From: Limnoperna fortunei
Lineage: Eukaryota > Mollusca > Bivalvia > Mytilida > Modiolidae
Assembly (NCBI GenBank): GCA_944474755.1
Contig: OX104113.1
Span: forward strand, 59,664,074 to 59,728,073
Reading direction: 5' to 3'
Length of the DNA: 64,000 nucleotides
In this document: positions 1 to 64,000 of the stretch, in pieces
How the letters are laid out: every line of letters begins with the position of its first letter
Position numbering within the stretch: the first letter of the stretch is position 1
Program-made: the position numbers and the translations under genes
The notes under the pieces: generated by a model
What the model was told of the DNA's origin: nothing
The model's database searches: none
Seen by the model: only the letters and a program-made list of their open reading frames with translations

Positions 1-185
1 GTTTTGTACTGAATCGTAACAACTCGCCAAATCTGCGATAATTAAAAAACTACAATTTGACGGTTTGTTACAGTATTTTACTTCACGTGTTGCAGTTAAA
101 AACAGACTAGATAGTGTCAGTTGTTCTGGTATTTTTTAGCTTCTAAATACAGATAACAGCTTTAAAAAAAAAACTGCAGGGTTTG

Positions 186-292
186 CTGGACCGACTCTAA
201 TTTTCCCTGACTAATGAGTACCAGTGTTCCTACCCAAGTCAAGGGTTTTCTTCGGGTACTACAGCTTCCTCCCCTAATAAAACTTCTATCAC
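186..292 (+). mobile_element. SINE body fragment (no tRNA head)
   Basis: This matches the body of the tRNA-derived SINE seen complete at 50234 and 51562, including the GGGTACT...CTTCCTCCCC core. It lacks the tRNA-like head. It lies tail-to-tail with the oppositely oriented copy that follows, so the two form an imperfect inverted repeat. The core resembles the deeply conserved central domains of invertebrate SINEs (Nin-DC/Meta type); that family link is from memory. Confidence 0.6.
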
Positions 293-296
293 GGAT

Positions 297-437
297 TATT
301 GGAGAAGGAAGCCGGAGTACCTGAAGAAAACTCCTACCTTCGGTTGGAAAACTCGAACCCGCAACCTCAGTGTTGACAAACCACGTGATCAATAGTGGAC
401 GCGGAGCTACCTTAACCTATCGGCCACCAAGCCCCGA
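297..437 (-). mobile_element. tRNA-derived SINE copy, head plus partial body
   Basis: Read on the minus strand it starts with a tRNA-like head (GGTGGCCGATAGGTTAAGG resembles box A of a class II Ser/Leu tRNA), then box B GCGGGTTCGAG, then the conserved core ending GGTACTCCGGCTTCC. The 3' part stops at the opposing copy. Box B is retained, but the rest is diverged from the 51562 copy. Confidence 0.65.
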
Positions 438-439
438 AA

Positions 440-2624
440 GTGGAATTTAACACTAATCAAACAATTTGCGATGATTTGGAATGTTTATTGAGTATGGTTT
501 AATGTATAACATTTCTTGGTTGTCTTCAGCAGTGTTCAGTTAATGTTCAGTTACATTTGTATTTCAGATGACCCAAGACGACTTTTCTTTAAAAATCTAT
601 TTAAAAATTTTAATTTTTTTATACTCATTTAGTATAAAAAAGGTGAAGTTAATTTAGTTACTATTAAGTTTAACTCTAATATGGATTCCCATGGTAGAAA
701 AATAATCACAAGTACCAAATTACCATATTAGAATCAACATAATTTATGGAAGGCATGATTTATGAATATTTAACTATGGTCTAACATTGTTTCTGCAGAT
801 TAACACCTTATAATCACTAAGTGTTCAATTTGACTAAAACAGTGTTGTGCCAGTGGTAAAATATGCAATAGATCATGGATTTCATAAATTAAGTTGAGTG
901 TTGAGAGTGGAGTCGTGAGTTGAGTTCAGAGTGAAGTTGGAGAGTTGAGATATGTAAGTTAGTTAGTTTAAGTTATGTTAGTTTAAGTTAAGTTAGTTAA
1001 ATTTAATTCTAATATGGCAGCTGTGGTAGAATTCCATTTGAATCATTACACGAAATACAATATTATAATTGAAATTGTACACCTCTCTCATTGGAATCGT
1101 CGGATTATCGGCAGCTCTTTGACAAAGCATTTTACTCCAGCATGTCCAGTTACTCGTTGAACTCAGAACATCAGCTTGTGTTGCGGAAAGGTTGTGTTTT
1201 CAGTTACACAAAATTAATCAATTTTTGTTTTAACTATCGGTAACCTATTTTAATTGTTATATTGTCGAACAATTAAAACTTTTTTCGAATAAGTTGTAAG
1301 TAATTCCTTAAATAAAAAATATTTTAGCATAAATTTGTTTTATTCGGCAATTTGGGAATCGGCAAAATGGACTCGGCAAATTGGCAGTCGGCAATTTAGG
1401 ATTCGGCAATCTGGCATGTAATCCCCAACAGTACGTATAATTTTGTTAGCATAAGCGAAAAATTAACTAATGATTATTAAATGAGTACATCCCTTTTAAA
1501 ACTGTTCATGTTAGACAAAATAATAAACAGTGGTTTAATTTGTAGTTTAAACGTGAGATTGATTGCGTAGAGTTTCACGTGGGAAAAATGACCAATATCA
1601 TTTAAACAAATATAAAGCATATACAAATTTTGTAAATAACATGGTAAATATGCACGTGATCATTTTATGACTTCTTGCCATGAAAAAATAGACTCTTTCA
1701 TGAAAAAAGATTCAAAGGCATAATGGTCCTTTGTCAAAAGACTCATGAAAGGCTCCTGTGTGTCTTCTGGTGAGCGACCAATATTTAGTAGTACGACGGA
1801 TGAGGTGGAGCAATCAGTTAAAGGAAAAGGGGATATATAAAAAAATACTTTTGCTCCATATCATCTGTCGATGACTCTAATAAATGTACGTCAGTCCTTC
1901 CACAAAATCATATATAATCTTTTATATGTAAATGTAGCCGAAGAAGATGTCAAAGATGAACCAGAGAATTTGAAAATGGTAATGATGACATGTATAAGCC
2001 ACCAAATGCAAAAAGGTACAGTCGAATCTATGTGTCGACCTCTTTGTAATATGTTTAAATTTTCATTCTAATATGACGTCCTTCATACGCTTTGAGAACA
2101 CATTCGGGTTCTTATAAGCATATATATATTATTATATGACTGACATTTATCTTGATTTTGATTGGCCCAGGGTATCATGAAAAGTATTGTGCAGACGGTG
2201 TGTTAACCTCAAAGTAGATAAAAATAGACTGATATCAAAGTTTTGACTTTTGAGTAGCTAAAAAAAGAATATTTATCACTTTTCAGTAGTTAAAAATAGA
2301 ATTCAACAATAGGAAATAAGCATTAATTTGATTGGTTGAATTAAAAACACCAGCCAATCAAAATCTTTCTTTTAAAACATTCTGTTGTTGATATTGTTTT
2401 AAAATGGCTGACAAGCAGCAGCAGACAAGGTTTGCTGTCAATTAACAGGAACCTTTTTTGCCAATTTTTCATAATTGCTCTAATATTACTCTAAATTTTA
2501 ATTGGAAAATATTTTTTCTTTCAATTTAAAATTTGATAGTTTACCTTTGTTATTGTTGAAATAAATTATTATTGTTATTCTTTTTTTATTAAGAGACTTC
2601 CAGTGTAAAAGTCATATAATAAAA
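440..2624. other. AT-rich intergenic sequence with minor repeats
   Basis: No gene is recognised. It includes a small palindrome at about 669-737 (TCTAATATGG against CCATATTAGA), a degenerate GAGTTGAGTGGAG / AAGTTAGTTA-rich patch at 890-1010, and the TCGGCAA tandem listed separately. The short ORF at 1871-2071 has no recognisable features. Confidence 0.5.
1343..1414 (+). repeat. Short tandem repeat, ~15-16 bp unit TCGGCAATTTGG
   Basis: Five imperfect head-to-tail copies of TCGGCAATTTGGGAA-like sequence, with variants such as TCGGCAAAATGGAC and TCGGCAATCTGGC. It is a minisatellite-like patch and no function is visible. Confidence 0.7.
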
Positions 2625-2766
2625 CATTCATCGACTTTTATATAGGTTAATACCTGGTTTTATCAACCCTTAAAAAATAATATCCACACTCGCCGTTGGC
2701 TCGGTGAATATAATTTTTTTCAGGTTGATAAAACCAGGTATTAACCTATATCAAAGTCAATAAATG
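2625..2766. mobile_element. 142-bp near-perfect palindrome (MITE-like)
   Basis: Arms 2625-2687 and 2704-2766 are reverse complements of each other with only a few mismatches, around a 16-nt loop. The arm core contains GGTTAATACCTGGTTTTATC. Size and shape fit a small foldback MITE. No target duplication was resolved. Confidence 0.75.
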
Positions 2767-3037
2767 TATAAGAGCATGATATGACGTCACAATTAGAATT
2801 CCGTCGTCATATACGCTCAACTTTAAAATTTCAAACTGGAACAATGCAATTTTGTTAAAATTTCTCAATATTTTTTGCTAAAAAGGTACGTATATTCAAT
2901 AAATATACGTTTATGTCAATAGTTTTTGCTTTAACATGCTGTTTCGGGAGATATCTTATTAGTTTAAAAAAACAATTGAAAGCGTCCTCTTTGAGCCGCT
3001 TCAAAATTTTAAAACATTAGTTAGACATATTAGAATC

Positions 3038-3564
3038 GAAATAGATTTTTGCAATTGTACTCTATGCGAATTAGAACATGGTCAGACCTTATATTTGTCT
3101 CGCTCAGTATAAAATATTGATCAATTATGGACTTTTGACGAGGTCAATACATTATATATGGACCTGTTACGGATATATTGACCCAAGACGAAGTCCGAGG
3201 TCAATATATTCCTAACAGGTCCATTTATAATGTATTGACAGAGTCAAACGTCCATCATTGTTATATTACATATGTAGACATATTATAGTTTTTTTAGGGT
3301 TGGTGCAAGGGTCGAGTTATTTTTTTTAAATTTAGTAACATATAGCGTCAATATAGGTAAAAATAGAAATATAGCGTCAATATACCAAAAAGGCACCGCT
3401 TTGATTTCAAAGTAAAGAAATACACTAAAAATCCTTTAAACCACGTGACAAAATAATCCAATGAAAATGTAAGAATCATATAAACCATATGTAATATTGA
3501 CAAATATAAGGTCTGACCATGTTCTAATTGGCATAGAGCCGCTCCGCTCGCAATAATCTATTTC
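3038..3564. mobile_element. Nested TIR element: foldback inside a foldback
   Basis: Outer inverted repeats lie at about 3038-3099 and 3499-3564 and share TTAGAACATGGTCAGACC. Inside them is a second, independent palindrome with arms about 3122-3183 and 3196-3261, sharing GGACCTGTTA and TCAATACATTATA. A short duplicated segment (AGCGTCAATATA) follows at 3352-3385. There is no coding capacity, so this looks like a non-autonomous DNA element that took in a second one. Confidence 0.65.
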
Positions 3565-3920
3565 TTAATTAGAAACGTAAATTGTTAAGTCAAATGATTT
3601 TAGGGTACTACCGTATCTACGATATATCTTGTTCTTCCTAAGAGAATACAAATTGAATTCCAAGTTTTGACACACACTAGACAAGACAACAAAAGACGTG
3701 TACATTATGAAACATATTTAGTCAGAAAGACATTTACAGACAGGATCTGTCTTTTGTTTTCAGGTACTATTTGAGGGTATACATATACATGCGTCATTTG
3801 GCTTGTTGCCATTTTAATAGCTATAGCTGATTATGTTTTTTGTATGGGTATTGATAACAACGTTATTTATCTCTTAAATCGACACGACTCGCTAAAAATA
3901 TCAAAAGTAAATATGTATTA

Positions 3921-4170
3921 TTCTTCCGTAAATGGCCGATTTCTGGTACAGATGACACAGTACAGATGAGCTCACGCGCACACATCTGTACTTGCTGCGT
4001 CATCCAATCAAAACGCCAGAAATAAGAACGTTGTTATGGAAGCATAACAACGTTCTTCTATGACGTTCTTGTTTCGTGATAGAAATTTTTTGTCTTTTGG
4101 CTCGTTCCGCTGCGCTTCACTCGCGAAAAGACATACAATTTCTATCACTCGTGAAAGATCACTTTGCCAT
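3921..4170 (+). mobile_element. Partial copy of the TTCTTCCGTA-end TIR element
   Basis: It begins TTCTTCCGTAAATGGCCGAT and matches the arms of the element at 36214-36979, including the CATCCAATCAAAACGC block and a conserved hairpin at 4024-4057. The hairpin has a 15-bp perfect stem, AAGAACGTTGTTATG, and a 4-nt loop. After it, 4079-4147 is itself palindromic (GTGATAGAAAT against ATTTCTATCAC). The far terminus is not clear. Confidence 0.6.
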
Positions 4171-4740
4171 TGATAAAATTTCATTGACCGGAAGTATTCT
4201 TAACCAATCAAAAGAGTTGAATTGCAAACAAAACAGAAGGAATGTAATTTTAAACCAAAGATAATAAAGACTAGTAATAACTATGTTGGGATTCCCAACA
4301 CAAATGTCTCCCAAACGAACCCTCCTTGCCACTATAATCTTGATCATGTTGAAACCCCCTCCCATATACAAATTTTTATTAAGATCATGCAATGTCCTAT
4401 ATAATGACCCCCGTTTCTATGGAAAATGCAGCCATTTTTTAAATTCCACAGATGGATTGGAAAACTTCAGGTCACCCTAACATGTCCCAAAGTTTATATA
4501 TAATTGTATACCAAAAATCTTGAAAATAAGCTCTTCTAGCCGCATTTCTGTGTAAACATGTGTAAACTTATAACATTACGTCATACACAAATATCCCATT
4601 AACAGCATTAGAATCATACAGAGCACTAAGAAAAAAATTATAGAGGATGCCAAACGATAAGTCAAAGACGAACAAAAACCATGACTAAACAACAGATAAA
4701 AACACACACACAGAGACTAACAACACCGTAACTGTCCTGT
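4171..4740. other. AT-rich spacer before the satellite array
   Basis: There are only short overlapping ORFs in several frames, none recognisable. A fragment at about 4285-4320 (TTGGGATTCCCAACAC, then TGTCTCCCAAACG) resembles the repeat near 22120-22155. Confidence 0.4.
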
Positions 4741-7700
4741 AAAAGCCTATGTAAGGTTTATATTACAAATGTCCGTTAAAGCCTATGTAAGGTTTATATT
4801 ACTAATGTCCGTTAAAAGTCTATGTAAGGTTGATATTACTAATGTCCGTTGAAGCCTATGTAAGGTTTATATTGCTAATGTCTGTTAAAAGCCTATGTAA
4901 GGTTTATATTACTAATGTCCGTTCAAAGCCTTTGTAAGGTTTATATTACAAATGTCCGTTAAAGCATATGTAAGGTCTTTATTGCTAATATCCGTTAAAA
5001 TTCTATGTAAGGTATATACTACTAATGCCGTTAAAAGCCTATGTAAGGTTTATATTACTAATGTCCGTAAAAGCCTATGTAAGGTTTATATTACAAATGT
5101 CCGTAAAAGGCTATGTAAGGTTTATATTACCAATGTCCGTAAAAGCCTATGTAAGGTGTATATTACTAATGCCCGTTAAAAGTCTATGTAAGGTTTATAT
5201 TATAAATGTCTGTTAAAAGTCTATGTAAGGTTTATATTACTAATGCCGTTAAAAGCCTATGTAAGGTTTATATTACTAATGCCCGTTAAAAGCCTGTGTA
5301 AGGTTTATATTACTAATGCTTGTTAAAAGTCTATGTAAGGTTTATATAACTAATGTCCGTTAAAAGTCTATGTAAGGTTTATATAACTAATGTCCGTAAA
5401 AAACCTATGTAAGATTTATATTACTAATGCCCGTTAAAGCCTATGTAAGATTTATATAACTAATGTCCGTTAAAAGTTTATGTAAGGTTTATTTTGCAAT
5501 GTCTGTTAAAAGCCTACGTAAGGTTTATATAACTAATGTCCGTTAAAAGTCTATGTAAGGTTTATATTACTAATGCCCGTTAAAGCCTGTGTAAGGTTTA
5601 TATTACTAATGCTTGTTAAAAGTCTATGTAAGGTTTATATAACTAATGTCCGTTAAAAGTCTATGTAAGGTTTATATAACTAATGTCCGTAAAAGCCTAT
5701 GTAATGTTTATATTACTAATACCCGTTAAAGCCTATGTAAGGTTTATATAACTAATGTCCGTTAAAAGTTTATGTAAGGTTTATTTTGCAATGTCTGTTA
5801 AAAGCCTATGTAAGGTTTATATAACTAATGTCCGTTAAAAGTCTATGTAACGTTTATATAACTAATGTCCGTTAAAAGTTTATGTAAGGTTTATTTTGCT
5901 AATGTCTGCTAAAAGCCTATGTAAGGTTTATATTACTAATGTCCGTTCAAAGCCTATGTAAGGTTTATGTTTCTTATGTCCGTTAGAAGCCTATGTAAGG
6001 TTTATATAACTAATGCCCGTTAAAAGCCTATGTAAGGTTTATATTACTAATGCTCGTTTAAAGTCTATGTAAGGTTAATATTACTAATGTCCGTTAAAAG
6101 TTTATGTAAGGTTTATATTGCTAATGTCTGCTAAAAGCCTATGTAAGGTTTATATTACTAATGTCCGTTCAAAGCCTATGTAAGGTTTATGTTACTTATG
6201 TCCGTTAGAAGCCTATGTAAGGTTTATATAACTAATGTCCGTTAAAGCCTATGTATGGTTTATATTACTAATGTTCGTTAAAGCCTATGTAAGGTTTATG
6301 TTACTAATGTCCGTTAAAAGTTTATGTAAGGTTTATATTGCTAATGTCTGCTAAAAGCCTATGTAAGGTTTATATTACTAATGTCCGTTAAAAGTCTGTA
6401 AGGTTTATATTACTAATGTCCGTTAAAAGTTTATGTATGGTTTATATAACTAATGTCCGTTAAAAGCCTATGTAAGGTTTATATAACTAATGTCCGTTAA
6501 AGCCTATGTAAGGTTTATATTACTAATGTTCGTTAAAGCCTATGTAAGGTTTATATTACTAATGTCCGTTAAAAGTTTATGTATGGTTTATATAACTAAT
6601 GTCCGTTAAAAGCCTATGTAAGGTTTATATTACTAATGTTCGTTAAAGCCTATGTAAGGTTTATATTACTAATGTCCGTTAAAAGTCTGTAAGGTTTATA
6701 TTACTAATGTCCGTTAAAAGTTTATGTATGGTTTATATAACTAATGTCCGTTAAAAGCCTATGTAAGGTTTATATAACTAATGTCCGTTAAAGCCTATGT
6801 ATGGTTTATATTACTAATGTCCGTTAAAAGTCTGTAAGGTTTATATTACTAATGTTCGTTAAAAGTTTATGTAAGGTTTATATTGCTAATGTCTGCTAAA
6901 AGCCTATGTAAGGTTTATATTACTAATGTCCGTTCAAAGCCTATGTAAGGTTTATGTTACTTATGTCCGTTAGAAGCCTATGTAAGGTTTATATAACTAA
7001 TGTTCGTTAAAGCCTATGTATGGTTTATATTACTAATGCCCGTTAAAAGCCTATGTAAGGTTTATATTACTAATGTCCGTTAAAGCCTATGTATGGTTTA
7101 TATTACTAATGTTCGTTAAAGCCTATGTAAGGTTTATGTTACTAATGTCCGTTAAAAGTTTATGTAAGGTTTATATTGCTAATGTCTGCTAAAAGCCTAT
7201 GTAAGGTTTATATTACTAATGTCCGTTCAAAGCCTATGTAAGGTTTATATTACTAATGTCCGTTAAAAGTTTATGTAAGGTTTATATTGCTAATGTCTGC
7301 TAAAAGCCTATGTAAGGTTTATATTACTAATGTCCGTTCAAAGCCTATGTAAGGTTTATATTACTTATGTCCGTTAAAAGTCTATGCAAGCTTTATAGTA
7401 CAAATGTCCTTTAAAAGTTTATGTAAGGTTTATATCCTTTAAAATTATATGTAAGGTTTATATTACTAATGTACTTTAAAAGCTTATGTAACGTTTATAT
7501 TACTAATACCCGTTAAAAGTCTATGCAAGGTTTATAGTACAAATGTCCGTTAAAAGTCTATTCAAAGTTTATATTACAAATGTCCGTAAAAAGTCTGTGC
7601 AAGGTTTATATTACAAATGTCCGTTAAAAGTCTGTGCAAGGTTTATTGTACAAATGTCCGTTAAAAGTCTATTCAAAGTTTATATTACAAATGCCCGTTA

Positions 7701-8876
7701 AAAGCCTATGCAAGGTTTATATTACAAATGTCCGTTAAAAGTCTGTGCAAGGATTATATTACTAATGTCCGTTAAAGCCTATGTATGGTTTTTATTAATA
7801 ATGTCCTTTAAAAGTCTATGTAAGGTTTATATTACTAATGTACTTTAAAAGCTTATGTAACGTTTATATTACTAATACCCGTTAAAAGTCTATGCAAGGT
7901 TTATAGTACAAATGTCCGTTAAAAGTCTATTCAAAGTTTATATTACAAATGTCCGTAAAAAGTCTGTGCAAGGTTTATATTACAAATGTCCGTTAAAAGT
8001 CTGTGCAAGGTTTATTGTACAAATGTCCGTTAAAAGTCTATTCAAAGTTTATATTACAAATGCCCGTTAAAAGCCTATGCAAGGTTTATATTACAAATGT
8101 CCGTTAAAAGTCTGTGCAAGGATTATATTACTAATGTCCGTTAAAGCCTATGTATGGTTTTTATTAATAATGTCCTTTAAAAGTCTATGTAAGGTTTATG
8201 TTACTAATGTCTGTTCAAAGCCTATGTAAGGTTTATATTACTAATGTTCGTTAAAGCCTTTGTAAGGTTTATGATACTTATGTCCGTTAAAGCCTTTGTA
8301 AGGTTTATATTACTAATGTACTTTAAAAGCTTATGTAACGTTTATATTACTAATACCCGTTAAAAGTCTATGCAAGGTTTATATTACAATTTCCGTTAAA
8401 AGTCTATTCAAAGTTTATATTACAAATGTCGGTAAAAAGTCTGTGCAAGGTTTATATTACAAATGTCCGTTAAAAGTCTGTGCAAGGTTTATTGTACAAA
8501 TGTCCGTTAAAAGTCTATTCAAAGTTTATATTACAAATGCCCGTTAAAAGCCTATGCAAGGTTTATATTACAAATGTCCGTTAAAAGTCTGTGCAAGGAT
8601 TATATTACTAATGTCCGTTAAAGCCTATGTATGGTTTTTATTAATAATGTCCTTTAAAAGTCTATGTAAGGTTTATGTTACTAATGTCTGTTCAAAGCCT
8701 ATGTAAGGTTTATATTACTAATGTTCGTTAAAGCCTTTGTAAGGTTTATGATACTTATGTCCGTTAAAGCCTTTGTAAGGTTTATATTACAAATGTCCTT
8801 TAAAAGTCTATGTAAGGTTTATGTTACTAATGTCCGTTTAAAGCCTATGTAAGGTTTTTATTACTAATGTCTGTTA
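4741..8876 (+). repeat. Satellite-like tandem array, ~37-bp unit, ~110 copies
   Basis: A 4.1-kb uninterrupted array of a 35-37 bp unit containing TATGTAAGGTTTATATTACT followed by AATGTCCGTTAAAAGCC. Variants (GTC/GCC, CAAAT/CTAAT, AAAG/CAAAG) are distributed in blocks, giving higher-order repeats. A distinctive GTACTTTAAAAGC variant recurs at 7471, 7840 and 8318, spacings of 369 and 478 bp or about 10 and 13 units. The last third is dominated by a TGCAAGG variant. ORFs in the array are by-products of the unit length being near a multiple of three. Confidence 0.95.
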
Positions 8877-9150
8877 TTAGGATGTCTCTTTTCTGTAATG
8901 AATTATCTTCCCTGGATTGATAAAAATAATTATAAATGGCCATATTTCAATATTGAGATAGGATTTTCACAATTGTTCATTGTGTTGCAGATAATTTTTC
9001 CAGTTTTTTATTTTAATGTACAGTGAATGTGCTACGATGATTGTTGGATACACCTCTTACTGACTAGTGGTATACGATCAATTTTAATTAAACTAACAAA
9101 CTAACATACTACAGTCATGGAAGCATTCTTTTTAAATACCTGTACCAAGT

Positions 9151-9393
9151 TGTTACACTCAAATTTTCTGTCTAGGGCTATTAATGAATAAAGTCCATAT
9201 ATCTGACAGATTTTAATATTTCCGTGGATCAGTGTAACATTTAACAGAAAACAAAATAAAACATGTGAACGCAACTGCAAATAAGCAAGGACTGAAAAGT
9301 GTGGAAAGTCATCATTATTTTCTATCAAGTTACAAAGAGATAAAATATTTTTGCATTTCTATAATCTGTGATCTCTTAGGGTCAAACACCACA
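9151..9393 (-). repeat. 3' LTR of the retrotransposon
   Basis: On the minus strand it begins TGTGGTG and ends GTGTAACA, giving the usual TG...CA ends. It is nearly identical to 14064-14312. The sequence immediately inside it is not strongly purine-rich, so the polypurine tract is weak or decayed. Confidence 0.85.
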
Positions 9394-9957
9394 GGAGATT
9401 CTAAAGTAGTAAACTGTCTAATATTGTAAAACAATTACAGAGTTCAGCTGAGGTAATCATCACTATACATTATAGTTCCATTCAGGACAACACACATGTT
9501 TATTAATTAAAATAAATGGATAAAATGAATGAAAAAGTAATGTCAAAATTTTACTTCTAACACCTTCCCACACAAGTTAAAAATTTAACTTTTCAAAGTT
9601 GAAATTTTAACCAGTTAATATAAAAATGAATTGAAATGAAACGAAATTGAATTGACATAAATTCTGTCTTTCCCTTATAACAATTATATCTCCACGGACG
9701 TATAACACTATGTTTCCATATTCCTTCACATGAAATATTACATTAAAATTAATATTCATTTTCAAATATTGACTTTTCACAAACTTACACTTTTTGAATT
9801 TTCACAAAATTATCCTTTAATTAAAAATATCTAAACACGAAATACATAGCAATTATCATAACACAAATCAACCGAATATTCACTTGTATATAGTCACAAC
9901 AATATTTGCCGTAATGAATTTCACACATGTTTTTGGTCATTATTATGGACCATTTCA
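9394..9957 (-). other. AT-rich non-coding 3' region of the LTR element
   Basis: It lies between the RNase H remnant and the 3' LTR. No reading frame or recognisable domain is seen. Confidence 0.5.
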
Positions 9958-10430
9958 CTATTTGATTTCACAAAATTCATAAACTACAAATTCTGAATAA
10001 ATTCCAATAACACAATAGTTTCCGAACGTCATTAAGAAAACATGTGCATAAATCCCAATGTTTATCCTCGATAGGTTGTCCGCATTTGCATTTTGTTTTT
10101 CTTTTCGGTATTTTATTTCGAAATCATACGGCTGCAATGCTAACGACCATCTTAAGAGTCTCTGGTTTTTGTCTTTCATTTTGTTCAGCCAAACTAACGG
10201 ATTGTGATCTGTTTCTATGGTAAAATGTCTTCCAACAATAGTAGGATAACGATCCTATAGCCCAAACAATGGCCAACAATCCTTTCTCGATAGTGGAATA
10301 CTCTCGGCAAAAGTTTCTTACTTATGTATGCAACAGGGTGTTCAATCACGGACTTAGTGACGGGATCATCTCCAGTCATGTAATCTTTCAGTACTTGAGT
10401 TGGTCCTCGCACAAGGCCAACCATATAAAA
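9958..10430 (-). pseudogene. RNase H fragment of the retroelement, misplaced after integrase
   Basis: Read on the minus strand across frame changes, it shows the C-terminal two thirds of a Ty3/gypsy RNase H. Visible are a VAYISKKLLPR block, the EYSTIEK helix, the TDHNPLVWL motif and the closing YRKEKQNANADNLSR. The N-terminal strand carrying the first catalytic Asp is absent, and the usual EKE reads EKG. At least two frameshifts break it: the 10215-10529 and 9958-10179 frames each hold part. It is joined directly to the integrase C-terminal region near TGDDPVTKS. In a normal element this domain lies upstream of integrase and right after RT. No RT motif (YxDD) is present in the interior. Confidence 0.8.
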
Positions 10431-11430
10431 GGTCAAATGGAGCAAAACCTGTCTCCTCATGAGGTACCTCTCTGTACGCAAAAAGGACATATGGAAGTAA
10501 TGTATCCCATTCCAATGTTTGCTCAACACATAATTTCTTCAGCATGGATTTTAATGTCCCATTGAATCTCTCGGTTTTGCCATTAGCTTCTGGGTGGTAT
10601 GGTGAAGTATTTATTCCTTTCACTTTCAGAAGGTCATACAGTTGTTTCAACAGTTCACTTTTAAAATTTGACCCTTGATCAGTTAATATTGTTCTTGGAA
10701 CTCCAACTCTACTGAACAAATCTATTAAACAATTATCAATGTTCTCTGCTTCACAACTTTTTAGGGGAAAGGCTTCTGGATATCTAGTTGCATCATCAAC
10801 TTTAGTGAGAATATATTTGTTTCCCTTCTTTGTTCGGTTTAATGGGCCAACAATATCCATAGATATTTTACTAAACGGTTCACTTATAACTGGAGTTGTT
10901 ATCATAGGTGCTTTAACCTTTACTCGTCTCGCAACTCTCTGACAAGTATCACATGTTGAACAATGCTCACTGACATTCCTGAACATGCCAGGCCAATAAA
11001 ATGCTCTCAGGATTCTCACCTTAGTCTTCTCTACACCGAGATGACTAGCTAAGGGTTGAGTGTGTGCTTACTGTATTACAGATTCACGTAGGCATGCAGG
11101 TAAAACAACTTGATGCCATACCTTAGTTTTGTCAGGGGATGTCCACTTCCTTCTCAGGATTTTATTTTCCCAGTAAAAAGCTCTTGGAAACTTCTCAATA
11201 CTATCTGGTTGAGACAATGCCTTTTCTCTGCAGTTCTGCAATGAGGGATCCTCCCTCTGCATCCTTGACAACACTTCAGCATTAACTATGCTAATATTAT
11301 CTAAACCGATAATATCCTCGTTTATCTCGTTAAGATTATTCGGATCTTCTGGAGTATCATGGACTATGTTACCCTCTGGCTTATTTTTCCCATTAAACCA
11401 ATCCTGAGGTATAACATCACTGTCCAGCAT
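10366..11430 (-). pseudogene. Integrase of the retroelement, with nonsense and frameshift lesions
   Basis: It inserts the cDNA copy into DNA. The N-terminal spacer (11430-11068) ends at an in-frame TAA (11070-11068). The same frame then resumes with the zinc-binding region: an AHTQPLASHLG histidine block, then CSTCDTCQ. The core has all three catalytic acids: SMDIVGPL, LTDQGSNF, and the Glu of NGKTERF exactly 35 residues after the second Asp. The C-terminal region moves to another frame near LLYG (VRGPTQVLKDY follows in the second frame), then runs into RNase H sequence. The catalytic core is intact, but the N-terminal stop and C-terminal shift make it a pseudogene. Confidence 0.9.
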
Positions 11431-11879
11431 CTTAGCCTGTGACTTCTCATCACATCTCTTATCTTTAAGTGCTTGAGCCTTGTAACTACATTAATTTGCT
11501 GCCGATTCATCATTTCCATACCCAATAGTGCATCTGCCATAAGGTCAGGAACTACACTAACCTGAACATGGCCACTATAATATGGTGTCTCCAGATGAAC
11601 AATGGCTAGCTTAGCCTCAAACGGCTGACCTATAGCTGTATACAGAGTTGTTCTCTGTCCGTCCAAGACACAACTTGAACCTACTAAATTTTCACGCAAT
11701 AAAGTAATCGAAGCACCCGTATCCTTTACAAACGACACTTCTCGCTGATTGACTTTTCCTGGAATATGAATGAATCCATAATTCCTATTTGAGAGACTGG
11801 AAGCTAGATTAATACTACCTGGACACTTGTTAGCAAAATGTTCCAGCTTACTACGCTTGTAACATTTGATATTTACCAT
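11364..11879 (-). pseudogene. Zinc knuckle plus aspartic protease of the retroelement
   Basis: The N-terminus carries a damaged CCHC zinc knuckle: CYKRSKLEHFANKC, with Arg where the second Cys belongs. A retropepsin-like protease follows, with active-site VKDTGAS (consensus VDTGAS) and the C-terminal ALLGMEMM block. A one-base deletion near 11475 throws the frame, and the true continuation is in the frame of 11430-11068. RT and RNase H would normally follow here, but instead the pre-integrase spacer follows directly. Confidence 0.85.
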
Positions 11880-11986
11880 CTTGGATTCTTTTGCAAATTC
11901 ACTTTTCCTATTCCGGAATCATTAAGTGGTTTTCAAGGTGTTTCCTGATAACTCGATTTCGGAGGTGGGATGTAATCTTCAGCTGC

Positions 11987-12784
11987 TTACACGACAGACG
12001 AACTTCCTTTATTTCGACAAATCCACTGGGCTTGAGATGGAGAAAGCGCCTTTAGAAAGTATTCCTCTTTGAAGAACTTAATTGGATCTTTCCCTTTTAT
12101 ACATCTTTCTAGACACTGCTCAATTCGTGACATTAATCCGCGATATGTTTCATTGTTCTCTTTTCTCACGTTACACAATTCCAAAAAGTATTCGTGAGGG
12201 CGTTTACTGTAACGGTCAATCAATGCTCTTTTCAACTGGTATTATGAAGCTGAAGCTTGGGATGAAACTTGTCTCGCTTCTCGGGTTAACAAAGTTCTCA
12301 GTTGTAAAATTTTAATTTCATTTGTCCCCTTTGCCTGGTCTCCAACAGCATCAAATTCAGACAAAAATGTTAAAATATCATCGCTCTTGGATTAAATGAT
12401 TGAAGTTTAACTTTGAATGAAAGAGAATTACTTTGTTCATTAGTTGGTTGATCCTAATTGTCTTGACAATTCATGTCGTTCCCGTACTACGGCTAACTTT
12501 TCCATTTCTACTCTAAGCTTTTCTCGTTCGAGTGCAATCTTTTCTCTCTCTAATTCCATTTCCAATTTTAGTGTGTCGACATTCTTTTTGCGAATTGTCT
12601 TTTTGGGTGGATTTTTCGGCTTTACAAAAGTTTCTTCAACTTCAGAGTCTTCTTCATATTGTGGATCCTCATCCTCAGTAAAGTTAATAAGTTTTTCTGC
12701 TGCCCCTCTCTTCCCTTTACGTTTAACAACGGAGTCCTCTGCTTGCATTTCTAACATCACTACAGTTTTATCCACGGACATCAT
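11987..12784 (-). pseudogene. gag-like region of the retroelement
   Basis: It starts at ATG 12784. The first frame (to 12440) is highly charged and ends in a predicted coiled coil (LEMELEREKIALEREKLRVE). After a frame change and an internal stop near 12235, the second frame (12235-11987) carries a capsid-like helical segment with RYSKRPHEYF and YRGLMSRIEQCLE. This is the layout of retrotransposon gag/SCAN-like capsid proteins. The leader is about 100 bp once the inserted foldback element is discounted. Confidence 0.7.
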
Positions 12785-12812
12785 TTATACTATATTTCTA
12801 ATTGCATACATA

Positions 12813-13983
12813 CGAAAGCCCAGAAGGCTCATTCGATATTCGAAATTCGAGATTCGAGATTCGAAACTCGAAATTCGAGATTCGAAATTCGAAATTCGAG
12901 ATTTGAAACTCGAGATTCGAAATTCGACATTCGAGATTCGAAATTCGACATTCGAGATTCGAAATTCGAAATTCGAGATTCGAAATTCGAAATTCAATAT
13001 AGTTATAACCAATCAGATTGTCTACCAATCAGAATCGTTCTTATATAAACTTAGCCACGTGCTATTATGTTTATTTGGGGTTGACATATTTGTTAAACAA
13101 TGACTGTGTTCAACATGGTTTTGTTAAAAAAAAAATCAAATTTATAAGCTTTATTTGTTATTTTATCAAATTAATTCAGTTCACAATAACATCTTGATTT
13201 CACAAATCAAGAAACAAGAATGTACCTGTAAAACGGAATTCAACAAAACTTGGTGTGTAGGAAGTACACCATATATAGTTGTGCATGTTACCAGTGCATT
13301 TTGGTCCTTAAATTTTGTGGGGGCTATCAGGGATCCATAGGGGCCCTCGCTTTTCACGGAAAAATTTGGTTGGATATATAGGAAATCATTGAAGCATGAC
13401 CAAAGTGGGCCCCCCTTGGCCAGTCAGTGCCCCCCTTTTCGAAATTTCTGGATCCGCCATTGTCTTATTTTGGCCCTTTGAACTTAGAAATGTGCTGAAA
13501 ATACCCATTAATTATCTTGTCAGCACAAATCCTCTGATACTACTCAGTACTATACAAAATTTTATGAAACTTGGTATGTAACTAGTACACCATATATGTA
13601 GTTGTGCATATTATCAGGAATTGTTGATTCCTAAATTTATATGGTAGTTATGGCTCTCTGAACTTAGAAATTTTCAGTAATCCTCAATAGTCATGGTTTT
13701 CGCCTTAACTCCCCTAAAACTACTCAACCAAATTTTATGTAGTTTCAATATAAGCAAGGAATTCTGATTGGTAGAGAATATGTCACACGCAATCTGATTG
13801 GCTAAAACTATATTGAATTTCGAATCTCGAATTTCAAATTTCGAATCTCGAATTTCGAATCTCGAATATATAAGAACTACTCTGATTGGTAGACGATTAT
13901 GTCACACGCAATCTGATTGGTTATAACTATATTGAATTTCGAATTTCGATTCTCGAATTTCGAATGAGCCTTCTGGGCTTTCG
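12813..13983. mobile_element. 1.17-kb foldback element with TTCGAAATTCGAG arms
   Basis: Terminal inverted repeats begin CGAAAGCCCAGAAGGCTCAT and end with the reverse complement. They are flanked by a perfect 6-bp target duplication TACATA at 12807-12812 and 13984-13989. Subterminal arms consist of tandem TTCGAAATTCGAGA units (12836-12995 left; 13812-13865 and 13932-13963 right). The right arm contains a ~130-bp duplication with TGATTGGTAGA and TCACACGCAATC. The interior has two diverged copies of a ~310-bp segment (about 13240 and 13556) and no credible gene. It lies between the primer site and the gag start of the LTR element, so it inserted after that element. Confidence 0.9.
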
Positions 13984-14041
13984 TACATACAGGAATTCTA
14001 TTTCCGCAATTGTCCCGAAATAATGATGTATAAAGATCAGT

Positions 14042-14059
14042 ATCCCACCGCTGCCACCA
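14042..14059 (-). promoter_or_regulatory. Retrotransposon primer-binding site, tRNA-Leu type
   Basis: The minus strand reads TGGTGGCAGCGGTGGGAT, four bases inside the 5' LTR. It is complementary to the 3' end (...ATCCCACCGCTGCCACCA) that I recall for tRNA-Leu(UAG). An 18-base match marks the start of minus-strand DNA synthesis. Confidence 0.85.
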
Positions 14060-14063
14060 GAAA

Positions 14064-14312
14064 TGTTACACTCAAATTTTCTGTCTAGGGCTATTAATGA
14101 ATAAAGTCCATATATCTGACAGATTTGAATATTTCCGTGGATCAGTGTAACATTTAACAGAAAACAAAATAAACATGTGAACGCAACTGCAAATAATCAA
14201 GGACTGAAAAGTGTGGAAAGTCAACATTATTTTCTATCAAGTTACAAAGAGATAAAATATTTTGGCATTTCGAAGTCTATAAATCTGTAATCTCTTAGGG
14301 TCAAACACCACA
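14064..14312 (-). repeat. 5' LTR of the retrotransposon
   Basis: Near-identical to 9151-9393, with about six substitutions and a few small indels by eye. It abuts the primer site, which fixes the element's orientation as minus. Confidence 0.85.
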
Positions 14313-14902
14313 GGACTTGTGGATTGTCTTTTTTGACAGTTTTCTCGGTGTTCGGTATTTTGTTATTACAAAAAGGGACACTTTAACTGAAAATAACTTT
14401 TCAATGAATTTTCTTTTAAATCGCAATATAGTTAGTTTTTCATACACGTTTTCATAATTCAAAATAAAAAATAAGGGTTTCAGAGCTTACTTTTCGAGGG
14501 GTTGAGCACTGAAATTTTGAATTTTCTAATAGATTATACAGAGAAGAGAAGAAAAAAGCAGTAAAATAAAAAAATTACAAATATCCTGCGATTAATTTTT
14601 CTGAATTTTTTTATATAATGTCAGTGAATTAGTATACATTTATGTAATAAAAAGAACAAATTGTTAAAAATAGTATTTTTTGGTCAAAATTACCTCTCTT
14701 GTTAAAAAATTTCCTTTTCATATTTGTAAATATCGAACTAATTTATGCGAAAACATTTTATTTCAACTGTTATCAATCATAATATTTTAACTTTTATGGA
14801 GATTAAGAGTTAATAATGAAAAAAAGTTGTTATTAAATTTACCATAAATGTGATATCTATTTGAAATTTTCACCAAAAGTGGCAGATGCGTCCTGCATCC
14901 CC
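14313..14902. other. AT-rich flank; fragment of an older repeat at its left edge
   Basis: 14325-14368 (GACAGTTTTCTCGGTGTTCG...) matches the reverse complement of about 24185-24235. The LTR element therefore appears to have landed in or beside an older dispersed repeat. The rest has no recognisable feature. Confidence 0.45.
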
Positions 14903-15116
14903 TAAGGGACAGACCGTTTAACTTGAAAGGGGGGCCTTGGTTATTTGTTTTGGTCAGAAATTTTTTTTCCGCGCTATTTATTTTTTGAAGGCTTCGCGAC
15001 AGAATATTTTTTTCATTATTAGCATTATTTTATATAGCAGAAATCCTTCTTCAGAATTTTTTTTCTTACTCTCTGCTTCCAAAATATTTTTTTCATAAAT
15101 TATTTTCAAAAAATCA
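14903..15116 (+). mobile_element. Partial copy of the AGGGACAGACC MITE
   Basis: It is colinear with 20150-20398: AAGGGACAGACCGTTTAACTTGAA, then GTTTTGGTCAGAAA, the AGGCTTCGCGACAGAATAT block and a T-rich ladder. The right terminus is missing, replaced by the CA-rich microsatellite. Confidence 0.7.
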
Positions 15117-15161
15117 AACACAAACACACACACACCCTCCCTCACACACACACACACACAA
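15116..15161 (+). repeat. (CA)n microsatellite, interrupted
   Basis: Two CA runs are separated by CCCTCCCT. It lies exactly between the MITE copy and the Penelope-like fragment. Confidence 0.9.
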
Positions 15162-15290
15162 GTTGCTAAATGTATACACCACATACGCCAGAGCTGCTGG
15201 AAATGATGCTTCGATGAATTGGAAGTTGACATTTGGAAAGTTTAAATCATCATGTAGCTTGTAGTTTTCCCGGGTCTATTTCAGAAGTAT
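15162..15290 (-). mobile_element. Penelope-like element fragment
   Basis: It is alignable by eye with 59985-60115, sharing CAGAGCTGCTGGAAATG-like, GGAAGTTGACA and GTCTATTTC blocks. That stretch lies just downstream of the RT domain in the larger Penelope-like copy. It is only about 130 bp and has no ORF. Confidence 0.6.
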
Positions 15291-17008
15291 TATAAATTAT
15301 CAATTAAACTTTTATGATAATTTAAATACTCAAATTTTGGAGGATTAAACAAATAATGTACTTAGTCTTTGCTCGTATGTGTCCAAAAATCAGCAAGATA
15401 GCTAAGACTGAATTAGTTATTATTATAGTGTTTCCGAATTGATTGGAATGTTACCACTGAGTTTACTAACTAAACTGTGTTCTCTAATGAGATGCGTAAA
15501 AGTACACTTTGCGTTAATATAAACATTTAAATAAACCACCTCTTATTTGAACATATCAATTTTTATTGGTTAATAAAATATCTCAATCTTGTTTATATTC
15601 AAAAGACGAGAGCATGACCAAGTTAATAAGGCTCTTATGGCCGTTTTATAAAATCGAATAAAAGCTGTCACCAGCCATTGACGTATTATTGATATTTGCT
15701 GTGTGTTATAATCATGGATAAACATAATTATCAGTCATAGCTGACGTCGAAATTAATATCATACAGCATTACAAATAAGAAAATCACAGCCAGGTGTGAA
15801 ATAAGTACTATCTATAACTAATTGATCACGCATTTTGCTTTTATTAAAGCGTATGAATTTCAGCCAGGTAAAAAATATGCCGATAAAGATCACAGGCATC
15901 TGTAAATGTTCTAAAAACACGTTCACGTGTACATGGTTGTGGGTTTCAAAATTATAGAATCAGCCTGAAAGATTCTTTGTAATACAAATTATCTGGAATA
16001 ACGATTACTTGTTTTGCAGAAATATTTATGTTAACGACCAAGCCATCTGTTAAGACCTTGATCTGTTTATAGAAAATCATATCATTACCAATACCGTTGT
16101 TTATTCAGTTTTTTTTTAATTTTCGTTATTGTATTACGATGATTGCAACTAAATACAGTTAGTTAATTCAGTAAAATTATAAATTGATTGATTTGGACCC
16201 AGATTATAGAAATCTTAATTATGTGGGTTATCGCTTACAATGTTATATCAGGTTTATTGATAAAGCTATTTTGCACAAATGTCCGGATTCAAATAACATA
16301 ACAAAGGCATGTTTTAATTGTTGGTTTCAGTTATAAATATATTACATTATTTGTTCATTGTTCAATGCTATGGGAATAACGTGACAATTGGACTTGACAG
16401 TATAAATGCACGTCAGATAAACGGTCGTTTGGCAACTAGTCTCTAATGGACGGAGCTGCAGTACCAATTGAAGATTTTAACCGAGTAGTTGTAGTTGTAG
16501 TATATATATTAATACAGACAGTGGTAACAGTTGGAATTTGTTATTTGATCTTTGACCGTAACGTCTTTATGGGGTTTAAAAACTCAAGATAACAAAACAA
16601 TGATAATTACAAAAATACGACCAAAACACGTTTTTTTATGTACACTTTTCAATGAATCAATACTGAGTTTTTTGTTATAGACTAAAAAGGAGAACAAAGT
16701 TTGGATACTACTATATAATTTATAAGGAGGATGAATTTACTGCAAAACAATAGAGCGAATGTTTAAGCTCAAACAATTTAAGAATTTCTTATTTACTACT
16801 AGCCCGAATCGTTGGTTATTAGTTGCATTAAATAACTTGTTATCAGAATAATATAACAATGGAAAATAACGAATTATAGACTGTATAATAAATCTGTCAG
16901 ATACGCCGCAAAATTAACAAATAATGTTAAGCTATACAAAGAACAGAATTATCAAATGTAAAATTTAAAAAAAAATGCAAAATGACTTTCATCACCATCC
17001 TCCACAGT
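15291..17008. other. Intergenic sequence, no feature recognised
   Basis: AT-rich sequence with no ORF above about 60 codons and no repeat I could match elsewhere in the window. Confidence 0.4.
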
Positions 17009-17154
17009 AAAGGGTTCTGTTTCCACGTTCGCTCCATGAGGATGGAGGATGCAGCAAACGTTGAATAAGAACCCCTGACTTGGTCCATGGAGCGAACGTG
17101 GAATCAGAACCCTTGACTTGGTCAATGGAGCGAACGTGGAATCAGAACCCTTGA
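17009..17154 (+). repeat. 38-bp tandem repeat plus inverted partner
   Basis: Two near-identical 38-bp units (17079-17116 and 17117-17154) contain ATGGAGCGAACGTGGAATCA, preceded by a diverged unit. An inverted copy lies at about 17006-17038 (GTTTCCACGTTCGCTCCATG), so the region can fold into a long hairpin. Confidence 0.8.
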
Positions 17155-18560
17155 CTTGGGAGGAAGTTTATCACCTGCGTCTGTAACATTGACAACATTA
17201 GAGCATTGAGTAACATGCCTTCACTCACTGTACATGGGCAAGACTCGGATGAATTTGTACAAGCGGTGCAAAAATAATGCGATTCTAATAATTCAGTATA
17301 CACAATATCATGTCGGTAAATTGCGGTTAGTTGCTGTAAATTATTATTGCGAAAGAGCACACGTTATCACATATTTGGATGTGTGGTGAATGTTTACGAA
17401 GAGTAATCTCGCTTCACATTTCAACGTAATAAATTTTGTTTCTCTACATGTAGATTAACTTAATATTTCCAATAAAAAAAAGATTCATAATTACGTGTTA
17501 TATTAAACAATGTATTCAAATTACGATATTAGCTGATATGTTAGAAACGCTTGCTGGTCAGTTTAAGATATTTTGCTGGTCATTTAAAGTGTAGCAAGAC
17601 TTTCTCTAATAAATGTTCGCATATTATATTTTAGTCAAAGTTTCACAGAATAAAAGCATTTACTATACTCGATCTGTTCCGGACTGACGTATTTATTGTA
17701 AAAAAAAAGACTCGCATACCAAAATTGACGTGCTTTCCCGTGATATGCATCTTAATTGAATATATAAATAACGAGGTGCTAAGATAAATTGGCAAGCGGG
17801 TGTTAAAACTGTCCCTAAACGTATGTTAAAATCTAATTTAGTCACAACAGATAATCGCTCGAAAGACAATTTCGATCAATTATTTTATTATTTTCCGAAA
17901 TTACGAATACACCATTAAGTACTTAGCAGAAACTTCCTTTGAGGGAGTAATTATGAACATTAACCCGTCATGTTATTATCTCTTTATGCCAATAATTACA
18001 TTTATTATCCCATAACCTAATAAATTATACTACATCGTATAAATAATCTGATTGTATTCACTTCATTTAACGCCAATTTTATTTATTCTGTGTCAATATG
18101 AAATACATCATCAAGCAGCACCCGGTATCATTTTTCTTGTTATAATTATCAAAAAAGAACGACAGTAGAACACACAATGAAATGATCGAAGTTTGTGACG
18201 TGAAGAGAATTACCATTGCTTTGTCCCCACTGAAGGTCAGTCTCCCGTTGCGCTTTGTGCCATCCTACGGTTAAACATGCGCCGCGGTCAGAAGCTATCA
18301 GAAAAATCAATAATGATTCTTTATACATGGCCAATATATCGCCGGTTGTATTACTGTTGTGCCAGGAGCAAGAGAGAAATGTATTGATCGATAGGTGGAG
18401 GGGGAGACGTACTTAGTAATTTCATTTCGTTTTTTCTTTCTCCATTTTCGTTATTGTTCGTCGTGAGTTATCTGTGACTAAAGAAATTTGTCATGATACG
18501 GAAATGCAGGCTTAACTTTAATGATCAGATTCTTTACTAACCACAAGTCGATACATTTGT
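17155..18560. other. Intergenic sequence upstream of the NALF-like gene
   Basis: No confident gene. A GC-richer patch at 18200-18334 holds a short minus-strand ORF with a hydrophobic N-terminus (MYKESLLIFLIASDRG...). It could be a small exon or a conserved regulatory patch, but nothing identifies it. Confidence 0.35.
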
Positions 18561-18644
18561 TTACATTATCATGTCGAAGATTCACTTTAACGCTATGAAT
18601 TGCAGCTGACAAATTTTCTCAATCGCAGATCAACATGTTGCTTC

Positions 18645-18705
18645 TGCTGGGCATGCGCAGTTGATGCGAGAGTTACATAGAATATTGGTAAGATGGCGGA
18701 GATGT
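18645..18705 (+). promoter_or_regulatory. Promoter-like patch: NRF1-like and YY1-like sites
   Basis: GGGCATGCGCAG (18649-18660) fits the NRF1 consensus. AAGATGGCGGAG (18690-18701) fits the YY1/initiator-type AAGATGGCGGC motif common just downstream of TATA-less start sites. Both stand out in AT-rich surroundings and lie 360-410 bp upstream of the NALF-like ATG on the same strand. A transcription start near 18690 is an inference. Confidence 0.5.
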
Positions 18706-19060
18706 AAAGAATCTTACAGTTCAGCATTTATAAAAGATTATGTTATCGACGGATTATTTTTTTTGGATTATGTCGATTAGATGCGGATGATATTTGTAGT
18801 TATAATCTGTATATTTAGTGATGTCGTTAGCAGATTTCCTTTATTTCTCACACTCTTATGATTTTTTCAAAGTGTGTGGAATAGTGGAATCAACAGGCGA
18901 GTGGAAGGTAAAAAAATGCCTTAGTATTTATTTATGGTCATTATTAAGCGAAGCATTACGCAGTTCAAACACAAAGTTTCCATTAGGATAGCTGGATTAT
19001 CCTTAAACGCAGTTTAATGTTTTTCCAACGCTTTCCGTTATTTCAACCTTCTTCTGAACT

Positions 19061-19555
19061 ATGGTAACTATCCTTGGTCATGAGGTCTTGCTATTTGAAA
19101 AGCCGAGATTGTGTAAACATGGTATTTTGCTTACCTGTGTTTACTTTCTGTTGTTTATCATTAAAGAGTGTTTGTGTTTAGAATTGAGCTGCCCAAACAG
19201 ATGGATGGAAATACCGTTTAATTGTAGTAGTAATTTAAATCAGTGCCTTGTTATTAGACATAATTTCAGTGAAGAAATCTGTAAAAAGAGTACAAATCGT
19301 AACCCAAAACAAAGAACGCTCGAGCTAAGGAGAAATAAGTTTTTGAATTTTTGTAATCACTACAATTTAGACAAAGTGATGTCAGAAAGTGATAAATTAA
19401 CTCATATAGAGGGTAAAAATTGTGTGGAATTTTTAAGGAATATAGAGTGTCAGGATTCACTGGCTGAAATGATGTACAATCAGTTTGTTGATTTGTTGTC
19501 ACGTATGGACTGTCAAAAGCCTTATTCAGTCAGATGGAATTGTACAGACTGTTTG
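19061..19555 (+). CDS. NALF1: NALF1/FAM155-like NALCN channel auxiliary factor, first coding exon
   Basis: In animals, NALF/FAM155 proteins (nlf-1 in nematodes) fold and traffic the NALCN sodium-leak channel and sit on its extracellular face. This exon encodes 165 residues. The ATG has A at -3 and G at +4, and an in-frame TGA lies at 19055-19057, so the start is secure. Residues ~20-40 are one hydrophobic segment, matching the family's N-terminal membrane anchor. A Cys-rich region follows, with family-like blocks: KFLNFCNHYNL (~93-103), a NCVEF block (~120), QDSLAEMMYNQFVDLLSRM (~131-149) and YSVRWNCTDCL (155-165). Possible N-glycosylation sites are NCSS, NFSE and NCTD. The reading runs into a perfect donor, TTG|GTAAGT, at 19556 in phase 0; beyond it only five more codons precede a stop. 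The family call comes from remembered motif similarity. The remaining exons were not found. Confidence 0.75.
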
Positions 19556-20149
19556 GTAAGTCATGTGTTTTGAATGTGTGTGTTTGTGTTTTAACCATAT
19601 TATTTACAGTCTGGTGATGCCTGAACCAGAAATACTACAAGAAAACTGTATTGTTGTGATAATGATATTAGTGTATATCAACTACAGATTAAGTCCCAGT
19701 TTGTAAGACAATTTACACAAACTCGGATAGATGGAGTGTCATAAACGTTTCTTCAGACATATCACATGACACAGCACATTACACGAGTTTAGACCTAACT
19801 CCACCTAAAATTTATTAACAACAGTATTTTGTTAAATGTTAACACTTTTAAATGCAACCTTTGCTGAAATACCCATTTCACTACAAAAACCATAGTTATC
19901 TTGTCTTTTTAATAAACGTGACAGAATAGACTCAAAAGATTGTTTGTATGTTTTGAATATGAAGTGTTGTAGTTCAAAGAAAGTGCAGTGTTGAAACTCA
20001 TTACTTTCTGTGTAGCTCACCTTACTACTAAAAATTTGTATTAATAAAAATCCAAAAAAAAAAAAAACATATCACCAAACGTTCCAGAACTATATTTAAG
20101 GATTCGATTAATGTTTTTTTCAGAGGCTATAATTGTCCGGATAGGTCTT

Positions 20150-20398
20150 CTAAGGGACAGACCATTTAACTTGAATGGTGGAGCCTTGGTTTTTTGTTTT
20201 GGTCAGAAAGTTTTTTGAAGGCGTCGCGACAGAATATTTTTTTCATTATTAACATTATTTTATATAGCAGAAATCCTTATTCAGAATATTTTTTTTCTTA
20301 CCCTCTGCTTTCAAAATATTTTTTTTCATCAAAAATCATTTTCAAAATATTTTTTTTAGCCCCCCCCCCCACCTGCAAGTGAAATGGTCGATCCCCAA
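20150..20398 (+). mobile_element. ~250-bp MITE with AGGGACAGACCATTTAACTT ends
   Basis: Left end AAGGGACAGACCATTTAACTT; right end AAGTGAAATGGTCGATCCCC, an imperfect inverted repeat of the left. The interior has GTCGCGACAGAATAT and a T-rich ladder ending in a C12 run. A second, truncated copy is at 14903, and only one end is found at 24222-24248. Confidence 0.7.
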
Positions 20399-23300
20399 GT
20401 CTGTTAACATTAAGACATTTTCGCTTTTTAAAGCCTTCGCCTTGATTTTTTTAAGTCAGTTCGGTAGATACCTCACTACAACACACAAATTATCTTTTTA
20501 ACAGGTATGATCTATTTATTTAATTGTTCACCAACATTGACCTAAATTATTAATTACTAGTCGATGTAACGGAGTATACAATTTCAAAATATAACACATC
20601 AACCTGATTCGTCGTTAGCAAGTTAATTTTTGGTGTAATGATCCATAAATAAGTATATTGAGAGAGAGTCGATTACGGATGAATATGCACTCTACCACCT
20701 CATACTTATGAGCTACAGTTGGCCATTCATAACACTAATTCCACGTGCACTTTCTCAATCATAATTAACGTTATTGCTAATTGGGCGTGTAACAAGTGGT
20801 GTTTGTATGTTTCTTTTTGTAAAGGAATCAGATCTAAACGTCTTTAGAATTTCTTCCGAGAACATCCTATCTGGAAAGTTCAATAAATGTTTCATGCATT
20901 ACACTCTTTTCGTCAATAAATTCTTAGAAGGTTTGCAATTTTATGCATACATGCATAATAATAAGATATAGAGAATAAGGCGCTTTAAGGTTTTGAAAAT
21001 TGTTTATGAGAAGGTTACCTGAGTGTTAAATATTCAATTGTAACGGCCATTGAACAATCATGTTTATTTGTTTGGAAATATTTTGTCTACTTTTGACGAA
21101 TCAATGAATCGTCATATATATATATACCTCAAGGCAAACATATGCTACACAGCACAGCGGGATAGATGCATGCTCTTTTGAAGATATATGGGTACTGAAT
21201 AAACTTAATTAGAAGTACATATGTCATGTTTTATGACATGTGTTGCTCAGCAATTACACTGCTATACATGTTTTAGATCGCGCGTTTTGGGTGAACTATT
21301 TTTAAAAGCTACGTTCAACGCTAAAATTCGCAATAGTCTACATTTGCACATTTTAAAATGTTTAATTATCTTCTACTCTATAAATGGTCTTTACGAACAA
21401 TCACTTTAATTTGGTTTCAGAGGGAATTATATTTTTCTGTTCGATTTGTAACAGAAGTGTTTTGATTTTTTTGCTGAGACGCCATGAAATAGACGCAAAT
21501 TGAACTCTCAAGGTTAAAACATTCGTATTCAAGACGTACTAGGTTCAAAATAGGGACGTCCTAAGAACCCGGTAATTTGTTTCCAGCAAAAATTGTGTAA
21601 AAAAAGTAAGCATATTTTCTTGACCCTACCTTTCTATCTAAACCATCTCTTTTCAAACTCATCGAAAGTTTTGAACAAAAATAAAATATCAGCATAACGA
21701 TTTTCGAGATTATATCACATTTAAAGTCCTATACATATAAATCAGACAACCATTTCACATATTTTACAAACAGTTATGATTGCCAAACACATATTGTAAC
21801 AGCATATTTATTTGGTAATATAAACCTGTTTTAACATTTAGTCAGTACTTTGAGGGAGGATTTTTTTAATAAAAGCTGCTTTTATATTGTATTAAAGATT
21901 TGTAGTCGATCCCCGATAGTAGTGATTCTAACAGACAATAAACATGATTATGATCTTATGGATCATAGATGGCTCCCAAACCCCTTGTGGTCCCTGATGG
22001 CTACTCTTCAAGTCATGACCTATTTTTTTGCTGAAGTTTTCATATCGATCCAATTTACAGTCTCCGAGAAACCGGTCGGAAAAATTTTGGCGGAAAGCGG
22101 AAGAAAACAAATAAACAGAGCAAAAACAATATGTCTCCCAAATCTTTGTTTGGGAACCTTAATTCTAAACATGGCGTACGGTATTTTTTGTTTTAAGTGT
22201 GTATGGGATAAGTTGTTCATAAACTGGATCTTACTACAATCAATTTTAATCTATACACTCTTTCAATTTATGAGTTTGGGTATGGTAATACATTTTTCAC
22301 GATCGAAATGGGCTGTATAAGACCGACTTTAAACCTATTGTTATATTAACATAACTTAATATCTCTTTTTCTTAATTGTTCATGCAATCATAACTTAAGA
22401 ATTATTCTTTTTGATAAAATTAAAACTAATCATAATCAACTAGTTTTTAAACTTATTACCTGTATTATGTTTTCAAGTTGTGTTTATGTTAATGTTGCCC
22501 TAACCCTTCAGGGTGTATAAATTTTGCAATGAAGTTATTATTATTTAAAACGTTTCAAAGCACAAAATAATACATTAAAAAATTTGAACAAGTATATGTG
22601 ACAAAAAATTCTTTTATAATATGTGTTTGGGTACAGTTTGGGTAATATACTTTCACAATCTTAAGGGGTTTCATAAGACCGACTTTAACATTTAACTTCA
22701 CTCTTCATAAATAAAGTTAATAAAACGTTAAAACATATTGATACTTCAAATGTGTGTTTGGGTAAATTTGGGTTAAAAGTCATGCGGCAATAGGGCGTGG
22801 GATCTTTTTATCTGGTACAACCCAGACCCGTTATTGTGTTTGACTGTTCCAAACCAAGCTATTTATATCCTTATATAGTGTACATGTAGTTTTCAGCATG
22901 TTCCTTCATGGTAGTTTTTTTCTTGTCGGGGATTGGACGGATCATAGTAACGTGATTTATTGACTATTTGTTTTATCTCCTCTTTATATACTTATAAAAT
23001 ATGAAGTTACTATTAAAAGTCAGTGGAATTGGACAGAAGAAATGGATGTTTTGTTTGTCATATGAAGCATGAGAACAAATAAAAATGTCTCTAAAAATAG
23101 AGTGTATGTAATATAAAAGAAAAACAACACATTTTGTGCTGACATTTAATTTTATGTAAATTAATTATTGATGTGTTCAACTCTTTTGAAAGAGGTATTT
23201 TCGTATGTTTAGGATGATTAATTTGAGAAAGAAACAAAATCAAACTGGAAGAAATCACATTTCACTTCTTATTGATTTTATTTAAGATAAATAACTAATC

Positions 23301-24185
23301 ATGTTTACAAACATAACATTTGACTTAACTCTTTCGATTTTAGAATGCAAAAAGATTAAAAGATGAATGCGGATTAGCATATTGAAATCGGAACATATTA
23401 TGACTACTTGTTTACCGTATTGATCCGCAATTTGACACCACGTTTCACTGTTTTCCCAATACTTCAGACCTTACACCAAACTAAATTTATTTTAGAAAAT
23501 CAGTTAAATTGATCAGGAAAACTAATTAGTTGCCATGCATAAAGAAAAAGTGAGATAACATTGATAATTCGTTGTAATTCCCATTCTTAATTTAATCAAT
23601 AATAAATTTCACCTCATATTATATTGCATTGGTCCATATGGCAGGTGTAATAACTAGGACAAATATAATTTAATTCTGTAAATACTTGTTTATTTGTTTA
23701 CAGACATGTTACAATTTAAAATCTGCTGCATAGATTTTTGAAGTATAACCTTAATATGTACACAAAATTATGCACGCAAAGTGGTCATAAATTTAATGAC
23801 AATGCATTATAATCATTAAAATATATTTGATATGCTAACAAGTCTTGTTTGTGTAGTTGTTTGTTTTTCTGTCAAGCCAAGTAATATTTATTTAAAGTCG
23901 GTGCACATGTAACTATTTAATGTAACAACTTACATAAACTACGCCAAACACATTTCAAATGTGCTAAGAGTTCAAAATATTCGACGAGAATCGATTGTGC
24001 ACTGAATTTAATGGCACACTTTAGCTTACAATAAATTATTTCCCTCGAACTTGTTCCTTATCAAATATAGATAGCTACGGCTATCATTTGGTTAGCTGGC
24101 CATTATCTTAGATTATGTATATAGATTTTACTCAAAATACCGTATGACCCTTAGTTGGTCGTACTACAAGCATAGAATTACAAAT
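20399..24185. other. Intronic sequence with scattered old repeats
   Basis: An (AT)n run is at 21114-21127. A dispersed-repeat-like patch at 21900-22160 ends in the hairpin CCCAAATCTTTGTTTGGG. GTTTGGGTA...CATAAGACCGACTTTAA recurs in diverged form at about 22277-22335 and 22627-22690. The ORF over 21850-22320 overlaps this material and is not credited. Confidence 0.4.
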
Positions 24186-24313
24186 GAATGTAATAACAAA
24201 ATACCGAACACAGAGGAAACTGTCGAAGTTAAATGGTCGGTCCCTAATAGGTGTATCCAATAATCATCGAAGTCACATGTTATACGAATGATATATGTAT
24301 AACATGTGACTTT
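24186..24313. repeat. MITE terminus and a short hairpin
   Basis: 24186-24250 carries AGTTAAATGGTCGGTCCCTAA, the terminus of the AGGGACAGACC family, joined to sequence matching 14325-14368 in reverse. A perfect-stem hairpin follows at 24270-24312 (AAGTCACATGTTATA against TATAACATGTGACTT). Confidence 0.55.
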
Positions 24314-27300
24314 CAAGTGCCTTAGAGTATATTTTTCGAGTATTTTTGTGACATTATTAGATATATAGAAGGACGATCGTTTCTAACCACTAATTGTAAA
24401 GTAATAACGTTACTACTTCTTGGTTTGTTATCGGCCCGGGATGATTGCTGTTTTCGCTTAAAGTTTTGCGGTGGTTCAAGTATGCTTTACGTTTGTGACG
24501 ACTCTCAGTACAGCACCACTCATCGCGCTCAATACTGTGTCACGTACTGCAGTTTATAGAACCACTGGCAGTGCCTGCTCGGCTCCACGAGCTTAATCGG
24601 TCACAATTGTGCTATGTACATCTCCCACACTTTGGCTACGAGTACAATATCAAATTTTAAAACGATTAGCCAAAAATTTACAGATAAAGAATGATGCTCT
24701 TCTGAAACATGTTTGTTTTTACAAATATCTGATATGCATGTTTGTTTTTTTTATCAAAATGTCCTCCTCTGCTGAAATTATTGTGCAAATTCCATATTTG
24801 CTTCGAAAATATTAAATATTTATGTGCGGTCCATTCTAGAAAATCCAAACTGAATTGTCATCTGACCGACATATTATTTACTGCACTTTCCATCGAGATT
24901 TATACTGATGAAGCATGGCTAGGTACAACCCAGCATGTTTTCTATCTTTCATTGTGAACGCGCTGCTAAATTATTTAAGAACATTCCTAGAATGTCTGTA
25001 GAGATAAGATAAACATTAAGCAGACTACTGTTTCAGATAAACGCAACCAAGGTCACTCAGCACGTGCTGTATATCAATTAACCTTGCTGATAATTTAAAT
25101 TAATACCGGAAACACGTACTGGTGAATAGGAATTATGTCCCGCACCTTACAGACAAAAATTACACGATTGATTAAAAAGTAAAAAAGAGATTAATGACAC
25201 ATTTCGTTACAGTAAATCGATTACATGCTTAATTAAACGTTTTCTTTTTTATAATCGCTCCACAAATAATTGTTTTGCTGAGTGTAAGCATTCAGATTTT
25301 TTACAACATTTGTTGTGTATACAAGCAAATTGTTATTGATTTTAGCGAGTCAGCAGGTCATTTCTAGGTGGAAGTCAGTGTACAGTGGGTCTATATCGAC
25401 GTCTGTTGACTAAATTCATATTGGCTTCACACAGTGTTGAAATTAGGTTTCCGATTCTGATCTTGTTTTCAGAGAAAACTCATTAGTCGCTCTGTTTTGT
25501 CAATCCCAACAATACATCAAACTAATTGATCGTAATTGAAGTCGAAATATTTTGTTATCTGTTAGGTCGAAGGAAGTATAAAAATGAAAGTTGATAAGTA
25601 TAATTTTTACAAATATAACAAATGCAACAAGCACTAAAACCGTTCGATGCAGAAATCCGTTGGTTAAGTCTTTGTAATTAAAGACGGTATAAGTTTAATT
25701 GTCACGAAAGAAGTGTCTGGTGTTAAAAAGAAACCATCAAAGGAATCCTGGCTCTGAACTATTTGTTATTGTACAGTTTAGAACATTTCAGGTTTAATAG
25801 TGAAATTGAAGTGCATACAAGTTACCAAATCTAATTGACAATAAGAAACCTGTGATTCTGAATCGAGGTGTCATGTTAATTTTTATCTAATTACCATATA
25901 AAAACTGAATAATGTCCAATTGAAATTTAAAGATGTTTTACAAGAGCCATTTAAGAAAGGCCCATATGAAATCTGGAGGTTAATTGAACATATCCATTTT
26001 TGGAACTTTAATCCCTTCCACCTAGAAACAAATGAGTTTTGTAAATTGTTCTGGTGAAGAAGTTGAAGAATAGTTATTTTATTTAACTAAATAACTTTAA
26101 ATTTTTACAGCGCTTTCCCAAAATAAGAAGTTTATAAATATACATAAGGATATTCCTCTGTTGGTTTTCCTTTAGATGCTTCCGTTCAGCTGTTCGTGTG
26201 ACATTGAATCCAATAAGATGACTTGTTTTACGTGAACAAACTGTATTTTTATTCTTTGTTATTTTGTAAATCAATACTTTGAATTCAACTTAGCAAATTT
26301 GATTATATGAATTTGAGTTTGACATTTTCTTCTCACAAACTCCTCGCTGTGATTGTCTGTTGGGTGTTGCTAAAAACCGACATTTAGACAACGAAATCGA
26401 GTTAATCAATGAAAATGATCGTCTAGTTTGATCGTAATAGGTGTAAAATTGTTCAACCAATTCATTCATATCAAATCATACCAGTCCTTACAAATTTTTT
26501 ACAATGAAGATGTTCGTGTCTACATTTTTACACTAAATGTAGGAGAGATAATTATAGTTCAATAGCATGCAGAGAATTGATACTTTTTATGTGACGACAT
26601 TCATCTTGATTTTGTACATTTACATTCTATTTAATCAAAATTCTTAATGCAGCATAGTCTCTAAAACACGTCATCGATACTAATGCATTTTACTTGGAAA
26701 TGGAAGAGTCGGAAGTGAATTAAAAATAGTTACAAGCGCGGAAAACAATACGTATTTTTATATTTATACCTCAACACAAAAATGTAAGTCCAATTGTTGT
26801 ACCCAAGATCATTTAAACATTTTTTTAGAAATTACTTTCATATATATATATATATGTAATGCAAACAGACTTATGTGACAACGCTCCATATTTTGTCATC
26901 GTAATTGAAAAATGCTGTGTGTACTATTACTGAGGTTCGGACACGAACAAAAACAAAATGTAATGCATAACGTTGAATTCATTTTGCGATTTATATCGTG
27001 TTAAAATACAATTTTGATGAATGAATATTTCTTTTTTACTTATACTGTATAAATCTAACTGTATTTTAGAAGAAATTTCAATTTCTTTTTAGTTTAACGA
27101 GAAGAAAATATGCCCATCTTTTTATTTGAAATTTTATGCTTTTTTGTCTGGTCTTAAACCCAACAGCTGATACACTTGTCTCAGGCCAGTGGCTTGATTA
27201 TAAAAACCGTTCTCTATGGTTTTATTGTATACATTTCCACACAATAGACGAGCTAAATGCATCAATTTATAGCTAGCATTGACGACCGCATAGTCATAGA

Positions 27301-28200
27301 AATTTTAGCACAAATTATTGGAAATAATCTAGAAACTAAATAGGCATGTGATCATATTTCCCACAAATCGATCGTGATGGTGAGCAGTTTAAATAATTCT
27401 TGCTATATTGCAAAGAACCAGTTCATTTATGATTGTCGTGGAGTCAGTTTCCGGTGTTATGCGTTGCGTTAAAACTTACATTACCGAAGTGATATCGTTT
27501 TATGTTCAGGAATCGGTTGACCATCTGAACTTTACGGAGTGGGAGTGTAGATTGACAGTTAGATTATTCGTGGTCTACATTCCCCTTGGGCACTGGTTTA
27601 GTTGTTTGTTGAGATAATCAGAGCTGGTAATATCACAGCGAGACCAAACATGCCATGAATGCATTCTAAACTTTTATTTAACTGTCATGAGGAAGCTATT
27701 ACACATGTTTGATAAACTGACAATACGAAATCTTCAGATCATTAAACAAACAAAACTTACTTGCATGAAGGAAACTAATAAATCGCTAAAATACAGGAAA
27801 GACCATAACATTAGTTTTTGTATAATTATACAGTTGTTCTTTCTTTACCAAATCCCAGAAATATACAGGATATTGTACACATGACATATCTTTGAACCCC
27901 ACGATATACACAAAGAACTAAACCATTGCGTAAACAGGACATTTAGCCTGAACGAAAAAGTCTGTAAAATTTCTGTTTCAGCCCAATCTAATTAAATTTA
28001 AATCTTTCACATGCCCTCTCCTTTGTGGAGCTTGTGAAAGATTTAATTTTAATTACATTGGTGTCAGCCAAGACCTATAGTAAACGAATTGATGACGATC
28101 ACAATCTGTTTTCTGGTAATTATTAAAATACAAAGGCAAGAGTGCTTTACAACGCGATCTAGTCAATGTGTTAGTAGCAGCATATTTAATGTCGTGAGTC
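24314..28200. other. Intronic sequence, no feature supported
   Basis: A somewhat GC-richer stretch is at 24430-24600, a palindromic AT run at 26842-26856, and a hairpin (AAATCTTTCACA against TGTGAAAGATTT) at 28000-28055. The 27408-27617 ORF (69 codons) is not recognisable. Confidence 0.4.
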
Positions 28201-28243
28201 ATTAATAAGAAAATTGAGAACCTGTTTTATTTTGTAACTGCAG

Positions 28244-28418
28244 GCTGGGTGTACTCGACTCCAATCTTAATTGACAAGGATTGCCAGTTTTCCTACCGCA
28301 GGTCGGGGGTTTTCTCCGGGTACTCCGGCTTCCTCCCCCGATAAAAACTGGACGCCATGATATAGCTGAAAAATTGCTGAAAGTGGCGGTAAACACCATT
28401 AAACAAACAAACAAAAAC
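28244..28418 (+). mobile_element. 5'-truncated SINE flanked by 43-bp direct repeats
   Basis: The SINE body (GGTGTACTCGACTCC, the CTCCGGGTACTCCGGCTTCC core, the ATATAGCTGAAAAATTGCTG tail, then AAACAAAC repeats) has no tRNA head. Direct repeats of 43 bp with three mismatches flank it at 28201-28243 and 28419-28461 (containing CCTGTTTTATTTTGTAACT). If these are a target duplication they are unusually long for a SINE. Confidence 0.8.
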
Positions 28419-28461
28419 ATTAATAAGAAAACAGAGAACCTGTTTTATTTTGTAACTACAG

Positions 28462-29918
28462 AAGTTTGATTGATTATTTGTAAATAGCGCCTCTAACAAA
28501 ATTTGCTCGTGATTTCATAAATATTTCTATAGATATTTAACCAACATGAATGCAATAAAAGCAAAATGCATATACATGTTGTCCATAGATTTCAAGTTGC
28601 TAATAAAAGTAAATTCCACGGGTTTTAATGTGAACATGTTTCTTGGCTTTTACAGACAATCGATTCTAATGTTTTTTTTCTGAATGTTAACACGACATGA
28701 CAACAATTGCCACACACGAGTTAAAATTTAAAACTTTTGTTTTATAATGTAATGGATTTTTCAGCCTGTTGCATTTGTTTATTCCTTCAATTACGCTGTG
28801 TCTTATAGCCTTTGGGGCTTCTGAACAAACCTTAGTTTTAAAGTGTTTGAATGAGAAATATGTTGTTTTTTCTCTGTTTAAAGACGATAGTTGTTTGTTT
28901 AATACGATGATCATGGTATTTTGACTCGGTGATGTTTGTATTTATCTTAAAAAAATGTTGGGCGACTCTTTAATTAATTAGATAACATTGTAAAAAATAA
29001 TACATATATTGTTATTATAAAGTAATTTCCAGTGGAACATTTGCTTTTCATATACCAAAATATACCACGTACTTCTATGTACTACTAAATAATATACGCA
29101 AAGCAAGTCAGATAAACACGATTGTCAGTCAGAGAGAAGAAATCCGACACACATTGGCATGTATGGGTCATGCTGACACACATTATTGTTTTTGGTCAGG
29201 ACACTGTACATCGTTTAATATCTATACATATACCACACGTAAACCAAACCCTTCCCACACCCATTATCCGTCATCACCAATTGTTGTACTAAAATTCTAA
29301 TTATAACATTCCATTTAAAGTCCGAAAAAATTCAAGTTGAACTAACTGATGTATCAACCAGTATACTTGAAATGGGTCGGCTTCCAATGAATATTTTATA
29401 GCTTAATATTAATTATAAAGTTGAAAAACGACTTTTATTGTTAAGCTTTTCAGACGAACATATACAGGGAATAGTGTACATTGTTTAACGCCAAATGTTT
29501 ATACACTTGTATGTTAGCTGTGCAGTGACTATATTTACACTGGATCTGATTTATTACCCAAGAACCCCGCGCATACATTGTTACAACTAGACATTTATCC
29601 GTCTCCAGAATATATACGAATGTTTAGCCTATAGTAACTGCAAGTAGCATTCTGGATATACAGTTTGTTTGAAAGGGGTTTAACGCTGCTATTTTTCAAA
29701 TGTATCATGGCGTCCAGTTATCATTGACGGAGGAATTCGCAGTGGGACACGCGCAATATACATTAAACACTTTGTTGTGCATCTTTCACAAATGTTATGC
29801 TAATGTATACTCAAGATTGAGCCGAAAGTGTTTTATTTTAATGTGTAGTGTTCCAGCATCTAAAAGTGGTATAAGAAAAATATTTGATCATTGTTCAATA
29901 ACGTAACTCTGGGGAAAA
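28462..29918. other. Intronic sequence, no feature supported
   Basis: AT-rich, with ORFs under 80 codons only and no matched repeat. Confidence 0.4.
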
Positions 29919-29987
29919 CCCATCCTCGGATACCCAGGGGTGATTCCGCTCGCTACATCAATGTACCCCTGGGTATCCGAGGATGGG
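29919..29987. repeat. Perfect 23-bp-stem hairpin
   Basis: CCCATCCTCGGATACCCAGG... at 29919-29941 is exactly repeated in inverse at 29965-29987, with a 23-nt loop. GGGGAAAACC flanks both sides as a short direct repeat. It may be a minimal foldback element with target duplication. Confidence 0.8.
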
Positions 29988-30140
29988 GAAAACCTGCATA
30001 ACAGTTCTTCTTTGGAACACACAGCAAGCTATAAGCACTGTAAGTACTAAGTTGCGTAGGAAATTGGTCACTATTACATCGATCTGTATTTAGTGTTCGT
30101 TGATGCATTTGTTATAAGCATTCCAGATGTTTTAATGTTG

Positions 30141-30245
30141 TAATTGGTAGTGTTGTCACCTTGAGTGTGACGGATTATGGGTTCGATTCACGGTCAGATG
30201 ATAAAAGCGACATTAAAATTGGTACATGCTGCTTCATTTTTTTGC
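30141..30245 (+). mobile_element. SINE head of a second tRNA-related family
   Basis: TGGTAGTGTTGTCACC...GGATTATGGGTTCGATTCACGG shows a box B (GGTTCGATTC) and a degenerate tRNA-like 5' part, followed by ATTAAAATTGGTACATGCTGC. Its body differs from the main SINE family in the window. It is only partial. Confidence 0.5.
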
Positions 30246-30345
30246 ACAAATCATTAAGAAGTTAGAGAACAGTTAATCGTCAGGATGTTTCCAGGAAGTG
30301 TGACATGTCTAGTTACTCCAATGTGGTGGCTAAACTTAGTGTGTT

Positions 30346-31758
30346 CACAGGAATTTGACCCCATATCATTTGGGTCGAAATATGGCCAGACAACGAAAAA
30401 AAGGTATTGTAGCGAACGAAGTGAGCGAAAGAGTCTAACGCAAAAGTAAACAATTCCTACCCCCCTACCTTTGTTGTTGAGTTTGCTTTGAGAATTTGCA
30501 CTGACAACATGATTGTAGGTGTTCTACTTACTCACGGACATTTATTCTTTAAGATTATGACATCGATTCCTTTAATATATCCATATTTTTGCAACCGCGA
30601 AACTTTTTCTTAGACTGAAACACTTTCTTTGCTTCAGGGAATCGTCCATGGACATTGGTTCCGCAGTAAATGACAAAAAATTAATGGGATAAAACGATAA
30701 AAATAAAACTTTGCTTTGTTTGTAAATGAAATAATATTTAAATCATAATTTTAATTATTTTTTGTAAAATTGAGTTTTAATCGAATTGTTTACATTTCTA
30801 GCACATCTGTTGATAAAGGGATGTAACCCAATGACATCAGCCATGTGCTCTTCGGTTTTGCAATTTCCGGATAATTTTTCTCTGGTTCAGACTTCGCGTT
30901 TAACTTTTTGTCATTTACTGCGGAACCAATGTCCATGGACGATTACTAGTCTGGGCTCCTGACTAAATATTCTCAATACCGTAAGCGGACTTCCGGTTCG
31001 AATATACAGTCAGGTCACCAGCAATGAATCCTGTCAAAATTTTGACCGGTTTTGCAACATTCGGAATGCCTCAAAATTTACGTCAGTATTAACTGTGACG
31101 GACGTAATTACGATACAAAGCATTATGACGTAACGTCCGGCGTCCGGTAATCAAATTCAAATAAAAATCCTGTTTATCAAAAGAATGCTTTTATCGATTT
31201 ATGTCTCGTTTGTGGAAATAACTCTACGGAAAAGGTCAGTTTAATTCGAAAGCTGGAAAACAAGAAGCAGGTAGCTACTTTATTTAAATTGTATTCCGAC
31301 AGTAATTTCCTACGGAAGAAAACGCGCGAAAAGTTAGCTAAAACATGGCGTTTTAAACAACCAATCAAACTGGGTAGTAAATTGGTGGTGACCTGGGGTT
31401 ATATTTGAAAGTGAAGCTTGCGTAAATGAAAAATATTGCACCAGGGGACCAGGTTAGGACGATTCCCTGAAGTAAAGAAAGTGTTTCAGTCTAAGAAAAT
31501 GTTTCGCGGTTGCAAAAATATGGATATATTAAAGGAATCGATGTCATAATCTTAAAGAATAAATGTCCGTGAGTAAGTAGAACACCTACAATCATGTTGT
31601 CAGTGCAAATTCTCAAAGCAAACTCAACAACAAAGGTAGGGGGGTAGGAATTGTTTACTTTTGCGTTAGACTCCTTCTATCACTTCGTTCGCGACAATAC
31701 TTTTTTTTCGTTGTCTGGCCATATTTCGACCCAAATGATATGGGGTCAAATTCCTGTG
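30346..31758. mobile_element. 1.4-kb element with ~300-bp TIRs and 7-bp target duplication
   Basis: Ends are CACAGGAATTTGACCCCATA and its inverse. Arms of about 300 bp (30346-30645 and 31459-31758) are almost identical. The 7-bp direct repeat GTGTGTT flanks both sides (30339-30345 and 31759-31765). Inside, next to the left arm, is a smaller palindrome (about 30642-30950) with CCATGGACATTGGTTCCGCA termini. A + strand open stretch lies at about 31148-31408. Non-autonomous DNA transposon; superfamily not assigned. Confidence 0.85.
31148..31408 (+). other. ATG-less open reading stretch inside the 1.4-kb TIR element
   Basis: About 86 codons stay open to TGA at 31406-31408. They include FIDLCLVCGNNSTEKVSL, a CxxC pair as at the start of a zinc-binding domain, followed by a basic segment (LRKKTREKLAKTWRF). 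There is no in-frame ATG near its start, so it would have to be an exon or a transposase/gene-capture remnant. No family recognised. Confidence 0.3.
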
Positions 31759-32186
31759 GTGTGTTCGTGTGTTGTAGAAACCAGATACATGAAACTATCT
31801 GTTTATACAGCTAAAACATGAACTCACTTGGCTTTAGACAACATAAATTTACAAAGTCTTAGCATTCTGGGCCTTTTTTATTTACAAAATGTTACTTGAT
31901 ATACACACTATAGTCGTGTATATGTAAAAACTACTTGGCAAGTTCGTTTCTACAGGCTTTGGAAGGATGTTCTTTAAAGTATGCTCGCACTTTTACTGCA
32001 CATATGATATCAAACGCTTTTACACAGCATGCATGCCATTTTTGACAAATCGCTTTTTATTATTCAAACGAAGAATCGCATCACATGTTCGTCAATCATA
32101 TACAGTAGCACAATGCAACCTGCAAAAATACCAACCGATTTAAAAATAATCAGCAAAATTAAAAAGGAAGTAACCGCGTTTTATTA

Positions 32187-32531
32187 GGGCCCCGCCACTT
32201 TGTGGCGGACGCCCTATAGTGATGAGTCTGTCCGTCCGTCCGAAGCTAATCGTGTCCGAGCTGTAGATTTTTTATCTTTTGAGGTAGGCTTTTGATATTT
32301 GGAATGTGGGTAGATACTATCAAGGCGATGTGTCGCATACCATGGTTGATCACCTTTGACCTTGAACTTTGACCTTAAGGTCACATTATTGCTTTCTGCA
32401 TGACAAATTCATGTGCGGGCTGTATCTTTTATATCTTTCGAGGTAGGCTTTTGAAAATATATAATATCAAGACGACGTGTCGCATACCATGGTTGATGAC
32501 CTTTAACCTGACCTTAAGCTCTGCGGGGCCC
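32187..32531. mobile_element. GGGCCCCGC-ended repeat with internal ~130-bp duplication
   Basis: Termini GGGCCCCGC and GCGGGGCCC are inverted. The left end carries a hairpin CGCCACTTTGTGGCG. Two internal copies share GAGGTAGGCTTTTGA and GTGTCGCATACCATGGTTGA and are rich in TGACCTT half-site-like words. It is GC-richer than its surroundings and looks like a dispersed non-autonomous element. Confidence 0.65.
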
Positions 32532-32751
32532 ACAGAGATGGTACCATCTCACTGATATCTAGTTTATCTGTAGGTTTGGCGAAAAATTAAAAAAAATCAC
32601 ACTGATACTAATTTTTGTTATTGCATATATTTTATTATACAATACTTTAGCAAACATAAATCTGAAAATACTAATACCGGAACAAGTCTGGCATATAAAA
32701 ACTTGGATAAATATAGTTGCAAGTATATTTATAAATCTAGATATGTTTCTT

Positions 32752-32976
32752 TGTTTGAATGTTATTTAACGCCACTTTCAGCAATTTTTCAGCTATATCA
32801 TGGCGCTCAGTTTTATTAGAGGAGAAAACCGGAGTACCTGGAGAAATTCCCGTCCTTCGATAAGAAAACTGGTAATCCTTGTCAATTTAGATTGAAGTCA
32901 AGCATACCTTATGAGGTCGAACCCGCAATCCACTAATAGATGACTAACTACTTATCCACGCAGCCACAGAGGCTCC
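32752..32976 (-). mobile_element. tRNA-derived SINE, near full length, diverged
   Basis: On the minus strand it has GGAGCCTCTGTGGCTGCGTGG (head), GCGGGTTCGAC (box B), the GGTACTCCGGTTTTCTCC core, then the CCATGATATAGCTGAAAAATT-like tail and a TTGTTTG-complement end. Box A is decayed. Confidence 0.75.
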
Positions 32977-33374
32977 AAATATAAATATGGCAGATAAATA
33001 AAAATAGTAGCATGTATAGTGGGACTTTGAATTTAGACTCTCGTTGTTCAGTCGGTTTCATAATGCAAATTTCATCTTGTGTTTGACGTAAGATATTTAA
33101 TAAAACCATTTACTTTAAAGAGGAACATATCAAAATCTCATAATTAACATTCGATACCAACAAATATATTAGGACTAAAACCTGCACATTTAATAAATTA
33201 AAATGTCGCCAGGGCATTCAAGAGTTGGTCTCCTTCAAAAGCTATGCCCAATCAATTAAACGTGACGTGTACACAACTTGAATGTGTTCGAATAGGATAA
33301 AAAAAAACAAGCATAAATTTGACAACCGCGTTGATCATTGATTATGACAATTACTGTTCCTCATCAAGTGCATG

Positions 33375-33685
33375 CAGTGGCGTAGCTACTATTTACGCAA
33401 CGACAAACGAAACGGCAATTTTTTTTAAATATATATAAAATCTTTATTCCTTTAATCAATCATTGGAACATCCCTGGCTGGAAGATTGCAAATTCTTACA
33501 AAAAAGTATTATAAAATGCATTGAAATAAAAGTTTTTGAATGCTCGTGACTGGGTAAGCTTCCAAACACTTAAATTTTAGTTCTAAATCGCGGAGCTTAA
33601 GGGGGCGAAAGAACCCCCCAACCAAGGCCGGCCCTTGACCCCCTGCCGTAAGTTTTGCGTGCACTGCAACCTAGCTACGCCACTG
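33375..33685. mobile_element. 311-bp MITE with CAGTGGCGTAGCTA termini
   Basis: CAGTGGCGTAGCTAC at the left is inverted as TAGCTACGCCACTG at the right. CAG(T/G)GGCGTAGC ends are typical of hAT-type MITEs as I recall them. The 8-bp target duplication expected for hAT is not clear. The interior is AT-rich with one C/G-rich patch at 33600-33650. Confidence 0.7.
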
Positions 33686-35104
33686 GCATAAATCTGTTTG
33701 TTTGTATGAAACTGTTTATTTTGTTTGTATTATGTAATAATATTCTATACTTTTTTGACGTACTGTCATGTGTATTGTTTATTATGTAACAGTTGTGTTT
33801 GCTTTGACCCGTACGGGTGTAACTTTCGCATATAAAAATATATGAAATAATGCCTTGGGGAATAATTGATGTATACATTATATTATACCATGTATTTTGT
33901 TTGATAGCAAAACGTCTGCAAGAACATTTATTTCAAATATTTTTAATTTGTTTTTTCTTGATTTTCTAAAGTTATGTCAGGAATTTATTGAGTCGGTTTA
34001 TGTACTAGAGTAAAAACAATGAATTGGGCCCCCAGTTTACAAACATTTACAAAAGAACCACATAGCTATAGAAACCTTGAAATTATTAATTGAATTTGTT
34101 TTTAATATATATAGTTAATCAGAAAACGACAATATGCCTATTGTGGTAATGTGGTACTACCTTATAAGTATTGACCGTTGGTGGCATTGCCTTTTGGCCT
34201 GGTCTGTTAATATTGAGAAGATTATGTTTAATTTTTACTTTGACAAGAAAAATTAATATAATTAATGTAAGCAAAATATTCTACAACTTTGTACATAAAA
34301 GGCAGAAAACATCGCAAAAACTTTTTGCAGGTGAGTAGACAGTGTAAGCATGTCTGGTTATGCTACCAGCACACATCTTTCAAATTTATGTAAACGTCAT
34401 GTCCGGTTACGGCGGTATGGGTGTACTCTACTGCTCGATCTAAATCAAATCCTCATTGAATTAGAATTTATGATTCGTAGTGATCAACAGCTTAAAACCG
34501 AGATATATATCATTGTTTCAGCCCTGTCTCTGTCAACATCATACCCGTCTGGAAAATATCTTTCATGAGAGCGGTAGGAAAACTATTTATGCTCAGGAAT
34601 GGAAAATACAGAAGCGGAAAATTAAAGTTTTCTTTTGTGTTGTGATCCTATACTGTGGAAGTCCAATGTCGTAACAGGATAGAGATTTAAATATCAGTCA
34701 GATCGTGTTGATTCATTGTCTCCCTAATTTCATGACATAAATGTTGTAAGAAGTCACATAATTTGGGTTATTCAGTCTCAGAACATCATTAGTATATCTA
34801 TATGTGAAATTGTTGGATTTGGCAGCAAATGTTGTGCTTGATCTTCTTGCTTTGAACGAATTATGCTTCAGAGGAGTACAAACACAAATCAGCTAAAAGT
34901 GGAGTACTCAGGTAATTCTTACTGTGATTTGAAAGTTTTGTCCGGCAAACTCGACATATATATTTCGTCAATCCGAAATGACAGGATTTGAATTATTTTG
35001 CTTGTTGTTTTAAATCAGTGTGTTGTTTCACAAAACGTGATTTGCCTCGTCCTACTTCCAAATATTTGGGTCCGCCATTGTTGTGGAAAGAGCAAATATT
35101 ATAT
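33686..35104. other. Intronic sequence, no feature supported
   Basis: No recognised repeat. The 34350-34568 and 34480-34674 ORFs overlap in different frames without family features. Confidence 0.35.
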
Positions 35105-35311
35105 CACACCGTATTACATGATACATCAAAACCCAACGGATACGGTCAAAACCCATCTATTCTCATTTAAATAACAAAAGAAAATGATACATCAACAACC
35201 GTTGTATAATCCAGTGGGTTCCGATGTATCATTTTCTTTTGTTATTTAAATGAGAACAGATGGGTCTTGACCGTATCCCTCGGGTTTTGATGTATCAGGT
35301 AATACGGTGTG
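35105..35311. mobile_element. 207-bp foldback MITE with 89-bp arms
   Basis: Arms 35105-35193 and 35223-35311 are nearly perfect inverse copies starting CACACCGTATTAC and containing ATGATACATC, with a 29-nt loop. TATAT flanks both ends, a possible 5-bp or TA target duplication. Confidence 0.8.
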
Positions 35312-36213
35312 TATATGCTGATACTATTTATTCTGTAATAAATATACTTTCGAAGCTTTGTGATGTAATTTTTAGATTTAAAAATCCATCAATCATAGTA
35401 ACTTGAACTTCCAAAGTGTTAGAAAAATGATTTACTTGTTTTGTTTTGATTTATATTGTTACGATAATCCTAAAAACCAACACAACAGATATTATTGGAA
35501 ATGTATTTAAGTTTTCCGAATTATTCCACTTGACATGGACATCAATAGACAATTGCCACTATATTCATAGAGTAATATTGATGAAGAAGTTATTGTAGTT
35601 TTACAATACACAATTGGATTGCTGACTGACGAGCTATTGGATTGTAATACTCTGGGAATAATCAAGTCGAGTTGCTCAGTGATTAAACGTAGCTGCGATG
35701 CAGACAATTACGACCCATTTACGGTAATATGGCTACCACTTCTGTTTTCCCGTTAAACTTTATATGGGAAATTAATATAAAATTACATAATAAAAGGAAA
35801 TATCTTTTTTAATACGGATTTTAGAAAATTATATGACCACCCGTCAGATGGAAAGCGGGATAAAAAAAATTCAAACAAGAATAAAAGTTCAGTGCAATCT
35901 CAACAGAGAATTGTTTCACAACACCTTATGTAGAAGCAAGAATACCTGCAAATTTGTTATTTGATACAAAAGATGAAAAAAATAATATAACTTTGAAGGA
36001 ATATTTGTCGTATTAACTAAATATTAACAACATATTGAAACTGTTTATCTTGAAATAGATTTAAAAAGCACTTTTCACATCAATATGTGTTCATGTGACA
36101 TTTTCATTTGACAGTGAAATCGGTAAAGCCGAAAAGATTCTTATCCCGCATGGAAACTAATATGTTCTTGCATACGTGTTCTGAAAAGTCTGGGTTATCT
36201 TCTACAAGTGATA
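35312..36213. other. Intronic sequence, no feature supported
   Basis: AT-rich. Only short ORFs, and no repeat matched within the window. Confidence 0.35.
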
Positions 36214-36979
36214 TTCTTCCGTAAATAGCTTATTTTTTGTACAGCTGAGCTTACGCGCACACCTCTGTACTCGTTGCGGCATCCAATCAAAACGCATGAA
36301 ACAAGAACGTTCTTGTTTAACGTTTTTTTCGTAAGTTCTGATTAGATGAAAGAGACAATGGAGTCTTAAACAATGAAGTTCATAGGATATGGCGATGTGG
36401 AAGTTGTTGGTTAACGAAGAAATAGGTATCACATAAAATTTATATCACTCGTGGATGATCACCTGGTCTTTCCCAAAAACCTATATTAATCTTTGCGCGA
36501 AGGGAGCGAAATGGAAGTTCACACGTACTTCCCAAAAAGCGGATGAAAGTACCTATTCCGTAAATCAACAACTTTTACATCGCGAAATCCTATAGACTCT
36601 CAATTGTTAATATCCGACATCCAAAAAGAACGTGGGTTCGAGTCTCGCTGCCGGATCGGCTCCACTCTTAGTTGACAGGAATTACAAAGTTTCCTACCAA
36701 GGGTCTGGGGTTTTCGTAGGGTACTTCGGCTTCATCCTCCAATGAAAACTGTTCGCCAAATCTGAAAAATTGGTAATATTGGTGTTAAACACTATTCAAA
36801 TAAACAAACCAATCAGAATGTGCCCGAAACAAGGAACAAGAATGTTAAACAAGAACGTTGTTATGTTACCATAACAACGTTCTTGTATTAATTTATTGAC
36901 GCAACGAAAAAAGATGAGTGCGAGTTAGCTCCTCTGTATGGGGTCATGTGTACCAGAAATCGGCAATGTACGGAAGAAC
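36214..36979. mobile_element. 766-bp TTCTTCCGTA-ended TIR element, interrupted by a SINE
   Basis: The left end TTCTTCCGTAAAT and right end ATGTACGGAAGAA are inverted, and each arm matches the partial copy at 3921. The right arm retains the AAGAACGTTGTTATG hairpin (36851-36884). The SINE at about 36628-36815 lies between the arms, so it inserted later. There is no coding region. Confidence 0.7.
36628..36815 (+). mobile_element. tRNA-derived SINE, head mostly lost
   Basis: It starts near box B (GTGGGTTCGAGTCTC). The GGGTACTTCGGCTTCATCC core and a tail ending TGGTGTTAAACACTATTCAAA plus AAACAAACC follow. It is nested inside the 36214-36979 TIR element. Confidence 0.75.
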
Positions 36980-38828
36980 ATGCTATCAACTGGTTTAAAC
37001 TTTGGTATGAGACATATTTAAATTCAATTTTGAAAATGTACAGCGAGTGGAATAACACTATTGCTTAGAAAAAACCTTCTTAAAATAACCCGTAGCTATA
37101 GACGTCCACAAGATAATGTTGTTTCTGATATCCACTCTGATATTTCCTCCTTTTATTACGTACATATTTTTATGTGACAAGAGTGTCGTTTTAAAAACTA
37201 AATACCAGTATTATACATATACTGATGACGTTAGACGAGAAAAATGACAATTTCGGATAGCACACTATTGAAAGAGTCTGAGATACGGGTGTATATAAAT
37301 ATTCGTAGTAAATCCATCATTGAATCTACTCTAGACTATTTATGAGAAGAAGTTTTGCACTTAACATAACGCTAAATATTCTCAAAAGAGCTAATTAAGA
37401 TGGAATCAATATCTGAAGTCCACTCAGACATGAAAAGAAATATATCGGAAACATTTATAGAGATACACAAAATGAAATACTTCACTATGAAATGGTGCTA
37501 GTGCAATGTTGCCTGTACCGGAGGTATCGAGGTAAAAATGTTATTAAAGGAAATTTTAATGGCAGATTATCGCAGAATGCATGAAACAATTCATTCCCTT
37601 AAATTGACCTTAATTATTGTAGTAAACAATAAAACAATTTATTAACGTTAATAACCTATAACCGTATTCCAAATGCAATGTTATACAATGCAATAACTTG
37701 TATATATACAACATTAATTTGTTTTATCGCCATGTACATATGATAAGCAACTACATATATTACACATAGATAATTGTGCCGTAAGTTTTTCTATATACCT
37801 TAAATAAATGGTATACTTCATATTGTTAAACTGTTCTGGTTTTAGTTTTTAAAATCAAAGAAGTAACTGAAAAGGACCTGTTTCTCTATTCTAGTTATTG
37901 TTATAGACAGTCACATAAAAAAGTCAAAAACTAATTTCTGGGGTTAAACGTCAAGTGGTATAAATTTAAAAAATCAGTATGATTAGTTTTAATTTGATCA
38001 AAAAGAATCCCAAATAATGATTACAAGAATAATTGAGGAGGAAAAAGTTGTATTACTCTTTTAAAATTTACAGTCTTCGTTGTCTTGGTATTTTCTTATA
38101 ACGTCCAGATTCAATTAATAGACATTATTACTTCCTCTGCGAAGAATCAACAAACCAAGTTTTTTATCTTATGATCTTATTTACTTAATGCACTCGATGT
38201 TTTTGTTCCGGTTTGTTTTTGTTTGTTGTTCCTTTACACCCATAATGATCATGATTCTTTTGGAAATTATTCCGACGATTAATAATCTTATATGTTGGTT
38301 AACAGCGCATGCTATGTGTACTTGCAGCTATAGCGTCAGCGAAAAATTAAGACATGGAGTCGTTATATAAAGGCAAAATAGATGGGAAAATGCTGGGGAG
38401 GAATAAATACTGTCATATTTTGATACAATCGTACACTTTGTGCAAATTATGAAATTAAATTAATTGTTTTCACGCGCAGGGCCATGGGATAGTATTTGTC
38501 TAGTGTAAAAATGTAAAGCACTATTATTAAAGGTTAATATATTGAAAACGTCCTCTAATGTAAATGCAGGAAACTTATAACAAAAGTCAAAAATTATTTA
38601 TAGAAAATTCTAAATGTGTCATGATCGAGATTATGAAAAATAATTTGTTTTTGATTGTTAAATGAATATTTTGATCTCAACTTATTTTAATGTAAATTGT
38701 AAACTGATAATGCAGTTTTTACTAATTGTTTTATTTTTATTTTTTAAATTCAATTAGTATTTATTTTAACCCATTCACCGATATTTCATGCAGGTAAAAA
38801 CACTCTTTTGTTGTGTTCTGAACAAATC
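36980..38828. other. Intronic sequence, no feature supported
   Basis: No gene, and no repeat matched elsewhere in the window. Confidence 0.35.
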
Positions 38829-38950
38829 ATTACTCTCTTTCTGTGTTTTATGTTTTTGGTTTTTGTGTTGTGTTTGTCTATATCCGGATTTGTAACTGTC
38901 CCTTGGCTTTTGGCTAATGTTGTTTTGTCGGTTTTATTTGCTATTATCTA
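38829..38950 (+). mobile_element. Penelope-like element 3' fragment
   Basis: TTACTCTCTTTCTGTGTTTT...CTGTCCCTTGGCTTTTGGCT matches the reverse complement of 59520-59645 almost base for base. That is the 3' part of the minus-strand Penelope-like copy. It is only about 120 bp. Confidence 0.7.
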
Positions 38951-40096
38951 ATGGGGATTCATAAAACATTTATTCTAATATCTATTTTTTGTACATTTTA
39001 TGTCTATTCATTGTAAATATTTACACCAAAAACTTAAATACAGCATAATGGCAAAATTTGCATTTGTATTCCACACTACAAACACATTATACATGTATAC
39101 ATGATGAAAACTTTAAGGACAAACTGTTTCTAACAAACGGCTACGAAGGACCAAATATTCACACTTATATGAAGTGGTTTCCATGGTTTCTTTAATTAAA
39201 CTCTCATCACGCATTACTACAGTTCAACATATAGTGTGGTGATTATTGGATAAATACAGTATAGATTCCAATATTGAAACAGAACATTAGTTAGAAAGAA
39301 AAGACTATTTCAATTAATACAATACAGTCTTCCAAGGACGCCACGATTCTTCTATAACCAGAATCAAAGACATTTACCACATATACAATACGTTTGTAAA
39401 TCGATAAAAGGTACATCATCTCAACGGGAAAATGACCACAATATCTGTCTACAATCTCTAATAAGTAGCTTCACTAGTGTCACGGATTGTTCTGAAGTCG
39501 TCAATCTCAAACGCGGCTAGCGAAAGTTTATAATGACAAACGTTACGAAACAATACGTATGCATTACATTGTGTGGGTCTGACCGTGAGATGTTATTACA
39601 TGGTTGGTGACATTGAATGTAAACTGTTTCAGAAAAAGGTGATGTTATGATATAGAGCAAATTAAGTTAATAGATACATTCGTATTTATAATAATAGTTT
39701 TTATAAAAACCCATACAATTAAAAGGAAAGGAACATTATGTTAGTATACAATTATCAACTACACGTACCCGCGAATTAATCTTTCATATTAAGAAACGGA
39801 TAAAATATTAAAACGTTTCAATATTTTTCAGTTTTATCGGAAGGAGTGGGAAGGGACACTTTCACACATTTGATTTTCTGCCGACAACTCTTGTTTTTTG
39901 AAAAGCAGGATTTGGCAAAAGTCCAAACTTTCACACAGTATACGAAATAATAATTTGCTAATACAATTGTGAGAATTTCTAAGAGTATAATCACTGAATC
40001 ATTTAGAATGCGCGAATCGAAGGCAAGGTCAACACTATTCCGAGAAATTTTAAAGAATTATTTATTTTCACAATAATTGAATCAGTTTGTTCTCTT
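38951..40096. other. Intronic sequence, no feature supported
   Basis: No recognised feature. Confidence 0.35.
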
Positions 40097-40598
40097 CCTG
40101 AAGTTTACCCCATTCATACAGGGTCCTAAGAGTAAGAGAAGTGTTATATAAAAAAAAAAAGACTAATGCAAAATTATTTATCTATGTTTTTTTTACATCT
40201 GACTGACATGATGCTGTTTTATCCTTTACAGTAAAGACATATAGAAACGATGACACAGTTCGAGGGAATTAATTAAATTTGAATACTTCATTTTATAAAT
40301 TGTGATACGTTGTATTTGAAAGTAATTTTTCAGAAGATTAAGACCATAGTGGAAGAAAACAATTCATACAAGATAAGCTCTTTACAATAAAAGGTGTCAA
40401 AAAGTGACACAAGAACAACTTGTAAGGAGATTTTTACGTGATACATACATAACAATCTACGACTAAGACACCTCCAACTAAACATCCTATCCGACGCACA
40501 ACCACATTCACTCTGGAGAGCTAATTTTACACCTCAGAATACATTAAGACATTTAGATCATGTTCTTATGACCCTGTATGAATGGGGTAAACTGCACG
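40097..40598. mobile_element. 502-bp inverted-repeat unit, ~39-bp ends
   Basis: GTTTACCCCATTCATACAGG.. (40103-40125) is exactly inverted at 40570-40592, with weaker similarity extending to about 39 bp. The interior holds a small hairpin, GTGTCAAAAAGTGACAC (40396-40412). A short TIR element is likely; no target duplication was resolved. Confidence 0.6.
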
Positions 40599-43500
40599 AA
40601 GAGAAAAAAAAACTTATTCTATTATTGCGACAATAAGAAAACCTACATTTTCAACAACAACAAAAAAAATCTAAAAACAAATCTTTTAAATTTTAACAGT
40701 TTGCATCCAGGAAAATGTTCGTTCAAACTACATCGTTTGATAGTCATGAATTCATGGGTAAATTAATTAATTGAAATGTTTTTCAATATTTTTAAAATAA
40801 ACATATCTTATATTTTGTTGACATTTTGTATATGACCGTAAAATTAGAGTTGCAATAAATTGTACCAAATATTTATATTAAAATGCACTAGACTTGAATT
40901 TAATTTGCAACGTTACCACTGAGCTTGTCAAACATGGATTACGGAGATGTTTCAGCTTTTATGTCTGCCCGATGCCCTAGATAAAAGAATTGTTCATTGC
41001 CTGCAATGTAGTTGTGACTTATGGTCTAATACTGTAAAGTGGTCGGCCACAGAGGTGGAAGCATGTTTGGATTACTAACAGGTCACTTTTCTGAAGGAAG
41101 AAATGCTATAAATTATGGGTTTAAATAGTCGCATTTTCTTAGTGTGCTTTTGTCTCCTCTTTTAAATGATCTTGAGTGTGTACATAATATTATAGAGAAA
41201 TTGTCTGGGCGGTCGTAATTTGACTTGACAATCTATACAAGGAAACACAAACTGTTTCATATCTTTATTGATTGATCATTTACTAGAATGTTGTAGATGA
41301 TTTTTGTCATGGCAGTATAACTTCAACTATCTGCTGGACGAGCATCGTCGGAAACCCACGTCCGGTCGCGTTCTTGATTTGCTACCACTTACCGATAAGT
41401 TGTATTAGACGTTGGCTGCCGACGATGCTGGACAAGAACAATTATACAGACACTGATTCATCAAAAATGAAAAAGACTACTGGCATAAAATTGGAAAACT
41501 AAGTAGTGTTGAGTAAGAAAGTACAATTTTGGTATTTTTGTAAAGGCATATTTAAAAACTGACATAAACTAGAATATAATTTTAATGCTTCTATCATCGT
41601 ATATTTTGATACAAGTATGTGCAATAATTATGTGACAGACTGCTTTTCGTCTGCATATTTACTTGGCCTAATGATCTGCGACTGTCAACTTCAATTTACA
41701 TATTCTCTGATCAATAACCATTGAGAATAAATCGCCAGATTTCCATTAACTCTTTGGCAGAAATAAGGACACTCCAAATCTGTCAAGCGATAATGCTGCG
41801 TTAAGGATTGGGAAAGAAACTTCCACGTCAAAGTTCTCCAGGGTTTAATGAGATGACAATAAAACTGCAATTAAGATGCATTTACTGGTAATTCGGGAGT
41901 AAACACAGTTTTAGATTTGATGCAAAATATACAAATTTTACTTTAATTCTGCGCAGATTACTTAAATGTTTTTAATCAATCAGATAGATACTAGTAGATT
42001 GAATATTTTGGAAAAGATATCTAAAGTAAAGATAAATGGCTTTATAATAATAATTTATTATTATTATCATGATTATTATTTGTAAAAATGTATATTCAGA
42101 ACATGTAGGCAAAACTAAAGTCTCTTACGACTTGCCTATTTCTTGGTAGCCAAATTCGACTATTTTTTTTAGATGCAAGGGACTTTTTGTGACTTGCTTG
42201 CAATTACAATAAGCACTTGTTTACTTTATATTTCAGTTTAATAAATAGGAATAATACAAATATAATATAAATATTTAACAAAATATACAGACTTTGAAAT
42301 TCGTTAATTAATTCGGACTTATTTTCGAAGATGTTGCGAGACGCAAAACGTTGTTCATATGCAGATTGCTACTGTAATGTAAAAAAATTGATGGCCTGTC
42401 ATTACTGTCTATCTTTCGTCAAGTATTTGATTTGGTTCCATCTAGTACCGGGTTGTTGTTATCTTTTTTTTGTTAAAAGTTGGCATACTAATGGGTACAC
42501 ATTGCACTTCCTACTGATAGTTAGATTTTCTAATGCCTTTTACGAAACAAGAAAGACAAGATCATGTAAGAATCGTTTAATTTCAGCATTTGCTATACAA
42601 ATTATGCATTTATAAGCAACGTAGTATTTTATATTTTTTAATATGATGGTAGCTTGAAGTTTTGTTGATAAAACCTTAATGCATTCGAAAAATATAAGCT
42701 AATCGATAAAGCCCACACATTACACAGAGACATTCAATGAATAAATAAATAAATAAATTGTTAATAGCACCTCTACTCTAATGACAATATTACAATTATA
42801 TTGTTCAAAAAGATTTAGCTTCATGCATAGGCTTACTTTTATTCAAAAGGATGTATTATACTGATTATGCGTTATAGTACCACAATGCTGCTTTTAATAC
42901 TTGCATCTTGCATTTTTTGAATAGAGTGTAAAATTAAATTGTGCGATCGATATGGTTCTTATAATGCGGTGACACGGTGAATTAATGAGATGTAAATTGT
43001 AAACAAGTTTTGTGGAAGACGAACAGACATTGAAATTTAAAATAAAAACATTTTATCTTATTTTCTAATATCAAAGTATTCTTAACCGTGATATGAATTG
43101 TAAAAAGATAAAACAAATGTTTTAGCCATCAGAACTTTTCGAAACATTGCTAAAGATGAGAAAAATGCTTTTATAGAAGACAGACAAATATAAATCTAGA
43201 GCATGACAAATTCAATATATTGCAAACCTTCACATTTGACTTTTTGTTATTTTGTGTTATTAAATTTTAAATATTGTATTAATAATACGAGGAGTCATTC
43301 ATGCGTAATTGCACTTTCTCAATGATAATAAGAAATCAAAATAATAATTTGTAACTAAATCATTTAATTGGTGGACTGTTCAAGGATACGCACTGAGACC
43401 TTAATAAGACATTCTAATACTAATACGCTCCTGAAATAAAAGATCTGTCGTCTCTATTGTATTGGCGATGAACGATACAACTTGTTTGATTGGAGATACA

Positions 43501-44545
43501 TTTCAAAGACACTTCCCAAGTCTCTGCGGCTTCAACCGAACAGAAACACAAATCGATCTTTTATTTTATCGCGATGCTACAGTCTGTCAATATGCAAAGT
43601 TTGTATAATACCATACAAATATTTATGGAAACAATACAAATACTCAATTGCGATATCTATAAAATAAAAATACCGTTCTTGACACTTGATAAATGACGAT
43701 ACTTACGGTATATTTCATTATAATGTATGACATGTGTGCAATAAACTAGAGTTATTGTTAACATTGCATGATGCCCGTTCGGCTAATTACAGTCGATGGC
43801 CTTAACATTTGAAAACAAGTCAACAGTTATTAGTAACCTGGCTTAAGTAGGACATTATATAACACCGCATAACTGCAGTTTCAAAACATAATTGAGAGGG
43901 TACAACTTACTAAAATATATGTCACATTATATGATTTAACTACTCTTGCAAATAGATAGTAAAAAGTAGTTTATCAATGATTGAATTTTATAACAAAATT
44001 TTTGGTCTTTCCGCTTTCTATGGGACAATATAAGTACTGACATATAAATGTGTAGCTGGACGAATTAATTACTATAAAGACAGAGTTTTATAGTGTTTTA
44101 ACTCTAAAATGGCTCCTATATTATTTTTACAATGTCATATTTATAAATGGACTAATAAATAGAGCAGAATCGACCACCTTGTTTCTTAGCATTGTGTACA
44201 GACCATAACCGTAGAATGATCACCACATGAATTGGGTATATAGGAAATCGAACAACATTTGAATTAGTAAAAACGAAAATAGTTATTTTATTAAATTTTC
44301 TGAAAGATTTCCATATTATTTATTCGTCTACCTGTAACTGTTTTTTTAAATAGTGTTTTGTATCGTTTAAGTAAGTTTCAAGGAGTCATTTCTGTCATGA
44401 AATTATAGAAATGAAGCCATTAAACGAGACTGAATTCTGAATTAGTTTAAGTAGCTTAGATGGTGGATAATTATACAATAGTTGTTTATATAGAATGCAT
44501 TGTCATGATATCTTGACTTCACAATGCCCAATCCAAAGGCGAGTG
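40599..44545. other. Intronic sequence, little structure
   Basis: (AATA)n is at about 42737-42757. An imperfect inverted pair, GCATCGTCGG against CCGACGATGC, is at 41343-41432. The 94-codon ORF at 42331-42615 is Cys-rich at its N-terminus but not recognisable and has no repeat or splice support. Confidence 0.35.
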
Positions 44546-45136
44546 TACACTGTAAAAACAAGTGTTAATCATTTAACACATTTATTAACACCTTACCAAT
44601 AACACTTAATTAACACGTTAAAGTGTATATAAAATAACATGTTAAAGTGTTTTTCTGTAAACATTTAGTGTTAGGCTTTTAACATTCTGTAATGTTAATA
44701 TAATAACGCATATGTGAAAGACTAAACACATGTGTTATCGAAATAACATGTTAATGTGTGTATAGAAAAACATGTTACACGTTAAAATGGCCAATAACAC
44801 TTAATTAACACATTAACTGTGTTAATAAATGGAATGTGTTAATAACTTAACACTGTGTTATAACCTAGTGTTACACAAATAACATGTTAATCAATGTAGG
44901 AAACAAATAATGACAAAGGTGGAAGATTTGTGGGATAGGGCTAGGCCATCAGCAGAACTAAACTAGAAAAACTAAGGTTTAAACTATCAGAATTCATGAA
45001 ACATGACTTAAAAGGTCGTTGCTTTCAAATGTGGACAAAAAAACCCACAGTATCTTTGATCTTCTGCTCTTGATAGTTATTTTGTGATATTTCTTGTTTA
45101 AACAAAGACAAAAATATCTGATACCTTTAATTTTAC

Positions 45137-45460
45137 CTATATTGATAGTCATATATCATAATAACAAACAGATCATATACTTCTATAGCACAAAACACTA
45201 CATGTACATTGGAAATGTTAGATGTTTCAGTCCAGTTTGCAAGCAGCTTAATGTCCGAGTAAGAAAACACAACACCAATAAATGAATGTACACAGTCGTG
45301 ATTCTTGTAATTGTTTTTCATTTCTTCTTGACAGTTTATCTGAGAACTTAATCCAGTTGTTGGCTTTATTTTGGTATTAGGATCACTATCCAGAAAAATT
45401 AACACTTTAGGTGCCTCCTCCTCATCAGTCCTGAACATTTTTTCCTCGAGTTGATCTACA
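45137..45460 (-). CDS. Unknown protein, exon B, inside the CACTA-like element
   Basis: It is open for about 108 codons on the minus strand, from an AG acceptor at 45461 (ATTCACAG|TGTAGAT; an alternative acceptor at 45471 starts the exon at 45470) to ATAG|GTAAAA at 45137. The GTAAAA donor overlaps a TAA stop, so this may be internal or last. Joined to exon A through the 45461 acceptor, the frame is continuous. Composition is coding-like and acidic early (FRTDEEEAPKVLIFLDSDP), then hydrophobic late. No family recognised. It could be a transposon accessory protein or a captured host gene. Confidence 0.5.
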
Positions 45461-45696
45461 CTGTGAATATCCTGTAATTTACAATATAAAAGCAATAAAT
45501 AAATATGTCAGACAGCAATGTTAAAAAATGACTATTAAACGATTTTTATAAGACTGTTCAACTATAACATACATTTATCCACCCTTCAGATTAAGCATGA
45601 TTTTAACATGATTAAACATTCTTTAGTAGTGGTATTTCAGACAGACAGAACTTTTATTTTTTTTATTCAATTCAATTCATTTAGACTTCAACATAC

Positions 45697-45800
45697 CTGT
45701 ATAACTCCCATGCAAGGTTGCATTTAACTCCCTTTTCTTTTTGTGCTTCAGCATCTGCCAATGCATGGAATAATTCTATACCTTTATTGCTGTCTGATCC
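45697..45800 (-). CDS. Unknown protein, exon A, inside the CACTA-like element
   Basis: A 104-bp open segment lies between a good acceptor (CTTATAG|GGATCAG) and a good donor (ACAG|GTATGT) on the minus strand. It encodes 34 residues plus two bases, including ELFHALADAEAQKEKGVKC. Its phase fits exon B across a 236-bp intron. No family recognised. The upstream coding start is not resolved. Confidence 0.5.
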
Positions 45801-46229
45801 CTATAAGTAATACATGTATATGATTTCAATTAACAATTTTTTAAAGAAATTATTAGTCCTTATTCTATGACAAAAATAAAAGTGTTTATGACTGAACATG
45901 CCGAAGGAAGACATCAAAAGTATATTTTGACGGGAATAATCAAATTATTATTTTTAACTTTTTCAATTCATCATACCGAACCCATATTTTCAACTTAAAA
46001 TACTATACTAGTAAATTTAAATCATTCTTGTACACACTTACTATGCGATTACACAAATCTTTTATAAATATACATTGTACAGTTATATTACATATTGAAT
46101 TATGCAGAATTATTTGTAACAAAGACACTTCAACAACATCAAAGCCGATTTGTGTTCAAAGCACATGTAGTTACATTCCGTCTACATTTTGTCTAGACGA
46201 AGGAAGTTTGTATTTGCACATTGTGTACC

Positions 46230-46253
46230 CCCCCCCCCCCCCCAAAAAAAAAA
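46230..46253 (+). repeat. C14-A10 homopolymer junction
   Basis: A run of C followed at once by a run of A, inside the CACTA-like element. The run lengths are assembly-sensitive. Confidence 0.9.
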
Positions 46254-46468
46254 TCTTCATGGAAGAAAAATTTGGTCAAAAATTTATTTGAAATGAGAGG
46301 AGGCAAAAGATATAACTAATCTACTGTAATTACTGTGATGACTGGAAATTTTAAAAAATAGTGAACAAGCACTGTTTGCACACTACATATAATATGCACG
46401 GGTCCTACCAAATTTTTCGTTATACTGCCACAAACTGTATGTTAACAGTATACACAAAACTAACTTGA

Positions 46469-46702
46469 CTAGTCACAGGGCATGTATGCACAAATTAATA
46501 CGGCGTTGATGTTCGACAGGGCTGCTACATTAAAAACAAAACAGACTGTTGGTAATTTTAAGGACTTAAAATGAAGACAAGTGTAACCCTCTGCCCGTCC
46601 ATCTTGAAGACGTGCCACAAAATCATTTGCATGCAGATGCCAATTAAATTCTGTGTTAATTTATTGAAACAAATTTGTAAATACAATAGTATATTACTTA
46701 CG
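46469..46702 (-). CDS. Possible upstream exon(s) of the CACTA-borne gene
   Basis: A strong donor (TTTTCC|GTAAGTAAT at 46702/46701) is followed by a 51-bp putative intron ending AACACAG (46651). A ~60-codon open frame then begins (FNWHLHANDFVARLQDGRAE) and stops at 46469. The frame of the exon before this intron, and the link from this frame to exon A, were not resolved. Low confidence. Confidence 0.3.
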
Positions 46703-47378
46703 GAAAAGAAGTTCTGTGGTCAGAATTGGTAATTAAACAACAACTGTCTCTGTCTTTCGACTTCAAACAAAGGAATGGTGCTAACAATTAAAATCTGCGC
46801 GGTACATTTTAATGACAACATGACATCGACCACGTGATGATCTAGTAGGAACATCAATTAACACATCTTAATATTAACACAGGCGTAGTGGATTTACCAC
46901 ACATGTTAATATGGTATTATATTGAAGCCAATACTGGTGTTTTAAACGGATAAATGAAACAAGATTTAATTATATATACGTCGAAATATTCAAAAATTAT
47001 ATTTGTACGGATAGACCATTTCTGTCTGAACATACGCAGAAGAAACAGAAATGACTTGAACCCAAATGTGACTGGCTTTTAAAGTATATTTATAAAGATA
47101 GAAAATAAGTGTTCCTAAATCCCAACTACAATGTATTACAATCAATTATTGGGGAGAAAACATTCTACGTTACAAGCATTGTCATTTTTTAAAAGTTTGT
47201 AGCCGCCGATCTACTCTTGCGATAATAGTAATTTTAATTAACACTTTAACATGTCTAATATGTTTAAAAATAACACATGGAGTTTCAATATTAACATCCC
47301 AACGTTAATGTATAAACGCCTGCATAAAACTTTTAACGCATTAACATGTTAAATCGTAACACTATTTTTTACAGTGTA

Positions 47379-50233
47379 TTATTAATGTTGAGTTCTGTCA
47401 AGTAACATGACAAATGCTAGTTATATAAAGAACTATTATATACTGATTTCATTGAAGAATTAAGAAACGATCTGTATTGTCGGTATTATTTTATTTGTAG
47501 TTGTTTGCTGTGTGACTTGAATGTTGGCAACATGAATATCATTTTTCAGTAATTTTCTAAACTTTATCTGAATAACAAATATTAAGTGATAAAATGTATA
47601 TCTTTGAATTATCAAAGCGAATTTTGTAGTAGAAAAAACATGAAAGAGTTTGATGAATTATGAACAATCGTGTCTGCTTTCTATTCAACATCGAACAACA
47701 ACCATTTTGTACAAAGACTTTTCAAATATTACACTGAAGTTAACGATTCTACAAACACACTGCTAAATACAATTGTAACGTAGCAGAAATCGTGTAGTAA
47801 TTGTTTTTCTTAGATATTTTTAAATCGGTGATGTCGAAGTTAAAATTCCATTTCCGCAATTTCGCGTGGTATGGATTATTTCGTAACTAAACTACATGAT
47901 CTTAAAAAAATCATTATATTTTCTGCGAACAACTCAAATAGTCATTTCGTTGCAGATTTAAGTAGTTATCCAAACGACACAGAGAGATTATATGTCAGCT
48001 CATTATTTTTTTAAAAAGTTTTCTTTCGTTAAACAGATGGATGTTTTGTGTATCCCATTCATTTCCGGAAGCAAGATGATGTGAAACGTCAGATATTGTA
48101 TAACGTTGTATTTGTCTGATTAGTCCCAGTTTAATATTAAACTTAATCTCTATGCACCAGGAGGAGCAAAAATATTTAGCTATTTATCTGTTATATTTTG
48201 AAAAGACCACATCGTTTAATTTGATGAAAAAGAATATTATAGTTTGAGAAGATATTAATTGAATGTGAAATTTTTTTATTTATATGTGAATACAACAAAA
48301 ATAAATTAATACATACTTGTGTACTTTTGTTAATAAGTTGTGTAATGAAACTAATTATAACAACACTACCGCCTGTGTATTTCGCACAACCAGTCAACGT
48401 CTGATGAAGATCTTTGGTCTAAAACAAAATATTGCGTTCCTGCTGTATTATTTGTATTTAATAGAGTCGTTATAATTTTTTCCATTAGACAATTATCAAT
48501 CTGCATCTGACCGTTCCAACACTAATTAAACTAGATTGTCAGGTATTTATACTAGTGGGAATAAAGTAAATGTTGTTGACATTTAAAATTGCAAACTGTG
48601 ATTCTGGATTTTTCTTTTATTTTGGTGTATATTTCATACAACTAAAGTTGTACAGTGAACTGATAAAGCTTAAATTCGTAATACCATGTTTTTGAAACTT
48701 ATAATTTCGGTGTAATTTGTTCTCCTTTGGATCTTTAAAATATATATATGTATTAAATTAAGTGCCTTGTTTCATTAACAGTGTATTGTTTTGTGTACAA
48801 ATAGTAGTTTCTCCACTTCTTTTCCAAAAGTCATTAATTACTATGATCAATTAACATGTTATGAGGGTTTATGCTTTCATACAAAATATGTCAACAAAGT
48901 AATCGCGCAAAACGTATACAAACTAAAACTTTCAGAGCTGAAAGGTAAACATTGCCGGAATACATTCTTACATGAAACACAATACAGCTTATTACACAGT
49001 AACACTAAACTTAAGTTTAACCATAAATACTATTAAAGATACAAACAAAATATTTACCGTATATATACAACTGCACGTTATATTTTCTTTCTAAGAATGT
49101 TTTTGTCTTCAACCGTTCACATTTTTCCGTTATGAACCCACTACGTTGGTGACTAAGTGTTGCTACTGACACTTTTCTGTATTGATACAGGCGTAGATTT
49201 ACTCCAATAGGTACCACCACCACGTTCCTTACACACCATAAGCTATGTCTATGCTTACGAATAGATCAATTTAACTTTAGTTTGTCATTGCAATTAGCCA
49301 TAAACGTTTGTAGCAATGAAATGTAAACATAGTGCTTTTAGTGTAAAGGAATTTATCTGTCGAATCAAGAAAACGATTAGTTGTGTAAGTCGCTGATATT
49401 GCAGACAATATATTTCTCTGTTTAATTGTAAAAAAAACTTTACGAGGCAAGACAAACAATTTTAACAATGGTACACAAATATAATTTGAGAACTTTGTCA
49501 TTTTCAGCAAATTTCTTATATGATATTGTTTTGTGTAAACTCTTACATTTTTTTTTAAACAGTCGACAAACTTTTTTACATTCTTTCATTCCAAATTAAT
49601 TAAACAATTGCATTGCGAACCGGCCATTTCTGACTTTTGCGACTTTATTATATTATTTATTTTTTGTTTGTTTGCGAAAGTGTCAAAATAATGTATATTC
49701 CACAGTTTTATAGCGATAATAGTATTACCGTCTTATTATTTCTGTAACAATATTGTCTGATGTATACAACGTTTCGTATACATTACCTAATTTTGCATAG
49801 AATAAGCTGCAGATGCACACACAGATCATTAAATTGGTCTCTCTGATGTATGGTCTCGTTAAATGTACATCTTTGAATCAAATATTTTGATATTTTGAAA
49901 TAAACCATGATTTCATTTTACATCTTAATTATTACGTACAATCTCTTTATCTATTGCATCTTTAAACAAGAGTTCAAGTTAGTCATTCATATTAAGAAGG
50001 CTTACTACAAGTGAATTTGATTATCAGTCGTAAATGCGAGTTCGAATATATTAACCTATGATAAGCTGGTTAACTTTTCATTAGTTCTTTTGAAATAATG
50101 TTCATGAGTCACAGTTATAGTTTGCATCCGCTATCATAATTGTAAGGTCTGAGAACATACATTCCCAGTGTTCAACCCACAGAGATTCCCAACGCTTACG
50201 CAGATGACAGATAGGGGAGGTCCTTTCGTTGAC
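47379..50233. other. Intronic sequence, no feature supported
   Basis: AT-rich. The 48791-49036 ORF (81 codons) has no family features. Confidence 0.35.
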
Positions 50234-50515
50234 GTAGGGGTGAGGGTCCGTTGACTGAGTGGTTAAGGTAATAAGTCCACTATTGATCACGTAGTCTGTC
50301 AACACTGAGGTTGCGGGTTCGAGTCTCACTTCGGGTCGGTTGCACTCGACTCCAATCTTAATTGACAGGATTGCCAGTTTTCCAACCGAAGGTCGGGAAT
50401 TTTCTCCGGGTACTTCGGCTTCCTCCCCAATAAAAACTGGACGCAACGATACAGCTGAAAAATTGCTGAAATTGGTGTTACAACACTATTCAAACAAACA
50501 AACAAACAACAAACA
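50234..50515 (+). mobile_element. tRNA-derived SINE, full length
   Basis: The head has GTTGACTGAGTGGTTAAGGT (box A) and GCGGGTTCGAGTCTC (box B). The body has the TCCGGGTACTTCGGCTTCC core, a tail with GATACAGCTGAAAAATTGCT, and a final (AAAC)n. One of the two best copies in the window. Confidence 0.9.
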
Positions 50516-51561
50516 AATCTCGTTGATGGGGATATCAGGTTATAATACGGAAAGCCAGAGCGCGGACCACATTGTGTAACTTGTTTAGAAAGTGCCATGA
50601 TAATTGCATATCAGTATTATAGATTTTAAAAAGGAGAAGGCCTAGTGCAGCTGCTACAAAACTGAATTATTCTACCATACCCAATACTTTATACATTTCA
50701 AGAAGCTTTTGCATGCCATAGATCACGTTCGACTCTGCATATTCAAATAGCTAAACATCCGTCTATTGGGATAGTATGCCTTTAACAACGGTTACATACG
50801 AAGTGAATAATACCATGATGCTGTGTATTTTTTTGTAAAAATATGTTTCTATTATATGAGTAATAATTAATAATAGCAATGATCTGCATCGTTAGGAATT
50901 CTAATTTCCTTTCAGAACAAATTACAGGAGATATATAATCTCTACTATATTTATATTACTAAAACGTCAAACGATATAATAAATGAGATTTCTTACAACA
51001 ACAAAATGCAGCGCGCTCCAATTTACAAACGGTCAGCTCAAACCTATATACGACATATGAAATACACAAACTACAACATTTTCAGTGTCAAATTAAAGAA
51101 GATGCGACACATTTACGTTTGCACTACTTGGCCAGTTTACACATGCATACACATCGTGTGATATTCTTCTAAAACTGCGAACATTCCAGATACTGCACGT
51201 ACAAATATCTGTAATTATCACGCTCGGCATGTTGCATGATAGCACTATATTTGTTTAATAAATATTTTTTCCATCTGAAAGATAAATTCCTAACAGATGG
51301 CTCATTTCAAAAATGTTTTTTGATCAAGTGCAGCACATGTCTCGTTTCCGTTACATTAAACAAACAAGCACACGTTTAATTATGCTACAATAAATATAAG
51401 AAACCTATACAACCTTATACCAATTATAACATTTATAGTCTATTGCAAAACTATGTGAAAAATTATTTACATTGTAGATACAAGTGTCCCATTGTAGGAG
51501 AGACGCAATTTAGCCAGAAAGTCTACCTGACTTCTTTAACAAAATATTCATTGTTCATAAT
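50516..51561. other. Intronic sequence between two SINEs
   Basis: No feature recognised. Confidence 0.35.
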
Positions 51562-51825
51562 AGGGACCTCGGTGGCCGAGTGGTTAAGGTAGTTTGTCTA
51601 CTGTTGATCGCCTGGTCTGTCAACACTGAGATTGCGGGTTCGATTCTCACTGCGGGGAGGGTGTACTCTACTCCAACCTAATTGACAAGGATTGCCAGTT
51701 TTCCTACCGCAGGTCGGGATTTTCTCCGGGTACTTCAGCTTCCTCTCTAAAAAACTGGACGCCATGGTATAGCTGAAAAATGGCTGAAAATGGCGTTAAA
51801 CATCATTCATACAAACAAACATTGT
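51562..51825 (+). mobile_element. tRNA-derived SINE, full length, best tRNA head
   Basis: GGGACCTCGGTGGCCGAGTGG then TTAAGG closely resembles the 5' half of a class II tRNA (Ser/Leu type). Box B is GCGGGTTCGATTCTC. The core, the ATGGTATAGCTGAAAAATGG tail and the (CAAA)n end are all present. It is the reference copy for the family here. Confidence 0.92.
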
Positions 51826-52071
51826 TTATATTTATAACGTTAAAATTGCCTAATTTTTAGTTTGCTTTTTGACACATGTGTATCGTATACAGATACATGA
51901 AAAAAGAAAATGGGTATTTTGTGTACTGAAAAAAATATATTTTCGAATCATGTTCAGAAATTCTTCGACTTTTCCGATCATTATAACAACGGCTATCACT
52001 TATACACGGGGTTATTGTTACACATTTCTAACGAGTACAAAGAGTACAGATCTTAAGGGCTTGCGCTCCGT

Positions 52072-52200
52072 TCTTAATTGACAAGAATTCCTTCTTATTC
52101 TGCATTAACCTGAAATTCAGTCACGCTTTCCCCAAAATAAAAACTGAAAGCCATGATGTAGTTGAAAAATGGCGTTCCCATTACAAAAGACAAAAACTAA
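52072..52200 (+). mobile_element. Highly diverged SINE fragment
   Basis: CTTAATTGACAAGAATTCC and AAAACTGAAAGCCATGATGT align with the SINE body and tail, but the central core is scrambled. Confidence 0.45.
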
Positions 52201-52229
52201 CTTCAAATTAAATTAAAAATAATGTAATG

Positions 52230-52818
52230 TGATGCCAACACAGAAGTCGCCCAAAATCCACATGGATAGTATTGCGTTCCACCCAGGACATTGAAATGTA
52301 CCTACACATCAAATTTAATTAAAATCGGACAACGTTTAAAATTTGACGCGTTTTTGGCGGCCATTTTGAAACACCAGGTGGAAAAAAATCCCGAATTTGG
52401 ATTTCCACTCGGGACACTTAAATCCACCTCCACACCAAATTTTGTTGCAATCGGAGCACGTTAAATGTCATCGAGATCACATAACGTTGAAAATTATACA
52501 CGTTTTTAGCGGCCATTTTGAAACCCGACGTCGGAGAAAAAAATTAAAGGTAGGGTTTCACTCGAAATACTAACCCCTACCTCCATACCAAATTTCGTTG
52601 AAATCGGACCACGGGAAAAATTTTGCTATTTTTGGGTGGGTGTCGTCAAGTGGCGGCCATTTTGAAATGGCGACCATTATCAAAAATCTGACTATTGACT
52701 GCATATGTCGGTCTACAACTGTGCCAAGTTTCATTTGATTCTATTAAGAAATGTATCGGACAAGTTCACGGTCTAGAAAAAGTGGAAACCGAAATAATGA
52801 TAATAATAATAATAATAA
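52230..52818 (+). repeat. Element of repeated ~140-bp modules ending in (TAA)n
   Basis: Three diverged modules each carry a CACCAAATTTxGTTGxAATCGG-like block and a GGCGGCCATTTTGAAA block (about 52358, 52510 and 52653). The 3' end is GAAACCGAAATAATGATAAT plus a (TAA)n run to 52818, as in non-LTR-mobilised elements. No ORF. Confidence 0.6.
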
Positions 52819-55195
52819 AAAGAAACGGTGCAAAAGAAAAATATACACAAGAAAAGCTGCACATATGAAGTTCGCCACACGCGTTTAGCAGGAGTTGCTT
52901 ACATTTCCTGTTCACCTGGAATCACCCCAGTGTTTACTGAGATTCATGTAACTCAATTTTTGGTTTTTATATCTATTTGTTTGGTTGTTGTTCCCGCTTT
53001 TGTTAGTCCTCTACCGGCATCGACGAAGGAGACTATAGCCTTGCACTCCGTCCGACAGTCCGGACTCTTTGTAAACGCTTAGAGATATTGAACTGATATT
53101 CATCCATGATGAGTTACAGAACAATTAAGATTGAATTTCGTTTTGGTTTCATGACTTTGACGAAGGTATGACCCCTGGACATGTTTAAACATGGTTTTGT
53201 CTATGCTTGACATTGTTTCAGGAATACTTTTCGGTATCTTTTTCTTACTAGCTTGCAAAGTCTGTGTGCGAAATAAGGTTTAAAAAGAGAGGACTATAAT
53301 ATACACAGATATGATCATGGTAGCAAATGATAACGAAACGATATGTTGCAAGTTTAATTTTCTTTATTTGATTGCTTAGCAGTTCTAAAGATATATTTTG
53401 TATTGTGTTGATTATATGTACAAATATCATGCATCATTATAGGAAATATATTTTATAAGAATTCTTTTAATCGACTCCATGTCTTCAATTAATTAAACTT
53501 TGCTGTTTCAGTGTGTATAACGATCCATGTTAATCAGCCAAGTATCTCAGTATGAGAGACAGTTGGAAACGGAAGCAAATGACTTGTTAGAACATTGAAT
53601 ACCTGGAATTGATCAATTTTCCGTGGTTTATTTTTTATTGTTCAGTGTATAATTTGCAGAAATATGGAAATTAAATTTCAATTGTGTTTCAAGAAGAGCC
53701 TTTCGTGAATATAATATGCATCCTTCCTGGAACTTGTAAGAGGGTGTTACAATTTAAATATTTAAAAGGAATCGATACTCACAACCTATGCGCAGCTTTC
53801 CTTCTCTTCAATCAGTTCTATAGTACATGTTCGGTTTTATTAAAATCTGTCTTATGATAATATGTGTTCAAAAGTGCTGCTGCTTTATGATAGTTGAACG
53901 CCCTCACTTTACCTACGCTAATTCTGAAATTTACCTGGAAAATAATTGATTTAACGTAAACTTCAGTGATGGATTACAAGAAATGCGTAATAAAGCCAAC
54001 ATTAATCTTATCTTTGTCAACGCTTTTAGTGATTAATACTTTTCATGCTCGTTATATATGAGCGAAACGCTTCAATGTCATTTAATATCAGCTGTCAAAG
54101 ATAGATTCAATTTTATTTATAAAATATTATTAATGATCCATAATAAGCTAGAAGAGCTTTTTTAATAAACTACAATATTTACTGTTACAAGGTATATTTG
54201 TTGGTAATTTTCACTTTTTCTTCTTTATTTAAGGATGTCAATGAAAGATGGTTATTTGTCGCTCTATTATTTCAATTTTGCTGGTAATTAACATGTTATG
54301 TTCTCAAAGTGTCTGCAGTAAACGATAGAAGGAAGTGACAACCAAGTAGACATTTAATGCATACAATGGACTGCTGCATTATTTTAAGACATTAGAAATT
54401 AAAAATAATTTTACGTCGACTATTTTTATTTATCGCAGATAAATTTTCCCTGTTAGTGACTAAAACAAATACTATGGCATATTTAAACATTAGGTGTTAG
54501 AGTTGAACCAGTAAAAGTTATTCCAAGACCTTCATCACTAAACTATCAATGCTGACAACGTATCACACTTACAAATATAAAAGGAACGTCGAATTACCTC
54601 AGTAATAAAAACCGTTAATAATTCTTTGCTGACCATGTCTTTGTTCGCTTCTGCAATTGTCAAGCAAGAAATACTCACTTTTAATGTACTTTTCAGATAA
54701 AGATTTTTTTAGATTGGTACTTAACAGTTTATATGATTTACCTGTATCAATATTTTATATTATGTTAGAGTATTATTACGTTTCCCCTTAATTGAGTAAT
54801 AATATTAAGATATTTAGGTCGTTCAAAATACATTTATACAGATATCACTGTGTTGGTCGATATAAAGAAGATCAATAGTAGTAAAGCAATCTTCACAACA
54901 CAAGAACTCAAGGGACGTGGAAGTATAAAATAAAGGCCTCGTGTTATTTCAAAATTCCTCTCACGTTTGCATTGATTACTGAATTCAGTGCATCCCCGCT
55001 TAGCATTCATGTATATATTTAAAATCTTAAATGAACTATCTAAGAATGTGTTCTTGTGGATTGATGGATACGTAAACAAATCATGTCAATCTTTTTGAAG
55101 AATTTGACTGTGTATTGAATAATAGTTATACGTGTTTCTGTTCAAGTAATTAGTATTAACCGCAGCCTTACAGGATCCCTTTTCCATAATAGGGG
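52819..55195. other. Intronic sequence, no feature supported
   Basis: The 84-codon ORF at 52828-53082 begins right after the (TAA)n tail. It has a hydrophobic middle but no recognised family. Confidence 0.35.
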
Positions 55196-56224
55196 CATGG
55201 TTTATTTTATGGAATAGAGTGATGAAGTAAAGTGTTGGAGTGGAGTCATGGAGTGGAGTATGGAGTTTTAGAGTTTTTTTTATTTTGAATTTTAATTTTT
55301 ATTGATTGCGTAATCTAGTGGAGATACATGATGTTTCGTAACACACACATCTTTAGTTTTGAATTATGTTATTGTTCATTTACAAATTCAATTTATTAGG
55401 GAATATATTAATCACTATACCTCGAAATAATATGAACTGTTGATATTTTGACCAGAGCTATAATTTGTTTATAAAATGTCTATACTTGTTTTTAATTCTG
55501 CTATAAAATATTTCAAATAGCTGACATTTACCCCATAAAACTTTTGAAAAGTCATAAAAGATCAAGAAAGCCAGCAATTAGACAGTTCTAATATTTTACA
55601 TCACTCAACAGTCCAATTACTAATGTTTATTTTCATATCAACGAGCATTACGTGAAACGTAAAGACAACTATTTCGTTGCAAGTCTAATACACTGAGAGA
55701 CCTTAAAACCTTTCTTAAATTATGTTCATTTGAAGAGATTGGAGTCTGTTCAAATTCATATTAACCAATTTTAAGTTTGTTTGACAAGTATCGTTCTACA
55801 ATACAAACTGGTTGTACTTCTTGCTTCAGTAGTATTTTACATTTAAGTTGTTTATAGTTTGGAGTTAAGCCAATACAAACTGGCTGTACTTCTTGCTTCA
55901 GTAGTATTTTACATTTAAGTTGTTTATAGTTTGGAGTACACTTTAAATATATTTTTTATAACCTGAGCTTATGGTGATAATAAGTATAGGTATTACTAAT
56001 ACAAGTTGTAAAAACATCGACTGAAACAGGATCGCTATGAAATAGTTGTCTGTGTGTCACTTTGTGTGTATGTTATGATAAATCATTTATCTCCACTACA
56101 TTGCCCACGAAAAAAAACCCATGCACATTGCTTCACTCCAAAATTCAATTGACTCCACTCCAACAATCCAGGACTCCACTCCATGGCTCCACCCCATCAC
56201 TTCACTCCATAAAATAAACCATGC
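55196..56224. mobile_element. 1.03-kb foldback element with GGAGTGGAGT arms
   Basis: GCATGGTTTATTTTATGGA at the left is inverted at the right end. Both arms then hold degenerate tandem GGAGTGGAGT/CACTCCACTCC units (55247-55275 and 56140-56210). This is the same design as the 12813-13983 element (short TIR, tandem-repeat arms, unrelated middle) with a different sequence. A clear target duplication was not found. Confidence 0.75.
55799..55936 (+). repeat. Two-copy 72-bp tandem duplication
   Basis: CAATACAAACTGG(T/C)TGTAC... occurs twice in direct order with period 72 and very few differences, inside the foldback element. It looks like a recent local duplication. Confidence 0.9.
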
Positions 56225-59200
56225 GTTTAAGTGTTGGTGCCACATTGTAATAACGTAAAAACAACTCATTCTTGATATAATCTTATCTAATGAAATTAGG
56301 TCCTGTTTTCTAAGAAATTCTGATGCATATCCTATTTGTAGAACGAAAACTGATTTATTCTCATTCAACACGTACTTCATATAATGAGCTGGTCTGAAGT
56401 TGATGTTTAAATAATATTTTCGCTAATTTTGGCTTTGGTTATTCATTTTAATTTGGTTGCGTAAGTATAATAGATTAACGGATGTTTATTGAATTCTGTC
56501 TTAATTATGTCATTTAAATATATACATATTGTACATTAAAAAGAAATAAAAAAGGACGAAACATTTCAAAGTCTAGTCCTTGTTCATTAGTTAAAAACAG
56601 TTACACTAACATATAATTAACAGATTTTCAAATTCAGTATTGCCTTCAGCTCTTATCTGCAAATGGATGCAGAATAAATCGTATTAAACGCCGGACGTTT
56701 AAATTAGCATTAAATCAAATTAAATACTATTCCACTATATATAATGTTTTGGTTGTGTTTTTATTACTGGACTGTAAGATAAACATTTTAAATTATGTTC
56801 CTAAGTTTACAGTGTAATATCTGTCAGCTTTTATATGACTAATGTCAATTTGATGTACAGTGAGAGAAAAGATCCTTAACAGTATCTTTGACATTTTTTT
56901 TCTGAAACTGTAAGCTGACATTTTGGCATAATACATTTATGAAATGCATAATTTTCTAAGAAAACGGTGTTATTTGTGTTTTTTACACAATAATTTCGTA
57001 CCTGATATTAAGTATATGCATGCTACATAGTGCTGATGTGTATTGCAACACACATGGAGGAACATTAACATATTCATTTTTTAATTTTGTACTTCGCTCC
57101 TAAGATGCCGCTCCATGTAAAACATCACATCATAAAGAAACTGTCTGGAATAATTCTGTGTAATTCCAGTCGATTGACCGACTGCTATTCGTATCACGAA
57201 TAATTCAAAAACTAACTGACAAAGTAAATCACAGCCTGGTATGATGTGGGATTTTCAGTATCGATCTTTCTTGAAGCAATCACTCTGCTGTCACATTTGC
57301 TTGAAAAGTACAATATTGGGTCTATTAGATTATTTTAAATACGCGGTAGTATAATTTTTTTTACATTACAAGACTTTCTCCCAATTAATTAAGGATGTTA
57401 TAACCCCGAACGGTCTATAAACTAGAACAATTTCAAGTGCTTTAAATAAATAATAAATCTTATATATTGCTGGTCTTTGGCTTATGGCGAATGACGTCGC
57501 TATTAAACTTTACTTGCATAGGTACAATCAACCTAGTCTAGAGAGGTTTCAGCCAATTGCAAGCAGTCGTTTAAAACAGGCCCTACTTCGAATAGATGGC
57601 ACTGTAAAGGAACGTCTTTTCAATGGTCTCCGAATAAAGTGTAGCCGTTATAATGAAAAGCCTTCTGTAGAACCTCTCTAAGGGTAGCTATACTTTGTTT
57701 TCCATGATTTCATGATTGTTAACGATTCTTTGCTTTAGTACTAATAGTTGAGTCTACCTATCTATATTCTCAAGAAATATGCTTTCATTTTTTAGTTAGA
57801 AGAGATACATGGGGATTTCTTAAATTAGTAAAACTTTCTATCCAAAGTAGTCAAACTTTGATCCTATTGTTGTGCTTCATATTAATTTGTAGATCTTATA
57901 GAAGGACTCTGACACGAGATACTTTTTAGATTAGCAATAGCCCAATGATTTTCATATTTTAAGGTGATATGCACTTCATGAGGTTGTGAAAAAGGCGAAG
58001 TTACTCGTTAATCACAGAAATTCAAACATTTCGGAAAATTAAAGTAAAATACTTAGGCGCAACTGTAAAAAATGTTCTTTCATAGGTAAAATACCCTTCC
58101 CCATCTAGAAAAACATGTAATATATAATAACTGTCTAATATAATATACTTGAAACAGAAATGTTTAGTCTTTCTCAAACACTAAGCTGCGGAAAATAAGC
58201 TCTCTACTATAACCTTTAGTGGCGTTAAACCTCATTTGAACAAACAATCAAGACCTAACTTTGATCATTTAATACTGTCAAGCTTTTCTAATGATTGAGG
58301 ATCCTAAAATCAAAAGATGTATAGAATTATAAAGAAAAAAGTCAATTTGTCTAAATATATAGCTCTTGTAGTATAGCTGAAATTTATAACGTGTTAACAG
58401 GGTTCCGCTGACGGGTCAAAACAACGAACCATTTACATGCCTAAGATAGCAAGCAAAGACAGTATGCCTTCTAGAGTATATTTTATCTCGACCCTTAAAA
58501 AGTTCAATTTAAGCTACGTTTCCTAATAGATCAGTGTTCAAATATCTTAATAAATACTAAACTTGTATATATCGTTTTTAACACATGTTTTTCTCATCAG
58601 TGACGGTAATTACTTTTAATCGACCGAAGCTTCAAAAGTGATTGTAAAAGTTTCTTAAATATTTTCTGTTCATTTCAGTCTTGTGTGATATGATCACTAG
58701 TAGTATTAATCCTATTTTTTATCTTTCCTGTGAATTTTGAGTTGTGTGATAGAGGACAAACACTTTGTATTTGTATCACACGGGTATTAACATACGGTTT
58801 TTTACACGATAAACAAATGCAATTTTTTTCCGTGGACGTAACCCGCCTAGTTCATAATGTTTTACAAATGCCTGCTTTACATATTTAAAAGGTCAGTTAG
58901 TTTTATTATATGTGGTGTGTTGAAAATGGTTCGGAATTTGTTCCGTATTATTTTGCTTTTTGAGCTAATATGATTCTTTTGCTGTCGAGAAATGACAACA
59001 GTTATGTAAATTATAATACGCCAAATGTGTTTAGTAGGAAATATGCTATTTTGTAAGGTGTAAGAACGAAACATAAGGTCTCATAAAAGCGTTAGTTACC
59101 TTGCATCCACATTATGATTTCCTTTCAAAATTGATAAATGTTGTCGATGTAAAGTTTTTATTTGTTACGTGTTCGTTGTGTTCCCTCGTACAAGACGTTG

Positions 59201-59516
59201 CATCGCTGATGCAAACAAACTAACGACATGCCAGTTTGTTTCTGGTAATGTTTGAAACTTTTTAAGGTTGATCTGCTAAATGCTCGTGCAAATTTTATAC
59301 AAAAATCGGTCTATTTATTTTGTTTATACTTCTTTGTTTTTGTTTAGAATAATGTCATATTTTTTTAATGTGTGCCAATTCAAAATATTCGCCATTTGAT
59401 ATTGTAATTTGCTTGTTTGGTGTATAATTTGCCAGTGTGCTATGGACTTCGTAAATTTTTTTTAAGCTTGACGGTTATTTTGCATTAAGCTCTAAAATTG
59501 TCAATTTGTACATGAA
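56225..59516. other. Intronic sequence; one isolated SINE tail
   Basis: 58216-58250 (AGTGGCGTTAAACCTCATTTG then AACAAACAATC) matches only the 3' tail of the SINE. The 65-codon ORF at 57484-57681 has balanced composition but no recognisable family. Otherwise nothing. Confidence 0.4.
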
Positions 59517-60420
59517 TTAGAAGAAAATAGCAAAGAAAACCGACCGAACAACAAGAGCCAAAAGCCAAGGGACAGTTTCACAATCATGATAAAGACAAAC
59601 ACAACACAAAAACCAAAAACATAAAACACAGAAAGAGAGTAATCCGAACCCAATAAAAACCATGGGTGCACTCAGGTGCTCCGGACGAGTAAGCAGTGCC
59701 TGCATCTAATTAGACACCCGTCGAGTTACTCACTGTCTTGTCCAGAGAAAAGTCAAATCCAGGAATAGGAAACACTACCTATGACTCAGCGAAAATATCA
59801 GATAGGTTTTGAGACACTGATTTCCCATAACGATCAATTAAGTCTTGGTGCCGACCATAGAACTTCTGGAGAGATCATAAACCTAGGTACAACACACCCT
59901 TGTTTGAGTAGTTTAGCAGTCAACAGCAGTGATCGGTCTAGAAAATCGGAATAACGATCGCAGGATCTAGAATAACGTATCAGTTGTGAAATGTACACAC
60001 CATACGCTGGAGCTGCTGGAATGTTGCTGTCGATGAACGGAAGTTGACAATAGGAAAGTTGAAGTCATCACGCTTGTCGTAGAGTCTAGTTAGTTTCTAG
60101 TTTTCATAAGTCTATTTCTAGAAGTAGGTCTAAGTAAGAGGCTGACCTTAGTGTATTGGTTGTGTCTTCATTTCCAAGCTCGCTAGGGTAAATTGAATGT
60201 AAATAGTCACAAAATTTAGCATTGTTGATGGACAAAACATCATCAATATAGCGGAATGTGAAATTAATGGTCTGGGCCAGAGTCTTTTCTATCTTCTTCA
60301 GTAGGCCTTCTAGGAACTCGGCCTCATAAGAGTACAAAAACAGGAACTACCCCGAAAATCGTTGTATCTGTACTCTGAAAAGAAGTTAACAAATTTACCC
60401 TGAAAAATATAGGAGTGGCC
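59517..60420 (-). mobile_element. Penelope-like retroelement fragment with RT domain
   Basis: On the minus strand, 60337-60104 encodes 77 residues with YSYEAEF, the RT catalytic block FRYIDDVLSINN (YxDD motif C) and SASYLDLLLEID. These are diagnostic of Penelope-like RT as I know it. The frame stops at 60104, but further downstream another frame shows the post-RT region (PAYG / YGRHQDL-like blocks). The 5' part of RT and any GIY-YIG endonuclease are missing. Fragments of the same family are at 15162 and 38829. Dead copy. Confidence 0.85.
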
Positions 60421-61025
60421 TTTCTTTTGCCATTGATTTTTACATGTACTTATTGATCAATTTTTTTTCTAATTTTGAAGCACATTTATCATAGCTTGAT
60501 AATTATGTTAAAATCCATCACCAAAATAAAATTTTTATACAAAGACCTATTCTCTAATGCATTTATCTGGTTTCGTCATCATTATTATTGTGTATATATG
60601 TGGCTCAATAGTTTGCTTATCTTAACAAATATTCTAATGAATAAATTGTGTTGCATTTCCAGAGTCGCTTTACTAAAACAACGAAATATTTGTTTAAAGT
60701 ATATATAATCTAGTAATATCTATCTTGAAATGATAGTTAATGTAAAAAATTAATTATTATACCTCCGCTTGAAGCGTGTTAGAAATGTCTGTCGTCCATT
60801 ACACTTGGTTGTACCGATGTCTTTTACTCAATCCGCCTACACCATCAAATAAAATTTGATAAAACTTTGACAAAATCTTTATCACATTGTGCCTTTGTAC
60901 ACCTGATATTTAGTGTTTTGCATGTAAAAAACGTGGACTTTACCATTCTTTGACCTGTTATCCACTTCTCCATCTAAACCACTGAATGTAATTTGATCGA
61001 AACGTTCACAGGTTGCCATTGTGCA
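60421..61025. other. Intronic flank of the long inverted repeat
   Basis: A segment at 60928-60965 (AACGTGGACTTTACCATTCT) recurs in diverged form at about 61661-61700, on the far side of the inverted-repeat element. Confidence 0.4.
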
Positions 61026-61612
61026 CTATAGTAAACGTTGCCGTGTCGTTCCGACGGGTTTTGCCTGACAAAATAAAAAAACTGCTTACCGCGTTTGGTC
61101 GAGTTTATGGTCCTAGATCTCATATTACACTTTTTGAAATCAACAACTATTTCCACAGTTAATCGGCGTTCTGAAATGCGGCTGAATTTTGATTTTGATA
61201 CAGCGATTTTCCATACTAAATTTTGACCTTGTTTTGAACGGATGTGTACGTTAGGAAAATTCCATTGTTGTCTATTCGAAATCCTTCGGGTAATGTCGTC
61301 TGCAGTTAAGGCGGGAAAAGTCTCGCGGTTTGTCCGAATACCATTGAACGTCACGAAAGCAGACGAACGTTTGTATACAACATTAGACCCCTTTAGAAAC
61401 AAAAATGGCTGACTTCCTATGGAAATTCGATCTATCAAAATGAAAATTCAGCCGCATTTCAAAACGCCAAATTAACTGTGTAAAATAGTTGTTGATTTTA
61501 AAAAGTGTAATATGAGATATACACAAGGACCATCAACTCGACCAAACGCGGTAAGCAGTTTTTTATTTTGTCAGGCAAAACCCGTCGGAACGACACGGCA
61601 ACGTTTACAATA
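61026..61612. mobile_element. 587-bp element with ~170-bp inverted arms
   Basis: CTATAGTAAACGTTGCCGTG at the left is inverted as ACGGCAACGTTTACAATAG at the right. Arms of about 170 bp match, including CCGCGTTTGGTCGAG and AACAACTATTT. A minus-strand 154-codon ORF (60974-61438) covers the left arm and loop, but much of it is arm sequence, so I do not call it a gene. Confidence 0.8.
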
Positions 61613-62769
61613 GATATTTTCCGTTTTGATCGGAAAGATATTTGGGGTTTCTAAAATAAAACGTGGATTTTGCCACTCTTTGACATAGGAGAGGGTATCC
61701 TTTATTTAACATTGTTAATGTGTTTCAATTTTTATTTTAGCCAATACAGATGCAAGGATTAATATATATTGCGTCATTATTGCAAATACCTGACACAATT
61801 GTAAACTGCATGTAGAAATATGAGTTGAAAGTATACAGATACTTTCATTTTTAGGCTTACATGCATAAAATGCTTCTTTTTTGAAAAAATGGTAAACCTA
61901 ATAAATGCTTATATTGCACCTCGCTCGACTGGTTGTTGTACTAATTGATTCATTTTGTGTCGGTCAACATATTCTGTAAACATTTTTTTCGAATATTTGT
62001 TATAAGTCTATCCCCATTTGGTCGGAAAGTATCTTAAGATTTGAAAGCTAAATATTGGATCGTGATATTTAAATGTTATTTATCAGAAATGGTTCAAGGG
62101 CAAAAGTCGGTTATAGTAAAACATTACAGAAAAATCAATAACAATATCATTATTCATTTTTCTGCTTCTCTGTTTAGTCTAAAAGCTGAATTTTAAAATC
62201 AATTTACACTATCTTTCTTTAATTATATTAGGTCTCTAGCGAATGAAATTAAGTGAATTTTACGAAGGACGTCGGGGGATTTTCTCGATGATTGACGCGG
62301 CTTGACGCCTTCATTCATCATTAACATTATGTCGCACATACAAATCTCTTGATATACAAACAAAGAAGAAACATGGAAGTTTATAGATAAAAACAACTAT
62401 TAATTTGAATTATTGAAGAGACAGAATTAAGGCTTGCTGATTCATTTACTAACATCGCAACACAATAGAACATAAATAATATTTCTTCTAGTATGGCATG
62501 TCTGTTGCAGACAATATGAATTACTCAATCGCATGTTGGATAGTGTTTTTATTGGTTGTCCTTTTCATGGATCTTAAATCATAAAATTCCTACATATAGA
62601 AATAAAACGGATGCAATTTTCTATGGTAATATTCGAACGTCTATGGATAATGTATTGTTTTAAGATGGCGTTACATTTCCTAGTAAAGATTTTCGGTCAT
62701 TGAGAATAATTTTTTGGCATCTTTCTATGTGATTGAAAGTTAAAAATCGGTCAGGTAACATTATAGTGT
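61613..62769. other. Intronic sequence, no feature supported
   Basis: AT-rich with no ORF of note. Confidence 0.35.
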
Positions 62770-62925
62770 TTGTTTGTTTGAATGATGTTTAACGCCATTT
62801 TCAGCAATGTTTCAGCTATATCAAGGCGTCCAGTTTTTATTGGGGGAGGATGCCGGAGTACCCGGAGAAAACCCCTGAACTGCGGTAGGAAAACTGGCAA
62901 TCCTTGTGAATTAAGATTGGTAACA
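62770..62925 (-). mobile_element. SINE body, 5'-truncated
   Basis: On the minus strand it has the CTCCGGGTACTCCGGCATCC core, the TTGATATAGCTGAAACATTG tail and a CAAACAAAC end. It stops before box B. The (AG)n run begins within a few bases of its truncated 5' side. Confidence 0.8.
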
Positions 62926-62927
62926 TT

Positions 62928-62930
<3 letters not shown>

Positions 62931-63015
<85 letters not shown>
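62931..63015 (+). repeat. (AG)42 microsatellite
   Basis: An uninterrupted 85-bp AG run. It produces a spurious poly-Ser-Leu ORF on the other strand. Confidence 0.98.
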
Positions 63016-63017
<2 letters not shown>

Positions 63018-64000
63018 TTATGTGAATATACTAATATAGAAAATTTCACAAGCTACCCTTCCACAGATACATGTAGCTTTAAAAGAAAATAAAGAGCATT
63101 AATTCACTGTATAGTGCATGTAGAAGTTTCCATATTTGTTCATGTACAGGGTATATTTATTACGATAACAAAACAAATTTACATTTGTACAACCATATGT
63201 CAAATATTTGTCATATACGTAAAAAAGATTATTTCGGTAATCTTCCTAAAAATATAGTTTGTGGACAGCTAGTGGCGGTTCATGATGTCAAAGTTATTTT
63301 GTGAAAAAGTGTGTTCTGTTGGAATCTACTAATCGATTAATAAAGTGTAACTAACAAATTATCAGTATTAATTTCTTCTTTTTATTCGATCTTTCGATAT
63401 TTTTTGGCTGATGAGTCTTGACTCGAAAAAAACGTTTGTTTAAGTGATGTTGTATATTGTAAACATTGGTATCTTCAACGACATTTTATTTGACATTTCC
63501 TGGTTCCAAACATTTACAAAAATGAAAAAACATTAAGTTTGAATCATAAAATAACAATATTTTGATAAACCTTTTTACTTTGTGTCCATTGTGCCTGAAC
63601 ATATTCTTCTAACACTCCATTTATTGTGACCAATATAAAAAGTTTGGATGAAAACATGGAAGTAATGTTTATTATAATATTCCCCTCTTCCAGAAAAATA
63701 TTTTAAGAACAGGCTATTGATATCCTGTGGTTTTAGAAGTGTTTAAAAGAGTGCAACATTTATTATTATCTAGTCAGTAGTCATTCTGGCAGAAACTGAC
63801 AAAGAATGTTTTTACAAAAAGACAGGTCCATTTGATGTAAATATTTATCATGTTTCGTTTTTCTAACACCTTCAACATCACGAAAACATATATGTGATAT
63901 TTTGATTATAATATGCTACATATTACGTAGTGTTTTTCTTCTCAACTTTTGAAAGCTTATTTTTTGCTTTAAAATTATAACTATAAATAAAAGCCCTACA
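63016..64000. other. Intronic sequence to the window end, no feature supported
   Basis: AT-rich. No repeat or ORF recognised. Confidence 0.35.

Follow-up and report, generated by a model that had tools for sequence, protein, structure and literature searches.

An element with long terminal repeats (LTRs) in Limnoperna fortunei carries its domains in the order gag, protease (PR), integrase (IN) and RNase H (RH), with no reverse transcriptase (RT), and raises the question of whether this layout represents a new type of retrotransposon or the remains of a known one. This element occupies positions 9151-14315, on the minus strand, of the window, by which we mean the whole 64,000-nt stretch of DNA that was analyzed. 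A preliminary description measured its order against the canonical PR-RT-RH-IN arrangement of Ty3/gypsy elements and proposed either a copy scrambled by template switching during reverse transcription or a non-autonomous lineage spreading with the RT of another element. We are highly confident of a simpler reading: the element is a defective Ty3/gypsy copy from a Gmr1-like gag-PR-IN-RT-RH family, which lost its RT by one deletion of ~1.47 kb.

The unusual order itself is borne out by Pfam matches on the minus strand, and no RT was found in the 64-kb window by tblastn with the RT domain of a sibling copy (best E 1.6). The gag region (11766-12784) has broken frames and is assigned by position, open reading frames and collinearity with siblings; two pieces of it gave no Pfam match above the cut-off, and the corresponding sibling stretch gave none. 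It is followed by an aspartic protease (11502-11765; PF13975, E 4.7e-9), a PR-IN spacer (11068-11501) and the integrase (10345-11067), which is delimited by Pfam, tblastn and open reading frames, retains the H2C2 zinc finger (10930-11067; PF17921, E 4.1e-15) and the core (10591-10881; PF00665, E 8.4e-13), and has its C-terminal domain deleted. The RH fragment (10063-10343) is spread over three frames and lacks its first part, which went with the deletion: one piece matches PF17917 at E 8.2e-10, another falls below the Pfam cut-off at 2.2e-4, and tblastn with sibling RH aligns residues 2-98 in frames -3, -1 and -2. The two LTRs, earlier described as intact-looking, are not both intact: the left one, the 3' LTR in element orientation (9151-9562, 412 bp), has TG...CA ends, and the 5' LTR on the right (14064-14315) stops after 252 bp, with ~160 bp of its outer part and the target duplication missing. 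A putative polypurine tract, purine-rich by direct reading, adjoins the 3' LTR at 9563-9576. The primer-binding site (14042-14059) lies 4 nt inside the 5' LTR, and its sequence also adjoins the LTR in three further copies (L004, L007 and L016) as far as compared. We take it to resemble the complement of a tRNA-Leu 3' end; no tRNA genes or Rfam families were found in the 64-kb window.

The parentage of the element is apparent from its relatives in the host assembly (1,335,373,924 bases, 285 contigs), where a search with the LTR scored 40 of 76 candidates and matched at 40 places. Seven siblings (L009, L010, L011, L012, L013, L016 and L044) align to the window in two blocks, 9385-10344 and 10338-12810, and carry between them an extra 1,465-1,476 bases. 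In the three siblings that were scanned (L009, L010 and L013), the extra stretch consists of the integrase C-terminal SH3 domain and RVT_1, and in L009 and L010 it runs on into RNase H. L009 additionally has PR and the H2C2 zinc finger upstream of the integrase core, and its RT bears the motif AYFDD. The native order of the parent family is PR-IN-RT-RH, in place of the canonical one that had been assumed. The block 10338-12810, from gag through integrase, is collinear in all seven siblings, and the PR/IN junction previously placed at about 11430 does not exist: the spacer is contiguous in siblings and is not a rearrangement junction. RT between PR and IN, as expected in siblings of a scrambled canonical element, was not seen: the gag-to-IN stretch is contiguous in the seven siblings, and RT comes after IN in the three scanned. 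L045 has no match to the RH side of the window. A short copy of the same or a related family, L014 (G000:C2:100278000-100282200), contains pieces of RT and RNase H and shows no match to window 10338-12810; the part it retains is roughly complementary to what the window copy has lost.

The two aligned blocks meet at 10338-10344, which is the actual position of the IN/RH junction formerly put near 10420; the break close to that place, at 10411, is a frameshift within the integrase. The hexamer TGTTCA is found in siblings both at the integrase breakpoint (shown for six) and at the RNase H breakpoint (shown for L009, L010 and L011), and the window copy keeps one copy of it, at the junction. The ~1.47 kb would have been lost between these short direct repeats, of which the first lies in the C-terminal region of IN and the second within RNase H; such a deletion would take out RT along with the IN C-terminal domain and the beginning of RNase H, and fuse the integrase to the remaining RNase H. 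Since IN precedes RT natively, nothing has been scrambled and a single deletion accounts for the layout; and since that one deletion removed RT, the unusual layout amounts to ordinary decay rather than a new element type. Template switching survives from the earlier proposal as a possible cause of the deletion, given the 6-7 nt breakpoint repeat: it might have occurred during reverse transcription, followed by copying with sibling proteins. A microhomology-mediated deletion within the genome fits equally well.

The placement of the family relies on the RT-RH region of L009. Among solved structures, the nearest to this region are those of Ty3 (7q5b, E 3.5e-89, and 4ol8, E 2.5e-88, the best two of 60 listed from 203 matches), which outscore retroviral RTs among the same 60. 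Judged by this similarity, measured on a sibling because the window copy itself has no RT, the family belongs to Ty3/gypsy (Metaviridae). A protein search with the sibling RT-RH gave 3,142 matches among 7,980 scored. Matches to both IN and RT occur in 75 of the 120 relatives listed, and IN precedes RT in every one of these 75, including all 50 in which the IN match exceeds 150 aa. Among ten proteins viewed singly, IN comes first in P0002 and in those from Pinctada, Sinanodonta, Salmo trutta, Acipenser and Amphimedon; no IN match was seen in the proteins from Saccostrea, Lepidochelys, Trichonephila and Labeo, though RT and RH matched. The nearest named relatives among the matches listed are from Pinctada (64%) and Saccostrea (66%).

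Goodwin and Poulter reportedly described the cod element Gmr1, and the Gmr1 clade of Ty3/gypsy, in 2002. Integrase upstream of RT is given for Gmr1-clade Gypsy elements in two papers (PMC8220671 and PMC6238403), and the clade is listed in a third among those present in several phyla (PMC8556966). The siblings and all 75 listed relatives with both domains share this trait, so that an affiliation with the Gmr1 clade appears probable from domain order. The window copy differs from the clade in having no RT, no IN C-terminal domain and only part of RNase H. Internally deleted, non-autonomous copies of LTR retrotransposons are a known general kind. The window copy resembles them in that its deletion lies between short repeats and that its 3' LTR, primer site and purine tract are kept; unlike them, its form shows no amplification among 27 scored candidates, and its 5' LTR is truncated. 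The IN-before-RT order is thus already known, and the window copy is an ordinary decayed, internally deleted Gmr1-order Ty3/gypsy copy.

Three other readings have to be weighed against a single deletion. That a canonical PR-RT-RH-IN element was scrambled by template switching is suggested by the departure of the window order from the textbook one, but IN precedes RT in siblings and database relatives, and siblings have PR and IN in one uninterrupted stretch; we give this reading practically no credence, and the siblings rule it out. The preliminary description had proposed counting genomic copies that share the IN/RH junction, and the count favors a one-off event. A query of 301 bases across the junction, run through a genome search that starts with a heuristic first look, yielded 27 candidates, all of them scored, and the window copy is the only one that spans the junction. 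Eight strong matches cover the IN side only and start at query position 139-140, seven on the RH side all end at position 145, and the remainder comprises one match at 1-118 and ten weaker partial matches. With no second copy carrying the junction among these 27, the one-off half of the earlier alternative is supported, and the half that posited an amplified non-autonomous lineage is not. The single-copy junction is read from assembled sequence, and a collapsed or otherwise faulty assembly of this locus could in principle produce it. The clean microhomology at the deletion, the window-private substitutions on both flanks (15 in RH, 10 in IN) and the presence of an independent nested insertion at the same locus nevertheless make such an error extremely improbable.

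A gag-PR-IN-RH lineage that spreads with the RT of another element has precedent, as RT-less LTR lineages mobilized in trans exist, and it draws some support from the LTRs. Both window LTRs are without a piece of ~61-64 bp that most family LTRs examined have kept: in a classification drawing on 37 of the 40 scored places of the LTR query (the last three left out; 40 of 76 candidates scored), the piece is at least partly kept in 18 of 21 loci compared, absent in L003 and L052, and beyond the end of L057, which stops before it. L003, a solo LTR whose 5-bp target duplication reads ACCTC, has the same ends as the window 3' LTR. Its deletion junction is identical to that of both window LTRs, while the deletion in L052 is similar with different ends; the exact sharing leaves room for two or more insertions from a short-LTR source. 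The divergence of L003 from the window LTRs (3.4-3.5%) is, however, no smaller than its divergence from L009 (2.9%), so the shared deletion may be recurrent. A small short-LTR subfamily is possible, but absence of RT from such a subfamily finds no support in the data seen. That the window copy and the source of L003 form a small RT-less subfamily, which retained gag, PR and some of IN and was mobilized in trans by Gmr1-order siblings with a borrowed RT, strikes us as very unlikely. The same low probability applies to the non-autonomous lineage in general, against which stand the single spanning copy among the 27 scored candidates, the frameshift in the window integrase together with the loss of a C-terminal domain present in siblings, and the character of the integrase substitutions: the changes private to the window copy are seven nonsynonymous and three synonymous—small numbers, in which the integrase gives no apparent sign of constraint.

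The copy left by the deletion is very likely inactive today. Besides the frameshift, an in-frame stop lies at 11068-11070, just before the zinc-finger open reading frame, at a place where the frame of L009 is open. The window copy has 15 private changes over 284 bases of RH and 10 over 716 bases of IN, a higher density in RH that could be taken as a mark of mosaic origin; L012 compared with L009 displays the same tendency (3.8% versus 1.7%), and the denser RH changes are for this reason read as a property of the family. Between the two window LTRs, 245 aligned sites show 5 differences (K2P 0.021), and another alignment of a nearly equal stretch gives 3.0%. LTR pairs of the siblings L009-L013 (n=5) have K2P values from 0 to 0.0195; the value of 0.11 for L014 is unreliable, its alignment being broken by 28 gap runs.

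The main value of these results is corrective: an apparent gag-PR-IN-RH layout arises by RT deletion from a Gmr1-order parent and is for that reason not to be taken for domain shuffling. The siblings also show that Ty3/gypsy elements with IN before RT are present in the host genome. A survey of mollusc LTR elements mentions Gmr1 a single time in its main text, as background (PMC6238403), which suggests that the IN-before-RT order may be under-recorded in molluscs.

The retrotransposon was itself the target of a later insertion. Between its primer site and gag lies a nested inverted-repeat element of 1,175 bp (12811-13985; 12805-13991 with its target duplications), with inverted ends TACGAAAGCCCAGAAGGCTCATTCGA, internal 7-bp repeats of the ATTCGAA type, and the 6-bp target duplication CATACA at 12805-12810 and 13986-13991. 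It is missing from all eight siblings that cover the site, and is an insertion later than the retrotransposon. The family of the nested element is high-copy in the host genome, with 1,424 first-look candidates, 40 of them scored. Elsewhere in the window, two long open stretches on the plus strand, 19058-19573 and 21835-22320, are possible host-gene exons; neither has a Pfam match, and the former, the sole stretch tried against solved structures in the PDB, has none there. An initial guess that they belong to a channel-subunit gene drew no support from these searches. On the other side of the retrotransposon, a tandem array of a 37-bp unit (4733-8876, ~113 copies, 86% matches) ends ~275 bp from it.
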